The notes beneath the pieces were generated by a model. That model was given only the letters and a program-made list of their open reading frames with translations. It had not been told where the DNA came from and ran no database searches. The translations under genes and the position numbers were made by a program. A stretch of 64,000 nucleotides of DNA from Candidatus Methanoperedentaceae archaeon. GTDB lineage: Archaea > Halobacteriota > Methanosarcinia > Methanosarcinales > Methanoperedenaceae. Below, piece after piece: positions 1 to 64,000 of the stretch (its first letter is position 1; each line of letters begins with the position of its first letter). The DNA lies in the NCBI GenBank assembly GCA_003104905.1, contig PQAS01000042.1, positions 124,001 through 188,000 of the forward strand, read 5' to 3'.

Positions 1-1122
1 AGAAGGACTAATATCATTTAAATCTATCCTTTTCATTTTTAAACATGCTGAACAATTACAAGGCAATCCACCATTGTTTTTTTGATAATTTTTGATTGAA
101 TTAAAATTTCTGATAGTTAATCTATATGGATCGTAATAATTACCAAGATGCGAACCTTCGCTTGGAGTTCCATATTTAACTTCAGTATGCCAATTCATGG
201 GTTCAATAAAACCATTAATTCCTTTTGTAATCGATATTAACCCCAAGGAATTAGAATCTATTATAAAAGCAAATCGCCCTGTCGACTCGCAAATAAAACT
301 CAAACCCTCTAAAAATTGTTTAAGATTGTGTCTTGCATCTACATCTTCATGAAGGTCAATTCCTTTTATTTTTAGAAAGATTATTTTTGTATTTTTTATT
401 TCTTCATTATCATTTAAAAATGTTAAAATATCGTTACATTGTGTAACGTGGTCTTTCAAAACCCTTCCATGAAGTAAAAAATATAACGAGCTTATTTTAT
501 GGCGAGCTTCGGCATATAATGTAGTGAGTTTATTAATATCTTTTGCATAAGATAATAGTTCAGGAGAACCATCTATTAATGGAGTTGGCGGAATTATAAC
601 ATCAGCGTTCATCAAAGACTGATATGAAACATACCAATCAACAATTGTTCCTCTATTTGGATATAATTCATTATCCCAATAATTTTTATGTGTTTTGGTA
701 TTTGAATGGTTTAAAGTGTTTATAATCTCTTTCGGGATTAAATTTAACTCTTGATATTGATTTCTTTTTTCATCATTTTGAAAATAAAAATACTCTGTAG
801 CGGGGTCGACAATTTTCATCATTTTTTTAGATAATATTGAATAATTGTCTTCGATTATAATACCAAAAAGATTTTGTTGTTTGGTAGAATTATTATTTTC
901 ATAATCACCAGTTAATTTTTTTGCATCAAATATGTCAAAGCAGGATATACCGATATACTCTTTAGGAAAATTCGACTCCGTAAAAAGATCAACGTCTTTT
1001 TTGTTTCTATATTTTATGCCATAACAGGGTACTTGAATTGTTTTTTGGTTTAATTTTAACATACCAATTTTCGAGTATCCATCACGCTGTATTATTTCAA
1101 CTTGTATTGTTTGTTTAATCAT
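1..1122 (-). CDS. Partial protein with TGT-like CxCxxC motif (C-terminus outside window)
   Basis: An open frame runs from ATG at 1122 to the window edge without a stop, so at least 373 residues are coded and the C-terminus is missing. Near the end of the visible part is the motif GLPCNCSACLKM, with cysteines at about residues 355, 357 and 360. This C-x-C-x2-C spacing matches the zinc site of tRNA-guanine transglycosylases and of DpdA, the related enzyme that inserts 7-deazaguanine into DNA. An IIDSNSLG segment about 70 residues earlier could hold the nucleophilic aspartate. The rest I do not recognise, so the family call is weak. The start overlaps the stop of the upstream winged-helix gene by 8 nt, which implies co-transcription and coupling. 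The region is AT-rich and lies near a transposase, so recent transfer is likely. Confidence 0.5.
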   Translation of the reverse strand, partial: MIKQTIQVEIIQRDGYSKIGMLKLNQKTIQVPCYGIKYRNKKDVDLFTESNFPKEYIGISCFDIFDAKKLTGDYENNNSTKQQNLFGIIIEDNYSILSKKMMKIVDPATEYFYFQNDEKRNQYQELNLIPKEIINTLNHSNTKTHKNYWDNELYPNRGTIVDWYVSYQSLMNADVIIPPTPLIDGSPELLSYAKDINKLTTLYAEARHKISSLYFLLHGRVLKDHVTQCNDILTFLNDNEEIKNTKIIFLKIKGIDLHEDVDARHNLKQFLEGLSFICESTGRFAFIIDSNSLGLISITKGINGFIEPMNWHTEVKYGTPSEGSHLGNYYDPYRLTIRNFNSIKNYQKNNGGLPCNCSACLKMKRIDLNDISPS

Positions 1123-1633
1123 TCAAATCCTCTTTTGTTTTTTCTTTTTCTTGGTTATGTTCAATAAACATTCTTAATTGTTCTAAAAATTCGTAAATCG
1201 CTCTTTTTTCAATCACTAGACCACCTGTGGCAGTGAATGTATTGAATTCGTCTTTTTGCTTTTCTTGAATATGTATAAAATCCCCCAATGGATTATTAAG
1301 ATAATAAAACGAATAGAATTTGTTACCTATTTGTAAGGTATCTTGTGATAGTGGATGCTCTATTCTACCATTTGGATAATATATATCAACAATACCCATA
1401 TTTTGCTTATATACTTCTCTAATAGCTACTAGAAAATCCGCATGTTTCTTAACGGTTTGATGACTGAGTCCGGCCATTTTGGTTATCTGCGGTACTGTAA
1501 TGCCAGTGCTATTTTTCTGAATAAGTTTCAAAACTATTGAACGATCATAAATAGTGCGCTTATCCGGTGGTAATTTTTGTAACTCTTTTATGTCAATCCC
1601 ATAATCTACATTTTTTAAAATTGTTTGTTGCAT
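1115..1633 (-). CDS. Winged-helix DNA-binding protein
   Basis: This 172-residue protein has a helix-turn-helix at about residues 35-72: a KLIQKNSTGITVPQIT helix pair followed by the recognition-helix-like GLSHQTVKKHADFL. A wing-like strand and a DIYYPNGRIEHPL segment follow. Its C-terminal half is predicted mixed alpha/beta and ends in a highly charged Lys/Glu tail. It is probably the transcriptional regulator or DNA-targeting partner of the overlapping downstream gene. The upstream 1700-1750 segment contains repeated TAACTAT motifs that could be its operator. No close family is recognised. Confidence 0.65.
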   Translation of the reverse strand: MQQTILKNVDYGIDIKELQKLPPDKRTIYDRSIVLKLIQKNSTGITVPQITKMAGLSHQTVKKHADFLVAIREVYKQNMGIVDIYYPNGRIEHPLSQDTLQIGNKFYSFYYLNNPLGDFIHIQEKQKDEFNTFTATGGLVIEKRAIYEFLEQLRMFIEHNQEKEKTKEDLND

Positions 1634-1712
1634 TTTATCCCCTCCGCTCTTGTTTTCTCATATTAAGTATCCATAGTCAAGTTCTATAATACATGAGATG
1701 GTTAATATCTAT

Positions 1713-1750
1713 ACTAACTATCCATGTTAACTATATATATTAACTATATG
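1713..1750. promoter_or_regulatory. Repeated TAACTATAT motifs upstream of winged-helix gene
   Basis: The heptamer taactat occurs three times here, at about 1714, 1728 and 1741. The last two copies are extended to ttaactatat and lie 13 nt apart. They fall 80-120 nt upstream of the winged-helix gene in a segment with TATA-like sequence. A promoter with an operator for the winged-helix protein is a reasonable reading; simple AT-rich repetition is the alternative. Confidence 0.3.
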
Positions 1751-1778
1751 CCTTATAAATTTATTGGTCATATTCTGA

Positions 1779-1916
1779 TTAATCCAACTTGATTTTTTTG
1801 ATTGTAACTTCAATATAATTCCCTTTTTGTAGTTTTTCATCATCCCATACTTCCTTATCTATAATTATTCGTCTTTGCTTCTCATCTTTTATCTGCACGA
1901 TAAATGGTTTTACCAT
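1779..1916 (-). CDS. Small AbrB/SpoVT-like hypothetical protein
   Basis: A 45-residue frame starts at ATG 1916 and ends at TAA 1779. In-frame ATG and GTG codons a few residues upstream are alternative starts. The product is beta-rich and charged (FIVQIKDEKQRRIIIDKEVW, then EKLQKGNYIEVTIKKIKL), in the style of small archaeal swapped-hairpin AbrB-like DNA-binding proteins or antitoxins. It has no obvious partner toxin beside it. The call rests only on size and pattern. Confidence 0.4.
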   Translation of the reverse strand: MVKPFIVQIKDEKQRRIIIDKEVWDDEKLQKGNYIEVTIKKIKLD

Positions 1917-1926
1917 AATCACCATA

Positions 1927-1983
1927 TTCACCACGATGTTTATATGCTTCATGGTTGTATCTATATATGTGGTGAAATCACCA
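1927..1983. promoter_or_regulatory. Inverted repeats upstream of the transposase
   Basis: The octamers ttcaccac (1928-1935) and gtggtgaa (1969-1976) form a perfect inverted repeat. The second arm also lies in a short palindrome, tggtga-aa-tcacca (1970-1983). A TATA-like ctatatat lies between them. They sit in the 70 nt before the transposase start and between it and the divergent small ORF, so they could be an operator or a worn transposon end. Confidence 0.35.
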
Positions 1984-1996
1984 TAAATTTAAAGAG

Positions 1997-3153
1997 ATGA
2001 TTAAAATGCTTAACAATGATACAACTTATCCACAAGTTATCGGTACAAGGGAAGATCAGGGAAGGGCAATCGCAGAAAAAGATAGACAGATGCGAATAAA
2101 TGACCAGTCTTACAAAAGAAAATCACAATCAAGTGACATTCTTTATGACATAATACTAACTGAGATCGGATGGAAATGCACCTGTCCAGATCATCAAATA
2201 CGAGGCGTAAAATGTAAACACATTTTCGCTGTTGAGTTCGTATTTAACTTAAGAGAACAAGTAAAAAAGAATGTATCAATTGAACCTGTAGTAATTTCTG
2301 ATTGTCCATTCTGTCATTCAACTGATATTAAGAAATTCGGTATAAGGCATAACAAAAGTGGAGATATCCAAAGGTTCGTATGTGGTGTTTGTGATAAGAC
2401 ATTCAGCATCAATATTGGATTTGAAAAGATGAAACACAATCCACAAGCCATAACAACCGCTATGCAGTTATATTTTAGCGGTGAATCGCTGAGAAATACA
2501 AAAAACTCACTCAAGTTAATTGGTGTCCATGTATCACATCAGACGGTCCTTAATTGGACAGGAAAGTACACGCAATTGATGAAGCAGTATGTGGATAAGC
2601 TAAAACCAAAGTATTGGATGTATGGAGAGCGGATGAAGTGTTTATCAAATTTAGCGGTAATATGAAGTATCTCTTTGCTCTGATGGATGACGAAACAAAA
2701 TATTGGATTGCTCAGGAAGTAGCAGACACAAAAGATAGACATGATGCAAGAGGATTATTCCATAATGCCAAAGTAATAGCGGGTAAAAGACCTAATACAA
2801 TTATCACAGATGGATTACCAGCATATCATGATGCTTTTAACAAGGAGTATTACACAAACTGCTTACCACAATCTAAGCATATCAATGCAATAAAACTTGA
2901 TGGTGATATGAATAATAACACGATGGAGAGGGCTAATGGTGAAGTCAGGGATAGGGAGAAAGTGATGAGGGGATTGAAGAGAACGAACACTCAAATCCTA
3001 CCAGGATACCAGATATTTCATAATTATATGAGGCCACATCAGAGCTTAAAGGGCAAGACACCAGCAGAAGCATGCGGTATTAAAGTGGAAGGGGATAATA
3101 AATGGCTAACATTGATTCAGAATGCAAGCCAATCAGAGTGCAAAAAAACATGA
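1997..3153 (+). pseudogene. DDE transposase with SWIM zinc finger, frameshifted
   Basis: Two frames join into one transposase. The first part (1997-2665) carries a SWIM-type motif CTCPDHQIRGVKCKH at about residues 60-74, then a zinc ribbon (CPFC and CGVC) and a helical DNA-binding part ending in VSHQTVLNW. The second part, from about 2611 to 3153, carries the catalytic core: WRADEVFIKF (first Asp), IITDGLPAYHDAF (second Asp) and TMERANGEVRDREK (Glu), and ends with an NYMRPHQSLKGKTPAEA motif. All DDE residues are present. The break lies near 2605-2614 and would be cured by one extra base after ccaaag. I see no slippery heptamer, so decay is likelier than programmed frameshifting. The core resembles archaeal IS6/rve-type transposases. 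I could not find convincing terminal inverted repeats. Confidence 0.8.
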
Positions 3154-3159
3154 ATGTGT

Positions 3160-3179
3160 TTCCACTGGATGCAGTGGAA
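3160..3179 (+). terminator. Stem-loop after the transposase
   Basis: ttccactg (3160-3167) and cagtggaa (3172-3179) form a perfect 8-bp stem with a 4-nt loop, starting 7 nt after the transposase stop. No T-tract follows, so it may be an mRNA 3' structure or part of the IS end rather than a classical terminator. Confidence 0.4.
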
Positions 3180-3295
3180 GCATACCATACCAATTACTAT
3201 ATATATGATAAAAAATAATATTATAACAACGACACCTATATATAATATGTAAGTATTGGCGTATATTACGAAACAAATATAATGGTGTGGATGCA

Positions 3296-3385
3296 ATGAT
3301 AAAGATAAGTCGAGTCGAACTTAAAGCTATAACTACCTCATCAAGGTACGATAACAATCTTAAAGTTAAGGGTGTGTACACATGA
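3296..3385 (+). CDS. Possible 29-residue coupled leader peptide
   Basis: ATG at 3296 opens a 29-residue frame (begins MIKISRVELKAITTSS). Its stop overlaps the ATG of the next ORF as ATGA, the overlap typical of translationally coupled genes. A ggtgtgg element lies about 10 nt upstream and a TATA-like ctatatataa about 60 nt upstream. The peptide is basic and not recognised. It may be a real small protein or just the leader of the following genes. Confidence 0.3.
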   Translation: MIKISRVELKAITTSSRYDNNLKVKGVYT

Positions 3386-3546
3386 GAGGTTATGAATTAA
3401 ACGGAGACCGTAATAAAATTGACTCTTCAAAAAAAGCTTTTTTAGATAAGCTTGACGAAATTATAGATAAGAATCGCTCGGATGACTTGTCCAAACAGAT
3501 TGGTTATTTAGATGTGGATGACCTATTAAAATATTTTACAATTTAA
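3382..3546 (+). CDS. 54-residue hypothetical protein upstream of the peptidase
   Basis: The frame encodes a small, charged, mostly helical protein (KKAFLDKLDEIIDKNRSDDL in the middle, then LDVDDLLKYFTI at the end). It ends 15 nt before the start of the putative peptidase, on the same strand. Size, charge and spacing suggest a dedicated partner, inhibitor or substrate of that peptidase, but no family is recognised. Base composition is as AT-rich as its neighbours. Confidence 0.5.
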   Translation: MRGYELNGDRNKIDSSKKAFLDKLDEIIDKNRSDDLSKQIGYLDVDDLLKYFTI

Positions 3547-3561
3547 TATTTAGGTCATAGC

Positions 3562-4863
3562 ATGAAAATTAATACAAAAGTAATTCCATTTAGACGCATT
3601 CATGAAGAAATGGGAAACTCCCCTCAAAGTCAGTACTTAAATCGTTATCTAACGAGTTTAAATGCAAAAACGATAATTGTGGAATACAATTATATTGACA
3701 AAGATTATTTGCTAGATTATTCTTATTTTTATTCACGTTCTTTTGAATCTCATGAGAGATTTACGACACGTTTACATTTCTTTTCAGAAGTCTTTTCAAA
3801 AAGACGTTTCAAGAGAATATTTGACCTAGACGAAGAAACCCAGAATTTGTTAAAAAATTCTTATCTTGGTTTTGTGGTTGTCAAACCAATAAAACAACGA
3901 AACGAGCCGTTCATAGGACGTACTGCTCTAAAAACATATTCAAAACATGATGGTGGTGAACATCGTTATTATCTAACCAATTCATATCCAGTCTCTTTAT
4001 TTGGCTTCCCTTTGACCATAGAGTCCCTCCCCTATCAAACTCAAGATAATATGGTTGCTAAATGCGCAACGACAGCCATTTGGGTTTCTTTATATGCTTT
4101 AAACGCACTTTTTGAAACTCAAATACAATCTCCATTTGAAATAACCCGAACTTCTGTTTTATTTCCTGGGATAGACCGTAATTTCCCATCAAGTGGATTG
4201 AATATTTTTCAGATGAAAGATTATTTTAACTCGATAGGGATGGATGCTGAATTTATAAATGTTGAAAATACCCCCCTTCCTATTCAAAAGCATATTGTTT
4301 CTGATGCTGTAAAAGCATATCTTAGCTTAGGATTACCAGTTATTGCGTGTATCCAACTTAGAAAAAATCATAGAACTCCAGAATTACATGCAGTTGTTAT
4401 CAGTGGTTACCGTTACGATAATGAATGTAATTTAAAAGAACTTTATATTCATGATGACCAAATCGGTATCTATAGTAAAGTTTTATCGAGAGATAATAAT
4501 GGAGATTTTTCCCATTGGGTAAATGAGTGGGTTTCTGAAAAGGGTTTTGAAGATATTTTTGTTGAGAAATTGTTGATTCCAATATATTCAAAAATCCGAT
4601 TATCTTTTAATTCTCTATATAAGGATTTACTAGACCTTAAAAAAGAAGGGTATAAAGCGGAATTGTTTTTAAAAGAAATAAAATCATATAAAAATTATTT
4701 AATATCAAAATCTTTCCCAGATAAATATAAGATTCTAACCAAACCATTTCCAAGATTTTTATGGGTTGTTAGAATTGGAAATAGAGACTCCCCTGAATAC
4801 GATATTTTATACGATGCGATTTCTCTATATAATGAACCTTTTCAAGTTATAATGTTCGATTAA
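3562..4863 (+). CDS. Putative papain-like/C39-like cysteine peptidase
   Basis: The 433-residue protein has a possible Cys-His-Asp triad in the order expected for papain-fold peptidases. Cys168 is in a helix-like NMVAKCATTAIW segment, His276 in LHAVVISGYRY, and Asp298/299 in YIHDDQIGIY. This His-strand-Asp spacing is typical of C39-like and transglutaminase-like folds. The first 150 residues and the last 100 are not recognised. No signal peptide or membrane segment is seen, so it should act in the cytoplasm. It follows two small ORFs and lies in an AT-rich block beside a transposase, a context often associated with defence or conflict genes. The peptidase call is moderate; the biological role is unknown. 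Confidence 0.6.
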   Translation: MKINTKVIPFRRIHEEMGNSPQSQYLNRYLTSLNAKTIIVEYNYIDKDYLLDYSYFYSRSFESHERFTTRLHFFSEVFSKRRFKRIFDLDEETQNLLKNSYLGFVVVKPIKQRNEPFIGRTALKTYSKHDGGEHRYYLTNSYPVSLFGFPLTIESLPYQTQDNMVAKCATTAIWVSLYALNALFETQIQSPFEITRTSVLFPGIDRNFPSSGLNIFQMKDYFNSIGMDAEFINVENTPLPIQKHIVSDAVKAYLSLGLPVIACIQLRKNHRTPELHAVVISGYRYDNECNLKELYIHDDQIGIYSKVLSRDNNGDFSHWVNEWVSEKGFEDIFVEKLLIPIYSKIRLSFNSLYKDLLDLKKEGYKAELFLKEIKSYKNYLISKSFPDKYKILTKPFPRFLWVVRIGNRDSPEYDILYDAISLYNEPFQVIMFD

Positions 4864-4870
4864 TTAATCT

Positions 4871-4918
4871 TATCAACCGATTTTTGACAGGTATTCGTAT
4901 CAACCGACAACTTGACAC
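4871..4918 (+). repeat. Direct repeat TATCAACCGA-n-TTGACA
   Basis: tatcaaccga followed by ttgacag (4871-4890) is repeated 27 nt later as tatcaaccga followed by ttgacac (4898-4918). The pair sits just after the peptidase stop and before the TATA-like box of the next small gene. It could be a regulator site or the edge of the inserted AT-rich block. Confidence 0.4.
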
Positions 4919-4963
4919 TATGCCCTATAGAAAACTATATATACTAATAATATAAATTGTAAT

Positions 4964-4984
4964 TATAATCATGATAATGATTAG
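4964..4984 (+). promoter_or_regulatory. Fur/DtxR-like palindromic operator candidate
   Basis: taatcatgataatgatta (4966-4983) resembles the NATWAT hexamer arrays bound by Fur/DtxR-type metal regulators. An almost identical 18-mer (17 of 18 bases) occurs at 37627-37644. It lies between a TATA-like element (aaactatatatac, about 4932) and the ribosome site of the 60-residue gene, where a repressor could block transcription. Confidence 0.4.
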
Positions 4985-5004
4985 CATGTAAGGAGATGAA
5001 GAGA

Positions 5005-5187
5005 ATGAGCGAATCGAACGAGGTAGTTTTGTGGATGGATGAATGTGCACCTGAACGGCTTGCTTCAAATAAAGTCATGTTGTGTACCAGGAACATTTTC
5101 CTGCTTGAGAATATGCGCGACCTGTTCATTGACGAATATATCGCAATACTAAAAGGCAGCAGCAATGCTGGTGTCATAAAATTCTGA
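5005..5187 (+). CDS. 60-residue hypothetical protein
   Basis: The start at ATG 5005 is preferred over ATG 4996, because aaggag (4990-4995) would sit directly against the earlier codon but is well spaced for the later one. The protein is acidic (begins MSESNEVVLWMDECAPERLA) and has two cysteines but no recognised domain. It is followed after 6 nt by another small gene and preceded by a Fur/DtxR-like palindrome, so metal-regulated expression is possible. Function unknown. Confidence 0.55.
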   Translation: MSESNEVVLWMDECAPERLASNKVMLCTRNIFLLENMRDLFIDEYIAILKGSSNAGVIKF

Positions 5188-5193
5188 TTTCAT

Positions 5194-5343
5194 ATGAAAA
5201 ATATGAAACGCTGCCCGGATTGCATTCGCCCTGTGTGCCAGCGCATCCTGACATTGCGTGGATGCAGGGAAAAACGGATTGAAGAAATAACAGGTGTTCC
5301 CCTGAATCCCTATTCGATGCATGATCTATTTACAACAGGTTGA
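5194..5343 (+). CDS. 49-residue Cys-rich small protein
   Basis: This short frame starts 6 nt after the previous stop. It begins MKNMKRCPDCIRPVCQRIL and has a fourth cysteine in LRGCREK, so four cysteines (C-x2-C-x4-C-x8-C) could bind a metal. The remainder (EEITGVPLNPYSMHDLF) is soluble. Its last 18 nt overlap the convergent endonuclease IV-like gene. Together with the 60-residue gene it forms a two-gene unit of unknown role. Confidence 0.5.
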   Translation: MKNMKRCPDCIRPVCQRILTLRGCREKRIEEITGVPLNPYSMHDLFTTG

Positions 5344-6159
5344 TCCCTCGTATTCCTTTTTCAATTTTAAGGCATCAATCTCCAGATTCGGGCTTTCACT
5401 TATTACATTGCCCTTAATATTGAATTCGCAAAACACACGGGCCAGCTCTTTGTAATTGAAATCGGAGTCTTCAAATTCAAGATGATTCTTTTCACCTTTG
5501 GGTGAATATTCTATTCCTGAAACGTGTATGTGCATATTGTCCAGGCCATCCCGTCCCAGCTTATTCTCAATATTGTTAAGTATAGCTGCGAATTCCTCAT
5601 GCGAATTATTTTTTCCACCCACTGCATGGAGGTGTGAGAAATCGATACATGGCAGGACACCTTCCACTTCTGTAATGCCAAGAACCTCTTCCAGGCTTCC
5701 GAACTGCGAATTTCGCCCCATTGTCTCAATACGAAGTGCAATGGCCAAGGCTTCGCCCCTCATTTGTTCACTGATGCCGGTCAGTTCCTGCTTGATCTTT
5801 TCGTATGCGCCAGACCGTGAATCTTTCTGAATGAAACCTGCATGAACCACGACGCCTTTTGCACCGCAAATTTGTCCAATCCGCGCAGAATTCAGTATTC
5901 TTTCCCTGCTTTTAAGCCTGGTTTCATCATCGCCATTAAGATTTATATAATATGGGGCATGCACGCTCAATCCAATATCAAGCTTCTGTGCAAGGAATCT
6001 TACCTTTCGCGCAGTCTCTTCCCCCATCTTTACACCGCGTACAAACTCAAGCTCCATGCACCCAAGACCGAGCTCATGAACCCGCCTTATCCCCGACAGA
6101 CTATCTTTGCCGATTGAGCTTACTGGCGTTCCCGCAGTACCAAAAAACAATCTATCCAT
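5326..6159 (-). CDS. Endonuclease IV/xylose isomerase-like TIM-barrel protein
   Basis: The 277-residue protein shows the AP endonuclease 2 (EndoIV, Nfo) TIM-barrel signature. There are metal-ligand-type segments SVHAPYYINL (about residue 65), VVVHAGFI (about 103), RIETMGR (about 143), PCIDFSHLHA (about 169) and MHIHVSGIEY (about 207), and a final SESPNLE. The family cleaves DNA 5' to abasic sites using three zinc ions, and these ligands appear retained. The ATG at 6159 sits directly after the rubrerythrin-like gene, whose stop is at 6160, so the two are one operon. Pairing with a peroxide-scavenging protein suggests a response to oxidative DNA damage (inference). Confidence 0.85.
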   Translation of the reverse strand: MDRLFFGTAGTPVSSIGKDSLSGIRRVHELGLGCMELEFVRGVKMGEETARKVRFLAQKLDIGLSVHAPYYINLNGDDETRLKSRERILNSARIGQICGAKGVVVHAGFIQKDSRSGAYEKIKQELTGISEQMRGEALAIALRIETMGRNSQFGSLEEVLGITEVEGVLPCIDFSHLHAVGGKNNSHEEFAAILNNIENKLGRDGLDNMHIHVSGIEYSPKGEKNHLEFEDSDFNYKELARVFCEFNIKGNVISESPNLEIDALKLKKEYEGSTCCK

Positions 6160-6660
6160 TCAACCTTCAATAGTAGGAGGGGAATATCCATACCATGACC
6201 CTTCCTGGTCAAGATAATATAATGCTTCTTCAAGTGTTTTCTTATGCTCACTTTCAAAATGCACAAGTCTTTGGAACAGGTCTTTGCTTGATTTGTTGTT
6301 GGTTTTGTCGATACTTGCGGAATAAAGGCCAATTGATCTTTCTTCGGTCCTGATACCGAGTTTAATGATGTCCTTTGTTTCTTCAATATCGAGAGGTTCA
6401 AGAGATTCCGGAAATATGCTCTTTGCCTTTTCCCTGTTCATTTCATCTACTTTACTGATATCGAAAGACTTTCCTGAGATCATCAGGAATTGTTTTTCAA
6501 GAAGTTCCCTGTGTTCTCCTTCATCCCTTGAAAGTCCCCTGAAGATCGACTTTGCATTCTCATCTTCCACAAGTTCGCTGAATATCGAATAATATTCCCT
6601 GCCATAAATCTCAATGGATATCGCTTCTTTTAAGATACCAAGAAGCTCCTGTTCGTTCAT
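6160..6660 (-). CDS. Rubrerythrin/ferritin-like diiron protein
   Basis: A four-helix ferritin-like protein. Two pairs of metal-binding motifs are visible: a Glu in ISIEIYGREYY followed by DEGEH in helix 2, then a Glu in RTEERSIGLY followed by FESEH in helix 4. This is the E-(ExxH)2 arrangement of rubrerythrin diiron sites. The C-terminal rubredoxin domain of classical rubrerythrins is missing. Start at ATG 6660 is preferred because GGTG lies 6 nt upstream; an ATG ten codons earlier lacks a ribosome site. The family removes peroxide or stores iron. It is the first gene of a unit with the EndoIV-like gene. Confidence 0.85.
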   Translation of the reverse strand: MNEQELLGILKEAISIEIYGREYYSIFSELVEDENAKSIFRGLSRDEGEHRELLEKQFLMISGKSFDISKVDEMNREKAKSIFPESLEPLDIEETKDIIKLGIRTEERSIGLYSASIDKTNNKSSKDLFQRLVHFESEHKKTLEEALYYLDQEGSWYGYSPPTIEG

Positions 6661-6797
6661 ATCATTCACCCGATAGAAGGTTGATTTCAATGGGTAATAA
6701 AGATTAGTATGTATTGATACTTCAGGAGCTAAAAATCATCATAATCTGAAGGAATTTTGGACACTATCGTTATAAAAAGGAGAAAAACCATTTACTT

Positions 6798-6872
6798 GAA
6801 AAACTAACATAACAGACCATAGTGAAAAACTAACATGACAGACCACCCAAAAGTGAAAAACTACATGACGAC
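6798..6872 (+). repeat. Tandem repeats spanning the start of the CBS/ParB gene
   Basis: A 22-nt unit beginning gaaaaactaacat occurs at 6798-6819 and 6824-6845 with one mismatch. A degenerate third copy lies at 6854-6872. The start ATG at 6835 is in copy two; copy one has ATA at the same place, and copy three has an in-frame ATG at 6865 inside the coding region. Confidence 0.7.
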
Positions 6873-7650
6873 CCAGGTCGATACCGTATCCCCTGAAAAT
6901 TCAGTCAAAGATGTCATAGAATTAATAAGGGAGACGGGGCATGACGGATTTCCTGTAGTCGAGGAGGGAAAGGTAACAGGATACGTATCAGCAGCGGGTT
7001 TACTCGAAAAACCGCTTGATGAACAGATATCCCGCGTAATGAGCCGGGATGTGCTCGTCGCAGATACGGAAATGGATATGGGCGATGTGGCGCGAGTTAT
7101 ATTCCGATCCGGTAAATCAAAATTGCCTGTTGTTGATGAAAACGGACACCTGCGGGGTATTATTACAAATTCGGATGTTATTCGTTCACATATTGAAAGG
7201 ACAAGCCCGCAGAAGGTGTGGACGCTTAAAAAGACGCTTGAGGCCATCCACAATATCCATGTTGATGTTATCCGTGAATCGGTAAATATAGATGAACTTA
7301 TTCCCACACAGCCCAAGGTATATGCAGATGAACTTGACGGAAGGATATATGAACTAAAAAAAGGGCTGGCTGAGCCAATAGTCGTAATAAGGAAAACTAA
7401 TAAACTTATCCTGGTGGATGGTCATCACAGGGTGATTGCCGCCAAAAAACTGGGAATAAAAAGCATGGATGCTTATGTCATTCCGATAAGTGATGAAATT
7501 CATCTCGGAATGGAAAAAACCGCTATGTCATCCGGTCTCCATACACTATCCGATATAAAAATACTTGATTATGCTAAACATCCTCTCATAGAGATCACAA
7601 AAAGACTTAAAAAAGGTGATGAAAACGGCATGGCACATTTTTCCCAATGA
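6835..7650 (+). CDS. CBS-domain protein with ParB-like domain
   Basis: Two CBS domains occupy about residues 8-60 (start VKNYMTTQVDTVSPENSV) and 65-120 (ISRVMSRDVLVADTEM). They form a Bateman pair that normally senses adenine nucleotides. A ParB/Srx-like domain follows at about 135-240 with the motif LVDGHHRVIAAKKLG near residue 193. Proteins of this architecture occur in methanogens but are poorly characterised. The ParB-like fold can bind CTP or act as a kinase or nuclease, so nucleotide-controlled activity is an inference. The start is ambiguous: ATG 6835, GTG 6853 and ATG 6865 all lie within a set of tandem repeats. The gene is divergent from the rubrerythrin unit. Confidence 0.8.
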   Translation: MTDHPKVKNYMTTQVDTVSPENSVKDVIELIRETGHDGFPVVEEGKVTGYVSAAGLLEKPLDEQISRVMSRDVLVADTEMDMGDVARVIFRSGKSKLPVVDENGHLRGIITNSDVIRSHIERTSPQKVWTLKKTLEAIHNIHVDVIRESVNIDELIPTQPKVYADELDGRIYELKKGLAEPIVVIRKTNKLILVDGHHRVIAAKKLGIKSMDAYVIPISDEIHLGMEKTAMSSGLHTLSDIKILDYAKHPLIEITKRLKKGDENGMAHFSQ

Positions 7651-7671
7651 ACATCCTTCAAATAATTTCCA

Positions 7672-8547
7672 TTAATATACCACAAGTTTGCTAAGAATAT
7701 CTGTTTTTGAAATAAGCCCTATAAGTTCTCCATTGACTTTGACCATGAGTCTGCCCACTTTTTCTTTATTAAATACCTTAACAACCTCATAAAGAGGCAA
7801 ATCACCGTCGACCGATATTATTTCCTTTGTCATGATATCTTTTATTTTCAGGCTTGTTTTCCCCTCTGCAAGCGTTTTGCCGATATCGGTCAGGGTCACT
7901 ATACCCAGTATCCCGTCCTTGTCTTTCACCGGAGCGCCATGGATATTATTCTTTACAAGTATCCTCGAAGCTTCCTGTATTGTTGCATTTGCCGGAATTG
8001 TTATGGGATTGTCCTGAATGTAATTCTTAACGGGTTTTTTTGGAAGCGAGATCATTTCCTGTATTACAAATAATACCGTATTTTCGGTATCATCCCTTCC
8101 GATCACAGACCCGCGCATCACAAGTTTATTTACCGGCGTGGGTCCTATCACTATGTTATCCCCGACTTCGAATTTTCTTATATCACCGATCACATGTACT
8201 GTAGCATTGCACAGGTCGGGATGCCTTACAGTCGTGAAACTTATTTCTGCAGCAGTAGCATTATCTATCAATTCATCATTCCGTCTTAAAGGGACGTTCA
8301 TTTCTTTATCCATGTCCGATAAGCTAAGCGCCCGATATGTCTCCCCGGTGGCCTTATATCCCCCCTTGGGTCCTGGCACACCCTCGACCAACCCAAGCGC
8401 TTTCAATGATTGCATTTGATTCCTGACAGTTCCGGGATTTCTCTCTATCACTTCCGCTATATCTTCCCCTTTAATTGCATGTTTTTTTGTGCGGTATAAA
8501 TTTATTAATGCTGTTAAGATTTCTTTTTGTATTGGTGTAAGTTCCAT
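7672..8547 (-). CDS. HTH-CBS domain transcriptional regulator
   Basis: Residues 1-75 form a winged helix of the archaeal type (MELTPIQKEILTALINLYR, then GTVRNQMQSLKALGLVEG with a Gly-rich wing PGPKGGYKAT). A beta-rich region of about 90 residues follows. Two CBS domains sit at about 165-222 and 230-290 (IKDIMTKEIISVDGDLPL in the second). This HTH plus CBS arrangement is a known archaeal regulator class in which the CBS pair senses a nucleotide ligand. It is convergent with the CBS/ParB gene; only about 20 nt separate their stops. Targets are unknown. Confidence 0.8.
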   Translation of the reverse strand: MELTPIQKEILTALINLYRTKKHAIKGEDIAEVIERNPGTVRNQMQSLKALGLVEGVPGPKGGYKATGETYRALSLSDMDKEMNVPLRRNDELIDNATAAEISFTTVRHPDLCNATVHVIGDIRKFEVGDNIVIGPTPVNKLVMRGSVIGRDDTENTVLFVIQEMISLPKKPVKNYIQDNPITIPANATIQEASRILVKNNIHGAPVKDKDGILGIVTLTDIGKTLAEGKTSLKIKDIMTKEIISVDGDLPLYEVVKVFNKEKVGRLMVKVNGELIGLISKTDILSKLVVY

Positions 8548-8697
8548 AAATTGTAAACTCTCCCTGATTCTTACTATCTCTTTTTGTATATATCTTTATT
8601 GATAATTACAATTGATACATTTATTTCCGTATTCAACTTCCTATCCTTTTTTAGAGTTAAATAGTATTCATTAATAATGAATGTTGCTGTGAAATTC

Positions 8698-9987
8698 CTA
8701 TTTCTTCTCCCATTTCTCAAGATATAATACTTCAGAAAGCGTTTTTCCCCTCTTTATCTCATCTCGTATCCGGCGCTCATTTTTTTCAACTTCGGCCGCC
8801 CGTCTTGCAATCTCATAAGCGCGTTCACGTGATATTACTACAACGCCATTATCGTCCCCGACTATGAAATCCCCTGGTTTTACGGTCTGCCCTCCGCACT
8901 GTATCTCAGCATTTATTTCCCCGAAACCTTTAGGCTCGCCAGCATTCGGAACTATTGATGTCGCAAAAACAGGAAAATTAAGCCTCCTGATATCATCAAC
9001 ATCTCTCACGGCGCCGCCTATCACAACGCCTGCGACACCCTTATTGATACTGCTCAATGTGGCAAGTTCGCCCCATGGGGCCACATGAGTGCTATTGTTA
9101 TTGATAACGATAATATCACCGGCTTGGGCAATATTTATAGCTTCAACGGATTTTGCCCAATCTCCGGGGAATGTCTGTACAGTGACTGCTCTTCCCACTG
9201 CTTTTGTCCCGGGGCAAATTGAATGGATATCTTTCATTGCTCCTTTTCTGTGCATGGCATCCGAGATATTGGGAGTTGATACAAGTCTTAGAAGTTCGAT
9301 GGTTTTCTCATCTATGGATTTTTCCGGTCCATCGGATAACTGCAATCCCTCCATACTCTGCCGTATGGCTCTTGCCGATGCTGTAACGTTCGATGACCTG
9401 ACGATATTTCCGCCAACGATGATGATACTTGCCCCGGATAATACCGCTGCCGCAGCGCTACGGGCATCCAGTCCCCCCGCTACCGCAATGGGTAGATTTA
9501 TTTTCATCGTCTTAAGGATCGTGAGCGGGTCCTCACCGAGCATCTGCTGATCGATCCCCACATGAATATTGATATAATCAATACCAAATTCTGCCAATTC
9601 TTTCGCTCTTTTTGCCGGGCTTGCTGTGGAAATCAGGTCGGCCATGATTTTGGCGCCGTATTTGCGGGCTGACCTTATAGCATCCTGGATCGTAGAATTA
9701 TCAGCGCTCCCAAGCAGAATAATGATATCAGCCCCGGCTTTGGCTGCCATTTCCACTTCCATTGCCCCCGTGTCTACTGTTTTCATGTCAGCAAGGATAA
9801 CGTTGTTCGGGAACGCCGCTTTCAATTTCCTAACGGCATCCATACCTTCACTCTTGATCAATGGTGTTCCTGCTTCTATCCAGTCCGCTCCCCCATCTAT
9901 TGCTTCTCTTGCGATCTGTATCGCGCGTTCTGCTTCCAAAACATCAAGAGCTACCTGAAGTACCGGTTTGATATGAATCACCCACAT
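8698..9987 (-). CDS. Bifunctional 3-hexulose-6-phosphate synthase / RraA-like protein
   Basis: The N-terminal domain (about 5-210) is a KGPDC/HPS-family TIM barrel: [22 protein letters not shown] and the catalytic [22 protein letters not shown] joins formaldehyde and ribulose 5-phosphate, or works in reverse to make pentoses in archaea that lack the oxidative pentose phosphate pathway. The C-terminal domain (about 235-400) is RraA-like with [13 protein letters not shown], a fold shared with aldolases and RNase E regulators. This fusion is known in archaea. Two starts are possible: ATG 9987, or ATC 9972, which would give the usual [10 protein letters not shown] start and has GGTGA 5 nt upstream. 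Confidence 0.9.
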
Positions 9988-10033
9988 ATAATTCAGCTTA
10001 TATGAATAAAGATTTACTGGTATGCTGAATTCA

Positions 10034-10104
10034 AAAGGAGAAAATATAAAGCATGTATGAACTCATCTAGTATCAGACAGGAGAAATCAATATAATATCG
10101 ATTG
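10034..10104 (+). promoter_or_regulatory. Unusual translation start region of ccmA
   Basis: The frame of ccmA is open only from 10071 and contains no ATG, GTG or TTG before codon 10230, which lies beyond the Walker A motif. aggag at 10079-10083 is followed after 8 nt by ATA at 10092, which would give the expected MISIEKLSKVFG start. Alternatively, ATG at 10053 (aaggag at 10035-10040) is in the same frame but separated by an in-frame TAG at 10068. Confidence 0.7.
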
Positions 10105-10799
10105 AAAAACTTTCAAAGGTATTCGGCACGAACGTTGTCCTTCGAAATATCGATCTTAAGATAGAAAAAGGTGAATTCCTCACAATATTCGGCCCCAATG
10201 GCGCAGGAAAAACCACACTTATCAAGATAATGGCAACACTTGTTACTCCTACCTCCGGAAAAGTCATTATCGATGGTCTTGATATCAAAGAGGAATCTAT
10301 TAAGGTCAGAAAGAAAATCGGTGTGATATCTCACGAAACATATCTTTACACTGAATTGACAGCAGCCGAAAATTTAAGGTTCTTTGGCAGAATGTATGAC
10401 ACAGTGGACCTTGAATCAAGGATAGATGAATTGATAGGGCAGGTTGGTTTGACATACAGGAAAAACGATCGCGTAAGGACGTTCTCCCGCGGGATGAAAC
10501 AGCGCCTTTCGATAGCAAGAGCCTTGATACACGATCCTTTGATACTCTTTCTTGATGAACCCTATACAGGATTGGACCAGCATGCTATAGCTACTTTTGA
10601 CAGGATACTCGGAGGCATGAATGCAAAGGATAAGACAAGAATCCTTATTTCCCATGATATAGAGCACGGTATTTCAATGTGCGACAGGGCAATAATCCTG
10701 ACAGGCGGTCATATTGCGCATGAGATGAGCAAGACCGAGATCAGCGACTTGCTCCAGTGCAGAGCTATTTATGAAAAACATGTGGAGGAGCGAAAATGA
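10092..10799 (+). CDS. ccmA: Heme exporter ABC ATPase CcmA
   Basis: A 235-residue ABC ATPase if translation starts at ATA 10092. It has Walker A GPNGAGKTTL at about residues 34-43, a Q-loop region near ISHETYLY, signature FSRGMKQRLSIARAL, Walker B LILFLDEPYTGLD and the H-loop ISHDIEH. Length fits CcmA, which powers release of heme-loaded chaperone in system I cytochrome c maturation. Its stop overlaps the ATG of ccmB by 4 nt, and ccmC follows, which supports the assignment over a generic ABC-2 ATPase. See the start-region entry: either a non-canonical initiator or UAG readthrough (pyrrolysine in some methanogens) is needed for a full-length protein. Confidence 0.85.
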   Translation: MISIEKLSKVFGTNVVLRNIDLKIEKGEFLTIFGPNGAGKTTLIKIMATLVTPTSGKVIIDGLDIKEESIKVRKKIGVISHETYLYTELTAAENLRFFGRMYDTVDLESRIDELIGQVGLTYRKNDRVRTFSRGMKQRLSIARALIHDPLILFLDEPYTGLDQHAIATFDRILGGMNAKDKTRILISHDIEHGISMCDRAIILTGGHIAHEMSKTEISDLLQCRAIYEKHVEERK

Positions 10800-11485
10800 A
10801 ATTCCTTGAGATCGCACGAAAAGATCTTCTGGCAGAATTTCGCACGAAGCAGATGCTCAATTCAATGGTGATTTTTGCACTTCTTGTGATAGTGATCTTC
10901 AGCTTTGCCTTCGGTAATGAAGCCACAATATTTGTTCCAAATCTTAATAAAAAGATAGTTGACCTGCTGGCTCCCGGCATGCTCTGGATCTCGTTCACGT
11001 TTGCAGGCATGTTGGGGCTTTCACGGTCGTTTGCCGGTGAAAAAGAAGAAGGATGTCTTGAAGGATTGAAACTCTGCCCGGCAGAAAGGAGTGAAATATA
11101 TAACGGGAAAGTCCTGTCAAATGCAGTTCTAATGTTTCTCATGGAAATGGCAACATTGCCTATCTTCATTGTGCTTTTTAGTTATGAAATCAAAAACATT
11201 TTGGGTCTCATTGTTGTAGTCTTCCTGGGTACTTTCGGCTTCATTTTTGTGGGAACACTTCTCTCCGCGCTCACAGTAAATACACGGACCCGCGAGATTC
11301 TTCTTCCGGTTATTTTATTTCCGGTACTTATCCCCGTGATACTTTCAGCAGTATCTGCGACCGGAATAATGCTTTCAAACGGGAATTTTTCGGATGTTGC
11401 AGGAGAGTTGCAGATACTTGTAGTATACGACCTCATTTTTTTCGTAGTAGCACAAATGGTATTTGAATATACGATCGAAGATTGA
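10796..11485 (+). CDS. ccmB: Heme exporter permease CcmB
   Basis: A 229-residue membrane protein with about six hydrophobic segments, the first at residues 24-41 (MVIFALLVIVIFSFAFG). The pattern LAPGMLWISFTFAGMLGLSR and the following EKEEGCLEGLKLCPAERSE are typical of CcmB. In system I it pairs with CcmA in an ABC complex at the cytoplasmic membrane. It overlaps ccmA by 4 nt and is followed by ccmC after 19 nt, so the three are one operon. Confidence 0.9.
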   Translation: MKFLEIARKDLLAEFRTKQMLNSMVIFALLVIVIFSFAFGNEATIFVPNLNKKIVDLLAPGMLWISFTFAGMLGLSRSFAGEKEEGCLEGLKLCPAERSEIYNGKVLSNAVLMFLMEMATLPIFIVLFSYEIKNILGLIVVVFLGTFGFIFVGTLLSALTVNTRTREILLPVILFPVLIPVILSAVSATGIMLSNGNFSDVAGELQILVVYDLIFFVVAQMVFEYTIED

Positions 11486-11504
11486 AAGGATAATATTATG
11501 AGGC

Positions 11505-12227
11505 ATGCAAACTAATGCTATGCTCAATATGCTCAAAAAAATTATTTATGCGATAACTGCCGTGTTGATATTAATTTCAGTATATCTTGTGCTCTTTATT
11601 GCTCCAATTCCCATAGATCCAGGTGCGGCAGCCGGTGATCCGGGAAATTTTAAAATATTCTATTTCCATCTTCCTATCGCGATTTCTGCATATCTATCAT
11701 TTTTTATTGTATTTATTTCAAGTATTTTGTATCTCAGAAGCAAGAAACAAAAATGGGATATGTTATCGTTATCTGCAGCTGAGGTTGGGGTTGTTTTTGC
11801 CTTCCTGACCCTTGTTAGCGGATCAATATGGGGAAGATCGGCCTGGAATGCTTATTGGGTTTCATGGGATGTGAGATTGAATACCTCGCTAATACTTTTC
11901 CTGATATACCTGTCATACCTGATGATCCGCCAGGCAGTGGAAGAACCCGAAAAACGCGCCCGGCTTTCGGCGGTTTTCGGTATAATCGGTTTTATAAGCG
12001 TCCCAATAAGTTTTCTTTCGGTGCGGTTCTATTCAAAGATGCACCCGTGCGTTGTCCCGCCATGTCCAAGCGGCGGGGGTGGAGGTATAGGGGGGGAAGT
12101 CTTATATTATCTCCTAGTTAATTTTTTAGCGTATTTCCTTCTGGCCGCATCACTCATGATGCTTAGAATGGATAACGAAAATTTGAAAGAAAAAGCTAAT
12201 GAATTGAAGCGGAAAAATAATCTGTAA
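11505..12227 (+). CDS. ccmC: Heme handling protein CcmC
   Basis: A 240-residue polytopic protein with about six membrane segments. It contains a WWD-type heme-binding motif, SIWGRSAWNAYWVSWDVRL, around residues 105-124, and flanking histidines in FHLP (about 55) and MHP (about 182). These are the features of CcmC, which binds heme for transfer to CcmE. A Gly-rich stretch PCPSGGGGGIGG follows the second histidine. ccmE and ccmF are not next to it and must lie elsewhere or be absent. aaagga at 11485-11490 is better spaced for a five-codon ORF at 11498 than for ATG 11505, so the true start is not certain. Confidence 0.9.
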   Translation: MQTNAMLNMLKKIIYAITAVLILISVYLVLFIAPIPIDPGAAAGDPGNFKIFYFHLPIAISAYLSFFIVFISSILYLRSKKQKWDMLSLSAAEVGVVFAFLTLVSGSIWGRSAWNAYWVSWDVRLNTSLILFLIYLSYLMIRQAVEEPEKRARLSAVFGIIGFISVPISFLSVRFYSKMHPCVVPPCPSGGGGGIGGEVLYYLLVNFLAYFLLAASLMMLRMDNENLKEKANELKRKNNL

Positions 12228-12307
12228 TAATTAGAAAAAAAGGAATTTGACATGGGACGTGTATAAAACAGACTACTTAATAAATAATTTAGGTAACTTG
12301 ATAAGTT

Positions 12308-12580
12308 TTATAGACATGCAGGGGCAAGACCTGACCAGCCTACCAGACTTTTAGGACGAGGAAATACATTGACATCACCAATCTCCGCCAGAATTGCTGA
12401 ACCTGATTTGTAACTTATTCCATAGATTGACATCAGAATTTGTAGTTGGTCTTGCTTTTGTTGCTTCTCTATATGTTGATTTATCATGGAATCCAGACGA
12501 TTAATCTTCGCTTTTAAAGAATCTATAACCTCCAGACATTCCCGAATTAACCAGATGTCTATCTGGCTGAGTTCTCAAGG
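12308..12580 (-). pseudogene. IS110-family transposase remnant
   Basis: On the minus strand, an open stretch of about 90 codons with no start encodes the C-terminal helix-hairpin-helix region of IS110/IS116/IS902 transposases. It reads LMSIYGISYKSGSAILAEIG, then DVNVFPRPKSLVGWSGLAP, then a stop (TAA, 12308-12310). A coiled region (SLKAKINRLDSMINQH) precedes it. The DEDD catalytic N-terminus and the last part of the gene are missing, so it is a dead fragment. Confidence 0.8.
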
Positions 12581-12715
12581 CACATTTATCTATCCGCAGA
12601 AAAAAAAAACCATGTTTCACAACAGGCTATAAGCCCAAAGTAATCGTTGGTTTTCTCTGCTTATACCGCAAGAATAATAAGGCGATACAGCAGTATTTAT
12701 TTTTCATGTTTATCT

Positions 12716-12733
12716 ATGAACCCGTAGGTTCAT
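12716..12733. repeat. Stem-loop between the two IS remnants
   Basis: atgaacc (12716-12722) and ggttcat (12727-12733) form a perfect 7-bp stem with loop cgta. It lies just before the TnpB fragment and may mark an IS end or a former junction. Confidence 0.4.
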
Positions 12734-12742
12734 GAATAGTTT

Positions 12743-13312
12743 ACAGGGTCAGGTTATCCCCGATTCAAAGGAAGAAATAGATATAATAGTTTCACCTATC
12801 CACAATCGGGTTTTGAATTGAAAGATGGGAAACTCACTCTTTCAAAAATAGGAACTTTCAAGGTTATCCAGCACCGGAAAATTGAAGGCAAAACCAAAAC
12901 CTGTACAATCAAACGGGATATTGATCAATGGTATGTTTCCTTTTCATGTGAAATCAGTAATCCAGTTCCGGCTAAAATCAGGACAAAAACAGGAATCGAT
13001 GTTGGATTAATTGATTTGATAACCCTGAGCAAACGGGGAACAGGTTAAACCTCCGAAGTTCCTGAGAGAATCAGAGGATAAATTAATACATGAACAGAAG
13101 CGGTTAAGCCGGAAAAAGCTCGGATCAAAGAACAGGAAAAAACAGATAATTGTAGTTGCAAAAGCACATAGAACAATCAGGAATCAGAGAAAAGATTTTG
13201 CTCATAAATTATCAAGAAATCTGGTTGATACCTATGACAGCATTAAATTTGAAGATCTACCGGAATTAACGCCCGTCAAGGATTACTCAATAGAGGATCA
13301 ATGCAGCGGGAA
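12743..13312 (+). pseudogene. Degraded TnpB (IS200/IS605 family) gene
   Basis: From about 12743 the plus strand encodes TnpB sequence: YPRFKGRNRYNSFTYPQSGF, then a KTCTIKRDIDQWYVSFSCE stretch and GIDVGLIDLITLSKRG, which holds the first RuvC aspartate. A frameshift near 13045 moves the rest to another frame (FLRESEDKLIHEQKRLSRKK, QRKDFAHKLSRNLV, SIKFEDLPEL). The N-terminus is cut off by a TAG at 12737. The RuvC-II/III region and zinc finger are deleted between about 13265 and 13300, leaving only the 3' tail beside the right-end hairpin. It cannot encode a working nuclease. Confidence 0.85.
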
Positions 13313-13345
13313 GCCACCCTACTCTTGTAGGGTGGTAGTTTCACG
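13311..13345 (+). mobile_element. IS200/IS605 right-end hairpin
   Basis: ccaccctac (13314-13322) and gtagggtgg (13327-13335) pair perfectly over 9 bp with loop tctt and are followed by tagtttcac. This subterminal hairpin is the usual right end of IS605-type elements, and in TnpB systems the 3' part of the guide RNA comes from this end. It abuts the stop codon of rps3ae (TGA read from tca at 13341-13343). Confidence 0.75.
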
Positions 13346-13922
13346 AGGCTATGGGTTCGGCCTCAATTTCCGTTTTCCTGATCTCTACCCTGCGAAGTGG
13401 ATAGATGGGTTTAACATCATGGTATATGCTGGCAGACAGTTTTCCTGTTACAACGTCCTGTACGAACTGCTCCATATCCATTTCCTTAGCTCTTCCTTCA
13501 ATAACATTGTTCATTATCTGGCGAATAGCTTTGACCTGGTTCTCACGAGCCCTTTTTATAGTGAAACACGATGGTTTTACTCTTATGGTATAACCGTCCC
13601 TGGTTTTTACCGAGACATTTGTCTCTACGGATGATGTTTCTCTCTTAACAAGTGAGCGCAGGTAATCCTGGGTCAGTTGATGGCCCATGTATTTTGTATA
13701 AGCGGAATCTCCACCCACGCGGTCAATTTTAAGGATAAGTTTGGTGTTCTGCTTTGAAAGGTCATTTGTCAACTCCCCAAGTGTGACTTCGATGTTCCTT
13801 CCTATCAACTTTTCCGGTTCATCCGCAATTGTTTCTCCGATATTTGATTTTCCGAACATGTCCGGTGCAACAAGGTTGTACCATACTTTAGCTTTCCAGC
13901 CTTCTGTTTTTGCTACTGCCAA
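13341..13922 (-). CDS. rps3ae: Ribosomal protein eS1 (S3Ae)
   Basis: The 193-residue protein matches archaeal eS1: begins MAVAKTEGWKAKVWYNLVAP, has IGRNIEVTLGELTND, KYMGHQLTQDYLRSLVKRE and the basic VKPSCFTIKRARENQVKAIR. It is part of the small subunit near the mRNA exit. Start has TGGAGG upstream. The C-terminus (ending EAEPIAS) and stop lie right against a TnpB element right end, so the last residues may have been altered by the insertion. Confidence 0.93.
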   Translation of the reverse strand: MAVAKTEGWKAKVWYNLVAPDMFGKSNIGETIADEPEKLIGRNIEVTLGELTNDLSKQNTKLILKIDRVGGDSAYTKYMGHQLTQDYLRSLVKRETSSVETNVSVKTRDGYTIRVKPSCFTIKRARENQVKAIRQIMNNVIEGRAKEMDMEQFVQDVVTGKLSASIYHDVKPIYPLRRVEIRKTEIEAEPIAS

Positions 13923-14030
13923 TTAATTTCCTCCAGTTATAATATGATTATGATGTGAAATAATTCACAAAATCATGCGTTTAATAGAGCAATGGATACT
14001 TAATACTTTTGGACATTTTTTTATGTTACG

Positions 14031-14318
14031 CTAAAACATCAGGTTCAGCGCTTCTTTTGCTGTCATTCCGGCCGACACACCACGTTTTTTTGCGGCTTCC
14101 GAAACATCCACAGCCTTTGCGTTCAATACGTCCTCAAAGCTCCTGACCCCGGTGACCCTCACAGCTACATCCCCCAGTTTATTGGCAATATCCATGTTCA
14201 GGTATCCGCACATGACAAAGCCGCAGCCGGCACGAATTACAAGCAGCGGGGCATATTCCATATCCATTTTAAATCCAAGAGCGCTCCCTTTTTCAAGATT
14301 TATCTGTACGATCAACAT
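14031..14318 (-). CDS. DUF1805 family protein
   Basis: A 95-residue protein with the DUF1805 (YunC-like) pattern: APLLVIRAGCGFVMCGYLNM, then IANKLGDVAVRVTGVRSFED. The family is small, alpha/beta, often found in archaea and Firmicutes, and has no assigned biochemical function. It is cytoplasmic by sequence. It is monocistronic here, about 100 nt from rps3ae on the same strand. Confidence 0.8.
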   Translation of the reverse strand: MLIVQINLEKGSALGFKMDMEYAPLLVIRAGCGFVMCGYLNMDIANKLGDVAVRVTGVRSFEDVLNAKAVDVSEAAKKRGVSAGMTAKEALNLMF

Positions 14319-14436
14319 AATCTTACATTGGATATGCCGGGAGAAATATTTTATTGAGTCGTCCGATTGTTTTATGGCATTTTTCTTTATGCCGAAAGAA
14401 ACGAATAAATAATGGTTTCACATCTAACTTCAGGGG

Positions 14437-15708
14437 ATGGTATCCATAAATCCCAAGTACCCTTTCAGGATTACAGGAAGAAATATTAGACCGGGCATTA
14501 ACAAATGGTTTGCCATTAGAAGAAATCAATACTTAGCCGTTGCTCTTGCATTATTCGTTTCATTCTTAATAAGAATATATCTTTCACAGGTTGAAGGACA
14601 CGTAAATGATATCTGGTTTTTTAAGACATGGAGTCGTGGTATATATTATACTGGTTTTGCTCATTTCTATGATGGTCTAAGGTCTGATTATCCCCCCTTT
14701 TATATCTATTTCCTGTGGGCAATAGGAACATTTTATAAATCATTCATATCATTTTCGTTTGACATTAATTCCCCTTTTTTCACTTTCTTAATTAAGCTGC
14801 CTGCAATGACAGCGGACATTTTAACGGCTTTCTTGATATTCCTGATAGTTAGAAGATATGGCAGATTTAGATTGGCTTTCCTATCTATGATCTCATATTC
14901 TTTCAATCCGGCAATAATATATGACTCTGCAATATGGGGACAGGTGGATTCTGTTTACACCCTGTTCTTCATGCTCTCCCTGATGCTTTTTTTCTCTGAT
15001 AAGCCGATAAGTTCAGGTGTCTGTCTGGTATTGGCCATATTGACAAAACCTCAGAGCCTTGTACTTTTACCTCTTTTTGCCTTATTCATAATAAGAAAAC
15101 AACCACTATTCACATCCGTAAAAGTAGCGGCCGCATCCTGTGCTGCATTTGTGGTTGTAGCATTGCCTTTCTATTCGGCTACCTCAATTTTTGACATATT
15201 CCGGCTGTATTCTTCATCATATATCCAATATCCGTATAATTCTTTAAATGCTTTCAATATCTGGGCTTTCACAGGTATGTTCCAGCCTGATGATACCCAA
15301 TTTTTGTTTATGACATATCGAATGTGGGGTTATCTCCTGTTCGGAATGATTTTCATATATATTGCGTACTCTACCCTGAAATACAAAGATGATATGTCGA
15401 TATATATCTCTTCTGCATTATTATTTTTCGCATTTTTTATGTTTTTTACACGGATACATGAAAGGTATCTTTTCCCTGTTTTTGCTCCATTGGCAGTCGC
15501 AATGACCCTGGACAGGCGTTTTTCTTATGTGTATATATTGGCAACAATTACCTTTTTGTTCAACCTGATTCTTGTGCTTGAACAAACAAAAGGAGGTTTA
15601 CCCAATGGTGAATTCTTGATACCTGTTGCGGCAGGAATTAACCTTATCTTATTGATATTTATGATTTCTTGTTATTCAAATACTGAACAAACTGTCAGGA
15701 TTAAATAG
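14437..15708 (+). CDS. Polytopic membrane glycosyltransferase (dolichyl-P-sugar dependent type)
   Basis: A 423-residue membrane protein with about ten hydrophobic segments starting near residue 33. The first loop after TM1 has GHVNDIWFFKTWSRGIY and RSDYPPFYIYF, placing the acidic residue typical of GT-C catalytic loops. Later motifs IWGQVDSVYTLFFMLSL, LTKPQSLVLLPL and FTRIHERYLFPVFAPLA are characteristic of archaeal/bacterial mannosyl- or glycosyltransferases related to PMT and DUF2029 families. It probably transfers a sugar from a polyprenyl phosphate on the outer face. The acceptor is unknown; S-layer glycoproteins are plausible. Confidence 0.75.
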   Translation: MVSINPKYPFRITGRNIRPGINKWFAIRRNQYLAVALALFVSFLIRIYLSQVEGHVNDIWFFKTWSRGIYYTGFAHFYDGLRSDYPPFYIYFLWAIGTFYKSFISFSFDINSPFFTFLIKLPAMTADILTAFLIFLIVRRYGRFRLAFLSMISYSFNPAIIYDSAIWGQVDSVYTLFFMLSLMLFFSDKPISSGVCLVLAILTKPQSLVLLPLFALFIIRKQPLFTSVKVAAASCAAFVVVALPFYSATSIFDIFRLYSSSYIQYPYNSLNAFNIWAFTGMFQPDDTQFLFMTYRMWGYLLFGMIFIYIAYSTLKYKDDMSIYISSALLFFAFFMFFTRIHERYLFPVFAPLAVAMTLDRRFSYVYILATITFLFNLILVLEQTKGGLPNGEFLIPVAAGINLILLIFMISCYSNTEQTVRIK

Positions 15709-15753
15709 TTTTAAAGTATCACTTAAAACAAGTTTGAGGAACGAAAAAAAAAC

Positions 15754-16956
15754 ATGAATAATGAGGAAGTAAGAGCCCTTCGTAAAGCTTTTGATTCTGT
15801 GAAAGAAAGGCAGGCTCAAAACCTGCTGGAAGGTTTTTCCGATAGAACAAAGAGACTTATTCTATCAAGAGATCTTTGCGTGGGAAATGAAGAACTTCTT
15901 GAACATGCAATAGTAAATCTCAGGAAAAACGGAATAAAGGTCTATCTTGCAAGGGAAAAGAAGGAAGCGCTTGAAATAATATTGGAGGAGATAGGGAAGG
16001 AAAAAACAATCGTAAAATCGAAATCCAATGTGACCAAGGAACTTGGATTAACAAAATTTCTTGAAAAAAAAGGATTGATTGTTGTAGAAACTGATATAGG
16101 GGACAGGATTTTACAAATATTGGATGCAAAGCCTTCACACCCCACAGGTCCGGTGACCCATCTTTCCGCAAAAGAAATAGCAAAAGGGATATCAAAATAT
16201 TATGATCTGCCAGTTACACAAACACCTGAAGATATAGTGAAAATAGTAAAAGCCGATATAGTCTCCAACCTGGAAAAGGCAAAAATCGGAATTACAGGGG
16301 CTAATGCCATCACTGCAGAGGAAGGCTCAATTCTCATGACCCATAACGAAGGAAATATCCACGAGGTGATGAGGAAAGAAAAACATATTGTTGTAACCTC
16401 GATAGACAAGATATATCAGGATATAGAAGATGCTGTCAACATGATAAAGATCCTGTCTTTTAATGCTACAGGTTCGATAATCCCTTCATTTTTGGATATA
16501 ATAAGCGGTATCAGCAAGACTGCGGATGTGGAAAAGAAATTCGTTAAAGGGATTCATAATCCTTCAGAAATAGTCCTTGTGCTTGTCGATAACAAAAGGA
16601 GTGACCTTGCCAGGAAAGGATTTAAAGAACTTCTCAAATGCATAGGATGCGGAAATTGTCTGCTGCATTGCCCTATGTATAATACTATCGGAAATGAATA
16701 CGCAATAGAAAGCTACCTGGGGGGGAAGGGATTAGCTTATTATTCACTATATACGGATGAACCCCACGAGAAACTGGAGCTGTGCCTGAGGTGCGGGAAA
16801 TGCCGTGAAAACTGCCCCCTTGAGCTTGATATTCCCGAGATTATCAAAAATCTGAGAAGTACTGGTGTTTCTTCGGAGTTCTATTATTTCCTGAAATCCC
16901 ACATGGTATGGGTGTATTACCAGTCTCTTCTGAGATTGGAGGCAGAGAAAAAATAA
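15754..16956 (+). CDS. LUD-domain iron-sulfur protein (LutB-like)
   Basis: Residues 1-285 form a LUD domain (LutB/LldF family; AEEGSILMTHNEGNIHEVM is typical). The C-terminal 110 residues hold two [4Fe-4S] motifs, CIGCGNCLLHCP near residue 296 and CLRCGKCRENCP near 345. In bacteria LutB works with LutA and LutC in L-lactate oxidation. Here lutA and lutC are not adjacent, so another electron-transfer or 2-hydroxy acid role is possible. It is cytoplasmic or attached to a membrane partner. It starts at ATG 15754 after a weak ribosome site, 45 nt downstream of the glycosyltransferase. Confidence 0.85.
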   Translation: MNNEEVRALRKAFDSVKERQAQNLLEGFSDRTKRLILSRDLCVGNEELLEHAIVNLRKNGIKVYLAREKKEALEIILEEIGKEKTIVKSKSNVTKELGLTKFLEKKGLIVVETDIGDRILQILDAKPSHPTGPVTHLSAKEIAKGISKYYDLPVTQTPEDIVKIVKADIVSNLEKAKIGITGANAITAEEGSILMTHNEGNIHEVMRKEKHIVVTSIDKIYQDIEDAVNMIKILSFNATGSIIPSFLDIISGISKTADVEKKFVKGIHNPSEIVLVLVDNKRSDLARKGFKELLKCIGCGNCLLHCPMYNTIGNEYAIESYLGGKGLAYYSLYTDEPHEKLELCLRCGKCRENCPLELDIPEIIKNLRSTGVSSEFYYFLKSHMVWVYYQSLLRLEAEKK

Positions 16957-17521
16957 TTTGATGACCTGTTGGGGATTATTGGAGGATTTTGAAAAAATAA
17001 CTTCCCTATATGGTAATTATTATTATTACAGTAATTTATCTATATGTATAGATATATATGTTCGGATTACATATTATTATTTGTGGCCAGGATAAGCCAA
17101 TGGTCTGGGAGTGGCTTTACCTCCATACAATGATAAGTTCAAAGTTAAAGAAACAAAACGGAAATCTAAGATATCTTCTGTTCATACTTTCACCACAAAT
17201 GGAAATTCACCCAATAAAAATATAAAATTATTATATTTATTATGTGGTGTTAAAATTTAGAAAGACATATATATCTGGAAATCTAAAAGATATAATGATA
17301 GGCGTGGACTATTGTGGAGCCCTGTGGTAAGAAGAAATAAATTAGTTCTTCTTAGTTCATTATTTAGATTGGGAGGGAAAAAATCAAAATATATGTAAAA
17401 AATAATATTCAATTGGTTTATTCATAATATTTCAGATGAAACCCAGGTTTAAATGGATCGAGATGTGTGGGATCTTGCCTTAAAGGTGACTGGGTAAACA
17501 CATCAGCATGATTGAGCAGAA
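16957..17521. other. AT-rich intergenic region without a supported gene
   Basis: This 565-nt segment between the LUD gene and the surface-protein leader has many stops in all frames. The longest plus frame, from ATG 17101, runs about 40 codons and has no recognisable features. Several TATA-like stretches (near 17040, 17265 and 17385) could include the promoter of the surface-protein gene. Confidence 0.5.
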
Positions 17522-17607
17522 CTGAAAGGTCGTGCGGGAACACAACCTTTCAGAGAGGAATACCTTGCGGGAATATTCCTGCAGCATGTCGGTCAACTTA
17601 CTGCAGG
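17522..17607 (+). ncRNA. Structured 5' leader with twin hairpins sharing a TGCGGGAA loop
   Basis: Hairpin 1: ctgaaaggt (17522-17530) pairs with acctttcag (17545-17553), 9 bp. Hairpin 2: aggaata (17556-17562) pairs with tattcct (17574-17580), 7 bp. Both loops contain the identical octamer tgcgggaa (17533-17540 and 17566-17573). A third pairing, cctgcag (17578-17584) with ctgcagg (17601-17607), shares bases with hairpin 2 and could be mutually exclusive with it. The block ends 93 nt before the surface-protein start. It looks like a cis-acting RNA control element. Confidence 0.5.
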
Positions 17608-17700
17608 TATTAATCTGTGGGGTTTGTATATTAATATTTCCTTTTTTCTGCGATGAGGGCATGCACGTAAAAGAAGAGCATTTAAAGGAGAAAATAAAAT

Positions 17701-19491
17701 ATGAAACTAAATATATTAGGACTACTGGGAATATTTGTGGTTTTGGCATTATTCTCAGGAACAGCAAGTGCAGCAAACCAGTCAGTTAACGTGGCTATCG
17801 TAGGTTCACCTGGAGTAATAAATGGTGGCACACTGCCAACATCCGGACCAGATATTGTAGGCATGACCTTCACGAATCTACTACCTGCAAATGTGAACAC
17901 AGCTAACCTAGCAAACTACGATACAGTGGTATTAAATGTCGCTAGTTCAGGAATGGGTTGTAATGTCAATACATTAACTGCATCTGCGAAAGCAGACCTT
18001 GTGACATTCGTTAGTACAGGTAAGAAGTTAATTATCTATGACAGCGAATGTTCGCCACAGAATTATACCTGGCTACCATATCAATTTACTACTGCTAACC
18101 CAGGAGCACAGGGAGCCAGCGGAACAGTTACAATAGTTGAAGAGAATACACTTTCAACTAATTCTCCCGGTCCATATTTCATTGATGCACCTTGGATGTC
18201 GGCCAATATCGAAATAGGCGATGCAAATGTTATGACAACATTTAATGCAAACTGGTGCGAAGATATGGCTGCTACAAATGTATTAGGTATCACTGGACCT
18301 GTGCATACATACGCCAAGACAGGAGCAGATGTTGGACTCTACTTATACAATGGGTTTGATACTGATAATATGGCTGCTGGTACAAATGCTCTTAGAAAAA
18401 TATGGGTTCAGGAGCTTATGCAACCTTTTAATCCTTCAAACCTTCCATGCGGTGTTACAGTAGTTGGTATAACACTAACTCCTGCTTCAGCATCAAATGA
18501 TGTTGGAACTACACACACAGTGACAGCTACTCTTAAAGACCTTCTCGGAAATGTAAAACCCGGAGTACTTGTAACATTTAGTGTAATAGCAGGACCTAAC
18601 AATGGAACTTCTGGAACATGCAATCCAGCAGATTGTAAGTCAGATGCTAGTGGCATTGTAACATTCACATACACTGGTGTTGGTGGCGTTGGAACCGATG
18701 ATATTAAAGCATGTTTCACTGATCAAGCAGGTAATCCAGTCTGTTCTCAGACTGTAACCAAAGAATGGAAATTGCCTCCCGCAGGAAGCATATCTGGAAT
18801 GAAGTTTAACGACCTTAATGCAAACGGCGTTAAAGATGCAGGTGACCTTGGACTTGCAGGCTGGACAATAGTATTAACAGATTCGTTAGGAAATGTTGTT
18901 GGTACGAAAGTAACAGATGCTAGTGGAGATTACTTATTTGATCCGGTACCAGTTGGTAAATACACACTTTCAGAAAATATACAACTTGGATGGAAGCAAA
19001 CATTCCCAACTACAGGATCTTACGCAGTAGAAGTTAAAGCAGGTGACAAACTTGTATATGACTTCGGTAACGTTAAGATTGATGGTCGAATGACTGGCGG
19101 AGGTAGTGTTTTCACAGAAGATAAGAAACCAATCAGAGTTACACACGGATTTGAACTACACTGTGATACATCTGATACTCCAAACAACCTGGAAGTTAAC
19201 TGGGGCAAAGGCAACAAGTTCCATCTTGATACACTAAAATCTGCAATATGCTACGATGATACAAAGATAGAGCCTAATCCACCTAGCGCAGGATTTGACA
19301 CCTATGTTGGTTCTGGTGTAGGAAGTTATAACGGGGTTGCTGGAGCAAATGCAGAGTGGACATTCACAGATGCAGGAGAACCTGGAAAGAACGATCTTGC
19401 TTCAATAACTATTAAAGACGCAAGTAATAATGTAGTCTTGGTAGTTAAAGGATTGCTAAACAATGGAAACCAACAGGCACATAAAGAGTAA
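17701..19491 (+). CDS. Exported multidomain surface protein (Ig-like, SdrD B-like)
   Basis: The 596-residue protein starts with a signal peptide (hydrophobic LGIFVVLALFSGTASA ending at about residue 24). An N-terminal domain (25-245) resembles GATase-like or secreted alpha/beta modules. An invasin-type bacterial Ig domain follows at about 250-350 (GITLTPASASNDVGTTHTVT). An SdrD B/CnaB-like domain is at about 357-445 (SGMKFNDLNANGVKDAGDLG, then GWTIVLTDSLGNVVG). A C-terminal domain (about 450-596) starts DGRMTGGGSVFTEDKKPIRV. No C-terminal membrane anchor is seen, so it is secreted or held to the S-layer by other contacts. aaaggag lies at 17686-17692 and a structured leader precedes it. A strong terminator follows. 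Confidence 0.85.
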   Translation: MKLNILGLLGIFVVLALFSGTASAANQSVNVAIVGSPGVINGGTLPTSGPDIVGMTFTNLLPANVNTANLANYDTVVLNVASSGMGCNVNTLTASAKADLVTFVSTGKKLIIYDSECSPQNYTWLPYQFTTANPGAQGASGTVTIVEENTLSTNSPGPYFIDAPWMSANIEIGDANVMTTFNANWCEDMAATNVLGITGPVHTYAKTGADVGLYLYNGFDTDNMAAGTNALRKIWVQELMQPFNPSNLPCGVTVVGITLTPASASNDVGTTHTVTATLKDLLGNVKPGVLVTFSVIAGPNNGTSGTCNPADCKSDASGIVTFTYTGVGGVGTDDIKACFTDQAGNPVCSQTVTKEWKLPPAGSISGMKFNDLNANGVKDAGDLGLAGWTIVLTDSLGNVVGTKVTDASGDYLFDPVPVGKYTLSENIQLGWKQTFPTTGSYAVEVKAGDKLVYDFGNVKIDGRMTGGGSVFTEDKKPIRVTHGFELHCDTSDTPNNLEVNWGKGNKFHLDTLKSAICYDDTKIEPNPPSAGFDTYVGSGVGSYNGVAGANAEWTFTDAGEPGKNDLASITIKDASNNVVLVVKGLLNNGNQQAHKE

Positions 19492-19515
19492 GTCCGAAAG
19501 CAGTTATAACATTTA

Positions 19516-19548
19516 GGAACACATTTATTTGTGTTCCATTTTTTTTTT
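19516..19548 (+). terminator. Terminator after surface protein
   Basis: ggaacaca (19516-19523) and tgtgttcc (19530-19537) form a perfect 8-bp stem followed by a run of ten T. It starts 25 nt after the stop codon of the surface protein. Confidence 0.85.
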
Positions 19549-19794
19549 CAAATGTATGACTCAACAAATTGTATAATAAACACCGATTTTCGTCAAGTGT
19601 TTATGTTTCATAATTGAACCAGGACTCGAATATCCAATAGGAAGTCCTGAATGGAGAGATTGGATTTATGAAAACGCTCCATATTGAACAAATGAAGGCG
19701 TATGGTACTTTCGGACAGGTTCTGTTGGATATGCAAAAACTTCTTAAAATCTTGGATATGGTACTCCTTTTTGTTCTCTATTGTTAAAAGAGAT
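19549..19794. other. Intergenic region with possible coding remnants
   Basis: No intact gene is visible. Two short plus-strand stretches, reading EYPIGSPEWRDWIYENAPY and EGVWYFRTGSVGYAKTS, look like the worn end of an exported protein but cannot be assigned. Confidence 0.3.
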
Positions 19795-19865
19795 GCACCG
19801 ATCGGGATTTGAACCCGAGTTATTAGCTTGGAAGGCTAAAGTCATAGCCACTAGACCATCGGTGC
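19795..19865 (-). tRNA. tRNA-Gly (TCC)
   Basis: The minus strand folds as a complete tRNA: 7-bp acceptor stem GCACCGA/TCGGTGC, anticodon stem TTAGC/GCTAA with loop CTTCCAA giving anticodon TCC, and T arm with GGTTCAAATCC. The 71-nt gene has no intron and no encoded CCA. Confidence 0.95.
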
Positions 19866-19992
19866 AGGTAGTCCGTAGATAGTCTAAAAGGTATAAAAAG
19901 CTTTATGTGATTTCCTCCCGCCAATGAATTGGCGGGCATCCATTCTTATGCACTCGAATGGGTTTTCTCCATGTCTCTAACCTATTAATAAT

Positions 19993-20937
19993 CTACGATA
20001 TTCTGAAATTTTTGTCGCTTGTGTCTTTATATGCTGAATTACTCGTGCTCTTAATTCTTATCATATAATCCTTTCCGCGAGTTTGTGTCTTTGGAATAGT
20101 CCAGGTCTGTGAACCATCATTAGGAGTGCTCGAAGCAACTGTTCTAACTACCCGCCCATTCTTTAGTAATTGTATTGTTACTTTTTTTCCGGTATTACCC
20201 GCAGAACTCCATGTTATTGTATGAACAGTGCCTCGTTTCCAGATCTCTCCGCCATTAGGTGAAACTACTGTGATTCTTGGTGATATGAACTTCTGGATGC
20301 GGTTATTATGAGTATCAGCAACATAGACATTGCCACTGCTATCCACAGCTACTCCAGTTGCCCAATAGAATTGACCATTGCCACTACCTTTGCTTCCCCA
20401 CTTAGTTAAAAATGTGCCAGATGAACTGAACTTCTGGATGCGGTCATTTCCATCAGCAACATAAACGTTCCCGCTACTATCCACAGCTACTCCATTTGGA
20501 TAACCGAACTGACCGTCGCCACTGCCTGAGCTTCCCCACTTAGTTAAAAATGTGCCCGATGAACTGAACTTCTGGATGCGGTTATTATAAGTATCAGCAA
20601 CATAAACATTGCCGCTGCTATCCACGGCTAATCCACTAAATGAGCCAATGAACTGACCATCGCCACTGCCAAAGCTTCCCCACTTAGTTAGAAATGTGCC
20701 TGATGAACTGAACTTCTGGATGCGGCTATTATCAGAATCAGCAACATAAACATTGCCGCTGCTATCCACAGCTACTCCAAATAGTTGACCGAAATACAAT
20801 TGCCCAGTAGAAGGAATTTTTAGAACAAATTCGTATGAGTCATAAGCCCCTGCTCCATTCACAAGCAATGATCCCAGCATCAATATTCCAACAGCGATCA
20901 TGAGGGCACGCCCTCCACAAGTGTATTTTGAAAACAT
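19993..20937 (-). CDS. Exported NHL-repeat protein with Kre9/KNH-like C-terminal domain
   Basis: Start at ATG 20937 is preferred (GGTGG about 8 nt upstream). A signal peptide covers about residues 1-31 (ALMIAVGILMLGSLLVNGAG). Four to five NHL beta-propeller repeats follow, with the recurring motif GVAVDSSGNVYVAD and the linker RIQKFSSSGTFLTKWGS. The repeats are almost identical at DNA level with a period of about 140 nt. The last 95 residues form a Kre9/KNH-type beta domain (ITVVSPNGGEIWKRGTVHTI), common in archaeal cell-surface proteins. Too few blades for a full six-bladed propeller suggests repeat loss or assembly with other subunits. Likely located outside the membrane. Confidence 0.85.
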   Translation of the reverse strand: MFSKYTCGGRALMIAVGILMLGSLLVNGAGAYDSYEFVLKIPSTGQLYFGQLFGVAVDSSGNVYVADSDNSRIQKFSSSGTFLTKWGSFGSGDGQFIGSFSGLAVDSSGNVYVADTYNNRIQKFSSSGTFLTKWGSSGSGDGQFGYPNGVAVDSSGNVYVADGNDRIQKFSSSGTFLTKWGSKGSGNGQFYWATGVAVDSSGNVYVADTHNNRIQKFISPRITVVSPNGGEIWKRGTVHTITWSSAGNTGKKVTIQLLKNGRVVRTVASSTPNDGSQTWTIPKTQTRGKDYMIRIKSTSNSAYKDTSDKNFRIS

Positions 20938-20997
20938 TCTTTTACCACCCTTTTTAGTAATGATGTGCGATTTGTTTGACGGCCAACACAAAAACAC

Positions 20998-21437
20998 TAT
21001 ATACCAATTGCAAATTGATAGTTTAATATTTATATGTTTCGTTTGTTTTTTTCAAGAGTTGAAACGTGTATCCACAGCGGACTTAACCTGGAATCACTTC
21101 TTTCTACGCGCCCGGTCCGGTAATATATCCTGCAGGGGGTTTTATCCTGGAATGCCGGCCTGAAGAATAACGATATTTCCTGTTTTTCACCCCAAAGCAT
21201 TATATACTTCTTATTCGTCTATGGAAGAAAGTACGATGCGTATAGATTACGCAAGTTGAAGTCGATCAAAGTCGGATTTGATGAATTGCCAGGGCCAATG
21301 CGGTTTTCGTATGCCCGTAATAAAGCGTGTAAGTCAAAATCTATTTGTGAAGACATATTTGCAAAACCATCGGGTTTGCACTTGCCGTAAAAATATTCCC
21401 ACGTATTGATTTATATATTATCGAAAAGGAGGAAAAA
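20998..21437. promoter_or_regulatory. Divergent promoter region for NHL gene and ribosomal protein cluster
   Basis: No gene is seen. TATA-like elements face left for the NHL gene (minus-strand TATAAATATT near 21033). Others face right for the ribosomal cluster: cattatatac near 21199 and ttatatatta near 21410. aaggagg at 21426-21432 is the ribosome site of rpl3. The upstream TATA would give a leader of about 210 nt, in which autoregulation by a ribosomal protein is possible. Confidence 0.45.
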
Positions 21438-22451
21438 ATGTCACATCCGCACAGACCAAGACGCGGTTCTATTGGATTCAGTCCGCGCGTTAGAGCCAGA
21501 AGCGAAGTACCTCGTGTAAGAGCATGGCCTGTACAAAAGGAGCCAAAACTTTTAGGATTTGCAGGATACAAAGCCGGCATGACACATCTCATAATGAGAG
21601 ACGAAATCCCCAACAGTTTAACAAACGGGATGGAGATTTCAGTACCGGTGACCATTATGGAAGTTCCTGCAATGAAAGTTGCAGCTATCAGGCTATATAA
21701 AAATACCACTTATGGAGCCAGTGCTATCGCAGAAGCATGGACAACAGAACTTGATAAAGAACTTAACCGGGCAATACCCATACCTAAGAAACACGATCTT
21801 CCGGCAGCTATTGCTAAGATCGAACAGTTAATAAAAGACGGCATAGCAAAGGATTTGAGGGTAGTAATGTACACGATGCCTGAAAAGGTTACAGGAATAC
21901 CCAAGAAAAAACCGGAGATCATGGAGAATAGTATCGGCGGGACTGATATTATGGCCCGTTTCCAGTATGCCAAAGGTCTCCTCGGAAAAAACATCAGTAT
22001 CAGCGATGTATTCACAAACGGTGAATTAATAGACCTTGTTGGAATAACAATCGGAAAGGGAGTACAGGGACCTGTAAAACGCTGGGGAATTCAGCTCCAG
22101 AAAAATAAACATTCAAGAGCAGGAAGCGTCAGGGAGATCGGTACTCTTGGTGCGTGGCATCCATCGCATGTAAGCTGGAGAGTTCCGCAACTCGGACAAA
22201 CAGGATATCATCAGAGAACCGAATTTAACAAAAGGATCATGCAAATGGGTAAAGACGGAAAGAACGTTACCCCTGAAGGCGGATTCTTAAATTACGGTAT
22301 TGTTAGAAATGATTATGTAATAATAAAGGGAAGCGTGCCAGGACCAGTCAAGAGATTAGTCCGCATGCGACCCGCTATCAGACCGAAGGCACAAACAAAG
22401 GGCCAGGCACCTGAAATAACGTATATAAGCCTTGAATCAAAGCAAGGGTGA
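21438..22451 (+). CDS. rpl3: Ribosomal protein uL3
   Basis: A 337-residue archaeal uL3: begins [20 protein letters not shown] and has [15 protein letters not shown], the basic loop [20 protein letters not shown] and [20 protein letters not shown] near the peptidyl transferase centre. It is the first gene of the S10-type cluster and has a strong ribosome site, aaggagg. The stop is 5 nt before rpl4. Confidence 0.97.
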
Positions 22452-22455
22452 TTTC

Positions 22456-23208
22456 ATGGAATTAAATATAATTGATTTATCGGGAAATTCTAAGAAAAAA
22501 ATTAATTCAACACTTTTCGATGAGCCATACAGGCCTGATCTTATAAAGAAGGCAGTACTGGCGGCCCAGGCGAATCGTATGCAGCCTTATGGCCCGCATA
22601 TGTATGCGGGAATGAGAACATCAGCAGAAGGGTGGGGGCCGGGAAGAGGCGTATCACGTGTGGCCAGAATCATGAATGGAAGCAGGGCCGCAAGAATCCC
22701 ACAGGCTGTCAAAGGAAGACAGGCGCATCCTCCCAAACCTGAAACCGACAGGACTGAGAAGATCAATGATAAGGAGCGCAAGAAAGCCATAAGATCAGCA
22801 CTTGCTGCGACCGGAAATGCTGAACTTGTAAAAAAGAGAGGGCACCAGTTCTGTGCATCATTGCCATTAGTAGTAGCAGATGATTTTAGCGCCCTTTCCA
22901 AAACAAAGGATGTAAAATCATTCCTTACGGCAGCTAAATTATGGGACGATATCCTGAGAGCAAAACAAACCAGAGTCCGCGCAGGAAAAGGTAAACTCCG
23001 GGGCAGGAGATACAAACAGCCAAAAAGCATTCTGATCGTCACCGGGGAAGACAAGGGTGTAGTTAAGGCAGCGCGCAATCTTGCGGGTGTCGATGTAGTC
23101 ATTTATGACCAGCTCAATGCAGAATTATTGGCCCCTGGAACGCATGCAGGACGCCTGACAATATATACCGAGTCGGCAATTTCAAAACTCGAGGAGAAAA
23201 TGCAATGA
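22456..23208 (+). CDS. rpl4: Ribosomal protein uL4
   Basis: Start is set at ATG 22456 because GGTGA lies 6 nt upstream; earlier in-frame TTG codons fall inside rpl3. The 250-residue product has the archaeal uL4 exit-tunnel loop ([20 protein letters not shown], then [20 protein letters not shown]) and the large-subunit binding segment [18 protein letters not shown]. It overlaps rpl23 by 4 nt. Confidence 0.97.
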
Positions 23209-23450
23209 TACAGCACCCCTACATCACAGAAAAAGCAACGATGATGGCGGAAAATAATAATGTTCTCCAGTTCATCGTTGATATCAATGATAGTCGAACA
23301 AATGTGAAAAGAGAAATTGAGGCACTTTTTAAAGTAAAAGTGGCAAGCGTCAATATGATGATGACCTCAAAAGGAAAAAAGAAAGCCATTGTGAGTTTCC
23401 AGGATCCGGACACCGCGACAGAACTTGCTTCAAGGCTAGGAATATTCTAA
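23205..23450 (+). CDS. rpl23: Ribosomal protein uL23
   Basis: An 81-residue protein beginning [19 protein letters not shown], with [20 protein letters not shown] and [17 protein letters not shown], the conserved uL23 features. It sits at the polypeptide exit and docks SRP and the translocon. ATGA overlap with rpl4 implies coupled translation. Confidence 0.97.
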
Positions 23451-23459
23451 GGTGAGAAA

Positions 23460-24170
23460 ATGGGAAAAAGAATAATGTCTCAAAGTAGGGGAAAAGGTTC
23501 TCCTACATATAAAGCACCATCTCATAAATTCAAAGCGAACCTTGAGCACCTGAAAGTTCAAGAAGGAATAATAACGGGAAAAGTGCTTGAAATTACACAT
23601 GATCCTGCACGCTCGGCTCCTATTGCCCGCATTTCATTCAGCAATGGCGAGGAACGATTGATGCTTATCCCGGAAGGCATAGAAGTAAACCAGACAATAC
23701 AGTGCGGCATTTCCGCCCCTGTAGAACCTGGCAATACCCTTGTACTTGCAGAGATCCCGGAAGGTCTACCTATCTGTAATGTGGAGTCACAGCCTGGCGA
23801 CGGCGGAAAATTTGCCCGCGCCTCAGGAATGTACGGAATACTTGTCGCACATGATGTGGGCAAGACCGTAGTTCAATTACCAAGTGGGGAGATGAAATGG
23901 CTGAACCCCAAATGCAGGGCAACCATCGGTGTTGTCGCAGGAAGCGGACGTACCGAGAAGCATTTTGTCAAAGCCGGAAAGAAATTCTTCAGAATGAAGG
24001 TCAGAGCGCGCAAATGGCCAAGAAGCAGGGGTGTTGCAATGAATGTCGTTGACCACCCGTTCGGAGGCGGAGGACGCCAGCATCCTGGAAGACCAAAGAC
24101 CGTATCCAGAGGCACGCCGCCCGGAAGAAAAGTCGGCTCGATTGCCGCAAGAAGGACAGGAAAGAGGTGA
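23460..24170 (+). CDS. rpl2: Ribosomal protein uL2
   Basis: A 236-residue archaeal uL2. It starts [20 protein letters not shown] and has the conserved C-terminal [20 protein letters not shown] region that supports the peptidyl transferase centre, and a basic tail ending RRTGKR. GGTGAG lies at 23451-23456 before the start. It is followed by rps19 after 5 nt. Confidence 0.97.
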
Positions 24171-24175
24171 GTTAA

Positions 24176-24589
24176 ATGGCAAGAAAAGAATCATCAAAAA
24201 TACCAAAGAGAAAGGGTGAATTCACATTTAGAGGGAAATCAGTAGAGGAGCTTAAAAAGTTAAGCTATGATGAATTCGCTCTGCTTGTTCCGTCAAGACA
24301 GCGCCGCACCATTCAGCGCGGATTTTCAGAGGATCATAAAAAATTACTGCATAAAGTCAAAATCAAGGACCAGAACATCAGGACGCATTTGAGGGACATG
24401 ATAGTCCTTCCGGAAATGGTTGGTATGAAGATCGCTATCCATAGCGGTAAAGAGTTCGTACCAATAGATATACTTCCTGAGATGATGGGGCATTATTTTG
24501 GTGAATTTGTGCTCACAAGAAAGAAGGTTTCACATGGCGCAGCAGGTATCGGTGCAACAAAATCAAGCAAATTCGTTCCATTGAAGTGA
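24176..24589 (+). CDS. rps19: Ribosomal protein uS19
   Basis: A 137-residue protein with the archaeal N-terminal extension ([20 protein letters not shown]) and the conserved uS19 core ([20 protein letters not shown], then [20 protein letters not shown]). It contacts tRNA on the small-subunit head. The ribosome site GGTGAG overlaps the end of rpl2. Confidence 0.97.
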
Positions 24590-24594
24590 TTTAC

Positions 24595-25041
24595 ATGAAA
24601 TTAAATTTCTCTATTGAACCCTCACCAGAAAAAACATCAAAGGCGATGGGCAAAGAACTTCATATTTCAAGAAAACAGGCACATGAGATAGCAACTGCCA
24701 TAAAAGGCATGAAACTTGACACTGCACGAGAATTTCTTGAAAATGTAGCTGCATTGAAACAGGCTGTTCCTTATAAGAGATACACACGGAATATCCCTCA
24801 CAGAAGAGGGATGTGCAGCGGCAGATATCCACAAAAGGCAGCAAAAGAAATCTTATGCATAGTCAAAAACGCGGAAAGCAATGCCACATATAAAGGGCTC
24901 GATTCCGGAAATATGAGGATTACGCATGTAGCCACAAAGAAAGGCCATTCTTATATGGGTCAGTTCCCCAGAGCACAGGGAAGAGCTACGCCAAAAAGAC
25001 AGGAAACAGTTACAGTAGAAATGATAGCAGAGGTGCAATAA
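24595..25041 (+). CDS. rpl22: Ribosomal protein uL22
   Basis: Start at ATG 24595, with GTGAT at the end of rps19 acting as ribosome site. The 148-residue product has [20 protein letters not shown], the tunnel loop [18 protein letters not shown] and the C-terminal [13 protein letters not shown] typical of archaeal uL22. Its TAA overlaps the rps3 ATG by one base. Confidence 0.97.
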
Positions 25042-25883
25042 TGGGCGTGGAAAAAAAATTCGTCAAGAACGGGTTTGATAAAACCCAGATGGCAGAATAC
25101 TTTTCCAAACAATTGGAAAGGGCGGGATATGGCGGCATGAATATCAACAGGACCCCTATGGGTACACAGGTGACTATTTTTGCTGAAAAACCAGGAATGA
25201 TCATAGGAAAGGGCGGAAGGACGATACACAAGCTTACGCATGACCTTGAAACGGTTTTCCGTGTTGATAATCCGCAAATAGATGTCCAGGAAGTAAAAAT
25301 CCCTGAACTGAATGCCCAGATGATGGCATCAAGATTGGCAGGAGCTATTGAACGCGGGCTATACTTCAGGAAAGCAGGCCATAACATGCTAAGAAGAATA
25401 ATGGAATCGGGAGCTCTTGGTTGTGAAATTGATATTGCCGGCAAATTGACAGGCCCCAGAAAGAGGACTGAAAAATTCGTAGCAGGCAATATGCTTCATG
25501 CAGGTAATCCTGCAATGGAACTTGTTGATAAGGGCTTTGCTATTGCTATAAAGAAACTGGGAGTAATCGGATGCCGTGTGAGGTTAATCCGCCCCACAGT
25601 TAAACTCCCGGGAAGGTTCAAGACCGTAGATATTATAGTTCCCCAGGAAGCTGCACCTTCAGTAAAGAAACCGGAAGGCATCAAAGAACTTGTAAAGGCT
25701 GCATCCGTTGAAGTAAAGCCGGATATCCCAAAACCGGAACCTGAAATCAAACCGGAAATTGTCCCGGAGGAAATCCATACTGGCGATATAGAAGAAAGGA
25801 TGCATGCCGATGTACTTGAACATAAACATCGTGAATACGATTACTGGCACCCGGCATCACGCACCCATAAAGCGGAGGAGTAG
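25041..25883 (+). CDS. rps3: Ribosomal protein uS3 with acidic C-terminal extension
   Basis: A 280-residue protein. The KH domain contains [20 protein letters not shown], and the uS3 C-terminal domain has [17 protein letters not shown]-like sequence and [16 protein letters not shown]. After about residue 205 comes a 75-residue extension rich in Pro, Glu and Lys ([20 protein letters not shown]) that ends with a His/Tyr-rich tail ([14 protein letters not shown]). Such variable tails are known in archaeal uS3, but this one is long. Confidence 0.96.
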
Positions 25884-25884
25884 T

Positions 25885-26088
25885 ATGGCAATATTAAGAA
25901 GTGATGAAATACGGAAGATGAATACTGATGAGAGACAGGAGGAACTGGACAAAATATTAATGGAGTTGCTCAGGGAACGCGCTATCGCTTCAGCGGGCGG
26001 CGCTCCTGAAAGCCCGGGAAAGATGAAAGAGATCAAAAGAACTATCGCAAGGATCAAAACGATCCAGACGGAGAAAATTAAGGAATGA
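25885..26088 (+). CDS. rpl29: Ribosomal protein uL29
   Basis: A 67-residue, two-helix protein. It starts [20 protein letters not shown] and ends with [20 protein letters not shown], matching archaeal uL29. Start ATG 25885 has gcggaggag upstream. It lies at the tunnel exit beside uL23. Its stop overlaps the rnp1 start region. Confidence 0.95.
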
Positions 26089-26396
26089 AGATGACACCAC
26101 AAAATATCATACACCATGAACTTATTGGTCTTGATACAAAAGTAGTGTCCAGCACAAACAGGTCCCTTATCGGAATTGAGGGAAAAATAGTTGACGAAAC
26201 AAAAAATGTTTTGACCATAGAAACTGATGTCCAGGAAAAAAAGATCCCAAAATCCTGTTCATCTTTTATATTCACAGTTCCGTCGGTTGACGGCAAACGT
26301 TACTTGCCTTTAACACTAAAAGTCGACGGAAGATTATTGCTCTCGCAACCCGAAAACAGAATCCAGACAAAATTCAAGAAGAAATTCAGGAAATAG
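26085..26396 (+). CDS. rnp1: RNase P protein component 1 (Rpp29/Pop4)
   Basis: A 103-residue archaeal Rpp29. An N-terminal helix ([18 protein letters not shown]) is followed by an Sm-like barrel ([20 protein letters not shown], then [20 protein letters not shown]) and a basic tail ([12 protein letters not shown]). With Rpp21 it supports the specificity domain of RNase P RNA in tRNA 5' processing. ATG 26085 overlaps the rpl29 stop; ATG 26091 is an alternative start with aagga better spaced. Confidence 0.93.
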
Positions 26397-26409
26397 ATGA
26401 GGTATATAA

Positions 26410-26733
26410 ATGACACGTGATATTGGGTTGGATGTTCAACCGCCAACAAAAGAATGCGCAGATCCAAATTGTCCATTTCATGGGACCCTGCCGGTCAGAG
26501 GGCAGGTCTTAAGTGGGGTAGTAGTAAGCGATAAAATGGATAAGACGGTAGTCGTGCAGAGAACATATGTAAAAAAGAATGCAAAATATGAGCGATACGA
26601 GAAAAGAAAGACAAAAGTACACGCTCACAACCCTCCCTGCATGAATGCAGTAGAAGGAGCAAAAGTAACGATTGCTGAATGCCGCCCCTTGAGTAAGACA
26701 AAATCCTATGTAATAATAGAGGTGCAAAAATGA
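26410..26733 (+). CDS. rps17: Ribosomal protein uS17
   Basis: A 107-residue protein of the archaeal type with N-terminal extension [20 protein letters not shown] and OB-fold core [20 protein letters not shown], then [21 protein letters not shown] Cys pair in the extension may bind zinc. It overlaps rpl14 by 4 nt. Confidence 0.96.
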
Positions 26734-27128
26734 AAGGGATGAAGGCAAAAATACCGCGCGCCATAAACACAGCGGCTCGAATGGAATGTGCTGATAATAC
26801 AGGTGCGCGAATTGTTGAAGTCATATCGGTATTGAAATACCGCGGTGTCAGGAACAGATACCCTCGCGGCGGTGTAGGAGATACTCTTATCGTAAGCGTT
26901 AAGAAAGGAACCCCGGAAACAAGAAAACAGGTTTTCAAAGCTGTTATCATCCGCCAGAAAAAAGAATTCAGGCGCCCTGATGGAATGAGGGTTTCTTTTG
27001 AAGATAATGCCGTAGTGATCGTAGATGATGAAGGCGTGCCAAAGGGTACGGAAATAAAAGGACCTGTAGCCAGGGAGGCAGCGGAACGTTACTTAAAAAT
27101 CTCATCCGCAGCTTCGATAATTGTTTAG
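26730..27128 (+). CDS. rpl14: Ribosomal protein uL14
   Basis: A 132-residue protein: [20 protein letters not shown], then [40 protein letters not shown] and [20 protein letters not shown] are uL14 signatures. Its face takes part in intersubunit bridges and binds aIF6. Start is fixed by the ATGA overlap with rps17. Confidence 0.97.
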
Positions 27129-27137
27129 GTGAGAAAA

Positions 27138-27479
27138 ATGGTATCAACACAACCAAGAAAACAAAGAAAATCCAGGTATCAGGCGCCTCTCCATATCAGA
27201 CATAAGTTAATGGGTGCGATGTTAAGCCCTGAACTTCGTGAAGAACATAAAATAAAAAGTATATCTGTCCGTGTAGGCGATACTGTCAAGGTATTGCGCG
27301 GGGACAATAAAGGCAAAGAAGGAAAGGTAGCAGTAGTAAACCTTGCAAATATGACAATTACCGTAGATGGTGTAAGTGTTACAAAATCTGATGGTACAGA
27401 GGTTCCAAGACCAATACAACCTTCAAATGTAATGATAACAAAATTAGAAACAAAAGATGAAAAGCGCTTGGGTGATTAA
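27138..27479 (+). CDS. rpl24: Ribosomal protein uL24
   Basis: Start ATG 27138 is preferred to GTG 27129, because GGTGAG at 27128-27133 serves as ribosome site. The 113-residue product has the archaeal N-terminus [20 protein letters not shown] and a KOW motif ([19 protein letters not shown]). Its TAA overlaps the rps4e ATG by one base. Confidence 0.96.
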
Positions 27480-28172
27480 ATGGCAACACATCAGAAAAGA
27501 GTAGCAGCGCCCATATCGTGGCCTATTACCAGAAAAACACATCACTGGGTAGTTGGAGCTAATCCGGGAGCCCATTCAATGGAAACCGGAATTCCATTAC
27601 TCGTGGTAGTACGGGACATCCTTAAAGTCGCAAACAATGCCAGGGAAGCTAAAAGGATAATTAATGAAAAGAACATTTACATTGACGGTGTGGTAAGAAC
27701 CGATTATAAGCACATGGTGGGTCTTTTTGATATTATATCAATACCAGCTACAAATGAATATTATCGTGTTCTTCTTGATGCAAAGAACAGGTTTAAACTC
27801 TTCAAAGAAGATGCAAACGCCGGTAAGCTATGCAGGATAAACAATAAAACCATTATTAGAAAAGGGGCCGTACAGCTCAATCTGCATGATGGTACAAATG
27901 TACTTGGATCAAATGATTACAAGACTTTTGATACAGTAATTCTCGATACCAAGGACCACAAGATAATTAAACACCTGGATTACAAAGCCGGAAATCTTGC
28001 AATGATCGTCGGAGGAGAACATTCAGGAGAAATCGGAAAGATAAAGCAGATCCGAAAAGTCAGAGGTTCAGGAACGAACATGGTGGCCATATCAAATGAA
28101 ACGGAATTTGAGACGATTGAAGCTTACGTATATGTAATAGGTGAAACCACACCGCAGATCAAGGTGGTATAA
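27480..28172 (+). CDS. rps4e: Ribosomal protein eS4
   Basis: A 230-residue archaeal/eukaryotic-type protein, absent from bacteria. It has an S4-like RNA-binding region (VVVRDILKVANNAREAKRII, then NEKNIYIDGVVRTDYKHMVG), the conserved GLFDIISIP and a C-terminal KOW-like segment (AMIVGGEHSGEIGKIKQIRK). It directly abuts rpl24 and rpl5. Confidence 0.96.
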   Translation: MATHQKRVAAPISWPITRKTHHWVVGANPGAHSMETGIPLLVVVRDILKVANNAREAKRIINEKNIYIDGVVRTDYKHMVGLFDIISIPATNEYYRVLLDAKNRFKLFKEDANAGKLCRINNKTIIRKGAVQLNLHDGTNVLGSNDYKTFDTVILDTKDHKIIKHLDYKAGNLAMIVGGEHSGEIGKIKQIRKVRGSGTNMVAISNETEFETIEAYVYVIGETTPQIKVV

Positions 28173-28679
28173 ATGAATCCGATGAGAACACCTTCAATTG
28201 ATAAAGTGACTGTACATATCTGTACAGGAGAAAGCGGTGAGCGATTGACCAATGCTGAAAAATTGCTCGGGGCCATCGTCAAGCAAAAACCTGTAAGGTC
28301 CATGGCAAAGAAAACCCTGCCGAATTTTTCGATAAAGAAAAATGAACCGATCGGCTGCAAGGTGACCTTAAGGGGAAACAACGCCAGAGAGTTCCTTAAA
28401 ACCGCATTGAAGATCATTGATAATAAGATCAATGCAACACAATTCGATCAAAATGGAAATTTTTCATTTGGGGTAGAGGAACATACGGACTTTCCCGGTA
28501 TGAAATACGACCCTTCAATAGGTATCTATGGAATGGATATCAATGTGGCGGTAAAAAGAGCGGGATACAGGATACGCTCAAGAAAGATCGAGAAGAACAG
28601 AATATCCAACGATCACAGATTGAAAAAGGACGATGTTATCTCATTTGTGAAAGATAAGTACGGTTTGGAGGTAATTTAA
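28173..28679 (+). CDS. rpl5: Ribosomal protein uL5
   Basis: A 168-residue protein: MRTPSIDKVTVHICTGESGE, then AEKLLGAIVKQKPVRSMAKK, EHTDFPGMKYDPSIGIYGMD and VKRAGYRIRSRKIEKNRI are conserved. It binds 5S rRNA in the central protuberance. The stop abuts the ATG of rps14. Confidence 0.97.
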   Translation: MNPMRTPSIDKVTVHICTGESGERLTNAEKLLGAIVKQKPVRSMAKKTLPNFSIKKNEPIGCKVTLRGNNAREFLKTALKIIDNKINATQFDQNGNFSFGVEEHTDFPGMKYDPSIGIYGMDINVAVKRAGYRIRSRKIEKNRISNDHRLKKDDVISFVKDKYGLEVI

Positions 28680-28832
28680 ATGGAACGAAGTAATAAAAAA
28701 TTTGGAGCTGGCGCCAATGCCTGCAAACGCTGCGGCAGGAAACAGGGCCTGGTTCGGAAATATGGATTATACCTCTGCAGGCAGTGCTTCAGGGATACAG
28801 CATACCAGATGGGCTTTGAGAAATATACATAG
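28680..28832 (+). CDS. rps14: Ribosomal protein uS14, zinc-binding
   Basis: A short 50-residue gene in the expected place. It carries two zinc-binding pairs, CKRCG and CRQCF, and ends [12 protein letters not shown] as archaeal uS14 does. It is at the small-subunit head next to uS3 and uS19. gtttggaggtaa just upstream gives a strong ribosome site. Confidence 0.96.
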
Positions 28833-28841
28833 GTGATATCA

Positions 28842-29231
28842 ATGTTATTAGATCCACTTGCAGATGCATTATCAACAATAAAAAATGCTGAAATAATAGG
28901 CAAATCCGATTGCACTATCAAACCGGCTTCAAAGCTCATAGGAAACGTGCTTAAAGTCATGAAGGATAAGGGCTATATCGGCGATTTCGAATTCATCGAT
29001 GATGGAAAATCAGGTTATTTCAAGGTACAGCTTAAAGGAAAAATCAACAAGTGCGGAGTAATCAGACCGCGCCATGCCGTGAAGAATACCGAGTTTGAAA
29101 AATGGGAAAAGCGGTATTTGCCAGCAAAGGGCTTCGGCTCTATCATCCTGACAACCCCTGGCGGTGTAATGACACACAGTGAAGCCAGGGACAATGGCAT
29201 TGGCGGAGAGTTACTCGCTTATGTTTATTAG
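28842..29231 (+). CDS. rps8: Ribosomal protein uS8
   Basis: Start ATG 28842 fits the family start [17 protein letters not shown] and has GGTGA 6 nt upstream; the in-frame GTG at 28833 is part of that site. The 129-residue product ends with [20 protein letters not shown]. It binds helix 21 of 16S rRNA. Confidence 0.97.
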
Positions 29232-29240
29232 GTGAAAGTC

Positions 29241-29771
29241 ATGGAAACAAAAAGAACAATAGAAATCCCTGAGGGTGTAAAAATAAACATCGATAGCACG
29301 AATGTATCGATATCGGGCCCGCAGGGTCAACTCCAGAAAAAACTCTGGTATCCGGGAGTTGCCATAAAAAAGGCTGATTCCGAGCTTATTGTGGAGACAA
29401 ATATTCCACGTAGGGAACAGCTTGCAATAATTGGCACATACGAATCCCACTTAAAAAATATGATCGTTGGAGTTACCAAAGGTTACCAATATACGATGAA
29501 AGTCGTTTATTCACATTTCCCGATCCAGATAAAGACGGAAGGAAACAAGGTAATAGTAGCTAATTTCCTCGGCGAAAAGAAATCAAGAAAAGCCAATATT
29601 CTGGGCAGTACCAAAGTCACGATAAAAGGCGATCAGGTTATCCTTAACGGTATAAATAAGGAAGATGTCGGCCAGACAGCAGCAAATATCCGTCAGGCTA
29701 CAAAAATAAAAAGATTTGATCCCAGGGTGTTCCAGGATGGGATTTATCTCGTGGAACAGTCAGGACGGTGA
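29241..29771 (+). CDS. rpl6: Ribosomal protein uL6
   Basis: Start ATG 29241 has TAGGTGA 6 nt upstream. The 176-residue protein shows two uL6 repeats (VSISGPQGQLQKKLWYPGVA and the C-terminal NGINKEDVGQTAANIRQATK, then DPRVFQDGIYLVEQ). It lies at the base of the P-stalk and sarcin-ricin loop. The end overlaps the upstream GTG of the next gene. Confidence 0.97.
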   Translation: METKRTIEIPEGVKINIDSTNVSISGPQGQLQKKLWYPGVAIKKADSELIVETNIPRREQLAIIGTYESHLKNMIVGVTKGYQYTMKVVYSHFPIQIKTEGNKVIVANFLGEKKSRKANILGSTKVTIKGDQVILNGINKEDVGQTAANIRQATKIKRFDPRVFQDGIYLVEQSGR

Positions 29772-29776
29772 AAATT

Positions 29777-30412
29777 ATGGAAGATGAAGCGATCAAACAG
29801 CTTACAACCATCGAAGGTGTTGGCAAGGCCAAAGCGAAAATACTCTATGATGCAGGATTCAAGACAATTGAATCTGTAAAAAAGGCAAATGAAGATGAGA
29901 TTGCCGACATCAAAGGAATCGGCGAAAAACTTGCCCAGAAGATTAAAGCTTCTGCCGATCAAATGGTGATTGAAGAAGAGCAAGCGGAAATAATTGAAAC
30001 TTCGCCTGTCACAATCACACTTGATACGGAAACAAAAAGACTTCTTAATATAAGGAAAAAACAGAAAAGCAAGAAACCCACATTCAAGCAGACTGATTCC
30101 CATAAGAAGAAAAAGCTTGCCGATCATTGGAGGAAACCGGATGGCATACATAATAAAACACGCTATTCAAAGCATGGAAAATGTCCTCTTGTAGAAGCAG
30201 GATACGGAAGTCCGGCGGCTGTTCGCGGGCTCCATCCCTCGGGATTTGAAGAGATAATTGTAAATAACATTAAAGAGGTCGAATCTCTCAAGACCGACAG
30301 GCAGGCTGGCAGAATTGCCAGGACAGTGGGAGCAAGAAAGCGCAGCTTGATCGAGAAAAAAGCTGCTGAATTGGGATTGAAGATCCTGAATCCTGCAAGG
30401 AAGGTGGATTAA
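29777..30412 (+). CDS. rpl32e: Ribosomal protein eL32 with N-terminal helix-hairpin-helix domain
   Basis: Start ATG 29777 has GGTGA 6-7 nt upstream. The first 55 residues form a tandem helix-hairpin-helix unit (QLTTIEGVGKAKAKILYDAG, then IADIKGIGEKLAQKIKASAD), as in RuvA and RecA-type HhH domains. The eL32 core starts at about residue 90 (TKRLLNIRKKQKSKKPTFKQ, then HWRKPDGIHNKTRYSKHGKC). The HhH extension is known from some euryarchaeal eL32 proteins and may add RNA contacts. The rpl19e gene follows after 1 nt. Confidence 0.95.
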   Translation: MEDEAIKQLTTIEGVGKAKAKILYDAGFKTIESVKKANEDEIADIKGIGEKLAQKIKASADQMVIEEEQAEIIETSPVTITLDTETKRLLNIRKKQKSKKPTFKQTDSHKKKKLADHWRKPDGIHNKTRYSKHGKCPLVEAGYGSPAAVRGLHPSGFEEIIVNNIKEVESLKTDRQAGRIARTVGARKRSLIEKKAAELGLKILNPARKVD

Positions 30413-30413
30413 A

Positions 30414-30866
30414 ATGACAGATCTGGCAAATCAGAGAAGACTTGCTGCGGAAGTTATGTCTATTGGTGTCAACCGCGTATGGATGAACCCTGAAGCATAC
30501 AAAGATATTTCTACAGCTCTTACACGGGAAGATATCCGAAAATTGATAAGCGAAGAGAAAATCGGAAAAAGAAATATCCAGGGAGTAAGCCGCGGTAGAG
30601 CCCGGAAAGTTGATGAAACCCGTGCATATGGGCACAGGAAAGGTCATGGTTCAAGATCAGGAGCAAAAGGCGCAAGGAATCCTAAGAAAGAACAATGGAT
30701 GAAAAAAATCCGTGCATTGCGCAGCCAACTTAAGGAAATGAAAGAGAACAAGACCATTGAAGTCTCAACGTACAGGAAATTATACCGAAAGGCCAAAGGC
30801 GGAGAATACAGAAGCAGGGCACACCTTATTGCCCATGTGGAACAGCTAAAAGCTAAGGAGGCTTGA
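30414..30866 (+). CDS. rpl19e: Ribosomal protein eL19
   Basis: A 150-residue archaeal/eukaryotic-type protein: QRRLAAEVMSIGVNRVWMNP, then RGRARKVDETRAYGHRKGHG and a long basic C-terminal helix (YRKLYRKAKGGEYRSRAHLI). It forms an intersubunit bridge. aaggag near its end serves rpl18. Confidence 0.96.
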   Translation: MTDLANQRRLAAEVMSIGVNRVWMNPEAYKDISTALTREDIRKLISEEKIGKRNIQGVSRGRARKVDETRAYGHRKGHGSRSGAKGARNPKKEQWMKKIRALRSQLKEMKENKTIEVSTYRKLYRKAKGGEYRSRAHLIAHVEQLKAKEA

Positions 30867-30868
30867 AT

Positions 30869-31387
30869 ATGGCAACAGGATCACGTTATAAAGTAAAATT
30901 CAGAAGAGTCAGGATGGGCAAAACGGATTATCGTGCAAGAAAACAATTGCTGATATCAAAAAAGCCCAGGCTCGTAATCAGGAAAAGCCTGAAAAATACA
31001 CAGGTACAGATAATAGTACCTCAACCTGCCGGCGATGTTACACTGGTATGCGCCAATACGCAGGATTTAAAGAAATATGGCTACACAGCCCCGACCGGAA
31101 ATATTACATCAGCATACCTGGCAGGATTATTGCTTGGATACCGGGCAAAGAAAAAGGGACAGACAGAGGCAATAACTGACCTTGGATTATATCATACTAC
31201 AAAAGGGGGACTTCTGTTTGCCGCATTGAAAGGTGCGATAGATGCAGGTCTTGAAATCCCGCACGACCCCAAGATATTCCCGTCTGAAGACAGGATCATG
31301 GGCAAGCATATTGACAAATACAGGAAAACCAATATTGTAGAACAATTCCAGGCGGTAAAGCAAAAGATTGAGGGCGAATTCAGGTGA
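30869..31387 (+). CDS. rpl18: Ribosomal protein uL18
   Basis: Start ATG 30869 has aaggag at 30855-30860. The 172-residue archaeal form begins [20 protein letters not shown], continues [20 protein letters not shown] and has the 5S rRNA-binding [20 protein letters not shown]. Its tail overlaps the upstream GTG of rps5. Confidence 0.96.
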
Positions 31388-31392
31388 ATAAA

Positions 31393-32013
31393 ATGAGAGA
31401 TAAAGGATTTGAACAACATAAAGAGGAATGGCTCCCTCAGACAAGACTGGGAAAACTGGTCAAGGAGGGACAGGTTACAACCATGGGTGAAGCCCTTGCA
31501 TCGGGACTTCCGATAAGGGAGTCACAAATCGTAGATGCGCTATTGCCAGAGATCAGAGATGAAGTTCTGGATATCAATATGGTCCAGAGAATGACAGACT
31601 CGGGAAGAAGAGTAAAGTTCAGAGCAACGGTCATCGTTGGTAACGGTGATGGTTTTATCGGTATCGGAGAAGGCAAGGACGTTCAAGTTGGAATCGCTAT
31701 CCGGAAAGCAATAGATACTGCCAAGATGAACATAATCGGCATTAAACGTGGCTGCGGTTCATGGGAATGTGGCTGTGGACAGGGTCATACCGTACCTTTT
31801 GAAGTAAAAGGGAAAACCGGAAGTGTGGAAGTTAAACTCAGGCCTGCACCCAGAGGACTTGGAATTGCTTCAGGCGGAACTGCAAAAAAGGTGCTGGAGA
31901 TAGCAGGAATCAAAGACGTCTGGACAAAAGTCAGTGGGGAAACCAGAACGACCCTTAATTTCGCAAAAGCAACTTTTGATGCACTTATAAAAACAACAAC
32001 TATGAAGGTGTGA
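31393..32013 (+). CDS. rps5: Ribosomal protein uS5
   Basis: Start ATG 31393 has AGGTGA 6 nt upstream; GTG 31384 is the alternative. The 206-residue protein has the archaeal N-terminus ([20 protein letters not shown]) and the dsRBD-like core ([20 protein letters not shown], then [20 protein letters not shown]). It is at the mRNA entry channel and helps decoding accuracy. Confidence 0.97.
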
Positions 32014-32016
32014 GAA

Positions 32017-32478
32017 ATGTACGCTATAGTAAAACTTCGCGGGGAAGTTAAAACCAGGCAGGATATCAGGGATACATTAAGAATGTTGCGCCTTGACAGG
32101 GTAAATCACTGTGTGGTCGTTCCTGAGACACCCACCTATAGTGGGATGATCCATAAAGCAAAGGATTACGTTGCATGGGGCGTTATAACCCCTGAGACAC
32201 TTGCCCAAATGCTTGAAAATAGAGGCAAACTCGAAGGAGGCGATGACCTGACTGAGGAATACCTGAGTAAGAACACGAAATTCAAATCTTTCAAGGAACT
32301 AGCAAAAGCCATATGTGAAGGAAGCTCATCAATAGCTGATATTCCTAAATTAAAACCTGTTTTCAGGATGCATCCGGCAAGGAAAGGTCTAAAGGGTACA
32401 AAAAGAACTTTTCAGGAAGGAGGAGATCTCGGATTCCATGGAACCGAAATCAATACCCTGCTAACTAAGATGAGGTAA
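32017..32478 (+). CDS. rpl30: Ribosomal protein uL30
   Basis: A 153-residue archaeal-length protein: [20 protein letters not shown], then [39 protein letters not shown] and the C-terminal [20 protein letters not shown]. It is preceded by GGTGTGAGAA at the end of rps5. It sits beside rpl15 as in other archaea. Confidence 0.96.
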
Positions 32479-32483
32479 TTATT

Positions 32484-32942
32484 ATGAGCAAACAAAAAAC
32501 CAAGAAATTCAGGGGATCAAGGACATGCGGCGGAGGCACGCATAAGAACCGAAGAGGTGGAGGCAGCCGCGGTGGACGTGGAAATGCCGGAACATGCAAG
32601 CATCATTTTGTTCGTTCAATGCAGCGCGGTTTGAGTTTTGGTAAGAACGGATTCAAACGCCCACAGTCAGTAACATCAGATTTGATCATCGTAAATATCG
32701 GAGAGATCGATGAGGCAATTGAACAACTCGTAACAGATGGATTTGCAGAAAAAAAAGGCAATGCATTCCATATTGACCTTGGCAACATCGGTATCGAAAA
32801 AGTACTTGGGAGTGGAAAAGTGACGAAACCTTTATTCATAACCGCTGCCGAGTTCTCATCTCTGGCAAAGCAGAAAATCGAAGAAGCCAAAGGGCAGACC
32901 AATTGTCCTGCAGAAAAATTAGAAACTATAAAACAAGAGTAA
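32484..32942 (+). CDS. rpl15: Ribosomal protein uL15
   Basis: A 152-residue protein. Its Gly/Arg-rich N-terminal extension ([20 protein letters not shown]) reaches into the large subunit. The core includes [20 protein letters not shown] and [20 protein letters not shown]. The stop is 6 nt before secY, so the translocon pore is co-transcribed. Confidence 0.96.
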
Positions 32943-32948
32943 TTAAAC

Positions 32949-34427
32949 ATGGCATTTGAAAGTCTTGCACCTCTATTGAATCGTCTTCCTGCGGTTAAAC
33001 GTCCGGAAGGTCATGTGCATTTTAAGAAGAAACTTGGATGGACATTGGGTATTCTTGTCCTGTATTTCGTTCTGGCCAATATCCCACTATTCGGACTGGA
33101 TAAAACCTCGATTGACCTTTTCGAACTCTACAGGGCATTTTTCGCCGGAGCTTCAGGTTCCCTGATGGTTCTGGGAATAGGTCCGATAGTCACCGCTTCA
33201 ATAGTGCTGCAATTGCTTGTAGGGGCAAATGTCATTAGAATGGATCTTACTGATCCGCATCAGCAGGCCATATTCCAGGGTTTGCAGAAACTTCTTGTTT
33301 TTGTGATGGTCGTTCTTGAAGCACTGCCGCAGATACTTGGCGGGTATATGAAAGCAGATGCAGGGCTCGCAGCGACGCTTGGCGTTGACGTGAGCTTTAT
33401 TACATTGCTGTTATTCATTCAAGTATGCATCGGCGGCGTATTGATCCTCTATATGGATGAAATAGTTTCCAAGTGGGGCATAGGCTCAGGAGTTGGAATG
33501 TTCATTATCGCCGGTGTATCTCAACAGATAGTCCAGGGTTTATTCAATTGGAAAGCCGATAATACGGGAGTCCCTATAGGTATCTTTCCTAAATGGATAT
33601 TCATGGCAGGTCCTACATCCGGCATTGATATGAATTATATCCTGGCCAACAAGGTACTATTCCTCTACGAAGCCGGTGTCCTGGCTTTGTTCAGTACAAT
33701 AATAATCTACCTGATGGTTGTCTACGTAGAAAGTACACGTATCGAGATACCCCTTGCCCATGCGGCTGTAAGAGGAGCACGCGGGCGATTTCCGGTAAAA
33801 CTCATCTATGCAAGTGTTTTGCCTATGATCCTGGTAAGAGCGCTTCAGGCAAATATCCAGATGGTAGGTCTTATCCTGTCAACCAAAGGTGTAACGTTGT
33901 TGGGAACCTACCAGAAAGGAACGCCTGTCGGTGGTCTAATGTATTATCTCTCGCCGATAAACGGGCCGAGTGATTGGATACCCTCTCTTGTCGGGCCAAA
34001 GTTCACAAGTCTTGGTGTTGCAGAACCTGCGATCTGGAAAATAATCCTTCATGTTTTCACGGATGCATCCATGCTTATTATTGGTGGTATAGTCTTTGCT
34101 CTTTTCTGGGTTGAAACCACAGGAATGGGTGCGAAGAATGTAGCTGAAAAGATCCAGAAATCAGGAATGCAGATCCCCGGCTACCGCAGAAGTAGCGGAA
34201 CGCTTGAGCGTGTAATGCAGCGATATGTCCCCAGAGTAACAGTGATCGGCGGGGCATTCATAGGTGTTCTTACACTCATTGCAAGTCTTCTGGGCACTCT
34301 TGGGGGTGCAGGCGGGACAGGTCTATTGCTGACAGTTAGTATCATGTACAGGTTGTATGAGGATATAGCAAGCCAGCAGATGATGGAAATGCACCCGATG
34401 ATGAGAAGCTTCTTCGGGAAAGAATGA
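32949..34427 (+). CDS. secY: Protein translocase subunit SecY
   Basis: A 492-residue membrane protein with ten predicted membrane segments and the archaeal SecY pattern: KKKLGWTLGILVLYFVLANI (TM1), the plug region before ASIVLQLLVGANVIRMDLTD, and the cytoplasmic loop VYVESTRIEIPLAHAAVRGA with RGRFPVKLIYASVLPMILVR. It forms the protein-conducting channel with SecE and SecG/Sec61beta, which are not in this window; SecD and SecF are at 45213-47821. It is the last gene of the cluster and is followed by a terminator. Confidence 0.97.
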   Translation: MAFESLAPLLNRLPAVKRPEGHVHFKKKLGWTLGILVLYFVLANIPLFGLDKTSIDLFELYRAFFAGASGSLMVLGIGPIVTASIVLQLLVGANVIRMDLTDPHQQAIFQGLQKLLVFVMVVLEALPQILGGYMKADAGLAATLGVDVSFITLLLFIQVCIGGVLILYMDEIVSKWGIGSGVGMFIIAGVSQQIVQGLFNWKADNTGVPIGIFPKWIFMAGPTSGIDMNYILANKVLFLYEAGVLALFSTIIIYLMVVYVESTRIEIPLAHAAVRGARGRFPVKLIYASVLPMILVRALQANIQMVGLILSTKGVTLLGTYQKGTPVGGLMYYLSPINGPSDWIPSLVGPKFTSLGVAEPAIWKIILHVFTDASMLIIGGIVFALFWVETTGMGAKNVAEKIQKSGMQIPGYRRSSGTLERVMQRYVPRVTVIGGAFIGVLTLIASLLGTLGGAGGTGLLLTVSIMYRLYEDIASQQMMEMHPMMRSFFGKE

Positions 34428-34452
34428 TTAAAGATAAGTAAATTGACACAGA

Positions 34453-34478
34453 GGGAACTTCGGAAGTTCCCCTTTTTT
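34453..34478 (+). terminator. Terminator after the ribosomal protein/secY cluster
   Basis: gggaactt (34453-34460) and aagttccc (34464-34471) form an 8-bp stem with loop cgg and are followed by six T. It starts 26 nt after the secY stop. Confidence 0.85.
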
Positions 34479-34574
34479 CATCTTCTGAATAAGCATGGAG
34501 ACTTTCAGATAAAAACGGAACTATTAAATATCGTAATTTAAATCTATAATATATAGAATTGTTTGAGGAAAATT

Positions 34575-35669
34575 ATGAAAAATTCACGCAAGATCCTATT
34601 TGTCATTATTCTGGCAATATTTGTATCAGGATGTCTTGAAGGCAAGAAGGCTCCATCTGAACCAATAAACCTTGTGAAAATGAGCGGACAGGAGATGATA
34701 CAGAGATTAGGAACAGGGGAAATTGCCGGATTCATTATGTGGGAACCTTATCCTGCAATAGCTGTTACAAAAGGGTACGGAAAAAACTTTATTTTTTCAG
34801 GAAAAATCTGGACAGAACATCCCTGTTGTGTGGTAGCGTATGATGATGACTGGTATAAGAAGACAAATAATTCAGATGAGATCCTGAAGCGCATGGCGCT
34901 GGTTCAGTTAAAATCCGTGGAATACATAAATAATGCAAAGCAGAGCGATTCACCTGACCATGGCCAATTGATAAATTATACCTTGAAGTTTGGGGGGATG
35001 ACAGATCCGGCTGCGGCAAATATGAGTCTTGCCGATGTGGAATTTGTTTATAATACTAATGTTGCCGGGGCAACGACATTTATCCAGCGAATACAGGATT
35101 TTAAGATTTTCGACATGACGAAATGGAACCAATCAGGATATAAGAACGCTTCAGATTATGCAAATTCACTCATAACAAACGATTATGTTGAGTGGGCAAT
35201 CAATAACAAAGATGAAAATCTCTCGAAGCTTTCATTGAAAGAACCTGTCAATATCCGATATGCATACCTTGTTAATGATATTCATGAACTGCCATTCTAT
35301 GTAGGATGGCAAAGAGGATATTATAAAGATTTAGGAATAAATATTTCCATAGCTGAGGGTGCACCATTCCAGAACGGAGCTTTTGAGATGCAAAATGGTT
35401 TCAAAGCCAATACGGTTGATGTGGGAAGTCTTGGAATACCACCAGTAATTATTCACAGGATAAACAGCAATGATTTTTCCAAAGATGACGCACGCGTTGG
35501 AGTGATCGCAGGGATGAATAATGAAGGGTCGGTGATCGTTGTGGCCAATAACATTACCTCCATTAAGGACTTGCAGGGAAAGACAGTTGGATTCCCCGGC
35601 CCTGGTACTATACAGCATGTTCTTTTCCTTATGGAGGCAGAAAAGGAAGGACTTACGGTCAGCTATTAA
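34575..35669 (+). CDS. ABC transporter binding lipoprotein (NMT1/SsuA-like), circularly permuted
   Basis: The protein begins with a lipoprotein signal (ILFVIILAIFVSGC, lipobox VSGC at about 17-20). Start ATG 34575 has gagga upstream. Residues 28-220 correspond to the second half of NMT1/SsuA-type binding proteins: VKMSGQEMIQRLGTGEIAGF, MWEPYPAIAVTKGYGK and the HPCCVVAY motif, then long helices. Residues 223-364 correspond to the first half: IRYAYLVNDIHELPFYVGWQ, VDVGSLGIPPVII and SIKDLQGKTVGFPGPGTIQH, and the protein stops where the second half normally continues. The order of the two halves is thus reversed, with total length equal to one domain pair. The TAATG junction couples it to the permease. 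Substrate (nitrate, sulfonate, taurine or similar) is not determinable. Confidence 0.8.
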   Translation: MKNSRKILFVIILAIFVSGCLEGKKAPSEPINLVKMSGQEMIQRLGTGEIAGFIMWEPYPAIAVTKGYGKNFIFSGKIWTEHPCCVVAYDDDWYKKTNNSDEILKRMALVQLKSVEYINNAKQSDSPDHGQLINYTLKFGGMTDPAAANMSLADVEFVYNTNVAGATTFIQRIQDFKIFDMTKWNQSGYKNASDYANSLITNDYVEWAINNKDENLSKLSLKEPVNIRYAYLVNDIHELPFYVGWQRGYYKDLGINISIAEGAPFQNGAFEMQNGFKANTVDVGSLGIPPVIIHRINSNDFSKDDARVGVIAGMNNEGSVIVVANNITSIKDLQGKTVGFPGPGTIQHVLFLMEAEKEGLTVSY

Positions 35670-36475
35670 TGAAAATCCAGACCGGGAAAAAAGGATTAAT
35701 AATAAATCTCCTTTCCCTTATCGTTTTTGCGCTGTTATGGCAGCTGCTGGTGATACTTGCCAGGAAAGATAGTTTCAATATTCCGTTTATTCGCCTGCGG
35801 GACATTCCTACGCCTGTTGAAACATGGATCGCACTTGCTGGTTCGATGTTCATCCAGATACACGGACCCGGTTTCACATATGGTATCATCAACCACGTTT
35901 ATGCCAGTCTGCAGCGTGTGATCGAAGGCGGAATAATTGCATTTATCATTGGCGTCCCGGTGGGTATCGGTGTTGGATATTCAAAGCTTCTCAGAAACTT
36001 ATTCAATCCTTTGATTGAAATTGTCCGAAATATGCCTCCGATGGCATGGATACCGCTTTCGATATTTATTTTCGTATCCGGCGGGTCGATATTTATTGTT
36101 TTTATTGGTGTTGTTTTTCCCATAATCCTCAACACTGTCCAGGGAGTAAAATCAACAGATTCAAGACTTATTGACGCTGCAAGAACACTTGGAGCTTCAG
36201 AATCAATGATAGTAAAAAAAGTTATTATTCCTTCAGCTTTTCCATCTATTATGACAGGCTTGAGGATCGGACTTGGTGTGGGATGGATGGCAATTGTTGC
36301 AGCAGAGATGGTTATCAGGAGCCCTGTAGGCCTTGGTTATTTTATCTGGAACATGGGAGACCTGGGGCGCTATTCGGAAATGGTGGCAGGTATGATAGTC
36401 ATAGGCGTGATCGGATATATTATGAATATTAGCATCCTTCTTTTGCAGAGGAGGTTCATAAAATGGGGAGATTAG
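35669..36475 (+). CDS. ABC transporter permease (SsuC/TauC-like)
   Basis: A 268-residue permease with six membrane segments and the conserved EAA loop IDAARTLGASESMIVKKVII followed by PSAFPSIMTGLRIGLGVGW, typical of nitrate/sulfonate/taurine importers. The ATG overlaps the stop of the binding-protein gene by one base, and its last 13 nt overlap the ATPase gene. The N-terminal loop between TM1 and TM2 is about 50 residues long. It forms the membrane channel of this importer. Confidence 0.92.
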   Translation: MKIQTGKKGLIINLLSLIVFALLWQLLVILARKDSFNIPFIRLRDIPTPVETWIALAGSMFIQIHGPGFTYGIINHVYASLQRVIEGGIIAFIIGVPVGIGVGYSKLLRNLFNPLIEIVRNMPPMAWIPLSIFIFVSGGSIFIVFIGVVFPIILNTVQGVKSTDSRLIDAARTLGASESMIVKKVIIPSAFPSIMTGLRIGLGVGWMAIVAAEMVIRSPVGLGYFIWNMGDLGRYSEMVAGMIVIGVIGYIMNISILLLQRRFIKWGD

Positions 36476-37224
36476 TCATAAATTCAGTGTCCAAGAAATT
36501 CAATGATTTTCTCGCGCTTGAAGATGTTAATTTTGAAGTTGAAGATGGTGAGTTCGTGTGCCTTCTTGGCCCCAGTGGATGCGGAAAAACAACCGTTCTT
36601 CGCCTTGCTGCAGGGCTGGAAGAACCGGATGATGGCTTTTTATGCCTGGATGGAAAGAAAATATCCGGTGTCAATAAAGAATGTGGTTTTGTCTTCCAGG
36701 AATACGCCCTTTTTCCATGGAGGACCGTGAAAGAGAATATCGAATTCGGACCTCAGGTGAAGGGAAAGACCAGTTTGGAATGCGAAAGGATATCAAAGCA
36801 TTATATAGACCTCGTAGGCTTGAGCGGGTTTGAAAACCATTACCCTGATGAATTGTCAGGGGGCATGAAACAGAGGGTCGGGATTGCAAGGGCTTATGCG
36901 AACAATCCGAAGCTATTATTAATGGATGAACCTTTCGGGGCGCTTGATGCCCAGACAAGAAATCTCATGCAGAGTGAATTATTAAGAATATGGGAGAAAG
37001 AACACATAAGCGTGCTTTTTGTAACCCACAGCGTGGATGAAGCCGTTTACCTTGGAGATAAGGTTGTTATCATGTCAGCGCGTCCGGGTAAAGTTAAAGA
37101 GATATTCGATGTTAAACTGGCACGCCCAAGGATACGGACAGGCCCTGAAGCCAATATAATAAGGGACAGGGTTTTGAAATCACTTGTCAGTGAGATAAAA
37201 ATAGCATCAAAACCCGGGCAATGA
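36463..37224 (+). CDS. ABC transporter ATPase (SsuB/TauB-like)
   Basis: A 253-residue ATPase with Walker A GPSGCGKTTVLRLAAG at about residues 37-52, Q-loop VFQEYALFPWRTV, signature LSGGMKQRVGIARAYA, Walker B LLLMDEPFGALDAQTR and H-loop FVTHSVDEAVYL. These are typical of the nitrate/sulfonate/taurine group. It is the third gene of a three-gene importer operon; no regulator is adjacent. Confidence 0.93.
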   Translation: MGRLVINSVSKKFNDFLALEDVNFEVEDGEFVCLLGPSGCGKTTVLRLAAGLEEPDDGFLCLDGKKISGVNKECGFVFQEYALFPWRTVKENIEFGPQVKGKTSLECERISKHYIDLVGLSGFENHYPDELSGGMKQRVGIARAYANNPKLLLMDEPFGALDAQTRNLMQSELLRIWEKEHISVLFVTHSVDEAVYLGDKVVIMSARPGKVKEIFDVKLARPRIRTGPEANIIRDRVLKSLVSEIKIASKPGQ

Positions 37225-37231
37225 CAATCAC

Positions 37232-37492
37232 TCACGCATACATGTAATTGTACTCATGAACCGGCCTTACCACATTAACGATATGGTTGGGGACCATTTT
37301 TTCCTCGTTGAGATTTTTAGCAACTATTTGAAGGAAATTTTCCTCTATGAAAGAGACTTCTTCCTTTGTCATTCCCTTTTGTTCCATGATCAATTCACTC
37401 TTTTCATTATAAACGCAAAGGGTTCCTTTTTCAGTATCTGAAATTACCTTCCATATCCTATCAACCGGTTGAATCCATGCCCATATTCCCAT
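37232..37492 (-). CDS. 86-residue hypothetical protein
   Basis: A small soluble protein with ribosome site GGAGG 8-9 nt before ATG 37492. It begins MGIWAWIQPVDRIWKVISD, has a short beta-hairpin-like segment (TLCVYNEKSELIMEQKG), then a helix (TKEEVSFIEENFLQIVAKNL) and ends HEYNYMYA. I do not recognise a family. A Fur/DtxR-like palindrome lies about 135 nt upstream, nearly identical to that before the 60-residue gene at 5005, so both may respond to a metal. Confidence 0.65.
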   Translation of the reverse strand: MGIWAWIQPVDRIWKVISDTEKGTLCVYNEKSELIMEQKGMTKEEVSFIEENFLQIVAKNLNEEKMVPNHIVNVVRPVHEYNYMYA

Positions 37493-37626
37493 ATTTGAAT
37501 CCTCCTTTAATCTTTTTTATCATGTCCCTTGAGGCCTTTTTCCTTTATTATCCTTAGGCCACGAGTTTGACACACATATCTCAGTTGAGTTATATTCTTA
37601 TTTAAATTTATCTATTAAAATTTTAA

Positions 37627-37644
37627 TAATCATGATAATAATTA
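37627..37644 (-). promoter_or_regulatory. Second copy of the Fur/DtxR-like palindrome
   Basis: taatcatgataataatta matches 17 of 18 bases of the element at 4966-4983. It lies between the 86-residue gene and the upstream beta-helix gene, in an AT-rich stretch with TATA-like sequences reading toward the 86-residue gene. Confidence 0.4.
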
Positions 37645-37659
37645 TTAGCCGTAGGGGTA

Positions 37660-38166
37660 TCAATTCCCCAATAGTTTATCAAGAAAACTCCGCTTGAATT
37701 TAACTCCATTTATAAAAATCTGTGCACCCTGGTTCTTTGAGACCTTGCCGACCTGTCTTGCAACTATTTTTCCTTTTATGGTATTTCCGATGCTCTTAAT
37801 TTCATCAGCTATTATTTCCCCGCCATTCATGGAACTTCCTGTTTCATCTCCGGCTTTCTTTACTTCGATCTTTCCACCTTTCATACAGGTTCCAAGCATG
37901 TTTCCAGCTATCTCCACAATGATCGTGCCCTTTTCAAGTTCAAAACCGATATAATCAAGGTCATTGCGAGAGAGGTGAAATATTTCCGGGCAGCTGCATT
38001 CGGCACATATCGATGTGAGGTAGCCGAGTACCATTTTCTCATACAAACTGCCGGGTTTTGATTCCAAAATCAGGTCTTTGATCTCATCACAATCTGTGGG
38101 TGCGATCTTTTTTATCTCAGCTTTGCTGACATTTGGGATTTGTTTGATAATTTCTTCAAGATCAAT
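37660..38166 (-). CDS. FwdC/GltS-like beta-helix protein, probable ATT start
   Basis: The coding frame runs from about 38172 to 37660. The first standard start is TTG 38067, but about 33 well-formed codons precede it (EEIIKQIPNVSKAEIKKIAP, then TDCDEIKDLIL). No ATG, GTG or TTG exists upstream; a TGA in the same frame lies at 38175-38173. AGGTGA is followed after 6 nt by ATT at 38166, giving 168 residues. The middle has two conserved cysteines (SICAECSCPEIFH). The second half is a right-handed beta-helix (GNMLGTCMKGGKIEVKKAGD, then ETGSSMNGGEIIADEIKSIG) like FwdC or the glutamate synthase C-terminal domain. Catalytic role unknown. It overlaps the JAMM gene upstream, so they are coupled. Confidence 0.7.
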   Translation of the reverse strand: MDLEEIIKQIPNVSKAEIKKIAPTDCDEIKDLILESKPGSLYEKMVLGYLTSICAECSCPEIFHLSRNDLDYIGFELEKGTIIVEIAGNMLGTCMKGGKIEVKKAGDETGSSMNGGEIIADEIKSIGNTIKGKIVARQVGKVSKNQGAQIFINGVKFKRSFLDKLLGN

Positions 38167-38168
38167 AA

Positions 38169-38567
38169 CTATTCACCTGATTCAAAGTCATTTTCTTCTT
38201 TGAACTCATAATCCACCACTTCGAGTTTGACCTGCACCCCGTCTTTATCATAGCATTTCCAGCTTCCGGAATCAAAAGGTGCGCCTGCGATAATATGGAC
38301 GATCCCTTTCTTACTGAAAAGTTCAAGATCGGCGCCGGATGGGGTAATATTCCCGGAGGGATGGCTGTGTACCGACCCTACGGTATGTATGTTGGGAAGC
38401 ATGAATAATTCCATCACTGCGCTTTCATCGCTTGACTCCGTGCCAGGGACCACGACAACTTCCGTAATGATATCCCCCCGGGCAGAGAGCATTCCTGCGA
38501 ATTCAAGGGGGGCGGATGATTTGCATACTTCAAGTATGAATTGTAAAGTTTCTCGCGCGATTTTCAT
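38169..38567 (-). CDS. JAMM/MPN+ metallopeptidase
   Basis: A 132-residue JAB1/MPN protein with the complete JAMM zinc motif: Glu22 in APLEFAGML, VHSHPSGNITPSGADLELF at about residues 66-84 (H-x-H-x10-D). Archaeal relatives remove ubiquitin-like SAMP tags from proteins. A SAMP-like gene is present at 44744-44950, giving a possible substrate (inference). Its stop codon region carries the ribosome site of the beta-helix gene. Confidence 0.88.
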   Translation of the reverse strand: MKIARETLQFILEVCKSSAPLEFAGMLSARGDIITEVVVVPGTESSDESAVMELFMLPNIHTVGSVHSHPSGNITPSGADLELFSKKGIVHIIAGAPFDSGSWKCYDKDGVQVKLEVVDYEFKEENDFESGE

Positions 38568-38626
38568 GTTATACCTGATTGGTGCGAAATGTATATATTA
38601 ACTTAGCATTATTAGAGGCAAGTCTT

Positions 38627-38700
38627 GGGCTGGTAGCTTAGACAGGCAGAGCGTCGGACTCTTAATCCGACGGCCGTGGGTTCAAATCCCTCCCAGCCCG
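38627..38700 (+). tRNA. tRNA-Lys (CTT)
   Basis: Full cloverleaf: acceptor GGGCTGG/CCAGCCC, D arm with AGCTTAGACAGGC, anticodon stem TCGGA/TCCGA with loop CTCTTAA giving CTT, T arm GTGGGTTCAAATCCCTC pairing. No intron; discriminator G at 38700. A TATA-like atatatta lies about 35 nt upstream. Confidence 0.95.
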
Positions 38701-38746
38701 TTTAAAAAATCAAATCTCTCATTTTGTTTGGAGTATTGGAGATTAA

Positions 38747-39199
38747 ATGAAAAGAATTATTGAAAAAAGTAAAAATTTATTCTTGATTGCTGTAGCATCA
38801 ACACTTATTGCTTCCATAATCGGATTTTTGTGGGGGCTGACAAAAACCTTTACCGTAATAATAAATCTCATACTGAGTTATGGAAAAAATCCTTTTGCAG
38901 CAATAGAACTTATCGAATTAATGGATATTTTCCTGATCGCTACGATACTCTATATTTTCGCTCTAGGCATGTACGAACTTTTCATAGGCAGCGTGAACCT
39001 TCCCGATTGGCTCATCATAAGAAATCTTCATGACCTGAAGGTAAAATTGAGCAGTGTAATAATCCTTGTTATGTGTATTACATTCCTGAAACACCTTGTG
39101 GAATGGCGGGATCCACAGGGGACGCTTTTCTTCGGGCTTGCAATCGCAGTTGTTACAGTATCGCTCATTGCATTCGGATATTTTGGGGGCGAGGATTGA
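38747..39199 (+). CDS. YqhA/UPF0114 family membrane protein
   Basis: A 150-residue protein with four membrane segments (TM1 near 13-35, LFLIAVASTLIASIIGFLWG; TM2 near 60-82; TM3 near 100-120; TM4 near 125-147). It has the family motifs MDIFLIATILYIFALGMYEL and LVEWRDPQGTLFFGLAIAVV. Function in the family is not established. tttggag lies about 15 nt upstream of ATG 38747. It follows tRNA-Lys on the same strand. Confidence 0.85.
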   Translation: MKRIIEKSKNLFLIAVASTLIASIIGFLWGLTKTFTVIINLILSYGKNPFAAIELIELMDIFLIATILYIFALGMYELFIGSVNLPDWLIIRNLHDLKVKLSSVIILVMCITFLKHLVEWRDPQGTLFFGLAIAVVTVSLIAFGYFGGED

Positions 39200-39238
39200 T
39201 GTTGGAGGGCTGTAAATTTGTATGAAAATAAGTGTTGA

Positions 39239-41989
39239 TTACTTCAGCGTAAGCTCGACCATACTTATCCCATCCGGAAGATGCGATACCGAAAATCCCA
39301 TATCTTCGCATGTCCTGATCATCCTGTAGTTATCTGTAAGAACCATTCCATAGATTTTCTCAAGATCTTTTTCTTGTGCTATTCCGATCATCATATCTAT
39401 AAGTTTATGTCCTAAACCTTTACCCTGAAAATCATCATGCACAACGACTGCAAATTCCCCTTTTTTAAAATCAGAATCCATAACGACTCTTGCGATCCCG
39501 ATAAATCTTTTTTCTTCTGAGTTCTTCTTTTCAAAGTGTTTTACTTGTGGAAGTACCGGAGTTCCCGGTATTCCATCCATTCTATTCCATTCCATGGATT
39601 TCATTTCCGCAACTATCTCCATCTCCCTGTCATAATCAATATTACAGAAACGGATAAGCCTCTCATGGGTGATTTTATTGATCGGATGGAAGAATCTGCC
39701 CCTTAATGCTTCTTCAGAAAGTGAGGACAGCATTTCGAATTCAAGAGGTTCATCTTCAGGGGAGATAGGCCGGAGGATCACATCCGTACCATCTGATAAT
39801 TTCCACGGTGTGACATATTTTGTGGGATACGGAGTAATTACAAGATGAGGGTGAAGGGTATTGATCTCCAGGGAATTCTTATCAACTACGATCCTGGCAT
39901 CAAGAGCATATGCCTTTCCATTTGAAATGGCAATGGGATTTATGTCAATTTCCATAATCTCAGGAAAATCCACTATAAGGTTTGAAAAATTAATAATTAT
40001 CTGTTCAATCTGTCGAATATCCGCAGGCTTTCTTCCTCTGTATCCCTGGAGCATTTTATAGACTTTTGTATGTTCCATCATTATCCTGGCAAGTGTCTGG
40101 TTAAGGGGCGGGATCCCTATAGAAAAATCTCCGATGATCTCCGCATCCACACCCCCTCTGCCGAAAAGTATCACCGAGCCAAAATCCTTATCTCTTTTTG
40201 CGCCAAGCAAAATCTCATAATCGACCTTTTCGATCATCTTCTGGACAGCAACTCCTGATATTCTGGCTTCAGGGAGCTTTTCCTTGACCCTCAATAACAT
40301 TTGTTCATATTCCTCTCGAAGCTTTTCTTCAGAAGAAATACCGACTACAACTCCCTTGATGTCGCTTTTATGAGTTATATCGGGCGATGCGATCTTCAGA
40401 ACTATGGGATAACCGATATTGATCGCAATTCTCACAGCCTCATCTGCACTTCTTGCAACTCGTGGTTTCGTATTGGGAATACCATAATTTCCCAGGAATC
40501 TCTTGGATTCTTCTTCATCAAGAATCGTTCTGCCTTCTCTTATGGTATTCCTGATAAGCGCTTTCAGGTTGCTTTTTGGCGGTGCCTGGTCTACGGGGAT
40601 ATCCGCCGGAGTTTCATATAGAAGCTTGAGATTTGATGCATATCTATACATGTAAAAATAGGTTTTTACAGCCTCTTCAGGCGTTTCATATGTAGGAATC
40701 CCATTCTGGATAGAAATCCTTTTTGCCTCCTGGACTTTTCTTCCTCCCATCCATACTATGATTATCGGTTTGGATGCGTTGGTCCCGATTTGCGCGATCT
40801 TATGTGAGAGCTCTTCCGGGTCGGCTTTCCCCTGGGGGGTGTAAATGATCAATATGCCATTAACCTCTGTGTCTTCCAGGCAAATGTTGAGGGATTTTGT
40901 AAATCTGTCAATATCCGCATCACCCAGCACATCAATCGGATTGCTCTTGCTCCAGTACGGCGGCAAAAAGGAATTCAAATCAGATAAAGATTTTTCAGAT
41001 AGCTCTGAAAGTTTTCCGCCCAATTCCATCAGAGTATCTGTGGCAAGAACTCCCGGACCTCCTGCATTTGTGATAATTGCAAGGCGATTTCCCTTGGGCA
41101 GATTTTTGGAATCAAGAACTGCGGCGGCATTAAACAGGTCTGCCACTTCTTTGACTCTTACAACGCCTGCTCTCTTAAAAGCGGCTTCATAGACCTGATC
41201 ATCTCCAGCCATTGATCCTGTATGCGAAAGTGCCGCTTTTGCACTTTCACTGAACCTTCCGGGCTTTACTATAATAATAGGTTTGTTGCGGGCAAATCCT
41301 CTTGAAGCGCTCATGAATTTTTTTGCATTTCCAACGCCTTCCATATAGAGCATTATGCTTCTTGTTTCGGGATTAGCTCCAAGATAATCCACAAGATCGC
41401 CAAAATCAATATCGATCATGGATCCAAGCGATGCGAACATGCTAAAACCAATACAATTATCTACAGCCCAGTCAAGTATCGCAGTGCCAAGTGCCCCGCT
41501 TTGTGATATGAATCCGATTTTTCCGGCTTCGGGATTTACTTTCAAAAAGGAGGCATTTAAACCGATACCGGGTATAATTACACCAAGACAGTTTGGCCCG
41601 ATTATACGTATTCCGTATTTTTTCCTTATCTCCTTTATCTTTTCTTCCAATTCTTTTCCCTCTTCCCCGAATTCCTTGAAACCTGAAGAAATGATAATTA
41701 ATCCTTCAACTCCAGCCTTTCCGCAGCTTTCAACCACATCGGGTACGGTGTTAGCCGGTGTCACCACGATACCAAGGTGTATTTTTTCAGGAATGTCTGT
41801 AATATCCGGATAGCATTCAATGCCCAGAATTGATTTTCTTCCGGGATTTACAGGAAATATTTTCCTTTTATCTGACAACAGCAAATTTTCCATAACAGTT
41901 CTTCCGATAGAGTCTTCTCTTTCAGTAGCTCCTATCAACGCAACCGTTTTTGGATTAAGCATAAATCTAATATCACCCAATTCATTCAC
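39239..41989 (-). CDS. ADP-forming acyl-CoA synthetase fused to a GNAT acetyltransferase domain
   Basis: The 916-residue protein has a CoA-binding domain (KTVALIGATEREDSIGRTVM), succinyl-CoA-ligase-like domains with KAALSHTGSMAGDD at about residue 250, an ATP-grasp domain (about 480-700; YPIVLKIASPDITHKSDIKG) and a C-terminal GNAT domain (about 720-916; FAVVVHDDFQGKGLGHKLID). This layout is shared by acetate:CoA ligases (ADP-forming) and PatZ/Pat protein acetyltransferases. The histidine of ALSHTG, the phosphorylated residue in active synthetases, is present, so ligase activity may be retained. Start is GTG 41989 or ATG 41962; the latter has GGGTGA 10 nt upstream. Confidence 0.88.
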   Translation of the reverse strand: MNELGDIRFMLNPKTVALIGATEREDSIGRTVMENLLLSDKRKIFPVNPGRKSILGIECYPDITDIPEKIHLGIVVTPANTVPDVVESCGKAGVEGLIIISSGFKEFGEEGKELEEKIKEIRKKYGIRIIGPNCLGVIIPGIGLNASFLKVNPEAGKIGFISQSGALGTAILDWAVDNCIGFSMFASLGSMIDIDFGDLVDYLGANPETRSIMLYMEGVGNAKKFMSASRGFARNKPIIIVKPGRFSESAKAALSHTGSMAGDDQVYEAAFKRAGVVRVKEVADLFNAAAVLDSKNLPKGNRLAIITNAGGPGVLATDTLMELGGKLSELSEKSLSDLNSFLPPYWSKSNPIDVLGDADIDRFTKSLNICLEDTEVNGILIIYTPQGKADPEELSHKIAQIGTNASKPIIIVWMGGRKVQEAKRISIQNGIPTYETPEEAVKTYFYMYRYASNLKLLYETPADIPVDQAPPKSNLKALIRNTIREGRTILDEEESKRFLGNYGIPNTKPRVARSADEAVRIAINIGYPIVLKIASPDITHKSDIKGVVVGISSEEKLREEYEQMLLRVKEKLPEARISGVAVQKMIEKVDYEILLGAKRDKDFGSVILFGRGGVDAEIIGDFSIGIPPLNQTLARIMMEHTKVYKMLQGYRGRKPADIRQIEQIIINFSNLIVDFPEIMEIDINPIAISNGKAYALDARIVVDKNSLEINTLHPHLVITPYPTKYVTPWKLSDGTDVILRPISPEDEPLEFEMLSSLSEEALRGRFFHPINKITHERLIRFCNIDYDREMEIVAEMKSMEWNRMDGIPGTPVLPQVKHFEKKNSEEKRFIGIARVVMDSDFKKGEFAVVVHDDFQGKGLGHKLIDMMIGIAQEKDLEKIYGMVLTDNYRMIRTCEDMGFSVSHLPDGISMVELTLK

Positions 41990-42155
41990 TCCCCCGTCAA
42001 CAAGGTGCTTGAGAAGAAACCTGTTATAATTATAATGCTTTGAAGGTATTTATATTTTTATTTATATGCTATAAATTATATTATAAAGTCATGCCATCAG
42101 AAAATTTTCTCATGAATCGCAAAATTAATAGATAATACTGCCATTAAGACCCCAG

Positions 42156-44609
42156 ATGACCATAGAAATCCTGGAATCATATCAGAAGCATATCGCCCAA
42201 AGGCAAAAACAGGGAATTCCCCCCCTTCCCCTGAATGCCGAACAGGTTAAAGCACTAACCCTATTGTTTTTTGATCCTCCTTCCGGCTCGGAAGATCTTA
42301 TCCTTAAACTCCTTAAGAATCATATTCCGCCCGGTGTAGATCCTGCGGCCCTTGAAAAAGCAAAGTTCTTAAGACAAATCGCCCTGCGTGAGAAAAGATC
42401 AAAGCTGCTCCTGCCGCATGAAGCGGTCTCCCTGTTAGGCTTGATGAAAGGCGGGTATAATATCGAGACGCTCATTGAATTGCTCGAAAACAAGGATCTT
42501 GCGGACCAGGCGGTTTGTGCCCTTTCAAACACGATCTTGATATTTGGTTTCTTTGACAGGATCAAAGAGCTTTCCGTTACAAATCCCGGGGCAAAAAAAG
42601 TCCTTGAAAGCTGGGCAAGAGCTGATTGGCTTGGTAGTGGAATTCCCCAAACACAGAAAGTGACAGTATTTAAAATACCGGGAGAAGTAAATACCGATGA
42701 TTTTTCCCCGGCATCTCGCGCCGGAACACGCGCCGATATTCCGCTGCATGCTCTCTCCATGTTTGAAAACCGATATCCTGGGGCTATTGATCATATAAGG
42801 GATCTGAAAAATAAAGGGTATCCGATAGCATTCGCAGCAGATGTTGTTGGAACAGGCAGCAGCAGGAAATCAGCGGCTAATTCCCTGATCTGGTGGATCG
42901 GAGAAGACATTCCAGGCATCCCGAATAAACGAAAAGGCGGAATAATTCTTGGAAGCCAGATAGCGCCAATTTTTTTCAATACCGCGCGTGACAGTGGTGC
43001 GATCCCGATCAAATGCGATGTTGGCGCTCTCAAATCAGGCGATGTAGTTACACTGGATTTTAAACAGGGCAAGGTACTTGGCGAAAACAAAGAAGAGATC
43101 ACTTCATTTTCTCTTGAGCCGGAAACGCTTCCTGATGAATACAGGGCCGGAGGAAGACTATCACTCCTGATAGGAAAAGAACTCACTAAAAAAGCCCAGG
43201 AAGCGCTTGGAGTAAATTATGATCTATTCATCAAGCTAGGGGAACCGGCAGCTTCAGACCGGGGCTACACCCTGGCGCAAAAGATAGTTGGAAAAGCATG
43301 CGGGCTTCCTGGTGTGCGTCCCGGGCAATCATGCCTTCCCCGTATCACCACAGTGGGTTCACAGGATACAACAGGGCCGATGACCGCTGATGAAATAAAA
43401 GAACTTGTATGCCTTGGATTCCAGGCACCTCTTGTCATGCAATCCTTTTGCCATACAGCGGCATATCCGACTCCTGCAGACAAAATAATGCATAAGGAAC
43501 TCTCTACCTTCTTCAGGGAAAGAGGGGGAGTAGCTTTAAAACCCGGCGACGGAATAATCCATTCATGGCTAAACCGCATGATCCTGCCCGACACAGTGGG
43601 TACCGGAGGGGATAGCCATACACGCTTCCCCACAGGCATTTCATTCCCCGCGGGAAGCGGTCTTGTTGCATTTGCCGCCGCCCTTGGTGTAATGCCCCTT
43701 GATATGCCGCAAAGCGTGCTTGTAAGATTTAAGGGCAAACTTAGAAAAGGATTATATTTGCGTGATGTTGTCAATGCAATTCCGTATTATGCTTTAAAAC
43801 AGGGCAAATTAACTATCGAGAAAAAGAATAAGAAAAATATCTTTAATGGCAGGATAATGGAGATGGAAGGTCTTGTCGACATTACCGTGGAACAGGCATT
43901 TGAACTTACGGATGCAAGCGCGGAGAGGTCGGCTGAAGCTGCCGTTATAGCCCTGTCAAAGGAGCAGGTAGCAATATTTATTGAAACCAACATACAAATT
44001 TTAAGATCGCTCATAAAGGAAGGATATGCATCAAACGCACTTGATATGAGGATAAAGACAATGCAGGAATGGCTTGATGCTCCCTATTTGATGGAAGCAG
44101 ATCCTGATGCGGAATATGCTGAAATCCTCCAGATCGATCTATCCGATATCAATGAACCATTACTTGCCTGCCCCAATGATCCTGATTTTATTAAAACACT
44201 ATCTGAAGCGCAAGGAGCAAAAATTGATGAAGTATTTATCGGCTCCTGCATGATAGGGATTGAACAGCTGGACGGGGCAGCAACAATACTTGAAAAGGCA
44301 GGCGGCATTAAAGCGAAATTGTGGGTGTCGCCCCCGACAAGACTAATCGAAAAAAGCATGAAAGAAAAAGGTTACTATTCAAAATTCTCAGAACTTGGGG
44401 CAAGAATGGAGCTCCCTGGTTGCAGCCTTTGCATGGGCAACCAGGCAAGAGTAGCTGATAATGCCGTTGTATTCTCAACTTCTACTCGCAATTTCGATAA
44501 CCGCATGGGTAAAAATGCCCGGGTCTATCTTGGCTCGGCTGAACTTGCCGCGATCACGGCTGTACTTGGAAGGATCCCGACACTTTCGCAATATCACAGG
44601 TTATTGTGA
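42156..44609 (+). CDS. acnB: Aconitate hydratase B
   Basis: The 817-residue protein matches AcnB: an N-terminal HEAT-like domain (1-160), then the swivel domain (VNTDDFSPASRAGTRADIPL, FAADVVGTGSSRKSAANSLI), and the catalytic domains. Cluster cysteines are in IGSCMIGIEQL (about 695) and PGCSLCMGNQ (about 755-760), matching the three ligands of the [4Fe-4S] cluster. GTGGDSHTRFPTGISFPAG is the substrate loop. The enzyme interconverts citrate and isocitrate, here probably for 2-oxoglutarate synthesis. This form is mainly bacterial, so the gene may have been acquired. It is monocistronic with a weak ribosome site. Confidence 0.93.
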   Translation: MTIEILESYQKHIAQRQKQGIPPLPLNAEQVKALTLLFFDPPSGSEDLILKLLKNHIPPGVDPAALEKAKFLRQIALREKRSKLLLPHEAVSLLGLMKGGYNIETLIELLENKDLADQAVCALSNTILIFGFFDRIKELSVTNPGAKKVLESWARADWLGSGIPQTQKVTVFKIPGEVNTDDFSPASRAGTRADIPLHALSMFENRYPGAIDHIRDLKNKGYPIAFAADVVGTGSSRKSAANSLIWWIGEDIPGIPNKRKGGIILGSQIAPIFFNTARDSGAIPIKCDVGALKSGDVVTLDFKQGKVLGENKEEITSFSLEPETLPDEYRAGGRLSLLIGKELTKKAQEALGVNYDLFIKLGEPAASDRGYTLAQKIVGKACGLPGVRPGQSCLPRITTVGSQDTTGPMTADEIKELVCLGFQAPLVMQSFCHTAAYPTPADKIMHKELSTFFRERGGVALKPGDGIIHSWLNRMILPDTVGTGGDSHTRFPTGISFPAGSGLVAFAAALGVMPLDMPQSVLVRFKGKLRKGLYLRDVVNAIPYYALKQGKLTIEKKNKKNIFNGRIMEMEGLVDITVEQAFELTDASAERSAEAAVIALSKEQVAIFIETNIQILRSLIKEGYASNALDMRIKTMQEWLDAPYLMEADPDAEYAEILQIDLSDINEPLLACPNDPDFIKTLSEAQGAKIDEVFIGSCMIGIEQLDGAATILEKAGGIKAKLWVSPPTRLIEKSMKEKGYYSKFSELGARMELPGCSLCMGNQARVADNAVVFSTSTRNFDNRMGKNARVYLGSAELAAITAVLGRIPTLSQYHRLL

Positions 44610-44743
44610 TTATAGAAGCCAATAATTGTGGAATAAGTCCAGATTTTGTATGATGTAAGCTCTGAGCTCTCTGTGGTTGATTATCCTTGCGATGAACAAT
44701 TTCTACGGAAAAGTCTCAATATTTTATGCAATGTTTTTCCCGT

Positions 44744-44950
44744 TCATCCACCAGTTACTACCCTTAATATTTCTATATTATCCGGCGTAACTTTTTCATC
44801 AAGCGGCACCGGATTGCCACTCCTGAACACAAGAACTATTTCGGGATTAATATGAAGAGATTGAAGAAGCTCTTCATATGTCGATGATGGTGGAATGTCC
44901 AGGTTTTGTTCTTTAACGCCTCCGGACAGGATTTTTATTTTTATCTTCAA
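44744..44950 (-). CDS. Ubiquitin-like small modifier / sulfur carrier (SAMP, MoaD/ThiS-like)
   Basis: A 68-residue beta-grasp protein ending in Gly-Gly (IEILRVVTGG), the mark of MoaD/ThiS/SAMP proteins that are adenylated by an E1-like enzyme. It begins LKIKIKILSGGVKEQNLDIP with TTG 44950 as start and GAGG about 10 nt upstream. The middle EELLQSLHINPEIVLVFRSG and PLDEKVTPDNIEI fit the fold. It could donate sulfur for tRNA thiolation or tag proteins. No E1 gene is nearby. It follows a 45-residue gene by 4 nt. Confidence 0.8.
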   Translation of the reverse strand: MKIKIKILSGGVKEQNLDIPPSSTYEELLQSLHINPEIVLVFRSGNPVPLDEKVTPDNIEILRVVTGG

Positions 44951-44954
44951 TCTT

Positions 44955-45092
44955 TTATTCCTCTGGGAGTTCTGATACCTCCACCTCTTTCTTAGTTAAA
45001 TCCCCAAGATGCTCATCCATCAATTTAGTGTCTAAGATCTTCTGTTTCTTTTCGCCCTTTCGTTCCAATTCCCGCTTTTTAAGTTTTGACAT
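44955..45092 (-). CDS. 45-residue charged protein upstream of the SAMP-like gene
   Basis: A tiny gene (ATG 45092, stop TAA 44955) with GAGGTAAG about 5 nt upstream. The product is strongly charged and helical (MSKLKKRELERKGEKKQKIL, then DEHLGDLTKKEVEVSELPEE). The 4-nt spacing to the ubiquitin-like gene indicates coupled expression. It has several lysines that could be modification sites. No family is recognised. Confidence 0.6.
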   Translation of the reverse strand: MSKLKKRELERKGEKKQKILDTKLMDEHLGDLTKKEVEVSELPEE

Positions 45093-45212
45093 ATTCTTAC
45101 CTCGCATCTTTTCGATTCAAAAATAAAGTTCTACCATCGGAAAATTGCATGAATGGTTCTAAATAATTGCCATAACTTTATAATGCATACTTAGACCCAT
45201 TCATTTATTAAC

Positions 45213-46877
45213 TTATTCCTCACCCATGAAAGTCCTGTCGCTGTCTTCAACAAGCATACCCTGGATTACTTCAGCATATGCAGGTCTTGCAATGAATACT
45301 CCGATAAGTACTCCGACTATAGTAATTACGGCAAAACCCCTGAGGGCGCCAAATCCCATGATAAGGAGCGGGGACATTGCCACAAGTACTGTTGCTGCGG
45401 CTGAGAATATAATGGCAAATGCCTTGGTTAGACGTGATCTGTAAACTTTATCCGGAGGCATTGCACCACCGGCAAGAACCTCATCCGTAATGATTATCAG
45501 GTGGTCTATACCGGTACCGATAACGGCAATTATGCCTGCTATTGTTGGCAGGTCAAGCTGGAATCCTACAAGAACGGTAAAACCCAATATGATAATTACT
45601 TCACTGAAGGATGTTGAGAGCATCGGAATAACGATGTTTGGTTGTTTGTACCTCATTGAAACAACTATTGCAACTAATATAAGTGCTATTATCCCGGCGA
45701 TCAATACCTGTAACTTGAATTTTGAGCCAAGTTCAGCCGAAACCTGTCCGGCGCCGATAACATCTACCTTCACTGGCAGAGCGCCGGCTTTTAAATGGAT
45801 CTGGAGCTGATTCGCCTTTTTCTGTGCGTCATCACCGGTGCCTGTATTCGCTATCATGTTTTTCACAGGCACGCTCTGTATGTTCCTGGCCAGGTCAGGT
45901 GAAAGCGGAGCATTATATACGACATTTTCATCCAGTAACATTATCAATTCATGGGCTTCGGGATCAGAAACCGCCCCATACTTTATTGCAGCATCGCGAA
46001 GAGCTGCTGCGCCAGCATCGTTAAGGGTAAAAGACACACCCCAGGAGTCTCCTTTCTCCTTTGAAGGCAACCCGGGTGTTAAATCCGTGCCATAAAGCAC
46101 ATGTTCAGTTTCATTGCCCTTCACCTGTATGCGAATTTCGAATTTTCCGGGTTTAGCTGCGATTTCCCTTGCCGTATTGATATCTATTCCTGCAAGATCA
46201 ATAAGGAGATAATTATCGCCAACAGTCCTGATAGGGATTTCTTTTAGACCGAGGCTGTTGAGTTTAATTTCAAGAATATTTTTTGTTTCTTCCCTTGTTT
46301 TTGCGGAAACACCTGTCTTAAATGTATTGACTTTTCCATCCACAGGTTTCAGGATAGCATTCAATTCATCTTCAGTCACTGTTTTTCTTATTTCAAAAGT
46401 GAGCAGGTTTCCCTCGATCTGTATTATTTCCGCATTGAGGTTATTTTCGAGATACTTCTGGAGAACATAATTGCTGTTTACCTGCAGGGAGATCCTTGTA
46501 CCGCCATCAGGAGCCTGGGATATTGTGGATTTGCCAAAACCGAAATCATCTATTATCTTCTGTGTGGTCTGTTTCGATGTCGTAAATGTGATAGAATTAA
46601 AAGTGGTTTCTTCGATCTTGATGGAGGGATCATTCAGCAATTTTTCAAATTCCGTCTGGATGATTTTTTTCTCATCAGCGTTTACCTGGACAATGGCCCC
46701 CTGGAGCTGTAATTGAAGCCATGAGCCCCCTTCCAGGTCAAGCCCATACTTCAGGTTGCTTCCCACTTTCAATTCGCCGTTCTTATATGAAACAGTCATT
46801 ACGGCAATCGAAGCTAGTATTATAATCAATAATAAGAGGACACGTGGTTTTTTATAAAAAGGTTCTTCACCGTTCAT
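45213..46877 (-). CDS. secD: Protein export protein SecD
   Basis: A 554-residue membrane protein: TM1 near 11-29, a large external P1 region (about 35-375) with the SecD motif LKYGLDLEGGSWLQLQ, and five further membrane segments from about residue 388, including PTIAGIIAVIGTGIDHLIII, the archaeal version of the conserved GTxxDH motif. With SecF it aids protein export using the ion gradient. ATG overlaps the secF stop by 4 nt. Confidence 0.94.
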   Translation of the reverse strand: MNGEEPFYKKPRVLLLLIIILASIAVMTVSYKNGELKVGSNLKYGLDLEGGSWLQLQLQGAIVQVNADEKKIIQTEFEKLLNDPSIKIEETTFNSITFTTSKQTTQKIIDDFGFGKSTISQAPDGGTRISLQVNSNYVLQKYLENNLNAEIIQIEGNLLTFEIRKTVTEDELNAILKPVDGKVNTFKTGVSAKTREETKNILEIKLNSLGLKEIPIRTVGDNYLLIDLAGIDINTAREIAAKPGKFEIRIQVKGNETEHVLYGTDLTPGLPSKEKGDSWGVSFTLNDAGAAALRDAAIKYGAVSDPEAHELIMLLDENVVYNAPLSPDLARNIQSVPVKNMIANTGTGDDAQKKANQLQIHLKAGALPVKVDVIGAGQVSAELGSKFKLQVLIAGIIALILVAIVVSMRYKQPNIVIPMLSTSFSEVIIILGFTVLVGFQLDLPTIAGIIAVIGTGIDHLIIITDEVLAGGAMPPDKVYRSRLTKAFAIIFSAAATVLVAMSPLLIMGFGALRGFAVITIVGVLIGVFIARPAYAEVIQGMLVEDSDRTFMGEE

Positions 46878-47821
46878 GTTGCCTGCCTCCTCTTTTTAGG
46901 TTTCTCTACACGTTTTTCCACTGTTCCCCCTTTTTCAAGATACCATTTCAGGATCCCAACATTGGTCATCCAGGTGTTTATTATGTCAGCTATCAGACCG
47001 AAAATAAGGACAACAGAAATGTCCCTTATTATATCAATGCGTGTAAACGTTGAAACCAGAAATGAACCGGATGAAACCAGGAATAAAGCAATAAGAGCCG
47101 CAAGAGTGGTCAAAGTCATTGTCATGCCGGTCTTCATTGCGTCTTTTATCTTTTCACTCAATTCACCTTTTCGCTTGAGGAGACGTGTTGTCAAAAGGAT
47201 ATCGGTGTCCACAGAATAACCGATAAGCATCAGAAGGGCGGCGACCGTGCCAAGAGATAATGCTATTCCAAACACATCCATCATGGCTGCGGCAAAAACA
47301 ATATCAGCAAACGCCGAAATTACAACGGCTACTGAAGGTACGAAAGTCCTGAAGATCAGAAATACAACAATCCCCATCCCAAGGAATGAAAATAATATGG
47401 CGCGAAGTGCCTGTCCCTGTAATGCCTGGCTGACTACTTCCCCCATTTGTCTTATTTCAAGGTCGGAATTAGAGTATTCTGAATTAATTTTTTTTGTGAC
47501 CTCCGTAATGTCAGATTCCTTCATGGGGCCGAACTGTAACAATTTACGGTCACCTCCGCCATATTCCCTGGCCTGGATTACCGGATATGCCGAAAAATCT
47601 CCTTTTAACTGCTCGGGTGTTTTTGCACTGTCAAAAATCATGGCCATTCCCCCCTGGAATTCCATTCCCAATTCTACCGGGCTATGAGTTGGACTTGTAA
47701 TAGTTGTATAAGCAAGGATCAAAAGCGATACTGCAAGCAGAATTGCTGGAATAATAAGAATTTGTTTGAAATTGAACTTTTTGACATAATCGTCAATCGC
47801 TTTTTCATTAATTAGATTCAT
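46874..47821 (-). CDS. secF: Protein export protein SecF
   Basis: A 315-residue protein with TM1 near 23-42, a periplasmic-type loop with VELGMEFQGGMAMIFD, and five C-terminal membrane segments containing ALLMLIGYSVDTDILLTTRL, the SecF ion-coupling motif, and RDISVVLIFGLIADIINTWM. It is the first gene of secF-secD, the usual archaeal order. Confidence 0.94.
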   Translation of the reverse strand: MNLINEKAIDDYVKKFNFKQILIIPAILLAVSLLILAYTTITSPTHSPVELGMEFQGGMAMIFDSAKTPEQLKGDFSAYPVIQAREYGGGDRKLLQFGPMKESDITEVTKKINSEYSNSDLEIRQMGEVVSQALQGQALRAILFSFLGMGIVVFLIFRTFVPSVAVVISAFADIVFAAAMMDVFGIALSLGTVAALLMLIGYSVDTDILLTTRLLKRKGELSEKIKDAMKTGMTMTLTTLAALIALFLVSSGSFLVSTFTRIDIIRDISVVLIFGLIADIINTWMTNVGILKWYLEKGGTVEKRVEKPKKRRQAT

Positions 47822-47995
47822 TGGGATCTCCTCTCGACAAGTTTAACTTGCTTAAATTATAACACAACATATTTACCTTTTGCTGTTTACATATTTGCAG
47901 TAATTGGAACAGTTATCTATCCAGGCATATCTGCGGTTCATCAAACTAGAATTTAGAACGATGAGCTTTAGTAATATTGTGTACAAGTTACTTTT

Positions 47996-49204
47996 ATGAT
48001 GGAAATTATCCTGATCCTTTTTATTATCCTGGTGTTCGCCAGAGCATTCAGGTGGATCTTTGCCAGGATGCAGCAGCCATCCGTTATTGGTGAACTCTTT
48101 GCAGGGATCCTCATAGGCCCATCCATTCTTAATCTGATAAGCCCCACAGCGAAAGGACTCGATATACTGGCGGATCTTGGTATTTTCTTCCTGATATTTT
48201 TTGCAGGAATGGAGATGCGTATGGCAAGTGTGAAAGAATATTACCGTGCGATCATAATCGCATTGATGTCGATTTTCTTCTCGATTCTCGCAGGTATGGC
48301 GATAGGAAGGTTGTTCAATCTTGATCTAATAAGCTCATTATTTGTAAGCATAGTTTTTGCTCTCACTGCTCTTCCCATAAGTGTCAGGATCCTGATGGAT
48401 ATGAGAAAAATGAATTCTCCCGTAGGCAATATAATTGTTACTTCCGCAGTTATTGATGATGTCTTCAGTTTTGTGTTCCTGGCAATTGTACTTTCCATTG
48501 CAAAAGGGGCTTCAAAAACCCCCGATGCAGGATATGTTTTGATGACAATTATCAAGGTATCCATATTTTTATTAATAATTTATATCCTGAATAGATTATT
48601 GACCGCCAAAAATGGATTTTTGCCGCGAGGTATAAAGCTGTTATTCAGCAAACTGGATAAAGAATCCCAGTTCTTTGCTGTCATTATCTTTGGTATTTTT
48701 GCAGGCTACATAGGGGAATTGCTTGAGATTACTTTCATCATCGGTGTTTTTTATGCCGGGATCCTGATAAAAAAAACAACTATCGGCATAGAAGGATATG
48801 AACATTCTTATGATGTGATATCATCCATTACTTTAGGAATTTTTGCACCAATCTTTTTTGTGTATATGGGTATTTTGCTTGACATATCTATGATCTTTGA
48901 TTATTCGGACATATTCTCAGCCAGGAACTTAAATCAGGCAATATTTCTCCTGGCAGCCATCCTGTTTGCCACTGCAGGAAAAAGTGGAGGCGCATTTTTA
49001 GGAGGATTGCTTGCCAGATTAAAAATAGTCGATGCCCTGGCTGTGGGATCGGCGTTAAATGCAAGAGGAATGGTTGGACTTGTTATCGCCGGAATAGGAT
49101 TAAAAGACGGACTTATAAATATGAGCATTTATGCTATGCTTGTAATGTTGTGCATAGTAACTACGATCATAGCCCCGATCGGGCTGAAACGGTTTATAAA
49201 ATAG
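47996..49204 (+). CDS. CPA2 family cation:proton antiporter (KefB/NapA-like)
   Basis: A 402-residue polytopic protein with about 12 membrane segments and no C-terminal nucleotide-binding domain. Motifs include QPSVIGELFAGILIGPSILN near 27-46, FFAGMEMRM, VTSAVIDDVFSFVFLAI (ion-binding Asp pair in TM5-like helix) and GSALNARGMVGLVIAGIGL (family Arg near the end). It probably exchanges Na+ or K+ for H+. Starts ATG 47996 or ATG 47999. It is monocistronic and divergent from secFD. Confidence 0.9.
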   Translation: MMEIILILFIILVFARAFRWIFARMQQPSVIGELFAGILIGPSILNLISPTAKGLDILADLGIFFLIFFAGMEMRMASVKEYYRAIIIALMSIFFSILAGMAIGRLFNLDLISSLFVSIVFALTALPISVRILMDMRKMNSPVGNIIVTSAVIDDVFSFVFLAIVLSIAKGASKTPDAGYVLMTIIKVSIFLLIIYILNRLLTAKNGFLPRGIKLLFSKLDKESQFFAVIIFGIFAGYIGELLEITFIIGVFYAGILIKKTTIGIEGYEHSYDVISSITLGIFAPIFFVYMGILLDISMIFDYSDIFSARNLNQAIFLLAAILFATAGKSGGAFLGGLLARLKIVDALAVGSALNARGMVGLVIAGIGLKDGLINMSIYAMLVMLCIVTTIIAPIGLKRFIK

Positions 49205-49400
49205 GCCTTTAAAAATATCACTTCAATCATAAAATAATATGAAAGAACCAGCCTATGCAGGCTTAAAAATGCATACAAATAAATACTACTATTAACTCTA
49301 CAATATTGATAAGGAAAAGACATGTAACATCATTCAGGGTTATGATGGAACAGGGTTTTGCATTTGTGTATCCTTGAAGATCCCATGAAATGAAAATACC

Positions 49401-51230
49401 GTGCTTGTTGGAGAGACTATGAAAGAATTACTGGAATATGATAAAATAAAACTAATAGAAATATTATGGGAAAGCGACCCTGAAATCTATAGAATCCTGA
49501 GATCAAGCAATAAATTACAGGAAGCACGGAACAATCTTTTTGATCACCTGAACGATATTGAACGTCATCTTTTCAATATATATTCGGATAAACATTTTAA
49601 GGAAAAGAATATCCTCGAGAGAAATAATGCAAAGGAATGCATACGTGTTTTCAAGAATGTCATCCGAACGGAAAATGAAGAAATTACGAATTATTCAGCC
49701 TTGAATTCATTATACAGGACAGCAAAGAAAAAAGCAAAATCCAACAGTTTAAACGATGGATTCTTCCTGGAATTTATTAACCTGTCCAGAGGAATTAACT
49801 GCGAATCCGGAGTGTATGCGGAAAAAGAAGTTCCCTTATTTATGAGCCTGACAGGGCATAATGCTACAACAGAACGCATGAAAATACTTGATGAGTATTC
49901 TTCAAATATGGAGCATTATTTCCTGAGATATAAGACCGGGATGGATAAGGATCTAATAGAGGAAAGAAATAATAATAAAAGTTCAATAATGGATTATTTT
50001 AATGCCAGTGAACAGGATTGGCAGAATTACAAATGGCAGATCAAAAATATAATCTCGGATATTGATACCTTACATGATCTGGTGTGGTTAAGTAACGATG
50101 AGTTAAAAGGACTGGAATGCGCTCGAAAAAATCACATACCTTTTCAGATCACTCCGCATTATCTTTCCCTTTTTGAAAAGAAAAACTCAGGCAAATATGA
50201 TCATGCAATAAGAGCACAGGTTCTGCCGGGTGAGAATTACTGCTGGAATTATATTCAAAGCAAAAATCAAGGAACCAACCTTGATTTTATGGGTGAAAAA
50301 TCCACAAGTCCCATTGATGGAATAACCCGAAGGTATGCGCAGATAATCATTCTAAAACCTTTTGATTCATGCCCGCAGATATGCGTGTACTGCCAGAGGA
50401 ACTGGGAAATCACAGATATAAAGGATGCAATTTTCTCAAAAGAAACAATGAGGAATGCCATAAACTGGATAAAGGATAATCAAAACATAAAAGAAGTCCT
50501 TATCACAGGAGGGGACCCCCTAACACTTGATGATATTTCTATTGATTGGCTGTTGTCGGAAATCTCAAATATCGGCCATGTCGACAGGATCAGGATAGGT
50601 ACCAGGATTGTCGTGACAATGCCGCAGAGGATCACAGAAGATTTAATTAAGATATTTGCCAGATACCATGAATTGGGGACACGGGAATTATGCATTGTTA
50701 CACATTTTGAACATCCAACCGAACTTACCCCCGATTCCCTGGAAGCTATCAGGAAAATAAAGAAAATCGGTATTAGTATGTATAATCAGCAGGTTTTCAC
50801 ATATTATAACAGTAAAAAATATGAATCGTGTTTTTTGAGAACAGTGTTGAAAAAGTCAGGGATCGACCCTTATTACACCTTCAATGCAAAAGGAAAAGAG
50901 GAAACAATAGATTACCGTGTACCTATCGCAAGGATCGAACAGGAAAGAAAAGAGGAGGCAAGGCTCCTGCCGGGCCTGGTGAGAACGGACGAACCTGTTT
51001 TCAATGTCCCAAGGCTTGGGAAATCAAATCTTCGTTCATGGCAGGACCATGAAGTAATAATGATATTGGAGGATGGAAGGAGAGTTTATCGTTTCTATCC
51101 CTGGGAATCCAAATACGCTCTTATAGAACCCTATAATTATACGGATGTTTCGATATATGACTATCTCAGGAGATTGAAGGACGATAATGAAAATGTTGAT
51201 GACTTTTCTTCGATCTGGTATTATTTCTGA
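49401..51230 (+). CDS. KamA-family radical SAM protein with long N-terminal region
   Basis: A 609-residue protein. The radical SAM motif CPQICVYC (C-x3-C-x2-C) is near residue 324, followed by QRNWE and the SAM-binding EVLITGGDPLTLDD. Later YNQQVFTYYNSKKYESCFLR and a C-terminal VPRLGKSNLRSW, whose Lys may bind PLP as in lysine 2,3-aminomutase (AblA). The 300-residue N-terminal part is helical, long for AblA/EpmB, and unrecognised. The substrate may be an amino acid or peptide; osmolyte (beta-lysine) synthesis is one possibility. A start further in at ATG 49419, giving MKELLEYD, is likely. The following genes are a 64-residue protein and a methyltransferase. Confidence 0.82.
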   Translation: MLVGETMKELLEYDKIKLIEILWESDPEIYRILRSSNKLQEARNNLFDHLNDIERHLFNIYSDKHFKEKNILERNNAKECIRVFKNVIRTENEEITNYSALNSLYRTAKKKAKSNSLNDGFFLEFINLSRGINCESGVYAEKEVPLFMSLTGHNATTERMKILDEYSSNMEHYFLRYKTGMDKDLIEERNNNKSSIMDYFNASEQDWQNYKWQIKNIISDIDTLHDLVWLSNDELKGLECARKNHIPFQITPHYLSLFEKKNSGKYDHAIRAQVLPGENYCWNYIQSKNQGTNLDFMGEKSTSPIDGITRRYAQIIILKPFDSCPQICVYCQRNWEITDIKDAIFSKETMRNAINWIKDNQNIKEVLITGGDPLTLDDISIDWLLSEISNIGHVDRIRIGTRIVVTMPQRITEDLIKIFARYHELGTRELCIVTHFEHPTELTPDSLEAIRKIKKIGISMYNQQVFTYYNSKKYESCFLRTVLKKSGIDPYYTFNAKGKEETIDYRVPIARIEQERKEEARLLPGLVRTDEPVFNVPRLGKSNLRSWQDHEVIMILEDGRRVYRFYPWESKYALIEPYNYTDVSIYDYLRRLKDDNENVDDFSSIWYYF

Positions 51231-51284
51231 ATTTTCATGAATAAACGTTACATTGATTAGAAAGCAGGAGAATTTGAAATAATT

Positions 51285-51479
51285 ATGAACTATAAAGTGA
51301 TTTGTATAACATCCGGATCTACAGTTCCACCCGAACCTGATAGGATTGAAAGAGAGATCACAACTATGACAGAGAAGGGGTGGGATTTCCTCCAGATTAC
51401 ATCAGGTGGCGGCGGGACAGGTAGTGGAAATATAACTTCCTGGATTTATTTGATTTTCAAACGTGAATCTTACTTATGA
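51285..51479 (+). CDS. 64-residue DUF4177-like protein
   Basis: A small protein starting MNYKVICITSGSTVPPEPDR, with helix IEREITTMTEKGWDFLQITS and a Gly-rich loop (GGGGTGSGN) before a final strand (WIYLIFKRESYL). This strand-helix-strand shape resembles DUF4177, whose function is unknown. It is followed by the methyltransferase gene after 5 nt, so the two are co-transcribed. Confidence 0.65.
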   Translation: MNYKVICITSGSTVPPEPDRIEREITTMTEKGWDFLQITSGGGGTGSGNITSWIYLIFKRESYL

Positions 51480-51484
51480 TTTAA

Positions 51485-52237
51485 ATGATAAAAAAAAATA
51501 AACGGCCATCATTGGAGAATATTATAGATAGTGAGGATTTATGTTTAGAGATCCTGCACCCCGGCGGATTAGAAATAACCCGGGAACTTGCACAACTCTG
51601 TCATATTGGCAAAGTTATAAAGGTTCTTGATATAGGTTCGGGAACTGGCGAAAGTGCTTTTTATCTTGTAAGAAATTTCAACTGCCATATAATCGGAATA
51701 GATATCTCAGATCGTATGATCAAGAGGGCAAAGAGAAAAGCAATAGACCATGGCGTAATAATACAGTTTAAGAAAGCTGATGCCCATGACCTGCCTTTTA
51801 AAGATAATACTTTTGATGCAGTTATTTCGGAGTGCACAACCAGTATCCTGGATAAGGAGAGGGCCATAGCTGAAATGGCAAGAGTCACAATATCGGGGGG
51901 CTACATAGGTATTCATGATATTTGTTATAATAATGATGGGTCAGAACACCAGAGGCTTGCGGAAATTGAATTCAGGAGACCGGAATCCCTTGGTGGTTGG
52001 AAGACCCAATTTGAGAAGGCCGGATTGATAGATATTATGATTAAGGACAGATCAAACTTGATCCCTGAATGGGAAAAAGAAATCTTGGAAAAGCTGGGCA
52101 GAATCACGCGTTTCAAGATATTTCTTAAGATTATCAAAAATTGGGGAATTGGGGGATTAAGGAAAGTTATGGAATCCAGGAGAATATTCCAGAGCCAGCA
52201 TACAGGCTATGGGATCATTGTGGGTAAGAAACCATGA
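51485..52237 (+). CDS. Class I SAM-dependent methyltransferase
   Basis: A 250-residue protein. Motif I is VIKVLDIGSGTGESAFYL near residues 43-60, motif II acidic residue in IIGIDISDRMIKRAKRKA, then KKADAHDLPFKDNTFDAVIS (motif post-II/III) and ARVTISGGYIGIHDICY. It is of the Methyltransf_11 type that acts on small molecules such as quinones, lipids or arsenite. The C-terminal part (about 170-250) is helical and basic. Target is unknown. It follows the DUF4177-like gene and the KamA-family gene on the same strand. Confidence 0.88.
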   Translation: MIKKNKRPSLENIIDSEDLCLEILHPGGLEITRELAQLCHIGKVIKVLDIGSGTGESAFYLVRNFNCHIIGIDISDRMIKRAKRKAIDHGVIIQFKKADAHDLPFKDNTFDAVISECTTSILDKERAIAEMARVTISGGYIGIHDICYNNDGSEHQRLAEIEFRRPESLGGWKTQFEKAGLIDIMIKDRSNLIPEWEKEILEKLGRITRFKIFLKIIKNWGIGGLRKVMESRRIFQSQHTGYGIIVGKKP

Positions 52238-52251
52238 GTGTGGAAATACCT

Positions 52252-52435
52252 CTTTTATCTTAGAGCTTGTCTGAAAATTTGATCTGCATTTGTTTTCACA
52301 CCGATTCGATGCACATTATTTGTTATGAGTGAGTATTCAGATGCATTTTTGGACAGGATTTACAGGATGGAAATTAATCCTGTCCATCCTGTAAATCCTG
52401 TCAGAATAAATATTCAGACATACTCTTAGAAAAAG
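52252..52435. mobile_element. MITE-like palindromic element
   Basis: The ends at about 52252-52287 and 52401-52435 are imperfect inverted repeats of about 35 nt (core TGTCTGAA on both sides). Inside lies a perfect 20-bp inverted repeat: gacaggatttacaggatgga at 52352-52371 and its complement at 52383-52402, with an 11-nt spacer. No coding frame is present. The structure fits a non-autonomous, transposase-dependent element or a REP-like repeat. Confidence 0.55.
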
Positions 52436-52489
52436 ATGGATATAATAGAACTAAATATATGAAACGATATTTTAAGATGGAGGTTTGAA

Positions 52490-53680
52490 ATGAGATTTCT
52501 TTACGGGGATTCTACTGAATTCGACCTGCAAATAGATTTCCTGAGACTTTTAAATAATTTTGTAGAGACGAGTGTAAGAACTATTAAATTTGAAAATGCG
52601 ATTCTCGATCTAAAGAATACTATTATTGAAAGAAAAAAATATAATACTTCGATAATTGAAGATATGACTGGCTTTGTAATGAAAGTCGAGACGGCTATTT
52701 CGGAAGCTGTTGCCAGCAGCAAAGAGCAGGAGACCTTAGTTAGATATGCAGACAAGAGCAAAGAATTCTTTAATAAATTTATAGAAGAAAGCAAAACAAA
52801 ATTATCAGATGAAATAATAAAGGAAATAGCACAACTTGAAAAAAAGATCAAAGAGGCAAGCGAAGAAAACAGGAAGATCCTGGAGTCTTTCTTTATCTAT
52901 GATCCGATACCATTAATAGACGAAAAATATACTATAAAGACAACAGAAAAAGGCTATTCTGCAAAATTGAAGATAGACTGCGAGGGTGGTTTTTCCAGCA
53001 TTTTTCATATTGCATCATCAGAATCTCCATTCTGGAGAAATCATGTCAGAGCGCGTGATTTTGTAAAAGATGTCAAGATCCCGGCCAGGTTGAAAAAACC
53101 TTTTCTTAAAAAAGAACTTATCCCTGATATTGTAAATATAAATGATTTCATTATTGTTGATCTTGTTCTCTCTGATAAGGATCTTGAAGTTGTTTTCAGG
53201 AAAAGACCCGATATTAAGGCTGAGGCGTTCAGATTGAAAATGAAATTAGAGAAGGAATTTTCAGTTGAAGTGTTGGAAACAGAAGATAATGGAACAGAGA
53301 AAAGTATCGAAGATATTCCCGAATTGAAAAATGAATTGAACTATCTAAGACTTCAGGAGCTTGGACTAAAGATAATTGAAAAAACAAAATATCTTTATCC
53401 AAAGAAACAAAAGTTAGAGACCATATTACTGGAAGAGAAGGATGTATTTGAGGATAACCTGATTTTTGAGCTAATGCAGAAAGTCGCAGTAATCTTCGCC
53501 CCTACTATTGCTGAAATAAGAAAACATAGTCCTTCGGGCGAAGAACTCTCCCTCAAATCTGAAGATGAACACGGGGCCAGACATGAAATATATCTAAAAA
53601 AATCAGAAATAAAGGATAAGCTCGATGAGATTGGAGATAAGGGCAGGACTTTGTCAGAATTCCTTAACATAATTATTTAA
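52490..53680 (+). CDS. 396-residue coiled-coil protein of unknown function
   Basis: It begins MRFLYGDSTEFDLQIDFLRL after ribosome site ggagg at 52478-52482. Residues 30-140 are strongly helical and likely coiled coil (KLSDEIIKEIAQLEKKIKEA). The middle (about 145-265) is beta-rich (IKTTEKGYSAKLKIDCEGGF, then SIFHIASSESPFWRNHVRAR). The C-terminal part is helical again and ends LDEIGDKGRTLSEFLNIII. No membrane or signal sequence. The start 'YGDST' resembles hypothetical proteins I associate with some delta-proteobacteria, but no function is known to me. It leads a three-gene unit. Confidence 0.75.
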   Translation: MRFLYGDSTEFDLQIDFLRLLNNFVETSVRTIKFENAILDLKNTIIERKKYNTSIIEDMTGFVMKVETAISEAVASSKEQETLVRYADKSKEFFNKFIEESKTKLSDEIIKEIAQLEKKIKEASEENRKILESFFIYDPIPLIDEKYTIKTTEKGYSAKLKIDCEGGFSSIFHIASSESPFWRNHVRARDFVKDVKIPARLKKPFLKKELIPDIVNINDFIIVDLVLSDKDLEVVFRKRPDIKAEAFRLKMKLEKEFSVEVLETEDNGTEKSIEDIPELKNELNYLRLQELGLKIIEKTKYLYPKKQKLETILLEEKDVFEDNLIFELMQKVAVIFAPTIAEIRKHSPSGEELSLKSEDEHGARHEIYLKKSEIKDKLDEIGDKGRTLSEFLNIII

Positions 53681-53729
53681 CCTTTGAAGCAATAAACCGT
53701 TTAATAGTGAATAATAAAGAGGCAGGAAT

Positions 53730-53960
53730 ATGGTGCGATTAGAACGTGAAGGGAATTCATTCGTATTCATTACAGGAAAAACGCAGGCTGTGCAGGATAT
53801 AAATATTCTGCTAATTGCATTATCAGAACTGCAAAGTAATACACCCGATGCCTCTAAAATAAAAGAAGGACTCTTGTTTATTGAAAATTCGAATGAGTGC
53901 GATATTCGAAATGAAATTAAAAACCTTCTCAGAAAAGCCCTGGAAAGTGAAGGCTTATAG
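53730..53960 (+). CDS. 76-residue protein in the unknown three-gene unit
   Basis: A small protein starting MVRLEREGNSFVFITGKTQA, followed by two amphipathic helices (AVQDINILLIALSELQSNTP and NEIKNLLRKALESEGL). The N-terminal beta hairpin and its position between two larger unknown proteins suggest a linking subunit. Ribosome site ggcagga is weak. It is encoded 49 nt after the first gene and 10 nt before the third. Confidence 0.65.
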   Translation: MVRLEREGNSFVFITGKTQAVQDINILLIALSELQSNTPDASKIKEGLLFIENSNECDIRNEIKNLLRKALESEGL

Positions 53961-53970
53961 ATATAAGCCA

Positions 53971-55044
53971 ATGCCAAAATTATTCCTGATCCCTATCATT
54001 AATGTTTTAGAGGTACATGATGCAGTTATGAGGGACTGGCTGAGTGGTCTTGAAGACACTGTAATAAAAGAGCACCTTGAATACCCATTCAAACTGGAGC
54101 GATTTTTTTCGGAAAGTGCAAGGCTTGCACTGGCCAATGGGAATAAAGTTCACGACGAGATCCTGTCTTTATTTAATATTATTGATCCACAGGCGGTTTT
54201 TCTTAATATTTCAACCGATCTCTTTGAGCTGGAAAATAAATACAATAAAAGGCTGATATCGCCTCATGAATTCTGGCATGAATATTATGAGAATATCTCA
54301 AAAGATATAAATGAGCCGGCTAGAACACTTTATAAGATTTACTTAAATGAGATTATCGATAAAAATACCAGACTCATAGAAAGTAAAGAGAGTCTTCCTT
54401 TGAACATACTTTTCTATGGCATCGATCTAAGATCAAGAGACGAACTTATTCCGGTTTATGAAAAAATCTCCAGCATGGTCGAAGAATTCACATTGCATAT
54501 CGCGCGTGCAGTTAATGAAATAATAAATCTTCGTGAAAGGCCAAAACACCTGTGGCATAGTTCATTAAATGCCACTCGAGTGGGGATCTCTTATGAAGAA
54601 ACTGAAAAATTTTATGATGAACTCCTGAGCAGGTTAAAAAGATTGCTTGAATATAAGGCGAGGGAGTATTTCGTTAAAATCCTGCGGGAACAGGCCAGAA
54701 TATATGTTGAATCCTATGAAGAATTTCTTGATCATAAGATAATAGAAGATGAGACTAAAATTTTAAATATTTTCGAGGGCCAAAGAATTCTGGAATTACA
54801 GTCCGACCTAGCCGAAATTGTTATACTTTGCCAGCCGGAGGACTATGGTTCGATCCTGGATTTCTTAGAAAATAATATGGAACCCATTGCGCAGATAAAA
54901 CTTATCGGGCTTTTTGAAAAAATGGGGCCGTTTATACAGAAAAACAGGATAATGCAAAACAATTATGATATCGCGTTGAATATTCTCGGGCGCGAGAAGC
55001 CAAAAAGATTCACCGGTCGCAGCGCCGTTCTTTTCCCAAAATGA
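53971..55044 (+). CDS. 357-residue protein of unknown function
   Basis: Start ATG 53971 (MPKLFLIPIINVLEVHDAVM) is chosen because it lies just after the stop of the small gene; an earlier in-frame start would overlap it by 80 nt. The protein is mainly helical and acidic, with aromatic-rich segments (SPHEFWHEYYENISKDINEP, then LRERPKHLWHSSLNATRVGI). No catalytic motif, signal or membrane segment is seen. It is probably a partner of the coiled-coil protein two genes upstream. Confidence 0.7.
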   Translation: MPKLFLIPIINVLEVHDAVMRDWLSGLEDTVIKEHLEYPFKLERFFSESARLALANGNKVHDEILSLFNIIDPQAVFLNISTDLFELENKYNKRLISPHEFWHEYYENISKDINEPARTLYKIYLNEIIDKNTRLIESKESLPLNILFYGIDLRSRDELIPVYEKISSMVEEFTLHIARAVNEIINLRERPKHLWHSSLNATRVGISYEETEKFYDELLSRLKRLLEYKAREYFVKILREQARIYVESYEEFLDHKIIEDETKILNIFEGQRILELQSDLAEIVILCQPEDYGSILDFLENNMEPIAQIKLIGLFEKMGPFIQKNRIMQNNYDIALNILGREKPKRFTGRSAVLFPK

Positions 55045-55056
55045 TCTCTCACCAGT

Positions 55057-56352
55057 TTACAAATAAGTGATACCTAATCCCCATATAACCAGAACAATTC
55101 CTCCAACAATTATGAAGCGTGTGAATGTCTTATTGATTAATCCGACCAGCTTTGGAGGACCCGACCATTTAACCAGTATCATTTTATTTCCAGTACTTAC
55201 AAGGCTTGCAAGAATCGCAGTTATCGCCCCTGTGCTATATGAAACATTACCATTTACTGCAAGTGCTGTTGCCGATGCCGTTACTACGGCGCTGCTTATG
55301 AAACCACCCAATGCGGTAGCATAAACACCTGCTGCACCTGCCCATAGGTTTGCGAATTTTGACGCAATAGATAATCCTGTAAAGCCAAGAGCAAATTTTA
55401 TGGCTGGAGAAAGCGCGAACGGGGATTGCAATCGGATCGATTCGCTAACCTGCGAATTGTTTCTTGATTTATAAACTTCAGCTGCAGAATAAATAACGAC
55501 AAATGCCATGGGAATTAGCATCAATAAAAATATTTTTCCGCTTCTATCCACGATCAGGGCGATAACAAGGTTCCTGATAAGCATTGTGGCATTGCACATT
55601 ATTATTCCCTTGAAACTCGATTCGATCAATTCGTATCTCTTTTTCGCAATTGCGCAAAATGCGGCTGTTGTGGCTTCGCTGTTAACAAGCCCGCCCAGCA
55701 TCCCGGAGACGGGTATTCCTTTTTCCGTCCCCATGTTTTTCATTATTACGAAGCTGGCAAAGCTTATAGTTGCAACAAATATCACAATCAAAAGGATGGT
55801 CCTTGGATTGATAACATCCAGATATAAAGTATCCGGAGTCAGTGGGTATAGTATGAAAACTACTGCAAGGAACCGGACGGCGCTTAAAATCTCCTCATCC
55901 GTAAGTTTTATGGCAAATGAATGAAGTGGTTGTTTTTCTGCAAGTAAGAGAGTGATAATAACAGCCCCGGCAACAGCAGGGATGAATAACTCATAGGATA
56001 TCAAAACACCAAGAAGAAAAGTGCAATATAATGCAATAGGCCCTGTGATGCCAGGTGTTTTCAGGATTACATTTTTAATATATATAAATAATATTGATAT
56101 ACCCGCAAGGAATGCAAGAGATATGAGAAGTATTCCCGGATTGATTTTTATTGCAAGGAATGAGGAGATCATTCCCGCAATGCAGACTATGGTAAATGAG
56201 CGGACTCCCGCGATCAATTCTAATTTGTCAGGCCGCCTGTGTTCCCTTTCAATACCGATAAGAATTCCAATAAGCATAGCAAGGGCTAATTTCTTAAAGA
56301 AATCAAAATTGACATCCATATTATTGAGAAACTGCGGTACCAGGTCCAGCAT
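55057..56352 (-). CDS. MgtC/SapB-DUF4010 family membrane protein
   Basis: A 431-residue protein with about 12 membrane segments. The N-terminal 135 residues are an MgtC/SapB domain (ALAMLIGILIGIEREHRRPD, then GVRSFTIVCIAGMISSFLAI), including the conserved Arg-rich cytoplasmic loop. The C-terminal part is DUF4010 (GMLGGLVNSEATTAAFCAIA; GGFISSAVVTASATALAV). The family is linked to magnesium homeostasis or stress, but transport has not been shown. It is convergent with the unknown three-gene unit. Confidence 0.88.
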   Translation of the reverse strand: MLDLVPQFLNNMDVNFDFFKKLALAMLIGILIGIEREHRRPDKLELIAGVRSFTIVCIAGMISSFLAIKINPGILLISLAFLAGISILFIYIKNVILKTPGITGPIALYCTFLLGVLISYELFIPAVAGAVIITLLLAEKQPLHSFAIKLTDEEILSAVRFLAVVFILYPLTPDTLYLDVINPRTILLIVIFVATISFASFVIMKNMGTEKGIPVSGMLGGLVNSEATTAAFCAIAKKRYELIESSFKGIIMCNATMLIRNLVIALIVDRSGKIFLLMLIPMAFVVIYSAAEVYKSRNNSQVSESIRLQSPFALSPAIKFALGFTGLSIASKFANLWAGAAGVYATALGGFISSAVVTASATALAVNGNVSYSTGAITAILASLVSTGNKMILVKWSGPPKLVGLINKTFTRFIIVGGIVLVIWGLGITYL

Positions 56353-56394
56353 TGATCACCAACAATTAATACATTTATAATTATAAATACTTAG

Positions 56395-56901
56395 CTATTT
56401 CATCAAATTTGATCCACATTTTAAGCAGAATTTTGCATAAACCGGATTTTTCCATCCGCAAGAGCATTTGATAATTTCTTCACTGAAGACATTCCTGAAA
56501 ATATCCGGTAATTTTTCCGAATTATTATAAAGTATCTTCCAGAGAGAATAAACAGGTACTAACGTCAAAATAAAAAAAATCATATAATATAATCCATAAG
56601 GATCTGCGAACATACTAAAAGTGCTGTGAAGGGTTAATATCACCATTAATATTACGATCCATTTGACAAAAGAGCGAAACTGGAAGTTATCCGGGGACTT
56701 TATCTCAAGATTACGGTTGAAATCCTTCATGAAATTCAATAATACAATAACTACCGCAAGTGAGAGTATTATGTCGATATATGTAATAAGAAGATCATTG
56801 TTAACTTCTTTTAGCATGAACATGGCGACAATTTTGATGAGGAAGAGTAACAAAAGTGCAAATATCGCATTCACCACAGGTTTTAGCAATTTATTTCTCA
56901 T
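56395..56901 (-). CDS. Membrane protein with C-terminal zinc ribbon
   Basis: A 168-residue protein with four hydrophobic segments (about 10-32, 36-58, 76-98, 105-123) and a soluble tail with a zinc-ribbon pattern, CSCGWKNP followed by FCLKCGSN. The ribbon probably faces the cytoplasm. No family is recognised. The next gene (DUF1786) ends 2 nt upstream, so the two are one operon. Confidence 0.75.
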   Translation of the reverse strand: MRNKLLKPVVNAIFALLLLFLIKIVAMFMLKEVNNDLLITYIDIILSLAVVIVLLNFMKDFNRNLEIKSPDNFQFRSFVKWIVILMVILTLHSTFSMFADPYGLYYMIFFILTLVPVYSLWKILYNNSEKLPDIFRNVFSEEIIKCSCGWKNPVYAKFCLKCGSNLMK

Positions 56902-56903
56902 GG

Positions 56904-57944
56904 CTATCCATTTTGCTCTTTAGCATAATTAATGTAAGCATCCACCAATCCAAAACACCCTGTCAACATCATATCCCCGTAGGGCGAAGCAAAATGGAAA
57001 TCCAGTTTTGACCCGCTCATGATCTCCCGCTTTGGGCCTGTGACCAGTATTCCGCCAATATTTTCAAAACCAACCGCTTCCCGCACAAAGCATCCATGTC
57101 CGCCATCCTCGAAAATCTCCTCAAATCCGATTGTTCCATTGCATAATCGCACCAGTTGATCATCAAGCTTCTCCGGGGTCATTTGTTGGGTGTGGTGCTC
57201 CATTAATGCAATGAGGGCTCCATTATCAATGATCCCGGAAAGTGTGTGACCATTTCCGATATTTACCGCAAGATAGGGGGAACGCCCTTTCTCATCCAGG
57301 ATCGCTCCCCTTATTGCGGCAATACCTGTATCCATAAGCATTACACTGGGCAGTGTTCTCTCCACTGCTTTCATTCTTGTAAAGCGCTCAGGGATATTCT
57401 GCTTATAGACAAAAGAATCAAGGGTCGCGCATTTTTCAATAATTTCCCTGAAATAATCGAATCTGAAGATACGATTGCTTCTATCTGGAGAAAATCCGTG
57501 ATCCTGCACCGCTATGGCAAAATTTTCAGGGATCTTGATGCCAAAAAGAGAAAATGCCTGCGAAAGAGCGGTTTTATCTATATCACGCATCCTGATAATG
57601 GAGGCATTCAATTCTGGTACTTCATCCTCTTTTACGATAACCACGCCCATTTTCTTTGTCCTTTCAAGACTATCATCCAGTGTAAGCGCCGCTTTTTCAG
57701 TAGCCCAGACGCATAGATCCGCTCTCAAGTGCCTCTTTACCGCTGCCGAGCAAGGTCCTCCACCCATTGTTTCTCCAGTCAGGACAATATCTCTTTTTGA
57801 CCCTGTCTCCATTGAGATTCTCCGGGCGATTATTTGTGTTTGTGATGGCAGCACCATCTTGAAACAATTCTCGATGTTCTTTTCGCTGTCATACAGGAGA
57901 ATATCCTGTGTTCCCATTCCCACATCAATAGCAAGTAGCTTCAT
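56904..57944 (-). CDS. DUF1786 protein (actin/hexokinase-like ATPase fold)
   Basis: The N-terminus MKLLAIDVGMGTQDILLYD is a phosphate-1 motif of the ASKHA fold. GETMGGGPCSAAVKRHLR and MLMDTGIAAIRGAILDEKGR and YLAVNIGNGHTLSGIIDNGA are typical of DUF1786, whose activity is unknown. Start ATG 57944 gives this family N-terminus; ATG 57965 adds seven residues. A TATA-like atataata lies about 35 nt upstream, so the transcript may be leaderless. Length about 346 residues. Confidence 0.85.
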   Translation of the reverse strand: MKLLAIDVGMGTQDILLYDSEKNIENCFKMVLPSQTQIIARRISMETGSKRDIVLTGETMGGGPCSAAVKRHLRADLCVWATEKAALTLDDSLERTKKMGVVIVKEDEVPELNASIIRMRDIDKTALSQAFSLFGIKIPENFAIAVQDHGFSPDRSNRIFRFDYFREIIEKCATLDSFVYKQNIPERFTRMKAVERTLPSVMLMDTGIAAIRGAILDEKGRSPYLAVNIGNGHTLSGIIDNGALIALMEHHTQQMTPEKLDDQLVRLCNGTIGFEEIFEDGGHGCFVREAVGFENIGGILVTGPKREIMSGSKLDFHFASPYGDMMLTGCFGLVDAYINYAKEQNG

Positions 57945-58043
57945 AAATATAAATCTAATATTCATTACGATTTGATATTATATATCTGCTTCTTGGTTGA
58001 ATTCAGGAGAGAAACAAATTAAAGCGACTATTAACGATCGGCT

Positions 58044-59276
58044 CTAACTTACCCCGATCTCAGCCATTACATTCCTGACGCCCAGCGCTACACCCTCTAC
58101 TTCAATGCCGCCCTTTCCTTTGGCACCATCACCCACAATATATAGATTCTCAACAGGTGTCCTGTTCCCGTTATCATTGCCTGATGATGCCCTGTTAACA
58201 GGCCATCCGTTGGAATATGATTGAATTAAAAGCACATCATATTCCTTACCAGGGAAAAGCTGCTGCAGATCAAGGAGTCCAAGATTTATCTCCGCTTCCA
58301 GGTCATCAGAAATAAGGGTCTGATGAGACATCACAAGATGTTTTCCGGGCGGCGCAAGGGATGGATCTGCATTGGTAACTTCATTGATGCCATTGATCCT
58401 TTGTGCGTATGGTGTAAAAAACACCCCGCTGTGGCCTATTAATTGTTCATCCGAAGAAAGACATATCTTAATTCCTTTTGAAGGCTTGACATTGGATATT
58501 TTATCTGAATATTCCAAATCTTCGGACTCATATAACCTGCTTGTTTCAAAATGCCCTATATCACTGATAACAATGTCTGCATCAATTGTTTTTTTATTTA
58601 CAATAACCCTTTTTGCCATATCGTTATCGATAATAATCCTTTCAACATTTGATTGTGTATGTATCCTTCCATCATTTGATCTTATTATCCCGGAAAGTGC
58701 ATCCGTCACAGCACTGCATCCACCCAATGGAATCCCTGAACCCTTGTAGAGATACATATTGTCGATTATTTCAAGCATTTCCCGCGCCGGGACATCCTTT
58801 GCCTTAAGGCTCAATGCCCAGCCGCAAAAAGAATCGGCAAGCTTAAAAAGAAATTCATCATCAAAATATTTTAATACCCAGTCCCTGAATGAGATTTCGC
58901 TCCTGGGTTTGAATTTCCGTGAATATGAAAGTACAGTTCCCAGTTTCACCTGTTTTGTAAGTGATAGTTCATTTCGAAAGTCGTGAAAAGCAATGATCTC
59001 GTTGTTTTCTTTCCTGATTACAGCAATCGGATTTGAATCAATTATAGTCACATTGGCGCCCACTTCTTTTAACATCTGCGCAAGCGGCCCGCGCGAACCG
59101 TGGGGTATCATATGAAGAGCGCCTGTGCTGAGTTTGAAACCTTTATAGGGAAGATTTGTGAACCTTCCTCCTATAAAAGGAAGCCGCTCGAAAATCTCAA
59201 CATCATATCCGGCTTTTGTGAGTTTTGCACCCGCCAGCAAACCGCCAAGACCGGCCCCAATAATCACTGCCTTCAT
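58044..59276 (-). CDS. FAD-dependent oxidoreductase (phytoene desaturase-like)
   Basis: Start ATG 59276 has GGAGAG 5 nt upstream and overlaps the ferredoxin stop. The protein (about 410 residues) opens with the dinucleotide-binding motif KAVIIGAGLGGLLAGAKLTK, followed by GYDVEIFERLPFIGGRF and a C-terminal FAD contact LYIVGDGAKGKGGIEVEGVA. This is the amino-oxidase/phytoene desaturase superfamily. Substrate could be an isoprenoid; the adjacent ferredoxin would be its electron partner. Related proteins in methanogens are mostly uncharacterised. Confidence 0.85.
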   Translation of the reverse strand: MKAVIIGAGLGGLLAGAKLTKAGYDVEIFERLPFIGGRFTNLPYKGFKLSTGALHMIPHGSRGPLAQMLKEVGANVTIIDSNPIAVIRKENNEIIAFHDFRNELSLTKQVKLGTVLSYSRKFKPRSEISFRDWVLKYFDDEFLFKLADSFCGWALSLKAKDVPAREMLEIIDNMYLYKGSGIPLGGCSAVTDALSGIIRSNDGRIHTQSNVERIIIDNDMAKRVIVNKKTIDADIVISDIGHFETSRLYESEDLEYSDKISNVKPSKGIKICLSSDEQLIGHSGVFFTPYAQRINGINEVTNADPSLAPPGKHLVMSHQTLISDDLEAEINLGLLDLQQLFPGKEYDVLLIQSYSNGWPVNRASSGNDNGNRTPVENLYIVGDGAKGKGGIEVEGVALGVRNVMAEIGVS

Positions 59277-59434
59277 ATACTCTCCGTAATGGCAGATAGC
59301 GGGCAATATTTGACACATTCGCCGCATTCTATACAGTTTTCATTCATTGATGCGCGGCCAAATATGATTATAGCATCAAATGAACAATATGCAGCACACT
59401 GGCCGCATCCGACGCATTCCACACTGACTTTCAT
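59273..59434 (-). CDS. 2[4Fe-4S] ferredoxin
   Basis: A 53-residue gene hidden between two larger ones. It carries two complete cluster motifs, CVGCGQCAAYC and CIECGECVKYCP, in a typical bacterial-type ferredoxin (MKVSVECVGCGQCAAYCSF at the start, CPLSAITESI at the end). Its ATG overlaps the DHH protein stop and its TGA overlaps the FAD oxidoreductase ATG, so the three genes are tightly coupled. Confidence 0.9.
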   Translation of the reverse strand: MKVSVECVGCGQCAAYCSFDAIIIFGRASMNENCIECGECVKYCPLSAITESI

Positions 59435-61545
59435 CCGATCCCGGCCGCTCCTATCTTCTCTGCAAGTTTAGCAAGCACTTCTTTTCTCATCCCTTCAACG
59501 AATTTAATGCTTCCAACAACGAGATGACCACCGCCGCTCACGCCTGCACCTTTAATCTCGCTGTGCAGTTCTTTTACCATCTGCGGAATGTTCATTTTTA
59601 CACCTTTTGAGCGCAGCACTGCAAAATCAGGCCCGTATCCGATGGTGACCAGAGGCTGTCCTGCATGCAATGTACATAATCTGTCATGTATCTCCCCGCT
59701 TGTTTTTCCGGGTGGCGGGAAGGTAAATTTGTGAGCGAAATTTTCTACATCTATCACATTCATTACTGTCCCGTTGGGCAATTTCTGCGTTTTAACGTTG
59801 GGCATTGAAGCCTCCAGCTGTTCCGTTATTGCAGCATTCGCCTGCTCATTCAGCAGGTCAACTATCTTCTGATGTCTCACATTTGAACCAAAGTTAAGTA
59901 TATCATTCATTAAACCCCGCCCATCATTGAACCTCTGCCAGAATGCCTCATAATCGATGGCAAGCGCTATTTTCTTTAGATCCTCAATCCTGTATTTATC
60001 TGACACAAGAGCCTTATAAGCATCGCCTTCTATCGCAGAGGACCTGTCACCCATGGCTGAAACCGCCGGGAGATGTTTTATCTCTTCGGTTATATCGGGG
60101 TTTATCATTCGTGCTATCTCCGTACCTATCATTCCTGTCGTTATTCCATAATCTCCGCCTGCATAAGCAGGATTTACGTGTTCAAGCACCATGGAATCGA
60201 TAGTACCATCAGGGTGATGGTGATCAATGACCATGATATCAATCCCATAAATGACTGCCTGTTTCATCGCAGGCATATCTTCTTCTGTCGCCCCATTGTC
60301 CATCAATACCACAAGCGGCATCTTCTGGGAGAAACGCTCCTGGTCCTCAAGAGCAAAAGTAATATCTTTTGTTACATCTTCTATTTCGTAGAATGGCGCT
60401 TTGGACGGGGAGCGCCTGAAAAAGTGCCGATCAGCATCAGATCCTCCTACTTCGCGGATAATAGGTAAAAGTGCGCGCTCAATTGCGATAGCAGAGGTGA
60501 TCCCATCTGCATCCGCATGATGCCTTATGATTATTGGCCGGGATTTGTATGCAGCCTTCCTGATAAGTTTAGCAGCATTTTTCATTTTTGGTCTTAACTT
60601 CTCAAGTACGTCACTTCTTACCAGGAACTGTATATCATGGGGTTCGGCGCGCCTGTCAATAGCAGCTTCGATCTGCTCTTTTATTCCAATGGCATCCTGG
60701 CCCCAGAGCTGTCTGATGGAACGGATCTCAACCTGCAATGCACCGTTTCTCATCGAGGGCTCACCGATAACTTTTACGATAGTCTCGGATTTTATCTCGG
60801 GATAAGCCCGCTCTCCCGCTTTTTCAAAAGCTGCACACTGTACAGTCCCATCCTCATCTGAAATGGAAAAAATCGTGGGACCTCCTGTCTGCTTTATCTG
60901 GATAACCTCACCGGACAAATGAATGAGTTTCCCGAGGTACTTTGTGAGTTCTATTGTCTTCCTTCTGGGAAGCTGTTTTTCGACCTGGATTACCTGGTAT
61001 TCTTTTGGAGCCCGAAGGAGCAGTTCGATATTACCGTTTGAAGCAATGTTTTTAACTTCAACAAATATTTTTTCTCCAAGTTCCGGAATATGACTCAAAT
61101 TGCTTGAATGAATGAGTCCCCGAAGAGTTGGATTAAGGTCAATGAAAACACCAAAATTAGCATGACCCTGCACTTTTCCCTCATAGATCTTTCCAATTTC
61201 GAGCTCACGGGTATCGCATTCAGGACTGAGGATGTGTACGGGTTTTTTCCTGGCGCAGTTTTCGCAAAGCTCTCCCTTACCAGGAATTTCTATTCCGCAG
61301 GCTACACAAGTAAAGAATTTTCCTCTACCGCCGCATGTTTTGCATGGCTCGGTCACAGAAACTTTTCCGGTGCCTCTGCATTTTGTGCATTTTAATCCAC
61401 CGCCCATGAGCGCACCCAGGTCTTTTTCAGAAAGTCGGTCAAGGCTTATGGATCTTGGTTTACCCGCACCTTTGCAGTCAGGACATTCTTTTTCAGTAAG
61501 TATTATAGTCCCTGTGCCCTTACAGTCATTGCATTCAGTAGTCAT
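59431..61545 (-). CDS. DHH-family phosphoesterase with DnaJ-type zinc and S1 domains
   Basis: A 704-residue archaeal RecJ-like protein. Residues 1-100 hold DnaJ-type CxxCxGxG repeats (CNDCKGTGTI, CPDCKGAGKP, CTKCRGTGKV, CKTCGGRGKF) and an extra ribbon (CVACGIEI, CENCARKK). An S1 domain is at about 110-175 (GKIYEGKVQGHANFGVFIDL), an OB fold at about 205-280, the DHH domain at about 340-560 (HHADADGITSAIAIERALLP and MVIDHHHPDGTID) and DHHA1 near the end (GAGVSGGGHLVVGSIKF). It should be a manganese-dependent nuclease or phosphodiesterase on RNA or ssDNA. It leads the operon with ferredoxin and FAD oxidoreductase. Confidence 0.92.
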   Translation of the reverse strand: MTTECNDCKGTGTIILTEKECPDCKGAGKPRSISLDRLSEKDLGALMGGGLKCTKCRGTGKVSVTEPCKTCGGRGKFFTCVACGIEIPGKGELCENCARKKPVHILSPECDTRELEIGKIYEGKVQGHANFGVFIDLNPTLRGLIHSSNLSHIPELGEKIFVEVKNIASNGNIELLLRAPKEYQVIQVEKQLPRRKTIELTKYLGKLIHLSGEVIQIKQTGGPTIFSISDEDGTVQCAAFEKAGERAYPEIKSETIVKVIGEPSMRNGALQVEIRSIRQLWGQDAIGIKEQIEAAIDRRAEPHDIQFLVRSDVLEKLRPKMKNAAKLIRKAAYKSRPIIIRHHADADGITSAIAIERALLPIIREVGGSDADRHFFRRSPSKAPFYEIEDVTKDITFALEDQERFSQKMPLVVLMDNGATEEDMPAMKQAVIYGIDIMVIDHHHPDGTIDSMVLEHVNPAYAGGDYGITTGMIGTEIARMINPDITEEIKHLPAVSAMGDRSSAIEGDAYKALVSDKYRIEDLKKIALAIDYEAFWQRFNDGRGLMNDILNFGSNVRHQKIVDLLNEQANAAITEQLEASMPNVKTQKLPNGTVMNVIDVENFAHKFTFPPPGKTSGEIHDRLCTLHAGQPLVTIGYGPDFAVLRSKGVKMNIPQMVKELHSEIKGAGVSGGGHLVVGSIKFVEGMRKEVLAKLAEKIGAAGIG

Positions 61546-61676
61546 AGATTTAAGTGATAGATGTGTTTCGGGGTAAAATAGGTTACGTGGGAATGTTTCA
61601 AACCTCTCGAAAAAATTTCGGAAAATATATGTAGATGCATCGTATTTAATAGTTTAAAAAGTCGGGAGACAACATA

Positions 61677-61946
61677 ATGACAGAGGATAATGTAGTATTT
61701 ATCGGGAACAAACCAGTGATGAACTATGTCCTTGCGATAGTTACACAATTTAATAATGGTGCTCCGGAGATTTCTGTAAAGGCAAGAGGAAAAGCAATAT
61801 CTAGAGCCGTTGATGCCGTGGAAGTTTCAAGGAACAGGTTTTTGCCGGAAACAAAAATAAAGGAAATAAAGATCGGAACTGAAAAAATTGCCACTGACCG
61901 GGGAGATTCCAACGTCTCAACTATAGAAATTGTCCTGGCAAAATAG
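61677..61946 (+). CDS. albA: Alba chromatin/RNA-binding protein
   Basis: An 89-residue Alba: [20 protein letters not shown], then [20 protein letters not shown] and [20 protein letters not shown]. The usual acetylatable lysine in the IGxKPxMNYV region is present. Alba coats DNA and RNA in archaea. It is divergent from the DHH gene; ggga at 61664 is a possible ribosome site. Confidence 0.95.
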
Positions 61947-61980
61947 CTTTTTTTGATTTATAAAAAAAATAATTAAGCCC

Positions 61981-63615
61981 TTACATCATACCAGGGGGCA
62001 TTCCTCCCATACCGGCTTGGGCGCCGCCTGCTTCCCCGGATGCAGCAAGCACATCATCAATCCTCAGAATCATGATGGCTGTTTCCGTTGCTGAGTTTAT
62101 AGCCTGTGTCTTTACACGAAGGGGTTCGATAATCCCGTTCTTCCACATATCTTCGGTGTTCCCTGTATATACATTCAGCCCAAAATCCTTATTGCCCTGC
62201 TCATGCTGGCTTCTGAGATCCACTAGTTTATCAATGGGATCAAGCCCTGCATTTTCTGCAAGGGTCTTCGGGATCACTTCAAGGGCATCGGCGAACTTCA
62301 TGACTGCAAGCTGCTCTCTTCCTTTTAGTGTTGAACCATAATCTTTTAATCTTAAAGCAAGCTCAATTTCAGGTGAACCTGCGCCTGCAACCAGTTTTTC
62401 ATCTTCGATAGCAACACCGACTGCTCTTAGTGCATCCTCAAGAGCCCGCTCGGTGCTGTCAATAACATGTTCCGTGCCGCCGCGGATAAGGATTGATACA
62501 GCTTTCGGATTGACGCATTCCGTGATATAAAGAATTTTATCCTCGCCATGTCCTTTGAGTTCCACTACACCGGCCTGACCGATATCAGTTGCTTCAAAAT
62601 CATCCAGGCTTGTTATGAGATTTGCACCTATTGCCCTTGCAACTTTCTCAATATCCTTTTTCTCCACGCGTTCAACTGCAAGGATGTTTGCTTTTGCCAG
62701 GAAATATTGAGCCAGATCCTCTATACCAAGCTGGCACAGAACAACATTCGCTCCTGTCGCAGCGATTCTCTGGACTATATCCTGAACTATCTGCTCTTCC
62801 TGGTCAAGGTATTTTGATAGCTCATCGGGTGTCGAAATATTGATTTCAGCCTCAAGTTCCATCTTGCTGAATTCAATCGGTCTTGTTATAAGTGCTATCT
62901 TTGCATCAACTATCCTGTTTGGCATATTGCTGCTGGCTTTGTTCTTATCAAGCACAATACCTTTGATAAGCTCACATTCATCCATGCTTTGCCCGACTTT
63001 CTTCTCGATCTTGATATTATCAATGTCTACTACTTTTTTCCCATCCTCTTCATCAACAATGGATTTGATCGCAGTCACCACAATTTCCGAGAGTTTATCT
63101 TTTAAACCTTCCGCTCCTTTTCCTGTCATTGCCGTGATTGCTATGTTATGAAGAACTTCATCATCGTTTTCTGAAATCGTGTGGGTGATGTCATTTAAAA
63201 TCTCAATTGCCTTATCGGCTGCAGCCCGGTAGCCGGATACGATTATTGTAGGATGGACATCCTGTTCGATCAATTCCCCTGCACGTACAAGCAATTCTCC
63301 TGTAAGAACCGCAGCCGTTGTTGTTCCGTCCCCGACTTCGTCATCCTGTGTTTTTGCCACCTCGACAAGCATTTTGGCAGCCGGATGCTCTATTTCCATC
63401 TCACGGAGGATGGTAACACCGTCGTTTGTTATTATGACATCTCCGCTGCCGCTTACAAGCATTTTGTCCATTCCCTTAGGGCCAAGCGTTGTCCTTACGG
63501 CATCCGCCACTGCTTTTGCCGCCATGATATTATTATTGCGGGCTTCTTTGCCTCGTGTTCTCTCAGTACCTTCTCTTAAAATTATGATGGGCTGTCCGCC
63601 AAGTTGTGCTGCCAT
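61981..63615 (-). CDS. thsA: Thermosome (group II chaperonin) subunit
   Basis: A 544-residue CCT/thermosome subunit. It has [20 protein letters not shown], the ATP-binding [15 protein letters not shown], the helical protrusion region, the catalytic Asp segment and the Gly/Met-rich tail [15 protein letters not shown]. It folds proteins with built-in lid. Start ATG 63615 has ATCCTCC-complement (GGAGGAT) 7 nt upstream. The leader of about 80 nt follows TATA box cttatatag (63725-63733, minus strand), and a set of CACCGAA-like repeats lies upstream of it. Confidence 0.96.
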
Positions 63616-63724
63616 AGATAATTATCCTCCTGATATTGTTATTAGGTTTATTCAGATCTCCCGATTAATTATTGGATTTATTCAAATATCGGGATGTGAT
63701 TTTGGCAAATCAATGTTTGAGGTT

Positions 63725-63815
63725 CTATATAAGAATAACGGTTGGAGACTTTGGTGAAACTTCGGTGGTCATTGTAAAATAATTTCGGTGAATGTTCGGT
63801 TGGTGAATCGGTGGG
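63725..63815 (-). promoter_or_regulatory. Thermosome promoter with repeated CACCGAA-like motifs
   Basis: On the minus strand a TATA box (CTTATATAG, 63725-63733) is preceded by five or six related motifs. On the plus strand they read cggttgg (63739), ttggtgaa (63751), ttcggtgg (63761), ttcggtga (63784), ttcggttgg (63795) and tcggtgg (63808). Spacing varies from 10 to 23 nt. They are likely binding sites of a stress regulator or BRE-like elements. Confidence 0.5.
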
Positions 63816-63827
63816 AATATAAAATAA

Positions 63828-64000
63828 TTAAGTCATATTAATATTTTGGTCGGGATATATATTGTTCCCAGAAGCGTCTACCCAATTTACCACACCAACA
63901 TTCTCAATCGATGATGAATAATGAAGACTTCCTGGCTTCTTAGATGTTATAATATATGCATATTGTATCATAATTCCAAAAAATTTGAAATTAGATAATT
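63828..64000 (-). CDS. Partial C-terminus of unknown protein
   Basis: An open frame enters from the right edge and ends at TAA (63828-63830) after about 57 codons. It contains YAYIITSKKPGSLHYSSSIE and ends VDASGNNIYPDQNINMT. The pattern is beta-rich and could belong to an exported protein, but it is too short to place. Confidence 0.35.
   Translation of the reverse strand, partial: LSNFKFFGIMIQYAYIITSKKPGSLHYSSSIENVGVVNWVDASGNNIYPDQNINMT

What the first reader, a model, noticed from the sequence alone, without database searches (positions are those of the whole stretch)
34575..35669. Binding-protein subunit of an ABC importer appears circularly permuted
Seen: after a lipoprotein signal the protein starts with features that normally lie in the second half of NMT1/SsuA-like proteins (MWEPYPAIAV, HPCCVVAY). 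It then gives the features of the first half (LPFYVGWQ, VDVGSLGIPP, KTVGFPGPGTIQH), and ends exactly where the second half should follow. Total length equals one complete binding protein, and the gene is embedded in an intact operon with permease and ATPase. Known: periplasmic binding proteins are two-lobed and tolerate permutation. Inference: tandem duplication followed by loss of both outer halves while keeping the signal peptide.
Basis: partly seen in the sequence, partly recalled or inferred. Interest (0 to 1): 0.75.

Follow-up and report, generated by a model that had tools for sequence, protein, structure and literature searches.

The report
Circularly permuted archaeal transporter binding protein
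In one branch of archaea, the protein that captures a nutrient for a membrane importer has its two halves in swapped order, the result of one ancient rearrangement that has been kept in working condition ever since and was later reused next to a sensor kinase.

Summary
Residues 25-123 match positions 161-256 of a canonical binding-protein model, and residues 217-360 match positions 28-162, with almost no overlap or gap. A profile comparison against a doubled canonical profile aligns the protein end to end and doubles the score, from 202 to 393. Pfam and NCBIfam agree. Predicted structures show the same order of elements, cut between two beta-alpha units of lobe 2.

It is not an assembly collapse: 19 independent Methanoperedens-type loci carry the same order at 73-93% identity. 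The arrangement is older than the genus. All 45 proteins tested are permuted and form one clade, spread over Methanoperedens, a group that contig lengths suggest is Archaeoglobaceae, and several other Halobacteriota families.

Most sit in an intact SBP-permease-ATPase operon. One sub-clade lies beside a sensor kinase, response regulator and winged-helix gene.

Natural permutation of binding proteins is already known (OpuAC, TpMglB-2). This is a further case, in the NMT1/SsuA family and at its own breakpoint. Substrate unknown. Bacterial chromosomes could not be tested.

The parts
34575..35669 (+). Circularly permuted NMT1/SsuA-like substrate-binding lipoprotein, 364 aa (alternative TTG start at 34563)
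34575..34634 (+). Lipoprotein signal peptide with lipobox ...FVSGC (Cys20), retained at the new N terminus
   Evidence: sequence; Cys20 at least 90% conserved in alignment A1; Pfam LPAM_1 only 12.0 bits, below its cut-off of 20
34653..35186 (+). Module equal to the SECOND half of a canonical protein (residues 27-204): rest of lobe 2 (INLVKM..., WEPYP, HPCCVV) and the C-terminal helices
   Evidence: canonical model 161-256 on residues 25-123; hhalign 166-350 on residues 1-208; predicted E31-35 to H216-219
35187..35246 (+). New linker (residues 205-224) joining the old C terminus to the old N terminus
   Evidence: alignment gap at the junction of the doubled profile; predicted short helices H205-210 and H216-219 with high confidence
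35247..35666 (+). Module equal to the FIRST half of a canonical protein (residues 225-364): lobe 1 first half plus the first beta-alpha unit of lobe 2 (GKTVGFPGPGTIQHVLFLMEAEKEGL)
   Evidence: canonical model 28-162 on residues 217-360; predicted E225-230 to H346-357
35669..36475 (+). ABC permease (BPD_transp_1; nearest NCBIfam models SaoP, NtrB, TauC, all below cut-off)
36463..37224 (+). ABC ATPase (nearest NCBIfam models SaoA, TauB-type, PhnT2, NtrCD, all below cut-off)
34453..34471 (+). Terminator-like hairpin (8-bp stem, T6 tail) between secY and the binding-protein gene; suggests the operon is transcribed on its own
   Evidence: consensus scan only; 3 found in the region, 2.4 expected

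Best explanation
This is a working, membrane-anchored substrate-binding protein of a NitT/TauT-type ABC importer whose chain was circularly permuted once in an ancestor of these archaea. The old N and C termini, both in lobe 1, are now joined by a short linker. New termini were opened in lobe 2, between its first and second beta-alpha units. The signal peptide was kept or re-acquired at the new N terminus. Shown here: the order, its conservation, its single origin, and the operon. Inferred: the chain still folds into the same two lobes with the same two inter-lobe crossings; it binds a small substrate in the cleft and hands it to the homodimeric permease next door, and import is driven by the ATPase; the lipid anchor now holds lobe 2 instead of lobe 1. 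One sub-clade was later recruited as the likely extracytoplasmic sensor of a two-component system (wHTH, response regulator, dCache histidine kinase, then permuted SBP). The substrate is unknown; neighbouring genes in other archaea (mtnA; corrinoid methyltransferase sets) make a methylated or methylthio compound a reasonable lead, no more.
For: Profile order reversed with no overlap. Doubled canonical profile: one alignment over residues 1-364, score 392.9 against 201.9 and 195.4 for the halves. Predicted structure pLDDT 88.9, pTM 0.84, with elements matching a canonical control rotated at one point. Foldseek: the canonical relative has 1538 hits at E<=0.001 (TauA TM 0.70/0.81), the permuted protein 4, best TMq 0.37, as expected if only the order differs. 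Same order in 19 loci of genome contigs at 73-93% identity; 45 of 45 permuted and 39 of 39 canonical proteins keep their order. One clade, SH-aLRT 100. Both halves under purifying selection, pN/pS 0.10-0.23. SBP-permease-ATPase order kept across families. HK-linked cassette.
Against: There is no solved structure, and the model is a prediction from an alignment of 20 related sequences. Residues 124-205 are weakly similar to canonical proteins at sequence level: the canonical model's domain ends at residue 123, and only the profile-profile alignment extends through them. The canonical model was built partly from proteins found with the permuted profile, although Pfam and NCBIfam are independent of it. 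Substrate and transport are untested. The tree is a quick search with some long branches, and its root was not tested.
Confidence: 0.93

Rival explanations
1. Assembly artefact: two tandem canonical genes collapsed into one chimaera.
For: The product of such a collapse would look the same in one assembly.
Against: Same order at 73-93% identity in independent MAGs, in full-length high-scoring hits in most genomes of the family, and in large single contigs such as G290:C1 and G206:C1.
Confidence: 0.01
2. The protein is permuted, but arose by gene fission and later fusion of the halves in the other order, not by tandem duplication and trimming.
For: No duplicated intermediate was seen: the full-length permuted open frames found are 331-431 aa. 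Half-length relics exist (L099, L100), but they look like decaying copies of already permuted genes.
Against: No free-standing half genes that complement each other were found. Duplication followed by trimming is the commoner route in the literature (general knowledge).
Confidence: 0.25
3. The permuted protein is no longer an importer subunit but mainly a sensor or another binding protein that happens to keep an operon with a transporter.
For: A sub-clade sits next to histidine kinases with no transporter genes at hand (L067, L068, L082-L084, L102).
Against: The window gene and most other loci outside that sub-clade sit directly before a permease and an ATPase, and these co-occur in nearly all Methanoperedens loci with enough flank.
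Confidence: 0.06

Closest known systems
NMT1/SsuA/TauA-type substrate-binding proteins (Pfam NMT1 PF09084, NMT1_2 PF13379; canonical relatives in this genome L092, L093)
   Same: Both halves match these families above Pfam gathering scores; same operon type; same predicted elements
   Different: The halves are in the reverse order; N and C termini lie in lobe 2; NCBIfam SsuA_fam and SaoX cut-offs are not reached
B. subtilis OpuAC (2b4l, 3chg) against L. lactis OpuA SBD and ChoX
   Same: A natural circular permutation of a two-lobed binding protein; chain reversal visible, permutation among glycine-betaine binding proteins reported by CPSARST (PMC2395249)
   Different: Glycine-betaine family; its N terminus begins at the strand KTIIGIDPGSG, which I equate with the beta-alpha unit that is the LAST one here, so the cut appears to lie about one unit earlier; no Pfam OpuAC hit for P0001 at E<=1
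Treponema pallidum TpMglB-2 / Tp0684, 'Type Ic' binding protein (PMC4990184)
   Same: A naturally permuted, lipid-anchored ABC binding protein shown to bind ligand and change conformation
   Different: Type I sugar-binding fold, cut in the N lobe, needs a fourth inter-lobe crossing; unrelated family
SaoX (NF040735), an NCBIfam ABC substrate-binding subunit
   Same: Residues 32-119 match SaoX 132-219; the permease and ATPase are closest to SaoP and SaoA
   Different: Score 40.9 against a cut-off of 300; canonical order

Membership tests
NMT1/NMT1_2 substrate-binding proteins | Sequence match above Pfam gathering score | tested here: met
   NMT1_2 66.8 bits (cut-off 24.7), NMT1 35.9 (20.5)
NMT1/NMT1_2 substrate-binding proteins | Canonical N-to-C order of the two halves | tested here: not met
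   order reversed
NMT1/NMT1_2 substrate-binding proteins | Two-lobed type II fold | tested here: inconclusive
   Predicted elements match a canonical control after rotation; no CP-aware superposition or solved structure
NitT/TauT-type ABC importer operon | Adjacent permease (BPD_transp_1) and ATPase (ABC_tran) | tested here: met
SsuA (TIGR01728) | NCBIfam curated cut-off 163.5 bits | tested here: not met
   51.9 bits in two pieces
OpuAC-type permuted glycine-betaine binding proteins | Pfam OpuAC (PF04069) match and OpuAC breakpoint | tested here: not met
   PF04069 absent at E<=1 for P0001; breakpoint placed one beta-alpha unit later (the unit equivalence is my reading of the two sequences)
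TpMglB-2 'Type Ic' | Type I sugar-binding fold | tested here: not met
   No Pfam hit to sugar-binding (Peripla_BP) families at E<=1; NMT1 families instead
Substrate-binding protein function | Binds a ligand and closes on it | not testable with these tools
   needs purified protein

The most novel reading that the evidence does not exclude
The permutation was selected rather than neutral: moving the membrane tether and both free termini from lobe 1 to lobe 2 changes how the protein presents itself at the membrane, which is why the rearranged form spread over several archaeal families and could be co-opted as the external sensor of a histidine kinase.
Probability: 0.15. Interest if true: 0.65.

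Novelty: new variant of a known kind. Interest (0 to 1): 0.5.

Why it matters
Naturally permuted binding proteins are rare documented cases. This one is clean (near-zero overlap, one origin, many descendants, canonical relatives in the same genomes), so it allows a direct test of what permutation does to folding, tethering and docking. It also explains why such proteins are split into two pieces, or missed, by profile and structure searches: Foldseek finds 4 instead of about 1500 significant PDB matches. A permutation-blind annotation pipeline will mis-handle a whole archaeal family, including proteins of Archaeoglobus-like genomes and ANME-2d methanotrophs.

Tried and rejected
Assembly collapse: rejected. 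Chance or compositional similarity: rejected by shuffles and rotated controls. Multiple independent permutations: not supported, one clade in a quick tree. A surviving duplicated intermediate: looked for in hit lengths, none. Bacterial permuted homologues: plasmid tblastn gave no match covering 80% of P0001; the best multi-piece hit for the Archaeoglobus-like query (Methylocystis) and a Deinococcus hit are canonical in order; a bacterial chromosome search could not be centred, so bacteria stay open. Substrate by literature: no paper in the library links Methanoperedens to this kind of transporter; the A. fulgidus methoxydotrophy paper names MFS and branched-chain ABC transporters in the passages read, not this one. 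Two family searches failed on a frame error.

Full report
What is there. The window belongs to a 2.9 Mb archaeal genome in 59 contigs. Its close relatives are named Candidatus Methanoperedens in public records. The gene at 34575-35669 follows secY and precedes a permease and an ATPase. Among the relatives examined only L005 has secY upstream of the gene, so the operon is not tied to that place.

Order of the halves. Pfam NMT1_2 positions 150-227 fall on residues 27-103, and NMT1 positions 5-109 fall on residues 239-350. NCBIfam SsuA_fam positions 8-127 fall on 234-360, and SaoX 132-219 on 32-119. I built a model from ten canonical relatives only. It gives residues 25-123 = model 161-256 and residues 217-360 = model 28-162. 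Rotating the protein back gives one domain of 137 bits; twenty shuffles give -0.5 bits or less; a canonical protein rotated in silico splits in the same way. Against a doubled canonical profile, hhalign aligns residues 1-364 in one piece with a score of 392.9, against 201.9 and 195.4 for the two halves on a single copy.

Structure. The AlphaFold2 model has pLDDT 88.9 and pTM 0.84. Its elements E31-35 to about H216-219 correspond to canonical E191-194 to H338-341, and E225-230 to H346-357 correspond to canonical E61-65 to H170-181 (control model). The cut is therefore between the first and second beta-alpha units of lobe 2. The old termini, both in lobe 1, are joined by residues about 205-224. 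In Foldseek against the PDB the canonical control finds 1538 chains at E<=0.001, led by TauA (TM 0.70/0.81), while the permuted model finds 4, with TM by query length at most 0.37. Foldseek aligns in sequence order, so this is what a permutation should do.

Reality and age. The same order occurs in 19 loci of public assemblies. Hits in the family search cover all 34 genomes at E<=0.001, though some of these genomes carry only canonical relatives. In the phylum sample 31 of 394 genomes have a match at E<=1e-20, including 19 of one family, f9; one of the 31, G211, is canonical (L098). That is my recollection of genome sizes, not a tool result. All 45 permuted proteins tested are permuted by the canonical model, and all 39 canonical ones with two matched pieces are canonical. 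Un-permuted in silico, the permuted proteins are one side of one branch (SH-aLRT 100). Both halves evolve under purifying selection (pN/pS 0.10-0.23).

Genomic settings. Most loci read SBP-permease-ATPase. Four (L065, L071, L072, L075) have the methylthioribose-1-phosphate isomerase gene mtnA nearby, in three of them directly after the ATPase. Four (L076, L077, L080, L081) carry corrinoid methyltransferase genes (MtaA-like, corrinoid protein, RACo-like activase, MtrH-like) upstream; L077 is cut by the contig end, and in L080 the corrinoid protein was not detected. One sub-clade (L067, L068, L082-L084, L102) follows a histidine kinase gene, which was dCache-HAMP-HisKA in the one examined, usually with a response regulator and a winged-helix gene further upstream. 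In the tree this sub-clade groups with transporter-linked forms (support 89), so recruitment from transport to sensing is the likelier direction.

How it probably works. It is a lipid-anchored binding protein that closes on a substrate and delivers it to the adjacent permease. With both new termini in lobe 2 the chain still needs only two crossings between lobes (inference from topology), unlike TpMglB-2, where a fourth crossing was needed (PMC4990184). The tether now holds lobe 2. Whether that matters is untested.

Against the known. Natural permutation of binding proteins is documented for glycine-betaine binding proteins (CPSARST, PMC2395249; order reversal re-checked) and for TpMglB-2. I found no report of a permuted NMT1/SsuA-type protein in the held library, which lacks most subscription papers. 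So this is a new variant of a known kind: a new family, a new breakpoint, a large archaeal clade.

Limits. Bacterial chromosomes and other archaeal phyla were not searched. The tree is a quick one. Substrate, binding and transport are inferred. The duplication route is not shown.

Noticed in passing
L082, L083, L084 (and L068, L102 in part): Conserved cassette of winged-helix protein, response regulator, histidine kinase (dCache-HAMP-HisKA where examined) and permuted binding protein, with no importer genes recognised at hand: a likely two-component system with an external binding-protein sensor.
   Followed up: partly
L076:1696-7282, L080, L081, L077: Permuted binding protein and importer directly after an MtaA-like / corrinoid protein / RACo / MtrH-like methyl-transfer gene set, suggesting import of a methylated substrate.
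   Followed up: partly
L065:8760-9791, L071:1643-2689, L072:1399-2442, L075:8438-9460: mtnA (methylthioribose-1-phosphate isomerase) next to or near the importer in four genomes: a lead to a methylthio substrate.
   Followed up: partly
L099:5114-5401 with 5549-5908; L100:5249-5536: Lone C-terminal relics (about 95 aa) of the permuted protein; in L099 beside the winged-helix gene with kinase and regulator missing, i.e. decaying cassettes.
   Followed up: no
L075:4950-5825: A canonical-order NMT1-type protein without signal peptide lies 65 bases upstream of the permuted gene; could be a cytoplasmic enzyme-like relative.
   Followed up: no
L101:1004-2379: A permuted copy appears broken or frameshifted, with its first half in frame with the end of the histidine kinase; could be a fusion or a sequencing error.
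   Followed up: no
L011:2413-2815: A gap of about 400 bases separates the binding protein from the permease, where other Methanoperedens loci have almost none.
   Followed up: no
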